Part shown: positions 1-24,455 of the stretch, piece after piece
Position numbering within the stretch: position 1 is the first letter of the stretch
How the letters are laid out: each line of letters opens with the position of its first letter
NCBI GenBank assembly: GCA_905235955.1
Contig: CAJONN010000004.1
Location: 1-24,455, forward strand
Direction of reading: 5' to 3'
DNA length: 24,455 bases
DNA from: an uncultured Marinilabiliaceae bacterium
GTDB lineage: Bacteria > Bacteroidota > Bacteroidia > Bacteroidales > Marinilabiliaceae
Notes under the pieces: generated by a model
What the model saw: the letters and a program-made list of their open reading frames with translations, nothing else
What the model was told of the DNA's origin: nothing
Databases searched by the model: none
Program-made: the position numbers and the translations under genes

Positions 1-1292
1 AACTTATCAGTCAGTTGCTCAAGTTTGTTCGATCTTGAACCTTTTATCAAAATATATTTACCACTTAGCTTTTGCATATCGTCGTATAGCTCTTCAACTT
101 TGCTCACAATCTTGTATGTTGGATATTGAGCAGCAAAGGTCTTAAACTCATCGCCTACCAGATAAACCAATTCGAATCCTAATTTGTTTATTTTCTGCAA
201 TATAGCCAAATGTTGTGCATCTTGTTCTGAGCCAAGTTCGCGCATAGCTCCAAGTACCAATGTTTTATTTTCGCCCGGTAACGATGCAAAGTTGTCTATC
301 GAAGCATTCATGCTCGAAGGATTAGCGTTGTAAGCATCGAGCACTAAGCGATTCCGGCTTGTGGTTACTATTTGGCTTCGATTATTAGATGGTACATAGT
401 CTGATATCGCTTCGCAAATGTCGGCTTCTGTTACACCATAGAAACTTCCAACTGTAACTGCAGCAAGTGCATTCTCAAGGTTGTAGGCACCTGTCAAATG
501 CGTGTGTACTGTGCGATAATTGGCATTGTTGTAGCGCCATTCAAAGTTGAGTGTTTCACTCATCTCTACTACATGCCCGTCAACCAAGCATTGCTCCATA
601 TCTGTGCCATACGATATAGTATGGTCGTAGTCGGCAAGCATACCTACCAAATGTTCGTTGGTAGCATTTATAAATATGGTGCCATTGGTTTTCTTTAGTT
701 GCAAATAGAGTTCACCTTTGGTTTTCTTCACACCTTCAAATGAGCCAAAACCTTGTATGTGAGCTATTCCTACGTTGGTTATCAGTCCGCCGGTAGGGTT
801 TACTATAGCAGCCAATTCGGCTATTTCGCCCAAATGACTTGCTCCCATCTCTATTACTGCTATGTCGTGTTCGCTGGTGATAGAAAGTAGCGAAAGTGGC
901 ACTCCAATATGGTTGTTGAGGTTGCCTTTGGTGTTGTATACGTTGTATTTTTTGCGTAGCACTGCCGATACAAGCTCTTTGGTTGTGGTTTTGCCGTTGG
1001 TGCCTGTTATTCCTATTATTGGTATGTTGAGTTGTTGCCTATGATAGCTTGCTAATTGCTGCAAGGCTACGAGTGTGTCAGGCACAACAGTTGCTTTCGG
1101 ATTGTTCTGATAAGCACTATCTGTAGTCAGCACGTGGCTTGCACCTTTTTCAAGTGCTTGAGCTATCATAGTGTTAGCGTCAAATGTTTCGCCTTTGAGC
1201 GCTACAAATAATGTACCCTCTTCTATGGTTCGGGTGTCGGTTGATATTCCTTTCGATGCCAAAAAGGCTTCGTATAATTTTTCGATATTCAT
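1..1292 (-). CDS. murF: UDP-N-acetylmuramoyl-tripeptide--D-alanyl-D-alanine ligase, 3' end cut by window
   Basis: MurF is the cytoplasmic Mur ligase that adds D-Ala-D-Ala to the UDP-MurNAc-tripeptide, completing the peptidoglycan pentapeptide. My translation from the ATG at 1292 begins MNIEKLYEAF and stays open to base 1, giving 430 codons. The N-terminal substrate domain has STDTRTIEEGTLFVALKGE near residues 17-35. The Mur-ligase ATP loop TGTNGKTTTKE follows at about 96-106, then NTKGNLNNHIGVP. The last visible residues (ILIKGSRSNKLEQL) match the family C-terminal region, so probably only a few codons are missing. It lies 73 bp downstream of gldJ with a terminator-like hairpin between them. 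A gldJ-murF pairing is, from memory, also found in Flavobacterium. Seen: the motifs and open frame. Inferred: near-completeness. Confidence 0.96.
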   Translation of the reverse strand, partial: MNIEKLYEAFLASKGISTDTRTIEEGTLFVALKGETFDANTMIAQALEKGASHVLTTDSAYQNNPKATVVPDTLVALQQLASYHRQQLNIPIIGITGTNGKTTTKELVSAVLRKKYNVYNTKGNLNNHIGVPLSLLSITSEHDIAVIEMGASHLGEIAELAAIVNPTGGLITNVGIAHIQGFGSFEGVKKTKGELYLQLKKTNGTIFINATNEHLVGMLADYDHTISYGTDMEQCLVDGHVVEMSETLNFEWRYNNANYRTVHTHLTGAYNLENALAAVTVGSFYGVTEADICEAISDYVPSNNRSQIVTTSRNRLVLDAYNANPSSMNASIDNFASLPGENKTLVLGAMRELGSEQDAQHLAILQKINKLGFELVYLVGDEFKTFAAQYPTYKIVSKVEELYDDMQKLSGKYILIKGSRSNKLEQLTDK

Positions 1293-1309
1293 TTTTTAGT
1301 AAAAAATAA

Positions 1310-1337
1310 AGGGGGCAGAATCCGAATCCACCCCCCT
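1310..1337 (-). terminator. Hairpin with T-run between gldJ and murF
   Basis: AGGGGG (1310-1315) pairs with CCCCCT (1332-1337) around a 16-nt loop. On the minus strand the stem is followed by TTATTTTTT. It follows the gldJ stop by about 29 nt and precedes the murF start by 18 nt. It could therefore terminate gldJ transcription or only attenuate it into murF; a separate murF promoter would have almost no room. Confidence 0.6.
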
Positions 1338-1365
1338 CATTGATTATAATAAAGTCAAGCAGTTT

Positions 1366-2874
1366 TTATTTTTTATTTTTCTCTGGCGAACCTACTCTAA
1401 TCATAGCGCAACGGAAGCCAATGTCATCGCGGCTTTCACGTTCGTCCATAAAACGACGAGTGCCGGGGCTGAGCCAATAAGCACGGTCGCGCCAACCGCC
1501 GCCTTTGTATACGCGAGTGAGGTCAGATACGAGGTTGCGCAAGCCATTAGAGTTTGGTGTGCCAGCATACATCGTCTCTGTGTTTGATTCAGAGTTAGTC
1601 CAATCGCCACCATTTGCGAGGTTCGAACGACCATCACCATCGAGGTAGTTGATGTTGTCAGCTGTACGATAGTTCTTGCGGTCGGCTATATCTTTGTCTG
1701 TTTCGATGGTGTATCGAATGCGACCAAGTGAGTCTTTTTCTACAGGTGCACCACTTTCGTTGAGCACTTTCTTTCTCATTACATTACCACGATATGGGTT
1801 GAATTCGTCTTCATCTTCAAATGTAAGTGGACGATAAACGTCGTTGACCCATTCGTTTACGTTGCCTGCCATGCAATACAAGCCGTAGTCGTTTGGCCAA
1901 TATGATCTAACCGGAACTGTGATATCACCTTTATCGTTGAGCTCGCCAGCGGTACCCATATAGTCGCCATTGCCTCTGACGAAGTTGGCCATCATCTTAC
2001 CACGATCAGAATCTGTTGCATTACGTACTACGTGACCATTCCATGGGAATATTTTACGGTCTGACATACGTTCGCTTTCGGTGTTGCCTATCAAACCAAG
2101 TGCTGCATATTCCCATTCAGCTTCGGTTGGGAGTCGGTAGCTTGGCAAGAGGATGCCATCATCGCGACGTACACGACGTGTTTCGCCTTGGTTGCTAAGG
2201 TCTTGTATTGGTTTTTTGCCTGCTACGCCTTCATATTGTCCGTAGAGGTATGCTTCGGTATCGAAGTTGTTTTCGCCTTGTTGGTCGTTGACGTTCATTT
2301 CCAAAACGCCCATATCAACAAGCAACATTTCGTTTACACGGTCAGTACGCCACTTGCAATAGTTGTTTGCCTGACGCCAGCTAACACCTACAACTGGATA
2401 GTCAGCGTATGCTGGGTGGCGCAGATAGTTTTCTACGTATGGTTCGTTGTATGCCAACGGACGACGCCAAACTAATGTATCTGGCAAGGCTGCTTTGTAT
2501 TGGTCTGGATATTCGCTATATACTTTGTTGACCCAATGCAACCATTCACGATAGTTGGCATTGCTTATCTCACATTCATCAATATAGAATGATGCTACGG
2601 TTACTCTACGTGGTACATTATCCATACCCCAGTTTACGTCTTGTTCTACACGTCCCTGAATGAAAGTACCACCTTCGATAAATACGAGACCCGGACCTGT
2701 CTCTTGCTCAAAACCTGACTGATATTCAAAGCCACCCCAATCAGGGTCGTTGTATGCCCAGCCTGTTGTATTCGATGAATTCGAACTACCGCCACGGCCA
2801 CCAGAACATGACATAAAGAGTGCTACACAACTAGCACTCGTAATGACAGTTAACTGCTTGATACTTAACTTCAT
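1366..2874 (-). CDS. gldJ: GldJ-type SUMF1-fold lipoprotein (gliding / type IX secretion)
   Basis: A 502-aa predicted outer-membrane-anchored lipoprotein with a formylglycine-generating-enzyme-like (SUMF1) fold. The start at 2874 (MKLSIKQL) is preferred over an in-frame codon 35 residues upstream because it opens directly into a signal peptide, with a candidate lipidated Cys at 23 (LFMSC) followed by a Gly/Ser-rich tether. Conserved blocks include GPGLVFIEGGTF, FYIDECEISNANY, PDTLVWR, YLRHPAYADYPVVGVSW, RLPTEAEWEYAA, YCMAGNVNEWV, and GWRDRAYWLSPGTRRF then IGFRCA at the C-terminus. The block order and length resemble GldJ of Flavobacterium johnsoniae, which stabilises the GldK ring protein. 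The paralogue GldK/PorK is the main alternative, but the following murF favours GldJ. A TAnnTTTG match lies about 60 bp upstream. It is probably structural rather than enzymatic (inference from the family). Confidence 0.85.
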   Translation of the reverse strand: MKLSIKQLTVITSASCVALFMSCSGGRGGSSNSSNTTGWAYNDPDWGGFEYQSGFEQETGPGLVFIEGGTFIQGRVEQDVNWGMDNVPRRVTVASFYIDECEISNANYREWLHWVNKVYSEYPDQYKAALPDTLVWRRPLAYNEPYVENYLRHPAYADYPVVGVSWRQANNYCKWRTDRVNEMLLVDMGVLEMNVNDQQGENNFDTEAYLYGQYEGVAGKKPIQDLSNQGETRRVRRDDGILLPSYRLPTEAEWEYAALGLIGNTESERMSDRKIFPWNGHVVRNATDSDRGKMMANFVRGNGDYMGTAGELNDKGDITVPVRSYWPNDYGLYCMAGNVNEWVNDVYRPLTFEDEDEFNPYRGNVMRKKVLNESGAPVEKDSLGRIRYTIETDKDIADRKNYRTADNINYLDGDGRSNLANGGDWTNSESNTETMYAGTPNSNGLRNLVSDLTRVYKGGGWRDRAYWLSPGTRRFMDERESRDDIGFRCAMIRVGSPEKNKK

Positions 2875-2935
2875 ATTGCTTAACTTATTATATTCTTTTT
2901 TCGTTTTCACAACCTTAAAACAAGGTATTATAACG

Positions 2936-2943
2936 CAAAAGTA
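2936..2943 (-). promoter_or_regulatory. Candidate -7 element for gldJ
   Basis: Read on the minus strand this is TACTTTTG, a full match to the Bacteroidetes -7 consensus TAnnTTTG. It would place the transcription start near 2929, about 55 nt before the gldJ ATG. No convincing -33 TTTG is visible at the usual distance. Confidence 0.5.
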
Positions 2944-3109
2944 CAAAAAAGGTTGACTATATGGCTTTTTTTTAGTCAAAAATTATCAATCAAACTTTAT
3001 TATTACAGATTTTTAGCTTAAAATAATACTTAAATATACATATTATATATGTGAATTTATGCATATTATATTATGATTTATATACAATAAAATACTTCCA
3101 AGATGTTCA

Positions 3110-3307
3110 CTATTTTTCCTCATCGGCAGTACTAAGGTCGATGTTGTCTGATAAAGAAACAATAGTGTCTGGGGTTGCTTCCAATGCATTGTTCAATGTT
3201 TCGAATTTGAATAAGGATAGTTTTTGTTTTTGGGGCTGTTCAGCAACATCTGAGCTGCATGTAGCTACCAACAGAATAGCTACTACAAATATCATTATTA
3301 CTTTCAT
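3110..3307 (-). CDS. Small candidate lipoprotein, function unknown
   Basis: A 65-aa ORF starting MKVIMIFVVAILLVATCSSD. It has a hydrophobic signal-like stretch (residues 3-15) and a Cys at 17 followed by Ser-Ser-Asp, giving a short acidic/Thr/Ser-rich mature peptide of about 49 residues ending TADEEK. The lipobox-like VATC has Thr at -1, where Gly, Ala or Ser is usual, so lipidation is uncertain. It does not resemble any family I recognise. It lies alone between the exonuclease terminator and gldJ, preceded by an inverted-repeat element that recurs near 23105. Chance cannot be excluded at this length, but the signal-peptide layout and co-orientation favour a real gene. Confidence 0.45.
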   Translation of the reverse strand: MKVIMIFVVAILLVATCSSDVAEQPQKQKLSLFKFETLNNALEATPDTIVSLSDNIDLSTADEEK

Positions 3308-3328
3308 GGTTTATTGGTGTTATTTGTA

Positions 3329-3416
3329 GGGGCGTTTTATTAATTCTGATTTTTTGTTTCACCCAGATTAATAGATTACCTCTGTATTTACATACCTTAA
3401 TAACACATTGAGGTAA
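3329..3416. repeat. Inverted-repeat element, copy A (22-nt motif plus two hairpins)
   Basis: The 22-nt motif GGGGCGTTTTATTAATTCTGAT (3329-3350) matches 23105-23126 at 21 of 22 positions. TTATTAATTCTG (3337-3348) pairs, with one bulged T, to CAGATTAATAG (3364-3374), giving a short-looped hairpin. A second inverted repeat follows: TTACCTC (3376-3382) and GAGGTAA (3410-3416). The motif begins 21 nt upstream of the small lipoprotein ATG. It could be a miniature mobile element, or a leader/regulatory structure. No transposase is present. Confidence 0.6.
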
Positions 3417-3480
3417 AATGTAACCTTATTTTGGACAGAAAAAATGATATTTTTTGTAAAACTATTTTATTCAGATGTAA

Positions 3481-3515
3481 AAAAAGCTATCCAACTTACT
3501 GTCGGATAGCTTTTT
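3481..3515 (-). terminator. Intrinsic terminator after the exonuclease gene
   Basis: AAAAAGCTATCC (3481-3492) and GGATAGCTTTTT (3504-3515) form a perfect 12-bp stem with an 11-nt loop. T-runs are present in both directions. It begins about 32 nt after the exonuclease stop and would end the speA-exonuclease unit. Confidence 0.88.
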
Positions 3516-3546
3516 ATGTTGTTTTATGAAGAATATATTTTTGCTA

Positions 3547-4272
3547 TCAATCTTTGTGCACTACGTTATGTTCTTGGTCGATAATGTCGTGTCCTGTCAT
3601 TTTCAAGAATACTTGTGCCGTTGCCAAAATATCTTTTTCGCAATATACCGATATGCGTTTCAGGTCGTTTTCTTCGTAATAAACTGTTGCTACTTGACTG
3701 CCATCGATATCGTCTTTGGGTGTTGGTATGCCAAGCACATGTGTAAGCAGGTTGAGCGAAGTGTAGGCTTTGTAGTCGCCAAATTTCCACATTTCTAAGG
3801 TGTCAATGAATTGCACTTCCCATGGTTTTTTGCCAGCTATTTGCAGTGGTATAGGCAGTTGCAATCCATTGATAACCATGCGCCGAGCTATATATGGCAT
3901 GTCAAATTCTTTGACGTTATGTCCACAAATATATCTACCCGAAACCGAATAGTTTTGATCTATAAGTTTTTTGAAGTCTACTAATAGTTTGCGTTCATCA
4001 TGGTCAGCAAATGACTTGCTGAAGAATGTTTTTATGCCATTTTCTTCTCTGATAAACCCTACCGATATACACACTATGCGCCCAAACTCAGCATATATTC
4101 CAGCTTGCTGATATATGTCGGCTGGCTCTTCATCGTTTTTTCTTATTTGCATGGCTTTTTTATCCCAAAGTGGCTTCATATCGTCAGCAACTTGGTCGTA
4201 GTTAGCACATTGCGGCACTGTTTCGATGTCGAGGAATAGGATATTTTGAATGGGTATGCTATAGTAATCCAT
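3547..4272 (-). CDS. Predicted PolB-like 3'-5' exonuclease
   Basis: A 241-aa DEDD-superfamily nuclease resembling the stand-alone exonuclease-domain proteins related to DNA polymerase B (the PF10108 type, DNA_pol_B_exo2). ExoI is FLDIETV, with metal ligands D15 and E17. ExoII is CGHNVKEFDMPYI, with D124. ExoIII is YCEKD, with Y210 and D214 in the Y-x3-D spacing of the DEDDy subclass. All four acidic ligands are therefore present and the enzyme should be active on nucleic-acid 3' ends. The substrate and cellular role are unknown. Its start lies 18 bp after the speA stop, so the two are probably co-transcribed, although no functional link is obvious. It is followed by a strong terminator. Confidence 0.88.
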   Translation of the reverse strand: MDYYSIPIQNILFLDIETVPQCANYDQVADDMKPLWDKKAMQIRKNDEEPADIYQQAGIYAEFGRIVCISVGFIREENGIKTFFSKSFADHDERKLLVDFKKLIDQNYSVSGRYICGHNVKEFDMPYIARRMVINGLQLPIPLQIAGKKPWEVQFIDTLEMWKFGDYKAYTSLNLLTHVLGIPTPKDDIDGSQVATVYYEENDLKRISVYCEKDILATAQVFLKMTGHDIIDQEHNVVHKD

Positions 4273-4290
4273 CGGCTGTGAGATGTTTGG

Positions 4291-5706
4291 TTATCGGCGA
4301 TTGTAGCCCAATATGCGTAGCATTTCGTCAGAACTTTGCTCTTCGCTAAAGAGGTAATCTATTATTTGTCCGTTTTCGTCGCGGTCAATGACTACGTGTT
4401 TGGGCGAAGGAATTAGGCAGTGTTTGATGCCTCCATAGCCACTTATCGAGTCTTGATAAGCGCCTGTATGGAAGAATCCGATGTAGAGTGGGTCGTCGTC
4501 GTCTTTCGAAAGTTTGGGCAGGTATACTTGTTGGTTTAGGTCTTCGGTGTTGTAGTAGTCGGCATGGTCGCACGTTGTACCGCCAATGTTGACTCTTGTG
4601 TATGGTTTGTCCCATTTGTTTACGGGCAGGAGGATGAATTTTTCGCAAATACCCCACGAGTCGGGTATGGTAGTCATGAGGCTATTGTCAATGATATACC
4701 ATAACTCGGTGTCGTTTTGTTGCTTAGCTTCTGCTACTTTGAATATTACAGCTCCTGATTCACCAACTGTATATTTGCCAAATTCGGTCAGTATGTCGGG
4801 TTCGTCAATCTCTTCGTTGATGCAAACCTCTTTTATTCCTCTAACAAGCTCATTTACAATGTATTTGTAGTCGTATTCAAAGCCCAAGTTGTTGCGTATA
4901 GGTAGTCCGCCACCAAGGTCGAGCATGTGTAGGCTTTCGCAGTTTTTCTTTAGTTCGGCATATACTGATAGTGCTTTCTGAAATACGCCCCAGAAGTAGA
5001 GGTTGTCTTTGATGCCCGAGTCGACAAAGAAGTGAAACATTTCAAGGTTGACGCGCGGATTGTCTTTTATCTCATCGTTGTAGAATTTTAATATTTCTGA
5101 TGGGCGAATGCCAAGGCGCGAGGTGTAGTAAGCCGACTGTGGTTCTTCGTCGATAGCCATTCTGATGCCAACATTGACTATGCCATTTTTGGTTATGTCG
5201 AGTAGGCGTTGTAGCTCGCTTTTGCTATCGAGCACTGTGATGCAATTTTTGAAGCCAAGGTCTTGTATCATCTTTATCTTTTGCAGATAAAGGTCGCTTT
5301 TTGAGCCGTTGTTTATTATCAAGATGTCTTTGCTTATGGTGCCTTCTTCGTAGAGCTCACGTACGATGTCGAGGTCGTAGGCCGATGAGGTTTCGAGCTG
5401 CACCTGATATTGCAAGGTTTCTTTTACCACAAATGAAAAGTGGCAACTTTTGGTGCAATAGCAATATTTGTAGCTGCCTTTATAGCCGTTGGTTTTTATG
5501 GCTTTGCTAAACAAATTGCGTATGCGCTTTATTTGTTCGCCTATTTTGGGCAGATAGGTTATCTTCAGCGGTGTGCCATATTTTTCAATGATAAACTTCA
5601 ACGAGACGTTGTGAAAAAACAAGTTCCCGTTTTCGAGGTCAAAACCGTCTTGTGGAAAATAGTAGGTCTGATCTATCAGATCAAAGTAAGTACCTCTCGT
5701 TTTCAA
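4291..5706 (-). CDS. speA: PLP-dependent fold-III decarboxylase, probable arginine decarboxylase (polyamine synthesis)
   Basis: A 471-aa alanine-racemase-fold decarboxylase, much shorter than the roughly 630-aa SpeA of enterobacteria and similar in length to the compact Bacteroidetes arginine decarboxylases. It would convert arginine to agmatine. Visible sites are the PLP lysine K86 in YCYCTKSCHF, ETSSAYDL at about 105-112, the phosphate-binding LDLGGGLP with Gly265-267, and the active-site Cys-Asp (C379, D380) in GGTTCDHADYY. The start codon is TTG (5704-5706). No ATG lies nearby in frame, and the alignable DLIDQTYYFPQ begins only nine residues in. A hairpin terminator after psd sits just upstream, so it needs a promoter within about 30 bp or read-through. 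Ornithine or diaminopimelate-type specificity cannot be excluded from sequence alone. Confidence 0.8.
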   Translation of the reverse strand: MKTRGTYFDLIDQTYYFPQDGFDLENGNLFFHNVSLKFIIEKYGTPLKITYLPKIGEQIKRIRNLFSKAIKTNGYKGSYKYCYCTKSCHFSFVVKETLQYQVQLETSSAYDLDIVRELYEEGTISKDILIINNGSKSDLYLQKIKMIQDLGFKNCITVLDSKSELQRLLDITKNGIVNVGIRMAIDEEPQSAYYTSRLGIRPSEILKFYNDEIKDNPRVNLEMFHFFVDSGIKDNLYFWGVFQKALSVYAELKKNCESLHMLDLGGGLPIRNNLGFEYDYKYIVNELVRGIKEVCINEEIDEPDILTEFGKYTVGESGAVIFKVAEAKQQNDTELWYIIDNSLMTTIPDSWGICEKFILLPVNKWDKPYTRVNIGGTTCDHADYYNTEDLNQQVYLPKLSKDDDDPLYIGFFHTGAYQDSISGYGGIKHCLIPSPKHVVIDRDENGQIIDYLFSEEQSSDEMLRILGYNRR

Positions 5707-5736
5707 CTTCTGAAAGTTTTTGTGTGGTTAAAAATA

Positions 5737-5761
5737 AGCCTGCTTTGGTGTTAAGCAGGCT
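5737..5761 (-). terminator. Terminator between psd and speA
   Basis: AGCCTGCTT (5737-5745) pairs perfectly with AAGCAGGCT (5753-5761) around a 7-nt loop, followed on the minus strand by ATTTTTAA. It lies 38 nt after the psd stop and would end the cdsA-psd transcript. Confidence 0.83.
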
Positions 5762-5798
5762 CTTGTGAATTTTATCTTTGTGTTGATGTTATTCTTCT

Positions 5799-6452
5799 TT
5801 ATTTGAGCCAACCTATAATTGTCTGACCGCCTGTTGTTTTCTCTTTCAACTTGACGTCTATTTGTGTTCCTATCGGAAGGAAAAGGTCAACTCGAGAGCC
5901 AAATTTTATAAAGCCCATTTGCTCTGATTGCTTTATTGTTTCGCCCTCTTCTGCGTAGCAAACCACTCGTCGGGCCATTGCACCCGCTATCTGACGTGCC
6001 AATATCTCTACGCCATTTTTGGTCTCTATTATCACTGAACTACGTTCGTTTTCAGTTGATGATTTAGGCAAATATGCTCGTTTGTGATTGCCATGCTGAT
6101 GTGTGCTAAATTTAATAAGACCACCTACTGGATACCAGTTGATGTGTACGTTGAGTGGCGACATGAATATCGACACTTGCAATACTTTACGCTTGAGTAT
6201 TTCTGGCTCAAATACCTCTTCTATTACTACTATTTTACCGTCGGCCGGAGCAACAATGGCACCATCTTGCACCACAAAATGACGTTTCGGACTGCGGAAG
6301 AAGTTGATGGCTAAGAAAGATGCAATGCCTGTAACGAAGAGTATAACGTGCGATGCCGTTCCACCTATCAGCGTGTAGCTTAGATAGTTGAGCACCACAA
6401 ACAGAGTTATTGCTATTGCTGTCGTTTTGTATCCTTCTTTATGTAGTGTCAT
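5799..6452 (-). CDS. psd: Phosphatidylserine decarboxylase proenzyme, short type
   Basis: Psd makes phosphatidylethanolamine from phosphatidylserine at the inner membrane, using a pyruvoyl cofactor formed by self-cleavage. The 217-aa length fits the short, archaeal-like Psd class. Hydrophobic segments cover about 12-50. FFRSPKR (51-57) and VAPADGKIVVIEEV (67-80) are family blocks, followed by SIFMSPLNVHINWYPVGG (94-111). The self-cleavage motif is FGSRVDLFLP, where cleavage between G185 and S186 would leave a pyruvoyl-capped alpha chain of about 32 residues. It starts 36 bp after cdsA, whose product supplies CDP-diacylglycerol for the same pathway. The intermediate enzyme PssA is not in the window. 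Confidence 0.95.
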   Translation of the reverse strand: MTLHKEGYKTTAIAITLFVVLNYLSYTLIGGTASHVILFVTGIASFLAINFFRSPKRHFVVQDGAIVAPADGKIVVIEEVFEPEILKRKVLQVSIFMSPLNVHINWYPVGGLIKFSTHQHGNHKRAYLPKSSTENERSSVIIETKNGVEILARQIAGAMARRVVCYAEEGETIKQSEQMGFIKFGSRVDLFLPIGTQIDVKLKEKTTGGQTIIGWLK

Positions 6453-6488
6453 TGTTTCTGAGTTTTTTCGTTTTAGTGTTTTCTTTTT

Positions 6489-7319
6489 TTATATAAAGAA
6501 ATAATATAGCAAACTAATTATTGGTATGGCAAAAAGCGTTGCATCGAAGCGGTCAAGTATTCCACCATGACCGGGTAGCAATGTGCCTGAGTCTTTGATG
6601 CATACTGAGCGTTTGAATTTCGACTCAATGAGGTCGCCACAAGTGCCTATTATTGATACTATAAAGCCGCTGAGTATGCAAAACCACAATGGCAAGTAGC
6701 AAAAATCCATCTCTACAGCTACCCAATGTAGCAATATTGATGCACCTATTGTCAGAACTACTCCTCCTATAAGACCTTCAATGGTTTTCTTGGGCGACAC
6801 GCGTTCGTAGAGTTTGTGTTTACCCATTGTTATGCCACACAAATATGCACCTGTATCGTTTATCCATGAGAGGAGAAACAGTGCCAATATAGGGCGAAAG
6901 TTGTAGGTTCCACTTTTGAATGCTAAAAGGTTGACCAGTGCAAAGGGCATACCTATGTATATATTGCAGAGCAATGTTACTCCTATGTTGTGTATTGGAT
7001 TTGGATGATCAGTAAATAGTTCAACCAAGAATACACTCCATGCCATGCCTACCAAAAGCAACAAACAACGTGTGTCGAATCCTTGAAAAAATACTAAGAA
7101 GCCAAGTGTAAAAGCAACAACATTGGTAGCCAATGCTATGAAGAAATGCGGATGTATAACTATATCGCTATAACGCACCATTCTGCAAAATTCGTTTGTT
7201 GCAAGTGTTATTACACAAACCATTACTATGGCGTATGTAACAGGGCTAAGCACAAATGCTGCACCTATAACCATTACAAACAGAATTCCTGTTATTGCTC
7301 GCTGTATAAAATTTGACAT
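6489..7319 (-). CDS. cdsA: Phosphatidate cytidylyltransferase (CDP-diacylglycerol synthase)
   Basis: CdsA makes CDP-diacylglycerol from CTP and phosphatidic acid, the precursor of all bacterial phospholipids. This is a 276-aa multi-pass membrane protein with about seven or eight hydrophobic segments. The C-terminal family signature (S-x-x-K-R, K-D-x-G, then P-G-H-G-G-x-x-D-R) is complete at residues 233-257 (FKRSVCIKDSG, LLPGHGGILDR). WINDTGAYLCG (152-162) and SPKKTIEG (175-182) are further conserved blocks. It has its own candidate promoter in the 114-bp gap after ftsH and is followed at 36 bp by psd, forming a small phospholipid operon that ends at the 5737-5761 terminator. Confidence 0.96.
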   Translation of the reverse strand: MSNFIQRAITGILFVMVIGAAFVLSPVTYAIVMVCVITLATNEFCRMVRYSDIVIHPHFFIALATNVVAFTLGFLVFFQGFDTRCLLLLVGMAWSVFLVELFTDHPNPIHNIGVTLLCNIYIGMPFALVNLLAFKSGTYNFRPILALFLLSWINDTGAYLCGITMGKHKLYERVSPKKTIEGLIGGVVLTIGASILLHWVAVEMDFCYLPLWFCILSGFIVSIIGTCGDLIESKFKRSVCIKDSGTLLPGHGGILDRFDATLFAIPIISLLYYFFI

Positions 7320-7389
7320 TAAACTCTTTTAATCTCTATTTTTTCAAGAACGCTTTACTCGTTTTTTTGCGCTCTTTTAATTCAGTTGG

Positions 7390-7421
7390 CAAAAATAACA
7401 TATATAGCCGTATTTAACAAC
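7390..7421 (-). promoter_or_regulatory. Candidate cdsA promoter
   Basis: On the minus strand a -7 element TATTTTTG (7390-7397) is preceded by GTTG (7418-7421) at a 20-nt spacing. This is close to the Bacteroidetes TTTG/TAnnTTTG consensus. The start site would be near 7383, about 65 nt before the cdsA ATG. Confidence 0.5.
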
Positions 7422-7433
7422 GCATTTAATCAA

Positions 7434-9446
7434 TTAAATTGTCGTTATATTTTCAGTATCGTTGCTGTCGGCTGTTTTTTCGCTTTCAGTTTCAGTGGAT
7501 TCTTGTGGTTGCTGCGGTTCTTTGGGCTCGTCTTTGAGTAGTTCGTTGGGGTTTACGCCACCTTTGCGCGGACCAAATATGTGCTCCAAATCTTCGCTGA
7601 ATATCACTTCGCGTTCGAGCAGTAGTTCAGCAAGTTGCTTGTGCTTGTCGGCGTTTTCGATGAGTATGTTTTTAGCGCGCTCATATTGCTCTGCTACTAT
7701 TGCCGATACTTCTTCGTCTATTTTTTCGGCTCTATTTTCTGAGTATGGACGGTTAAACGAATAGTCGTTGCCACCCGTTGAGTCGTAATAGCTGATGTTT
7801 GGTATGCTGGTGCCAAGTCCGTAGTATGTTACCATGGCATAGGCTTGCTTGGTTACTTTTTCAAGGTCGTTGAGGGCACCTGTGCTTACTTTGCCAAATA
7901 CTACTTCTTCTGCAGCTCTGCCACCAAGTGTAGAGCACATTTCGTCGAGTAGCTGCTCTTTGGTAGTGAGTTGGCGTTCTTCTGGTAAATACCATGCTGC
8001 GCCAAGTGCTTTGCCACGTGGCACTATGGTAACTTTGAGTAGCGGATGAGCGTTGACCAAGAGCCAACTTATTGAGGCATGACCAGCTTCATGATATGCT
8101 ATGGCTTTGCGCTCATCGTCAGTTATTATTTTGTTTTTCTTCTCCAAGCCACCTACTATGCGGTCTATGGCATCGAGGAAGTCTTGTTTCTCAATGGCTT
8201 TTTTGCCTTTGCGAGCTGCGGTGAGTGCTGCTTCGTTGCAGACGTTGGCTATGTCGGCACCTGAGAAACCGGGCGTTTGTTTTGCCAAGAAGGCGCGCTC
8301 AAAGCCTTCGATGAGTTTGAGTGGGCGCAAGTGTACGTCGAATATGGCTGCACGTTCATTGAGATCGGGCAGTTCTACGTTTATCTGTCTGTCAAAACGA
8401 CCTGCACGCATTAGGGCACTGTCGAGTATGTCGGCACGGTTGGTGGCTGCCAATATTATTACGCCACTGTTTGTGCCAAAGCCGTCCATCTCTGTAAGTA
8501 GCTGGTTGAGTGTGTTTTCACGCTCTTCGTTTGATGATAGACTTCTGCCTCGTCCACGGTCGCGACCTATGGCATCTATTTCGTCGATGAAGATGATGCT
8601 TGGAGCTTTGGCTTTGGCTTTTTGAAACAAATCGCGCACTCGGCTTGCGCCTACACCTACAAACATTTCAACAAAGTCAGAACCTGACATTGAGAAGAAT
8701 GGCACGCCTGCTTCGCCTGCTACAGCTTTGGCAAGTAGTGTTTTACCTGTACCCGGAGGACCAACAAGCAATGCCCCTTTGGGTATTTTGCCACCTAACT
8801 CAGTATATTTTTCGGGATGACGCAAAAATTCTACTATTTCTACCAATTCATCTTTTGCACCTTCCAACCCGGCTACGTCTTTGAACGACACATTTACTTT
8901 TGAATCTTTATCAACGAGTTGTGCTTTCGACTTGCCTACGCTGAATATTGAGCCTCCGGCACCGCCTGCCATTCGGTTCATAAAGAAGAAGTAGATGCCA
9001 AGCATCAATATTAGTGGCCATGCAAATGATAGCACTTCGCTCCAGATGTTGTTTCGGTTTTCATAGAAGAGTGGAATGCTCCGGTGCTCGGTGGTTTCGA
9101 TGTTTTTGCGGCTCTCTTCAAAGCTGTCTATCGAAGGTATGTCAACAATGAAGTGCGGACCGCTTTTGGGTATGGCGTTTTTCTGTACAAAGAGGTCGTT
9201 GTGTTGTTCTACCGAGTCGGCTATGAGTGTTACTTCAGCTTTGAGTTCGTTGCGTATTATAACTATTTTGTCGATGCTTCTGCTGCCCAAAAGTTCTTTT
9301 TCAAACTTTGCATACGATAGTTTTTGTGGGTCGCCATCGTAGTTGAGTGTGCTTATCAGAATCAGCGAGATGACAATAAAGCCATATATCCAATAGGGGT
9401 TGAATTTAGGCGTTTTTTTGTCGTTGTTTGTTATTTGCGTAGCCAT
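7434..9446 (-). CDS. ftsH: ATP-dependent zinc metalloprotease FtsH
   Basis: FtsH is the membrane-anchored hexameric AAA+ protease that extracts and degrades membrane and short-lived soluble proteins. The start at 9446 (MATQITNN) is chosen because the longer frame would begin inside the 3' end of rsfS and adds 23 residues not typical of FtsH. This gives 670 aa. Two transmembrane segments (about 18-35 and 139-156) flank a periplasmic domain. The AAA+ module has Walker A GPPGTGKT (229-236), pore loop [10 protein letters not shown], Walker [10 protein letters not shown] (286-294) and the SRH containing MRAGRFDR. The zinc site is HEAGH (452-456), with a third ligand Asp at about 527 in [10 protein letters not shown]. 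The tail after about 620 is acidic and Gln/Glu-rich. It follows rsfS by 34 bp. Confidence 0.97.
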
Positions 9447-9480
9447 GTGTTTTAAGTTTTCTTGCGAAAATAATAAAAAA

Positions 9481-9843
9481 TCAGTCGATGTCGGCAATGT
9501 TGGTGCGCTCAGCATCGTCCCACAATGTCTCTATTGAGTAGAAGTCGCGTGCCTCTTTTTGGAATATGTGCACCAGCACGTTGCCATAGTCCATCAGCAC
9601 CCAAAGTGCGTTTTGCCTACCTTCTATGTGGTCTGGTCGTTCGCCTATTTGCTCGCGCACTTTATCTTCTACGGCATCGGCTACTGACGATACGTGAGTG
9701 TTGCTCCGCCCTTCGCACACTACAAAGTAGTCGCATACTGATGAGTCGGTTTTGCGCAAGTCGAGTACGCTGATGTTCTTGCCTTTTATATCCTGAATGC
9801 CTTCTATTATCGAGCTGACGAGTGCATTGTCTATTTTGTTCAT
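9481..9843 (-). CDS. rsfS: Ribosome silencing factor RsfS (Iojap family)
   Basis: A 120-aa protein that binds uL14 on the 50S subunit and blocks subunit joining during starvation (known for the family). The Iojap/DUF143 core is clear: [24 protein letters not shown], a helix with [15 protein letters not shown], then the C-terminal block [21 protein letters not shown] and [11 protein letters not shown]. It starts 10 bp after the lon stop and is followed at 34 bp by ftsH, so all three are probably on one transcript. The length is typical. Confidence 0.95.
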
Positions 9844-9853
9844 CTATATTTTG

Positions 9854-12274
9854 TTATTTTTCCAGAGCCAAATCTACCACTTCGTTTATGTTTTTGACAT
9901 AGTGGAAGGTTAGTCCTTTGATGTATATATCTTTTATTTCGTCAATGTCTTTTTGGTTGGTTTCTGACAATATTATCTCTTTTATGCCAGCACGTTTGGC
10001 AGCCAATATTTTTTCTTTTATTCCGCCTACGGGTAAAACGTTGCCACGCAATGTTATTTCGCCTGTCATGGCTATGCGTTTGCGAGCTTTGCGTTGTGTG
10101 AGGGCTGATACTACTGAGGTTACCATTGTGATGCCTGCCGACGGACCGTCTTTGGGTATTGCGCCTTCGGGTACGTGAATGTGTATGTTGGTTTCGTCGA
10201 AGTCTGTGTTGGTTATGCCAAAACGTTCAGCGTTGGCTCTGACGTATTCTACTGCCAATACTGCCGACTCTTTCATTACATCGCCCAAGCTACCTGTGAG
10301 TGTGAGTTTGCCTTTGCCTTTGCTTGCGCTTGTTTCTATAAAGAGTATTTCGCCTCCAACGGCTGTCCATGCCAAGCCTGTAACTACGCCTGCTGGCATA
10401 TCTGACTCCCATTCGTCGTGTAATACGCGCTCTTTGCCAAGTATGGTACGAATGTCGGCTTCGGTGAGTTGTTCCGGAATTTCTTCGTCGGCAGCTATGC
10501 GCAGAGCTATTTTGCGACAGATAGATGCTATGGTTTTGTCGAGCGATCTGACACCACTTTCACGTGTATATTTTTCAATGATATATGCCATTTGCTTTCG
10601 ACCTATGGCAAATGTTTTGGCTGCTATGCCGTGTGCTTCCATCTCTTTGGGCAAAAGGTGGTGCAGAGCTATCTCTATTTTTTCTTCTACTATGTAGCCT
10701 GATACATCGATGAGTTCCATACGGTCGAGCAATGGCTGCGATACGTTGCTGATGTTGTTGGCTGTGGCTATAAACATCACCTTCGAAAGGTCGTAGTCAA
10801 TGTCAAGATAGTTGTCGTGGAAGGCTATGTTTTGCTCAGGGTCAAGCACTTCGAGTAGTGCCGACTCTGGGTCGCCATGACCTGTACGCGATAGTTTGTC
10901 AACTTCGTCGAGGATGAATACTGGGTTAGATGTGCCGGCTTTTTTGATTCCTTGCATTATTCGACCCATCATTGCGCCTATGTATGTGCGTCTATGTCCG
11001 CGTATCTCGGCTTCATCGTGCAAGCCACCAAGCGATATGCGCACATATTGCCTGCCAAGTGCTTCGGCTATGCTCCTACCAAGCGATGTTTTGCCAACAC
11101 CCGGAGGACCATAGAGGCATAGTATGGGCGACTTCATATCGCCTTTGAGTTTCAGCACTGCCAAATGTTCGAGCACTCGCTCTTTTACCTTTTCCATGCC
11201 AAAATGATTCTTATCGAGCACTTTGGTGGCTTTGGCTATGTTGAATTTATCTTTTGAATATTTTTGCCATGGCAATGCCAATATTGTTTCCAAGTAGTCG
11301 AGTTGCAACGGATATTCTGGCGAACTCTGATTGATGCGAGATAGTTTGCCTATCTCTTTTTCAAATATCTCTGCTACCTCTTTTGTCCATTTTTTCTCTT
11401 TGCCTTTGGTACGCAAATCTTCAACTACAGCTTCAGTGTCGTTGCCAAGTTCGCTCTGAATGGCTTTCATCTGTTGCTGCAACACATATTCGCGTTGTTG
11501 GCGATTGACGGCATGGTTGGTTTTGTTTTGTATTTCGGTTTTGAGTTGTACAAATTGCAACTCTTCGCTCAGGTAGCGTGCCAAAGTTTTGGCTTTTTGT
11601 AGTTGCGAATTGCATTCAAGCACCTCTTGTTTTTGCTCTGGTGTGATGTTGCAGTTGCCAGCAATGTAGTTGAGGCAGTTAGCATCGGGTTCCATATTTG
11701 CTAGTGCAAACAAAACATCGGGTTGCGAATTCATCGATTCTTTGATGATGCGCACCATGATGTCTTTCAGCAAGCTACAAGCTGCCGTAAACTCTTTCTT
11801 CTCATTGTCTGGTATGGGGTCGAAGCGGAAGAGCGATGCTTTTACCTTCAGATATGGCGTGTCTGATTGTAGCTCGTCGATGCGTACGCGTTCGAGACCA
11901 TGAAGTAGTGCCGACTTCGAACCGTCGGGCAAAGTGATGGTTTTTATCACTTTAGCCAAAGTTGCAACTTGATATACATCGTTTAGCGATGGCTGCTCTA
12001 TGCTTGGGTCTTTTTGCGTTGAGACTACAAATTGTGAATGATTGGCATTTACGTCGCGCAATAGTTTGGCTGAATTGTCGCGTGAAACGATGATGGGCAT
12101 TATTGAGCCCGGAAACAAGAGTGTATTGCGCAGTGGCAACAGCGGCATTGTTTCTGGTACATCGTCAGCTTTGACTTCAAACGGGTTTTCGCCTGATACT
12201 ATTATGGGTATTGACATCATGCCTGATGCTTCGTCGTCTTTTGCTATCAGCGACATCAAATCTTTACTGCTCAT
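9854..12274 (-). CDS. lon: ATP-dependent protease Lon
   Basis: An 806-aa cytoplasmic AAA+ serine protease that degrades misfolded and regulatory proteins. An N-terminal extension of about 40 residues precedes the substrate-binding Lon N domain (MPLLPLRNTLLFPG, from 43) and a long helical region (about 225-320). Walker A is GPPGVGKTS (389-397), Walker B is ILDEVDK (454-460). The proteolytic domain carries the Ser-Lys dyad: S712 in PKDGPSAG and K755 in GGIKEKILAAK, with the same 43-residue spacing as in E. coli Lon. It lies between clpX (174-bp gap) and rsfS (10 bp). The wider upstream gap suggests a separate promoter, but I see no clear TAnnTTTG there. Confidence 0.97.
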   Translation of the reverse strand: MSSKDLMSLIAKDDEASGMMSIPIIVSGENPFEVKADDVPETMPLLPLRNTLLFPGSIMPIIVSRDNSAKLLRDVNANHSQFVVSTQKDPSIEQPSLNDVYQVATLAKVIKTITLPDGSKSALLHGLERVRIDELQSDTPYLKVKASLFRFDPIPDNEKKEFTAACSLLKDIMVRIIKESMNSQPDVLFALANMEPDANCLNYIAGNCNITPEQKQEVLECNSQLQKAKTLARYLSEELQFVQLKTEIQNKTNHAVNRQQREYVLQQQMKAIQSELGNDTEAVVEDLRTKGKEKKWTKEVAEIFEKEIGKLSRINQSSPEYPLQLDYLETILALPWQKYSKDKFNIAKATKVLDKNHFGMEKVKERVLEHLAVLKLKGDMKSPILCLYGPPGVGKTSLGRSIAEALGRQYVRISLGGLHDEAEIRGHRRTYIGAMMGRIMQGIKKAGTSNPVFILDEVDKLSRTGHGDPESALLEVLDPEQNIAFHDNYLDIDYDLSKVMFIATANNISNVSQPLLDRMELIDVSGYIVEEKIEIALHHLLPKEMEAHGIAAKTFAIGRKQMAYIIEKYTRESGVRSLDKTIASICRKIALRIAADEEIPEQLTEADIRTILGKERVLHDEWESDMPAGVVTGLAWTAVGGEILFIETSASKGKGKLTLTGSLGDVMKESAVLAVEYVRANAERFGITNTDFDETNIHIHVPEGAIPKDGPSAGITMVTSVVSALTQRKARKRIAMTGEITLRGNVLPVGGIKEKILAAKRAGIKEIILSETNQKDIDEIKDIYIKGLTFHYVKNINEVVDLALEK

Positions 12275-12448
12275 GTGTGGTATATAATCTGTAATAGGTC
12301 AATATGGCAGATGTGCAAGGCACAAAAAGCCGTTTTGAGGTAGTCAATTAGTATGCCAAAGGCTTTGAGTCGCTCTAATTATGACTTTTTGTCACGGCTT
12401 CCGCTCTTTTTCTCAGAGGAAGACTGAAAAAACTTATCACTTATAGCT
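12275..12448. other. clpX-lon spacer with weak hairpins
   Basis: This 174-bp spacer is the longest gap within the protease run. AAAGCC (12326-12331) and GGCTTT (12361-12366) form a weak stem with a 29-nt loop and a short T-run on the minus strand. Nearer clpX, TGAC and GTCA flank AAAAA. I see no convincing promoter or terminator, so it is recorded as possible lon regulation only. Confidence 0.3.
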
Positions 12449-13672
12449 CTAAACTTGCCTTAGTCTTGCAGCGCTTACGTGCGATAGGCGCTCACGTGCA
12501 TAGCTTAGGTCGATGGTGAGGCTTTTGGCTTTGCCCGATGGTGCCTCGTACATTTTGTCCATCAATATTGTTTCGCATATCGAACGTAGTCCGCGTGCAC
12601 CAACTTTAAATTCTACGGCTTTGTCTACTATGAAGTCGAGCACATCGTCGTCTATTTTGAGTTGTATGCCGTCGAGACTAAACATTTTTTCATATTGCCT
12701 AATGAGCGAATTTTTTGGTTCGGTCAGGATGCGGCGCAATGCATCGCGGTCGAGTGGGTCGAGGTGGGTGAGTATTGGCAAACGACCAATGATTTCTGGT
12801 ATTAGTCCGAACGACTTAAGGTCTTGTGGTGCAATGTATTGCAATAAGTTGTTGAAGTCTATTTGGTCTTTGTCGCGGTCAGAGTTGTAACCCACTACAC
12901 GTGAGTTGAGTCTGTTGGCTATTTTGTTTTTTATGCCGTCAAAAGCTCCACCACAGATAAATAGTATGTTTTTGGTGTCGACGGGTATCATTTTTTGGTC
13001 GGGGTGCTTACGTCCGCCTTGTGGTGGTACGTTGACTATAGAGCCTTCGAGGAGTTTGAGTAAGCCTTGCTGTACGCCTTCGCCTGATACGTCGCGTGTT
13101 ATCGATGGATTGTCGCCCTTGCGAGCTATTTTGTCTATTTCGTCGATGAATACGATGCCACGTTCAGCGGCTTTTACGTTGTAGTCGGCCACTTGCAGTA
13201 GGCGTGTCAGAATGCTCTCTATATCTTCGCCCACATAGCCGGCTTCGGTGAGTACGGTGGCATCAACTATGGTGAATGGCACTTCGATGAGGCGAGCTAT
13301 GGTGCGTGCCAATAGTGTTTTGCCGGTGCCTGTTTCGCCTACCAATATGATGTTTGATTTTTCTATCTCTACATCGTCAGTGCTTACCTGATTGAGGCGT
13401 TTGTAGTGGTTGTATACGGCTACTGAAAGAAATTTTTTAGCTTCGTCTTGCCCAATGACGTATTGGTCGAGATACTCTTTTATGGCTTGTGGTTTTACCA
13501 ATTTGAGTTTTCCAAATTTGGTATTGTCAGATGCTTTGAGCTCTTCGTCTAAAATGTCGTTGGCTTGTTTTACACATGAGTCACAAATAAATCCTGATAT
13601 GCCACCTATTAGCATTGACACTTCAGAACGTGGGCGACCACAAAACGTGCATTTATTTTCTTCTCTCTTCAT
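12449..13672 (-). CDS. clpX: ATP-dependent Clp protease ATP-binding subunit ClpX
   Basis: ClpX is the AAA+ unfoldase that delivers substrates to ClpP. The start at 13672 ([12 protein letters not shown]) is preferred over an in-frame codon 13 residues upstream because ClpX normally begins a few residues before its zinc finger. This gives 407 aa. Zinc-binding Cys are at 8, 11, 30 and 33. Walker A GETGTGKT is at 112-119, pore loop GYVGED at 145-150, Walker B FIDEIDK at 175-181. [14 protein letters not shown] and GARGLRSI are conserved C-terminal blocks. It follows clpP by about 110 bp, with an imperfect palindrome in that gap. The order tig-clpP-clpX-lon matches the classical enterobacterial arrangement. 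Confidence 0.97.
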
Positions 13673-13696
13673 CAGTTTTTTCTTCAGAAAAATATC

Positions 13697-13746
13697 ATTG
13701 GCAACCCACAATTCAATATTCCTATTGCCAATCGTGAATTGCCAAT
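13697..13746. repeat. Imperfect palindrome in the clpP-clpX gap
   Basis: CAATTCA (13709-13715) pairs with TGAATTG (13735-13741) and ATTGG (13697-13701) with CCAAT (13742-13746), leaving an internal bulge on one side. TTGCCAAT occurs twice (13725-13732 and 13739-13746), so alternative pairings with ATTGGCAA (13697-13704) are possible. There is no T-run in the terminator sense for the minus strand. Its role is unknown; it could be an mRNA stability hairpin or a degenerate intergenic repeat. Confidence 0.5.
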
Positions 13747-13781
13747 TTTGTTTCTTATTTTATTGATATGTAGTGTGTTTC

Positions 13782-14462
13782 CTATTTTTTGTCTCGTTTG
13801 AGTACTTCATCAATCATGCCATATTCTTTGGCTTCTTGAGCAATCATCCAGTAGTCGCGGTCAGAGTCTTTTTCGATGCGTTCAAATGTGTTGCCCGAGT
13901 GTTCGGCTATGATGGTGTAGAGTTCTTTTTTGAGTTTTTGTATTTCGCGTGCAGTTATTTCAATGTCTGATGCCTGACCTTGTGCACCGCCCATTGGCTG
14001 ATGTATCATTACACGTGAGTGAGGCAGTGCTGAGCGTTTGCCTTTGGCACCGGCTACAAGCAATACTGATGCCATTGAGGCTGCTAAGCCTGTGCAGATG
14101 GTAGCTACGTCAGACGAGATGTATTGCATGGTGTCATAGATGCCTAAGCCTGCATATACGCTACCGCCCGGTGAGTTGAGGTATATTGATATGTCTTTTG
14201 ACGAGTCGGCCGATTCCAAGTATAGCAATTGGGCTTGTACAATGTTTGCTACGGTGTCGTCTATTTCGCAACCAAGAAATATTATTCTGTCCATCATCAA
14301 GCGCGAGAATACGTCCATGCTGGCTACGTTGAGTTGGCGCTCTTCTATGATGGTAGGGTTGATGTAGCTGCTCACTATTTGCGAAGCATAAGAGTCGAAT
14401 GTGTTGCCACTTATTCCCTGATGCTTAACGGCATATTTTCTAAAATCGTTCTGACTTATCAT
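13782..14462 (-). CDS. clpP: ATP-dependent Clp protease proteolytic subunit ClpP
   Basis: ClpP is the barrel-shaped serine peptidase partner of ClpX. The start at 14462 ([10 protein letters not shown]) is preferred over a codon 16 residues upstream that would read through the leader. This gives 226 aa, slightly longer than E. coli ClpP because of an N-terminal extension, as in other Bacteroidetes. The catalytic Ser is S129 in TGLAASMAS, His is H154 in MIHQPMGG, and Asp is probably D199 in [21 protein letters not shown] (97-105) and the handle helix region are intact. It follows tig after a 131-bp gap holding a strong hairpin, so clpP may have its own promoter or be attenuated from tig. Confidence 0.97.
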
Positions 14463-14529
14463 AGTGTTTCTTTGTTTTTGGTGGGGGGGCTGTTGGATGT
14501 AAAAAAACAACCTTATATATTCACAAAAG

Positions 14530-14558
14530 TCCTGTTGGGCATTATTAGCCCAACAGGA
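14530..14558 (-). terminator. Strong hairpin between tig and clpP
   Basis: TCCTGTTGGGC (14530-14540) and GCCCAACAGGA (14548-14558) form a perfect 11-bp stem with a 7-nt loop, ATTATTA. On the minus strand the stem is followed only by CTTTTGTG, a weak U-tract. It may therefore be a leaky terminator that sets the tig:clpP ratio rather than a full stop. Confidence 0.72.
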
Positions 14559-14593
14559 TTGTTGTTTTTGTCTATTTGTAACAGTGCAATAGC

Positions 14594-15940
14594 TTAGTCT
14601 TCAGCATATATTTTTGCTATATCGTCGCGCTTGATAGACTCGTTGTGGAGTTTTGCTTTCTCTTTGATGAAAGATACTATCTTGTTCGACACTGCATTTG
14701 TTACTATGCTGTGTTCCTGATTTTTATCTTGGAGCTGTTTTACAGCGTATTCCTCTATCAAGTTTGCAGGTATGTTGTTGATGTTGAAGCCATACTGCAA
14801 AAACTGTATTTTGGTAGCCTTCTTAGCAAATGCCAAAATGTCGTCATTGTTAACTTTGATTTCGTTCTTTTCGGCAATGCTTCTGCTTATTTCTGTCCAA
14901 CTGAAGTCGTCGATGATTTTAGGGAATTCTTTCTCTATTTCCTCATCGGTGATAGGTCTCTTGTTTTCAATAGCGTTTTGTTTAACCCAACGCTTTACAA
15001 ATTTTTCTGGCACTTTCAAACCAACAGCCTTTATGAGCTCTTTACGTGTAGTAAAGGTAAAGATATCTTCTTCTATCAACTTGTTGTATTCTACAAGCGA
15101 CTCACGAGCCTTAGCTTTGAATTCGTCAACTGTTTTGACGGTATCTTTGCCAAATACTTGGTCGAAAGTAGTTTGGTTGAGTTCAGCCTCTTTGTATTCA
15201 GTTATCTCGCTAATGGTGAAAGTGTAGTCGCCTTTTACATTGGCAGCTTCCTCTTTGCTGATAGAGAGAATGTATGATATTTCGGTTTCGTTTGGATAGG
15301 CTTTTTTGATGTCAAATGCTACAACGTCGCCAACTTTCTTGCCAATGAATTTTGCCTTTTCAGCTTCGTCTTTGATTACTGTTGTTGATATTACAGCATT
15401 TTCGTTGCTAAATGCACCTTCTTGTTTTATGCTACCTTTTATCATTGACTTTTCGCCAATGGTTTCTACTTTTTCGTTGGTGCCCAAGTGTGCTATGAGG
15501 TTCTTTATTTGTGCCTCTACATCTTCGTCGGTTACCTCTATGGTGTAGTTTGGTATCGAAATTTTTTCGAGGTCGACGTTTATTTCTGGTAGCAGACCTA
15601 CTTCAAACTTGAAGGTGATGTCGTTTACCTCTTTGTCGAAGTCGATAGGTTCCTGACCTTCAGCAGGCAGTGGCTGAAGAGCTATATTGAGTTTGTTGTC
15701 TTCTATATATTTGCTAAGGGTTTCGCCAATGAGGTTGTTTACTTCATCAGCCAAAACTGCTTTGCCAAACTGTCTTTTTATGAGTGCTATAGGTGCTTTG
15801 CCGGGGCGGAAACCGGGTACGTTGGCATGTTTGGCATATTTTTTTAGTGCGGCTTCCTCTCTTTCAGCATAGTCAGCCTTTTCTATCTTCAGAGTGATGA
15901 TGGCTGTGAGCTCATCAACGTTTTCTCTTGAAATATTCAT
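14594..15940 (-). CDS. tig: Trigger factor, ribosome-associated chaperone
   Basis: Trigger factor binds near the ribosome exit tunnel through uL23 and shields nascent chains. The 448-aa protein begins [24 protein letters not shown]. The ribosome-binding signature is recognisable as [25 protein letters not shown] (about 35-59), where GFRPGKAP is the family hallmark. The central PPIase-like domain is divergent, as usual in Bacteroidetes, followed by a long helical C-terminal domain ending in [12 protein letters not shown]. It is the first gene of the proteostasis run and lies downstream of tRNA-Leu and its terminator. I found no clear promoter in the roughly 60 bp ahead of it. Confidence 0.92.
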
Positions 15941-15999
15941 CTTCGTTATAATGGTTTATGTTATTTTTGTTTTTTCTATAACTAAAAAAGGTGAATAAA

Positions 16000-16033
16000 A
16001 ACGACCGCAAATGCATTGTGCATAGCGGTCGTT
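16000..16033 (-). terminator. Terminator of tRNA-Leu
   Basis: AACGACCGC (16000-16008) pairs with GCGGTCGTT (16025-16033), with an inner ATGCA/TGCAT stem. On the minus strand the U-tract reads GTTTTTATT. It starts 10 nt after the tRNA 3' end and isolates the tRNA from tig. Confidence 0.88.
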
Positions 16034-16042
16034 ATCTTTTTG

Positions 16043-16124
16043 TGCGGATGACGGGACTCGAACCCACACGCCTCGCGGCATCAGATCCTAAGTCTGACGC
16101 GGCTACCAATTACGCCACATCCGC
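16043..16124 (-). tRNA. tRNA-Leu (anticodon UAG)
   Basis: An 82-nt class II tRNA. The acceptor stem GCGGATG pairs with CATCCGC, with discriminator A at 16043. The anticodon stem TCAGA/TCTGA encloses loop CTTAGGA, giving anticodon UAG (reads CUA/CUN). A long variable arm (TGCCGCGAGGCGTG region) and T-loop TTCGAGT support leucine identity. No CCA is encoded. It has its own consensus promoter and terminator. Confidence 0.95.
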
Positions 16125-16143
16125 AGCTCCTTTTTCAGCGGTG

Positions 16144-16176
16144 CAAAGATAATTCATTTATTTGGTTAGAAGCAAA
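16144..16176 (-). promoter_or_regulatory. Promoter of tRNA-Leu
   Basis: On the minus strand TTTG (16173-16176) is followed after 21 nt by TATCTTTG (16144-16151), matching the Bacteroidetes -33/-7 consensus. The start site would fall near 16137, about 13 nt before the mature tRNA 5' end. Confidence 0.75.
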
Positions 16177-16209
16177 TTTTTTAGTCTTTTTTTACACACC
16201 ACCACAACA

Positions 16210-16776
16210 TCAGTGCAATAACCAATTTTTCAGTATCTGTGCGCCATCAGGTGTAAGCACTGATTCGGGGTGGAATTGTATGCCATGTATATCGTACTCT
16301 TTGTGGCGCAAAGCCATTATTTGTCCTTCGTTGCTGGTGGCGGTTACCTCTATGCATTGTGGCAAATTGTTGTTGCTCACTACCCATGAGTGGTATCTGC
16401 CTACATTTATTTGTGTAGGTAGTTCGGCAAATATGTAGTCGGTAGCTACAATGTTGACAGGTGTTTGTACTCCATGAAATACATCGCTAAGGTTTTGTAG
16501 TTTGCCACCAAAATATTCGCCTATTGCCTGATGACCCAAGCATACGCCCAATATGGGTTTCTGACCAGCGTATGTTGCTATCACTTGCAGTAGCAATCCG
16601 GCTTCTGAAGGTATGCCCGGCCCCGGCGAGAGCACTATTTTGTCAAACTCTTCGAGCTGTGAGAGCTCAAATTGGTCGTTGCGATACACTGTTACTTGTG
16701 CACCAAGTTCTTTGAGTAGGTGCGATAGGTTGTAGGTAAACGAATCGTAATTATCTATGATGACTATATTTTTCAT
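16210..16776 (-). CDS. trpG: Anthranilate synthase component II (glutamine amidotransferase)
   Basis: This 188-aa class I glutamine amidotransferase releases ammonia from glutamine for TrpE. The oxyanion loop is SPGPGIPSEAG (50-60), the nucleophile is C79 in GVCLGHQAIGEYFGG, and the His-Glu pair is H169 and E171 in GIQFHPESVL. IDNYDSFTYNL at the N-terminus is typical of TrpG/PabA. The start lies 34 bp after trpE, so the pair is translated from one mRNA. TrpG versus PabA cannot be separated from this subunit alone. The partner TrpE and the Trp-rich leader upstream decide for tryptophan synthesis, though it may also serve folate synthesis as in amphibolic TrpG proteins. No other trp gene follows; a tRNA-Leu promoter is next. 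Confidence 0.93.
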   Translation of the reverse strand: MKNIVIIDNYDSFTYNLSHLLKELGAQVTVYRNDQFELSQLEEFDKIVLSPGPGIPSEAGLLLQVIATYAGQKPILGVCLGHQAIGEYFGGKLQNLSDVFHGVQTPVNIVATDYIFAELPTQINVGRYHSWVVSNNNLPQCIEVTATSNEGQIMALRHKEYDIHGIQFHPESVLTPDGAQILKNWLLH

Positions 16777-16810
16777 TTTCTGTCAAAAAAAAATCTTTGG
16801 GTTGTGTTTT

Positions 16811-18214
16811 TTACATCTTTTCTGCCATAAAAATAGCTTTGCGCAAGGCTCCAAGTTTGTTGTTGACCTCTTGTAGCTCGTATTCTTCGTTGCTCTTGGC
16901 CACAATGCCACCACCTGCCTGAAACCATAGTTCGTTGTTGCGGCTCACAAATGTGCGAATGGTTATGGCTTGGTTGAGCGAGCCATCAAAGCCTATGCTA
17001 CCCACGCAGCCGCCGTATGCGCCACGGTTGTGAGGTTCTATCTCGCTTATCAGTTGCATGGCACGCACTTTGGGGGCACCAGAGAGTGTGCCTGCAGGGA
17101 ATGTGTCGATGAAGGTTTTGATGGGGTCAGCATCATCGTTGAGCTTGCCACTTACACGGCTTACGAGGTGAATGACGTGGCTGTAGTATTGCATGTCTTT
17201 GTAGAAGTCGACCTTCACACCATGACAGTTTCGGCTCAAGTCGTTGCGAGCAAGGTCTACAAGCATCACGTGCTCAGCATTTTCTTTGGGGTCGTTGCGG
17301 AGGTAGAGCGCATTTTGTGCGTCAACTGATGGGTCGCCAGTGCGTTTGGTAGTGCCTGCAATGGGGTCAATGTAGGCAACGCGTTGGGCAGTGACGCGGC
17401 AATGTGTTTCAGGGCTTGAACCAAATATGCGGAAGCCACCCATGTCGAAGTAGAAGAGATATGGCGAGGGGTTGATGCTACGCAAGGTGCGATAGAGTTT
17501 GAAGTCGTCGCCTTCGTAGCGTTGGCAGAATCGGCGAGATAACACTATCTGAAATACATCGCCACGCAAACAGTGGGCAATGCCTTTGCGTATGTTGGCT
17601 TTGTGTTCTTCGTCGGTGAGTGTGCTTGTGGTTTCGCCAATGGGGCGGAAGGTGTAGCTGCGCACGTCGGCACGGTTCATCTGTTTTTCTATGCGGTCGA
17701 TGTTGGCCAATTCGCCTTCAGGAGCCAGACTTACAATGGAGAGTGTGTTGTTGAAATGGTCAAAGATGATGATGTTTTTGAACAATACGTAGAGCATGTC
17801 AGGGGCATCGTTGAGAGGTTGTGTTTCGTCTTTGACGTTGATGTTTTCAAAATATCTTACTGCGTTGAACGATGTGTAGCCAAGCAGTCCGCAGTGTTTG
17901 CTTTTGTCGCCTTTTATGTCGAAGGCTTGCAAGAATTGGTTTATCACTGCGTCGCTCTGATAGTTGGCGCTTATCGGTTTTGTGGTTTTTGTGCCGTTGG
18001 GGAATTTGCATTCGGCTACTCCGTGGCTAATGCTAACTGAGGCTATGGGTTCGATGCCAATAAACGATTTGGCATTTTCGCCGCTATGATAGTCAGAGCT
18101 TTCCATCAGAGCGCTTTGTGTATAGAGGTCGCGCAGGCGCATATAGATGCTCACTGGCGTATGTAGGTCGCCCAGAAGTTGTTTTACTTGTGTGTTGTAA
18201 ACGTATTTGTTCAT
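16811..18214 (-). CDS. trpE: Anthranilate synthase component I
   Basis: TrpE converts chorismate plus ammonia to anthranilate, the first committed step of tryptophan synthesis. At 467 aa the length is normal. The N-terminal LMESSDYHSGENAKSF (from 36) corresponds to the LLES element that binds feedback-inhibiting tryptophan, favouring TrpE over PabB. The chorismate-binding domain shows DVFQIVLSRRF, SPSPYLFYFD-type and SSPETHCRVT blocks, IDPIAGTTKRTG, ENAEHVMLVDLARNDL, GTLSGAPKVRAMQLI and GGCVGSIGFDG. It is the first structural gene after a Trp-codon leader ORF and an intrinsic terminator ending 30 nt upstream, so expression is probably controlled by transcription attenuation. Confidence 0.96.
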   Translation of the reverse strand: MNKYVYNTQVKQLLGDLHTPVSIYMRLRDLYTQSALMESSDYHSGENAKSFIGIEPIASVSISHGVAECKFPNGTKTTKPISANYQSDAVINQFLQAFDIKGDKSKHCGLLGYTSFNAVRYFENINVKDETQPLNDAPDMLYVLFKNIIIFDHFNNTLSIVSLAPEGELANIDRIEKQMNRADVRSYTFRPIGETTSTLTDEEHKANIRKGIAHCLRGDVFQIVLSRRFCQRYEGDDFKLYRTLRSINPSPYLFYFDMGGFRIFGSSPETHCRVTAQRVAYIDPIAGTTKRTGDPSVDAQNALYLRNDPKENAEHVMLVDLARNDLSRNCHGVKVDFYKDMQYYSHVIHLVSRVSGKLNDDADPIKTFIDTFPAGTLSGAPKVRAMQLISEIEPHNRGAYGGCVGSIGFDGSLNQAITIRTFVSRNNELWFQAGGGIVAKSNEEYELQEVNNKLGALRKAIFMAEKM

Positions 18215-18244
18215 CTCTTTTTTGTTTTTTCTTTTTCATAAAAA

Positions 18245-18274
18245 AAAGACCTGTCGGGAGGTCGGCAGGTCTTT
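18245..18274 (-). terminator. Attenuator terminator in the trpE leader
   Basis: AAAGACCTGTCG (18245-18256) and CGGCAGGTCTTT (18263-18274) form a 12-bp stem with one G-U pair and a 6-nt loop (18257-18262). On the minus strand the stem runs into eight T's (18247-18240). It lies 26 nt downstream of the Trp-rich leader ORF stop and 30 nt upstream of the trpE ATG. That position, after a leader peptide and inside the trpE 5' UTR, marks it as an attenuator rather than a simple pdxY terminator. Confidence 0.88.
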
Positions 18275-18300
18275 GTATTATTTTTTTTGGTACAAATGGC

Positions 18301-18366
18301 TCATTGCTCACTCCAGTTGTTGCGAGTAAGTTGCCACCACCATATGTTTTTGTTCTGAATTTTCAT
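18301..18366 (-). CDS. trpL: trp operon leader peptide, four Trp in 21 codons
   Basis: A short ORF of 21 codons plus TGA, beginning MKIQNKNI. Three consecutive TGG codons follow (residues 9-11, plus-strand CCA triplets at 18334-18342), and a fourth TGG is at residue 18 (18313-18315), ending NNWSEQ. Tryptophan at 4 of 21 residues, three in tandem, is far beyond chance and matches the logic of ribosome-mediated attenuation: scarce charged tRNA-Trp would stall the ribosome on the run. The stop codon lies 26 nt before the attenuator hairpin. A partial -7-like match (AAACTTTG, 18386-18393 on the minus strand) lies about 20 nt upstream of the ATG. No Shine-Dalgarno is evident, which is normal in Bacteroidota. 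Not cross-checked by homology. Confidence 0.87.
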   Translation of the reverse strand: MKIQNKNIWWWQLTRNNWSEQ

Positions 18367-18439
18367 CGCATTGTTTTTTGCGCCACAAAGTTTGTATTTT
18401 TTTTTGTAATAAAAAATTTTTCTATGCCAAATCACGCAG

Positions 18440-19276
18440 TTAATCTTTCAAAACTTCATCTAAGCACTCTTCGATAGGTATGCCGTAGCATTTTTCGGGT
18501 ATGTTTTGGTAGCGTATGACGAGTGTACGCACTATGTTCATCGCTCTTTGAGTGGCAACTTCGAGGCTTTTGCCATTCATTACGTCGCTAACCAATACGG
18601 CTGAGAATATATCGCCTGTGCCGGGTATGCGTACTGGCACTACTTCGTATGGCAGAGTGAAATAACGTTGATGCCAATGGTCGAAGCCTATTACAGAGTC
18701 TTGCCCATTGATGTTGGCACTGGTTACTATTACTGACTTTGTGCCAATGGCGCGTAGCTGGTCGATGAGTTGTTGCGCTTCGGCTGGACTGATGCTTTGC
18801 TTGTAGGTGCTGCCAGTGAGGTATACGGCTTCGGTGTAGTTGGGTACAATAACGTCGGCTATGCGTACCATTTCTTTCATGTTGCAGATGGTTATTTCAC
18901 CTACACCGTTGTATAGTTTGCCTTCATCGCCCATTATTGGGTCAACAAAAATGAGTGTGCCCTTTTGTTTTTTCTGGTTGCAATATGATGCGATGAGTTT
19001 GGCTTGTTCTTGGCTGACAATGAAGCCTGTTGATATGGCATCAAACTCAAAGCCCAATTCGTCGAATACGCCAAAGGTTTTTCGGATATGTTCGGTAGTG
19101 TCAAGTATAGAGAATTTGCCAAGCTCTAAGTTGTTGCTAACTACGCAAGTAGGCAAGTTGGTTGTTATATGTTTGGCGTGTGTTACAATGGGTATCATGG
19201 CAGCTAAGGCTACTTTGCCATATCCACACATGTCGTTGATTAGGAGTACTCTTTTGCCCAATTGCGAATTGTCCAT
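18440..19276 (-). CDS. pdxY: Pyridoxal/pyridoxamine kinase (ribokinase fold)
   Basis: A 278-aa ribokinase-superfamily kinase that phosphorylates pyridoxal, pyridoxine or pyridoxamine for PLP salvage. The N-terminal NDMCGYGKVALAAMIP corresponds to the substrate-binding S-x-x-G-x-G region of PdxK/PdxY. DPIMGDEGKLY (112-122) and VPNYTEAVYLTG (144-155) are family blocks. The phosphate-transfer anion hole and catalytic base are GTGD with D222 (IPGTGDIFSAVL). The start ATG at 19276 sits about 35 bp downstream of a TATCTTTG -7 element. PdxY versus PdxK is not resolved. Whether it is co-transcribed into the trp leader is unclear: 73 bp separate its stop from the leader start and no terminator lies between. 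Confidence 0.9.
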   Translation of the reverse strand: MDNSQLGKRVLLINDMCGYGKVALAAMIPIVTHAKHITTNLPTCVVSNNLELGKFSILDTTEHIRKTFGVFDELGFEFDAISTGFIVSQEQAKLIASYCNQKKQKGTLIFVDPIMGDEGKLYNGVGEITICNMKEMVRIADVIVPNYTEAVYLTGSTYKQSISPAEAQQLIDQLRAIGTKSVIVTSANINGQDSVIGFDHWHQRYFTLPYEVVPVRIPGTGDIFSAVLVSDVMNGKSLEVATQRAMNIVRTLVIRYQNIPEKCYGIPIEECLDEVLKD

Positions 19277-19309
19277 TTTTATTTATTGATATATCAAAAA
19301 AAATTGTTG

Positions 19310-19317
19310 CAAAGATA
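19310..19317 (-). promoter_or_regulatory. Candidate -7 element for pdxY
   Basis: On the minus strand this reads TATCTTTG, a full match to TAnnTTTG. It is 33 nt upstream of the pdxY ATG, giving a 5' UTR of roughly 27 nt. A clear -33 TTTG is not seen. Confidence 0.55.
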
Positions 19318-19387
19318 TATATATCGTGGTTCTTTCATGGTTCTTTTATTTAAAAACTTTTATTCTGAAAATTAGAGTGGGGTAGTG

Positions 19388-21034
19388 CTAATCAAACAGT
19401 TTTTCTTCAAAGTAGCGGTGTTGCACACAAAATGAGTCAGATGAGAGGTCTTGCTGGGCGTTGTACCACTGGTAGTTGGTGCCTGTTGTGCCCATTATGG
19501 TGTGTATGACGTTTTCAGAGTTGTATGCTTTGTTTGCGTTCTGTAGCAGATTGTTCCAAATGGTGGGGTTTTGTTGTTTGTATTTGTCGTTAGCCCATAT
19601 TATCATGGGTATGTGTATTTGCTGGTTAGGGCGTGTGGCGTGGCCATAGTAGTTTGTGCTGGTGTCGTATACATCTTCGCTATGGTCTGAGAGGTATAGT
19701 AGCAGTGTAGTATGTGTAGTGTCGGCTTGCAATACTGATATGGTTGAGGCTATTACATTGTCAGTATACAATATTGAGTTGTCATATTCGGCAACTGTTC
19801 GTTTTTGCCAATATGTCAGATTGTTGTTTTGAATGTCTGCACTTGTAAATATGTCAAAATCAGATGGATATCTTCTGCTATATATTATGTGTGAGCCCAA
19901 TGTGTGTACAATAACAAAACTCTTTTTGTTCTCTTCTAAAAAATCAACAATATATGGCTTAGTTTGCAAGTCATACATTTTCATTGTATTGTCATTGTCG
20001 GTTATTGCTCCTATATATATACAATAATCGGCTCTGTCTGAAATGAGTTTGGTATATCCATGGTTGCCAACAATGCCCTGATTTGAAATCCATGCTGTCT
20101 GATAGCCACTATTTTTCATCAAACTTATTATGTCAATAGTTTCATGCCATAATTTATCTGTTGTTGATGTGTTGTAGGTAAAAAGCATATTGCGTAGTGC
20201 CATTGCTGTTGTTCCGTATGATGGTATGACATCAGTATATATTGCTATATCTGATGCCATTTTGTCTAATTGTGGCGTTGTGTTGAGTTTATAACCATAA
20301 AGCGACCAGTGTGTTGGGTTTGACGATTCGCCAATAATCATTACAACAACATCAGCCAATTGTGCTGATGTAATAAGTGAGATGTCGTGTTGATTATTGT
20401 AAATATATTCTTTCTCTTCATAACCTTGCATATCATAAAAATATGCAACAATGCGACATGGCACTCTGAGGAGTAAAGAGATATTAGTTCTGTTTTGTAT
20501 ATTGATAGCAATATATGAGATAGAACATACTATGCCTACTCCAAATGTAGCTATTGCTATATTGCCATATATTTTGTCTGAAGTGAAATGGACTAATACA
20601 GAAACTATTATTATAGCAACAACAAGACCTACAAAGTGCCACGAACCAAAAAAAGATGGCATTTGCTCGGTTATTGTTTGTATAAATTCAATGGCTTCGT
20701 TTGAATTTGTTTCGGTAACAATATAAATAAGTCTGCTATTAATGCCCCATTGCCAAAAATGATAACATACAATAGTTATGAAAGAAAACAGGCACAAAAA
20801 TGTTATAAAAGTATAACCTATTATGCGGATTGTTTTATTTCTATTTTGAGTTAAAAGACAACAAAACATAGCTTGTGTAGTAGCCAAAAGAGCATATTCT
20901 GCAATGCTCAAGCACCCCTCATTGTCCCAGTTGTCAATAAGTCCCCAAAATACTACAACCGACAATATGGCTGTAGTATATTTGGTTGCTTGTGTCAGCT
21001 CTACCCAATGTGTTATTCTTTCTCTTAACGTCAT
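19388..21034 (-). CDS. Membrane phosphoethanolamine transferase, sulfatase family (CptA/EptA-like)
   Basis: A 548-aa inner-membrane enzyme with about five hydrophobic N-terminal segments (near 20-35, 45-62, 70-92, 132-150, 157-178) and a periplasmic alkaline-phosphatase-fold domain from about 225. The catalytic motif is GESSNPTHWSLYGYKLNTTP (235-254). S237 occupies the nucleophile position that is Thr in EptA, as in CptA-like proteins. Metal and substrate ligands include HTLGSH (377-382), SDHSED (D450, H451) and H465 in GHATRP. It would move phosphoethanolamine from phosphatidylethanolamine onto lipid A, LPS core or another glycan; the target cannot be read from sequence. It starts 7 bp after the methyltransferase stop, so it is the last gene of the envelope group. 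The N-terminal half looks more AT-rich than its neighbours. Confidence 0.85.
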   Translation of the reverse strand: MTLRERITHWVELTQATKYTTAILSVVVFWGLIDNWDNEGCLSIAEYALLATTQAMFCCLLTQNRNKTIRIIGYTFITFLCLFSFITIVCYHFWQWGINSRLIYIVTETNSNEAIEFIQTITEQMPSFFGSWHFVGLVVAIIIVSVLVHFTSDKIYGNIAIATFGVGIVCSISYIAINIQNRTNISLLLRVPCRIVAYFYDMQGYEEKEYIYNNQHDISLITSAQLADVVVMIIGESSNPTHWSLYGYKLNTTPQLDKMASDIAIYTDVIPSYGTTAMALRNMLFTYNTSTTDKLWHETIDIISLMKNSGYQTAWISNQGIVGNHGYTKLISDRADYCIYIGAITDNDNTMKMYDLQTKPYIVDFLEENKKSFVIVHTLGSHIIYSRRYPSDFDIFTSADIQNNNLTYWQKRTVAEYDNSILYTDNVIASTISVLQADTTHTTLLLYLSDHSEDVYDTSTNYYGHATRPNQQIHIPMIIWANDKYKQQNPTIWNNLLQNANKAYNSENVIHTIMGTTGTNYQWYNAQQDLSSDSFCVQHRYFEEKLFD

Positions 21035-21041
21035 TTCCTTT

Positions 21042-22130
21042 TTAAGCTATTTTGCACTCCATTATTGAGTGTCCCAGACCTATGCCGTCATGAATGGTGG
21101 TTACTTTCAGTCCGGCAGCCTCTATGCAGCGTTGCATATCGGCTGAGTGATACATTTTGCTGTTGCCGTTGGCAAGGGCTGTGAAGTATATGCTGGTGAG
21201 TGTGAGGCAGTAGGCGGCAGTTTCGTATTTCTGCCTATCCCAGAATGTCTCCATTATGTAGAGTGTGGTGTTGCTGCTCATCGAGCGTGCTACACGTGTG
21301 AGTATGCTTATTATCTCTTCTTCAGAGAAGCAGTCGAGAAATTGGCTCATCCAGATGGCATCGAAGCCGGTAGGAAATGGCACAGAGGCATCGAGCAAGT
21401 TGGCGCTATGAGCATGAATGCGGTTGGCTATTGGTAGGTTGGCTGTTTGCTTGCGCATCATCTCTATCTGTTGTGGCAGGTCCATTATAGTTACGTTTAC
21501 ATTGGCATCGTAAGTTGCGCATTGTGTTGCCCAACGTCCAGTGTTGCCTCCCACATCGAGCAGGGTGCGTGTTTGCTTGTTGTCGAATACTATTTTGAGG
21601 GCTTCAGCAAATGAGTTGTCAGAATAAAAATGGTCGAAGCCAAACCAACTTTGTTGCACTTGTGGTGGCAACTTCGATAAGCCTTCATAAATTGTTGACC
21701 ACGAGCCAAATACCTTTAATCCTTCAGGTTTGCCATTGATGAGCGACTCTTCGAGGTTAAACATGCCGAGGTAGTTTACATCGTGGTTGAAGTTGAGGTT
21801 GGCTCTTACAAGTTTGTCGTTGAGCAAAAAATAGCCTGTTTTTGATATCTGATAATGTTCGTTTTTGAAGTATATGGTGCCTATTGATAGCGATGCTTCG
21901 AGCAATACCTGTGCAGCATAGTTGCTAAGATGGCATTTTGTGGCTATTTCTTGTTGCGTGAGACCTTGTTTGTTGTCTTGCAATGCTTGCAAAATGCCAA
22001 ATTTTATCATTAGCCTTGATACCTGAAACACTATTGGTGCAAAGGCTATCTCTTGAGCCAAACGCTGTGCATCGTGCGCTGAGCGTGAGTCAGAGGTGTA
22101 TTTTTTTTCAAGATCGGGAAAAAGGTTCAT
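21042..22130 (-). CDS. SAM-dependent O-methyltransferase (COMT-like, winged helix plus Rossmann)
   Basis: A 362-aa class I methyltransferase. An N-terminal winged-helix dimerisation region (about 30-105: GILQALQDNKQGLTQQEIATKCHLS) precedes the SAM-binding Rossmann domain, whose glycine motif is LLDVGGNTGRWA (190-201). VTIMDLPQQIEMM then gives the acidic residue that normally binds the SAM ribose. FDAIWMSQFLDCFSEEE is the usual acceptor-site helix region. This layout is that of small-molecule O-methyltransferases acting on phenolic or polyketide substrates. It lies 26 bp after the acyltransferase and 7 bp before the phosphoethanolamine transferase. From memory, similar methyltransferases occur in Bacteroidetes aryl-polyene/flexirubin loci; here that is inference. 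Confidence 0.82.
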   Translation of the reverse strand: MNLFPDLEKKYTSDSRSAHDAQRLAQEIAFAPIVFQVSRLMIKFGILQALQDNKQGLTQQEIATKCHLSNYAAQVLLEASLSIGTIYFKNEHYQISKTGYFLLNDKLVRANLNFNHDVNYLGMFNLEESLINGKPEGLKVFGSWSTIYEGLSKLPPQVQQSWFGFDHFYSDNSFAEALKIVFDNKQTRTLLDVGGNTGRWATQCATYDANVNVTIMDLPQQIEMMRKQTANLPIANRIHAHSANLLDASVPFPTGFDAIWMSQFLDCFSEEEIISILTRVARSMSSNTTLYIMETFWDRQKYETAAYCLTLTSIYFTALANGNSKMYHSADMQRCIEAAGLKVTTIHDGIGLGHSIMECKIA

Positions 22131-22156
22131 ATTTATCTAAAATAATTTAAGGGTGT

Positions 22157-23062
22157 TTATTCTATTTGCCAAAAGTCGTAGAAGTTGAACCACTGCTGCG
22201 GATATTGTGTTACAACCTTTTCGAGCGACTCAACATATTGCTGTGTTATCTGCTCAAAACGTTGTTGTGCACTGATGCCGTCAATTTTAGCTATCTGAAA
22301 CGAAAAATTGTAGTGTCTATGTTTGTTGCGCAGTGCGTAGTAGAATACTACTGGCACATTGAGCTTAGCGGCCATCTGAAACAATCCCTTAGGAAACAAT
22401 GCTTTGCGTCCCATGAAGGTGAGGCTTGTGCTATTCATAGCGTCTATATAGCGGTCGCCTTGCAAGCAAACATATTCTCCGTTGTCGAGGGCTATTTTTA
22501 TCTTTAGCACGGCATCGAGTCCGTCGCTCTCGCTTAGTGGTATTATCTTGTAGTTGGTGCTATTTGCACCTTTGTCGATAATGTTTTTTATGTGTTCGTA
22601 TTCGGCATCGAGCATAGCAATGTTCATCTTGTTGCCATATTGGCAGAAAAATGGTCCACCTACTTCCCACGAGCCTACATGAGCGCCTATTATCATTGTG
22701 CCGCGCCCTGAGTTGAGTAGTTCAACAAAGGGTTCGTAGCCATCGAAGCTAAACGAAAACGATTTGCTGATGCCATGTTTGAGGGCTACTTTGTCTATTA
22801 TAGTTTGCCCAAATATATAGAAGTGCTTTGCCACCATCAGTGTGGCTTTGAGCCTGCTATAGTGCAATATGTTGCGGTTGTAGCTATAAACAGCGTGCCG
22901 TGCTTTGGGGGCAAAGATTACAAAATATGGAGCTACTAATGCCAATAATAAATATGCGGCTCTGACACCAAAATATTTCAATGTTGCAACAAAGAACCAT
23001 GTGCCCAATGCGCCACCTCTCGATTTGCCATTCCACTGTTTTTTGCTGGCTTGCTCGTCCAT
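22157..23062 (-). CDS. Lipid A-type (LpxL/HtrB-like) acyltransferase
   Basis: A 301-aa membrane-associated acyltransferase of the LpxL/LpxM fold. The start MDEQASKKQWNGKSRGG leads into a hydrophobic anchor at about 34-51. The catalytic motif is GAHVGSWEVGG, an HX4E variant with H128 and E133. GEYVCLQGDRY and PKGLFQMAAKLNVPVVFYYAL follow. The opening WNGKSRGGALG and the segment FGQTIIDKVALKHGI resemble, to my recollection, the acyltransferases of Bacteroidetes flexirubin/aryl-polyene clusters more than dedicated lipid A enzymes. It heads a close-packed group with a methyltransferase and a phosphoethanolamine transferase. Its 5' region holds inverted-repeat element copy B. The acyl donor and acceptor are unknown. 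Confidence 0.83.
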   Translation of the reverse strand: MDEQASKKQWNGKSRGGALGTWFFVATLKYFGVRAAYLLLALVAPYFVIFAPKARHAVYSYNRNILHYSRLKATLMVAKHFYIFGQTIIDKVALKHGISKSFSFSFDGYEPFVELLNSGRGTMIIGAHVGSWEVGGPFFCQYGNKMNIAMLDAEYEHIKNIIDKGANSTNYKIIPLSESDGLDAVLKIKIALDNGEYVCLQGDRYIDAMNSTSLTFMGRKALFPKGLFQMAAKLNVPVVFYYALRNKHRHYNFSFQIAKIDGISAQQRFEQITQQYVESLEKVVTQYPQQWFNFYDFWQIE

Positions 23063-23104
23063 TTATTGTTCTATGTATGTGTGCTTAAGGTGTGTTTTTT
23101 TATG

Positions 23105-23219
23105 GGGGCGTTCTATTAATTCTGATGTTTTTATATCTCAGTTGTTTTTTGTTATACTCATTTTTTCAACTTACATTTTTCTCTCAAATAAAAAACAACT
23201 CTGATATGATTAATAGAAC
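23105..23219. repeat. Inverted-repeat element, copy B (long imperfect palindrome)
   Basis: GGGGCGTTCTATTAATTCTGAT (23105-23126) matches copy A (3329-3350) at 21 of 22 positions. GTTCTATTAAT (23110-23120) is perfectly inverted as ATTAATAGAAC (23209-23219). Inside it AGTTGTTTTTT (23140-23150) is inverted as AAAAAACAACT (23190-23200), leaving a 39-nt loop. The 115-bp unit could fold into one long stem. It lies 43 nt upstream of the acyltransferase ATG. As in copy A, a second hairpin with GAGGTA/TACCTC arms lies alongside (23231-23270). Confidence 0.65.
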
Positions 23220-23230
23220 TTTTTTAAAAA

Positions 23231-23270
23231 AGACAGAGGTAAACTCCAAATTAGGATTGTACCTCTGTCT
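23231..23270 (-). terminator. Terminator after fabG
   Basis: AGACAGAGGTA (23231-23241) and TACCTCTGTCT (23260-23270) form a perfect 11-bp stem with an 18-nt loop, followed on the minus strand by TTTTT. It begins 30 nt after the fabG stop. It directly abuts inverted-repeat copy B, and its arms share the CAGAGGTA/TACCTCTG sequence seen near copy A. Confidence 0.75.
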
Positions 23271-23299
23271 GAATTAAACATAATGAAGGAACGATAGTT

Positions 23300-24028
23300 C
23301 TAAGTGTATAATCCACCATTTATCGAAACCACTTCGCCAGTAATGTACGATGCCTTTTCTGATGCCAAGAAGGCTACGAGGTCTGCCACTTCGCGTGCTT
23401 CGCCAAACCTATTGGCAGGAATGGTTTTTTTGAGCTCCTTCTCATCGAGGTCGGCAGTCATATCAGAGCGGATGAAGCCCGGTGCTACGGCATTTACGGT
23501 AACACCTTTGCGAGCTACCTCTTTGGCAAGTGCTTTGGTTGAAGCAATGATGCCACCCTTAGCGCATGAGTAGTTGGTTTGCCCCGGCAGGCCTGTAAGA
23601 CCTGATACTGATACCATATTGATAATGCGACCAAATTTTTTCAGAAGCATATTTTTGAGCAATGGCTGCGTAACGTTGTAGAAGCCATTGAGTGTGATGT
23701 TTACTACGCTGCTCCAATCTTGTGGCTCCATAAAAACCATCAGGTTGTCTTTGCGAATACCTGCATTGTTTACAAGGCAAGCTATATATTCGCCTTCGTG
23801 TTCAGCGTGCCATTTTTCTATAGCTGCGGTAGCTGCCTCGCGGTCGGCCACGTCGAAGGGTAAAAATTCGCCATCAGAGCCGGCTTCGCGCACAAGGCGC
23901 AATGTCTCTTCAGCTTCGGCTTTGTTTGAGCGATAGTTGATAATGATGGTGTAGCCCAATTCGGCCAAGGCCACTGATACAGCCCTGCCTATACCTCTGC
24001 TACCACCAGTAACTAATGCATATTTCAT
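23300..24028 (-). CDS. fabG: 3-oxoacyl-[ACP] reductase, SDR family (FabG type)
   Basis: A 242-aa classical short-chain dehydrogenase. The start at 24028 (MKYALVTGGSRGIG) is chosen over a codon 13 residues upstream because it places the cofactor loop TGGSRGIG at 7-14, as in the family. NNAG (87-90) is intact. The catalytic triad is S140 (MVSVSG), Y153 and K157 (YSCAK). The C-terminal ITGEVVSINGGLYT is typical. FabG reduces 3-ketoacyl-ACP with NADPH in fatty-acid or polyene synthesis. A neighbouring acyltransferase and methyltransferase suggest a specialised role rather than the housekeeping copy (inference). It has a TACCTTTG -7 element and its own terminator, so it is probably monocistronic. 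Confidence 0.88.
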   Translation of the reverse strand: MKYALVTGGSRGIGRAVSVALAELGYTIIINYRSNKAEAEETLRLVREAGSDGEFLPFDVADREAATAAIEKWHAEHEGEYIACLVNNAGIRKDNLMVFMEPQDWSSVVNITLNGFYNVTQPLLKNMLLKKFGRIINMVSVSGLTGLPGQTNYSCAKGGIIASTKALAKEVARKGVTVNAVAPGFIRSDMTADLDEKELKKTIPANRFGEAREVADLVAFLASEKASYITGEVVSINGGLYT

Positions 24029-24085
24029 AATTGAGTGAAAATGTGTATTGTTGTGCTTTTTGAGCAATGATGGTTTTTAACGTTG

Positions 24086-24093
24086 CAAAGGTA
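24086..24093 (-). promoter_or_regulatory. Candidate -7 element for fabG
   Basis: On the minus strand this reads TACCTTTG, identical to the -7 of the tRNA-Lys promoter. The start site would be near 24079, about 50 nt before the chosen ATG. No good -33 TTTG is present. Confidence 0.55.
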
Positions 24094-24280
24094 CAAAATT
24101 TATTTTTCAATAATGTCATAGCTTTCGCATCATGCTTTCTTTCAATTAAAAACTTTTTAGTTGGTTGGCTTTGCTCAATCATCTTTGAGTCTTGCGGAAA
24201 GAAAAAGTAAAAGACTAATGAAAAAACCGTGTTTGGGGACTTCTACTTACTTGTGAAATATAAGTCACTTAAAAACAACA

Positions 24281-24312
24281 AAGCCTCGACACCTTTAAAA
24301 GTGTTGAGGCTT
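24281..24312 (-). terminator. Terminator of tRNA-Lys
   Basis: AAGCCTCGACAC (24281-24292) pairs with GTGTTGAGGCTT (24301-24312) with one G-U pair, loop of 8 nt. On the minus strand it is followed by TGTTGTTTTTAAG. It begins 3 nt after the tRNA 3' end. Confidence 0.85.
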
Positions 24313-24315
24313 ATG

Positions 24316-24388
24316 TGACCCGCCAGGGGATCGAACCCTGGACCCACAGATTAAGAGTCTGTTGCTCTACCAGCTGAGCTAGCGAGTC
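24316..24388 (-). tRNA. tRNA-Lys (anticodon CUU)
   Basis: A 73-nt tRNA. Acceptor GACTCGC pairs with GCGGGTC (one G-U), discriminator A at 24316. The D-arm contains AGCTCAGCTGGTAGAGC. Anticodon stem ACAGA/TCTGT encloses loop CTCTTAA, giving anticodon CUU (lysine AAG). T-arm is CCAGG GTTCGATC CCTGG-like. No CCA is encoded. It has its own promoter and terminator. Confidence 0.96.
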
Positions 24389-24406
24389 GGTTTTGAAATC
24401 CGAGCG

Positions 24407-24437
24407 CAAAGGTAGATGTATTTTTTTAAAACGCAAA
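24407..24437 (-). promoter_or_regulatory. Promoter of tRNA-Lys
   Basis: On the minus strand TTTG (24434-24437) and TACCTTTG (24407-24414) are separated by exactly 19 nt, a textbook Bacteroidetes sigma-ABfr promoter. The start site would be near 24400, about 12 nt before the tRNA 5' end. Confidence 0.8.
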
Positions 24438-24455
24438 ATATCGCCTCATTTTTTT

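Follow-up and report, generated by a model that had tools for sequence, protein, structure and literature searches.

A predicted ribosome-mediated tryptophan attenuator ahead of trpEG in an uncultured Marinilabiliaceae bacterium, with related leaders in other Bacteroidota

The region ahead of trpEG in the DNA that we analyzed (the window: a 24,455-nt stretch of a contig from an uncultured Marinilabiliaceae bacterium) is, judging from its sequence, very probably a ribosome-mediated transcription attenuator of the Bacteroidota trp-leader kind. On the minus strand a leader ORF is followed by a terminator hairpin with a run of eight T, then by trpE and trpG. In related leaders a region behind the Trp codons is specifically complementary to the apex of the terminator of the same locus, and a second copy of the arrangement is present in the same genome.

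The leader ORF, MKIQNKNIWWWQLTRNNWSEQ (18301..18366, minus strand), was delimited from the sequence and with regard to Trp-run leaders before trpE in relatives; it has 21 codons and the stop TGA at 18303-18301. The tandem Trp codons 9-11 (18334..18342, minus), assigned from sequence and folds, are the proposed sensor and also the 5′ strand of the outer 1:2 hairpin. The first-pass annotation had claimed a 21-codon ORF with Trp at codons 9-11 and 18, and direct reading from 18366 to 18301 on the minus strand agrees, as it does for the 26 nt between stop and hairpin (18300-18275), the T8 run (18240..18247, minus; seen in the sequence) and the 30 nt from the end of the terminator stem to the trpE ATG at 18214. 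The intrinsic terminator hairpin is also present (18245..18274, minus; dG -13.5), but its stem, described earlier as a clean 12 bp, consists of 9 bp, a C18265-A18254 mismatch and 2 bp, closed by the loop ACCUCC (18262-18257). From the leader stop to the trpE ATG there are 86 nt. Anthranilate synthase component I, trpE (16811..18214, minus), was identified by Pfam PF00425 and PF04715 (the best NCBIfam model, TIGR00564, scores below its cut-off); the glutamine amidotransferase component, trpG (16210..16776, minus), by Pfam PF00117 and by TIGR00566, above cut-off. The upstream gene (18440-19276) codes for a kinase, most like pyridoxamine kinase (NF005491: 223 of 231 bits).

Leaders of this layout recur in relatives. 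Among trpE loci from whole-genome relatives, 41 of 47 have a Trp-run leader and a terminator before trpE; alignment of relatives, proposed together with the original claim, confirmed that the Trp run and the terminator are kept while the remainder drifts. With named loci added and nine duplicates dropped, the set grew to 118 distinct trpE upstream regions (two of them too short); a loose rule flagged 62, and 45 with a Trp-run ORF before trpE were then chosen by eye. A terminator search found a hairpin with a T-rich tail behind each of these 45 trpE-first leaders (the trpE start called for L022 lies a further 302 nt downstream). The terminator consensus, from an alignment of 31 of the 45, has 12 pairs, 11 of them with changes on both sides. 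By TrpE, the closest named loci belong to MAGs that were obtained from horse faeces and ruminants and carry the label Bacteroidales or Paludibacteraceae. Most other loci have a ∼400-codon ORF directly before trpE, which is trpB-like (PF00291) in the one checked, L101. By rule, a Trp leader precedes the trpB-like gene in 35 of 63 loci and none does in 28 (of the 75 loci looked at, the 63 with an upstream stretch of 1600 nt or more were counted; the rule flagged 38 of them, from which L074, L077 and L106 were removed as not being leaders before trpB). Present either at trpE or at the preceding trpB-like gene, the leader thus tends to accompany the first gene of the unit.

An RNA model, R1, was built from 31 of the 45 trpE-first leaders, with the window included and L016 and L018 excluded. 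All 15 genomes of the genus have an R1 match of at least 47 bits, many of these being R1 training sequences; four (G000, G004, G006 and G009) have two matches each. The pair in G004 is near-identical, one leader standing before a trpB-like gene and the other before trpE; the trpB-like gene is separated from the second leader by a 504-aa ORF with no Pfam match and a radical-SAM protein (L137:2976-5247). In L042 (G042:C131) two WWW leaders, each with its own hairpin and T-run, stand in series in the stretch from ∼325 to 50 nt upstream of trpE; they are apparently tandem attenuators of one trpE. We also saw two kinds of TrpE in genus g1, 71–83% identical to that of the window in nine other genomes and 47–49% in five; leaders before the second kind read WWRW. 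Possibly, trpE was replaced there behind a kept leader.

The second copy in the window's own genome, a paralogue at G000:C13:6849-6974 (about L139:350-475), was outside the R1 training set and scores 69.1 bits. Its leader peptide is MKSRNNIWWWHLTLVKTGVRA, its predicted antiterminator has 8 bp, ACCGGAGU/ACUCCGGU, and it precedes a trpD-like gene (PF00591, PF02885). Downstream of that gene, on the same strand, are a 423-codon ORF (L139:1541-2812, G000:C13) and then trpC, trpF, trpB and trpA.

Pairings were assessed by an own-pair test, in which the duplex energy with the partner from the same locus was compared with energies for partners from other loci, over 92 leaders (one false leader of 93 was dropped). 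Region 2a with the terminator apex gave -10.0 for own and -6.2 for permuted partners (sd 0.25); the Trp region with region 2b (outer 1:2), -14.2 versus -11.2; the inner 1:2 stem, -6.8 versus -5.0; region 2b with the terminator 5′ arm, -8.7 versus -7.9; each with 0 of 1000 permutations reaching the own value. Two controls were flat (Trp region with apex, 344/1000; inner stem with apex, 929/1000); a third, Trp region with 5′ arm, was not (10/1000, and 23, 38 and 3 of 5000 in the thinned sets). Relatedness among loci inflates permutations of this type; thinned sets of 56, 30 and 14 representatives were permuted 5000 times. There, region 2a with the apex gave 0/5000 in all three and the outer and inner 1:2 pairings held (at most 10/5000), while region 2b with the 5′ arm, the lower antiterminator helix, faded (101, 258 and 518 of 5000). 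As both survive thinning and the lower helix does not, we consider the predicted 1:2 hairpin and apex pairing well supported; the two flat controls and the thinned sets speak against relatedness as the whole cause of the own-pair signal.

Over the 45 trpE-first loci the mean antiterminator duplex was -13.27 with own and -9.96 with permuted partners (sd 0.36; 0/2000). Excess complementarity amounted to 1.1–1.7 nt in 16-nt segments at +10, +15 and +20 after the last Trp codon, and did not exceed 0.35 nt at the other positions between -30 and +60. The element starts 15–23 nt after the last Trp codon in 39 of the 45 leaders and in 32 of 48 in a second set, with contiguous matches of at least 5 nt in 35/45 and 34/48, respectively. 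On average the match takes 0.4–0.8 nt of the 5′ arm, ∼3 nt of the loop and 2.1–2.6 nt of the 3′ arm; L008 and L009 depart from this, the match there using the 5′ arm and loop. The element and its partner vary freely together in sequence, with 4 to 13 nt matching contiguously, as in L039 (GGGAAAU/AUUUCCC), L046 (GAGAGGU/ACCUCUC), L049 (UGCUGUGUUAAGC/GCUUAACACAGCA) and L008 (CAAUCUCGG/CCGAGAUUG). We give even chances to the proposal that the antiterminator of Bacteroidota differs from that of E. coli: region 2a, situated just beyond the reach of the stalled ribosome, would grab the apical loop and the first bases of the 3′ arm and so keep the terminator from nucleating at its top, rather than sequester the 5′ arm.

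In the window copy, the 5′ strand of the inner 1:2 stem is CUUACUC (18324..18330, minus), which pairs with 18313-18307 (window folds, own-pair specificity over the 92 leaders). Region 2a, the putative antiterminator element, is CUGGAGUGAG (18307..18316, minus); its GGAG (18314-18311) pairs with CUCC (18260-18257) of the terminator, and it contains Trp codon 18 (18315-18313). Region 2b, the 3′ strand of the outer 1:2 hairpin, is GCCAUUUGUACCA (18288..18300, minus), of which UUUGUA (18296-18291) can pair instead with UACAAA (18277-18272). With ample charged tRNA-Trp, the ribosome would reach the stop codon and cover region 2a; with no ribosome there, the 1:2 hairpin would form (Trp codons with 18300-18288 and 18330-18324 with 18313-18307). 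Either way region 2 would be occupied, and the terminator would halt transcription before trpE. Under a shortage of charged tRNA-Trp, the ribosome would stall at codons 9-11, open the 1:2 hairpin and free region 2a to pair with the emerging terminator loop (in most relatives, also with the top of the 3′ arm); with the terminator blocked, RNA polymerase would continue into trpEG. We infer stalling, termination and antitermination in the cell, and with them a tryptophan response of this trpEG, from the layout and its conservation, from 1:2 and apex pairings that are own-pair specific in relatives, and from the second copy in the genome.

The Trp codon at position 18, which had been listed with the others, was rejected as a sensor. 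At the place of the window's ACTGGAG, the paralogue, L004 and L006 have ACCGGAG (and L005 has ACCGGGG). The TGG thus corresponds to the CCGGAG of the first three, read in another frame and with a T in place of one C; stalling at this codon would also leave region 2a under the ribosome. Codon 18 is probably a drifted piece of the pairing element.

The counterpart of region 2a in the nearest relatives and the paralogue is ACCGGAGU. The predicted antiterminator, which would have to exclude both the 1:2 hairpin and the terminator, is strong in relatives and the paralogue; in the window it comes down to the 4 bp of GGAG:CUCC. The full window leader folds as 1:2 hairpin plus terminator (-31.9 kcal/mol). 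Folding with a ribosome on the Trp codons was done for four RNAs (the window, L019, L004 and the paralogue). For the window this gave GGAG:CUCC, GCA:UGC and UUUGUA:UACAAA (∼-7.3) with up to 4 nt of the 3′ arm out; another weak fold was best at 6 nt and the terminator won from 8 nt. L019 switched at 8 nt and L004 at 10, and the paralogue kept its antiterminator (-28.5). Among the 92 leaders the window ranks 88th for region 2a with the apex, 86th for region 2b with the 5′ arm, 60th for the outer 1:2 pairing, 7th for the inner 1:2 stem and last (92nd) for terminator strength; 24 of 44 foreign terminators pair at least as well with its antiterminator element as its own terminator does. The antiterminator of the window copy is thus probably weakened and, for that reason, its regulatory range narrower than in the relatives and the paralogue. 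One could go further and suppose a relic, the descendant of a working attenuator whose antiterminator has decayed, so that the terminator is a fixed leak into trpEG and regulation is left to the other copy. The low ranks of antiterminator and terminator and the intact paralogue would fit; yet the leader ORF, three Trp codons, T8 and a strong inner 1:2 stem have been kept, and where the terminator is weak, a weak antiterminator may be enough (over the 45 loci, however, the two strengths were uncorrelated; rho 0.07, p 0.63). We regard such decay as improbable, a working attenuator of narrowed range being the preferred reading.

Other explanations are far less probable still. Being intergenic and scoring as a terminator on either strand, the hairpin could be the ordinary terminator of the upstream kinase gene, with a trpE promoter between terminator and ATG and a coincidental ORF. 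However, in dinucleotide shuffles of the 225-nt intergenic stretch, an ORF with ATG start, 8–40 codons and WWW arose in 0 of 2000 cases (with WW, in two of 2000), the layout is repeated in relatives and in units beginning with trpB-like and trpD-like genes, and the gap between stem and ATG is only 30 nt; we hold this account to be very improbable. A promoter candidate lies ahead of the leader: a putative -7 box, AAACTTTG (18386..18393, minus), 51 nt before the Trp run, matches 7 of 8 positions of TAnnTTTG, the consensus of the Bacteroidetes -7 box. In the 121 nt that precede the Trp run, 48 of 91 leaders have the exact motif, versus 156 of 1820 shuffles; in 42 of the 48 it is 48–72 nt upstream of the run. 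There is no exact motif in the window copy; the paralogue carries one, TACATTTG. The motif suggests a transcription start upstream of the leader, which fits attenuation, as the leader must be in the transcript.

Nor is it at all likely that the leader peptide works by another route, reinitiation or Rho-dependent termination, and not through alternative hairpins. Short leader ORFs near Bacteroidetes genes have been proposed to aid reinitiation (PMC4833913), but that paper puts the Bacteroidetes peak at 11–14 bp, against 86 nt here between leader stop and trpE ATG, and T-rich terminators stand behind all 45 leaders. Control by TrpR or TRAP was dismissed as well: their families (PF01371 and PF02081) were each found in 0 of the 15 genus genomes, where controls were detected (completeness is 81% for the window's own genome and at least 90% for 7 of the 15). 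A T-box was likewise rejected; at gathering scores, the scan of the window returned two tRNAs and nothing else. The first-pass annotation had proposed that this trpEG pair is controlled as in E. coli. Attenuation as such gains support from the conservation in relatives, the own-pair-specific 1:2 and antiterminator pairings and the lack of TrpR, TRAP and T-box in these searches; the proposal needs amending in that the kind is already catalogued, codon 18 is probably no sensor and the antiterminator is weak in this copy.

Similar layouts precede other amino acid genes in the genus. In the same genome hisG has the leader peptide MTTLHHHHHHHTDD (L188:291-335, G000:C178) followed by a hairpin and T-run, likely a histidine attenuator; leaders with 6–7 His before hisG were seen in 9 of the 15 genus genomes. 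Its pheA has MFNTRFYIGFYFYFFGYRQEKGGCCM (L186:1332-1412, G000:C50), also followed by a hairpin and T-run and likely a phenylalanine attenuator (RF01859 scores 32.6 of 55 bits at this leader); a Phe/Tyr-rich leader precedes pheA in 14 of the 15 genomes, the fifteenth being cut by a contig end. The his and phe terminators examined are those of the window's genome and, in the case of pheA, also that of L178; R1 matches under ∼40 bits were considered only where they lay before hisG or pheA. One uncultured Bacteroidales genus thus has layouts with a leader peptide ahead of trp (in two copies), his and phe genes. Attenuators of this kind need a ribosome close behind RNA polymerase and therefore offer a handle on transcription–translation coupling in Bacteroidota.

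Vitreschak et al. reportedly predicted some attenuators in Bacteroidetes/Chlorobi in 2004. The present kind is known as Rfam RF01692, ‘Bacteroid-trp’, a tryptophan leader of Bacteroidetes described by Weinberg et al. 2010 (PMC2864571), whose Table 1 marks it ‘y’ as RNA, ‘y’ as cis-regulatory and ‘n’ as switch. The RF01692 model aligns along its whole length (1-131 of 131) over 18386-18264, with 26.4 bits against a gathering cut-off of 49; no match in the window's own genome exceeds the cut-off (0/1). In 61 genomes including that one, scanned with strict filters that lose some weak matches, 21 matched at E up to 0.1 and two above cut-off, as compared with the leader and terminator at 41 of 47 trpE loci; the present set enlarges a family to whose members the Rfam model gives low scores. 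STnc370 on the terminator region (29.4 of 54 bits, higher than RF01692) and EF0408_EF0409 and further Rfam names near RF01692 were set aside, all being below their own cut-offs. The window, from a member of Bacteroidetes, has a trp gene preceded by a short ORF with tandem Trp codons, and the long hairpin with Trp codons in its 5′ strand (window folds; own-pair specific over 92 leaders), against which count 18 window positions marked non-standard in the alignment to the RF01692 consensus. R1 gives the window 77.2 bits by construction, the window being in its training set; it recovers L016 and L018, RF01692 members (49.7 and 50.2 bits) absent from that set, at 52.0 and 58.3 bits, which ties the group of the window to RF01692. 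On this sequence evidence the window appears to hold an RF01692-kind trp leader, although formally below the Rfam cut-off.

With Bacteroid-trp the window shares the phylum, the long imperfect hairpin over tandem Trp codons and the start of a terminator at the 3′ end of the model; the model differs in that it covers the 1:2 hairpin and ends in the terminator 5′ arm, with neither terminator stem nor antiterminator. The attenuator kind is therefore not new; the antiterminator geometry is the part for which we found no description in the open literature searched, and the proposal made here would supply this missing half of the Bacteroid-trp mechanism. With the E. coli trp attenuator (trpL; RF00513, whose Trp_leader model gives the window 18.9 bits, below its cut-off of 41) these leaders share the peptide with tandem Trp codons, the 1:2 hairpin, the terminator and the T-run. 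The trp attenuators of Corynebacterium and Streptomyces (PMC1262725) likewise have a double or triple UGG leader, with terminator and antiterminator predicted comparatively, in another phylum and with other conserved pairing triples. The predicted antiterminator of the E. coli trp leader, run as a control, takes the terminator 5′ arm and the preceding stretch, whereas that of the Bacteroidota leaders takes mainly the terminator loop and the top of the 3′ arm.
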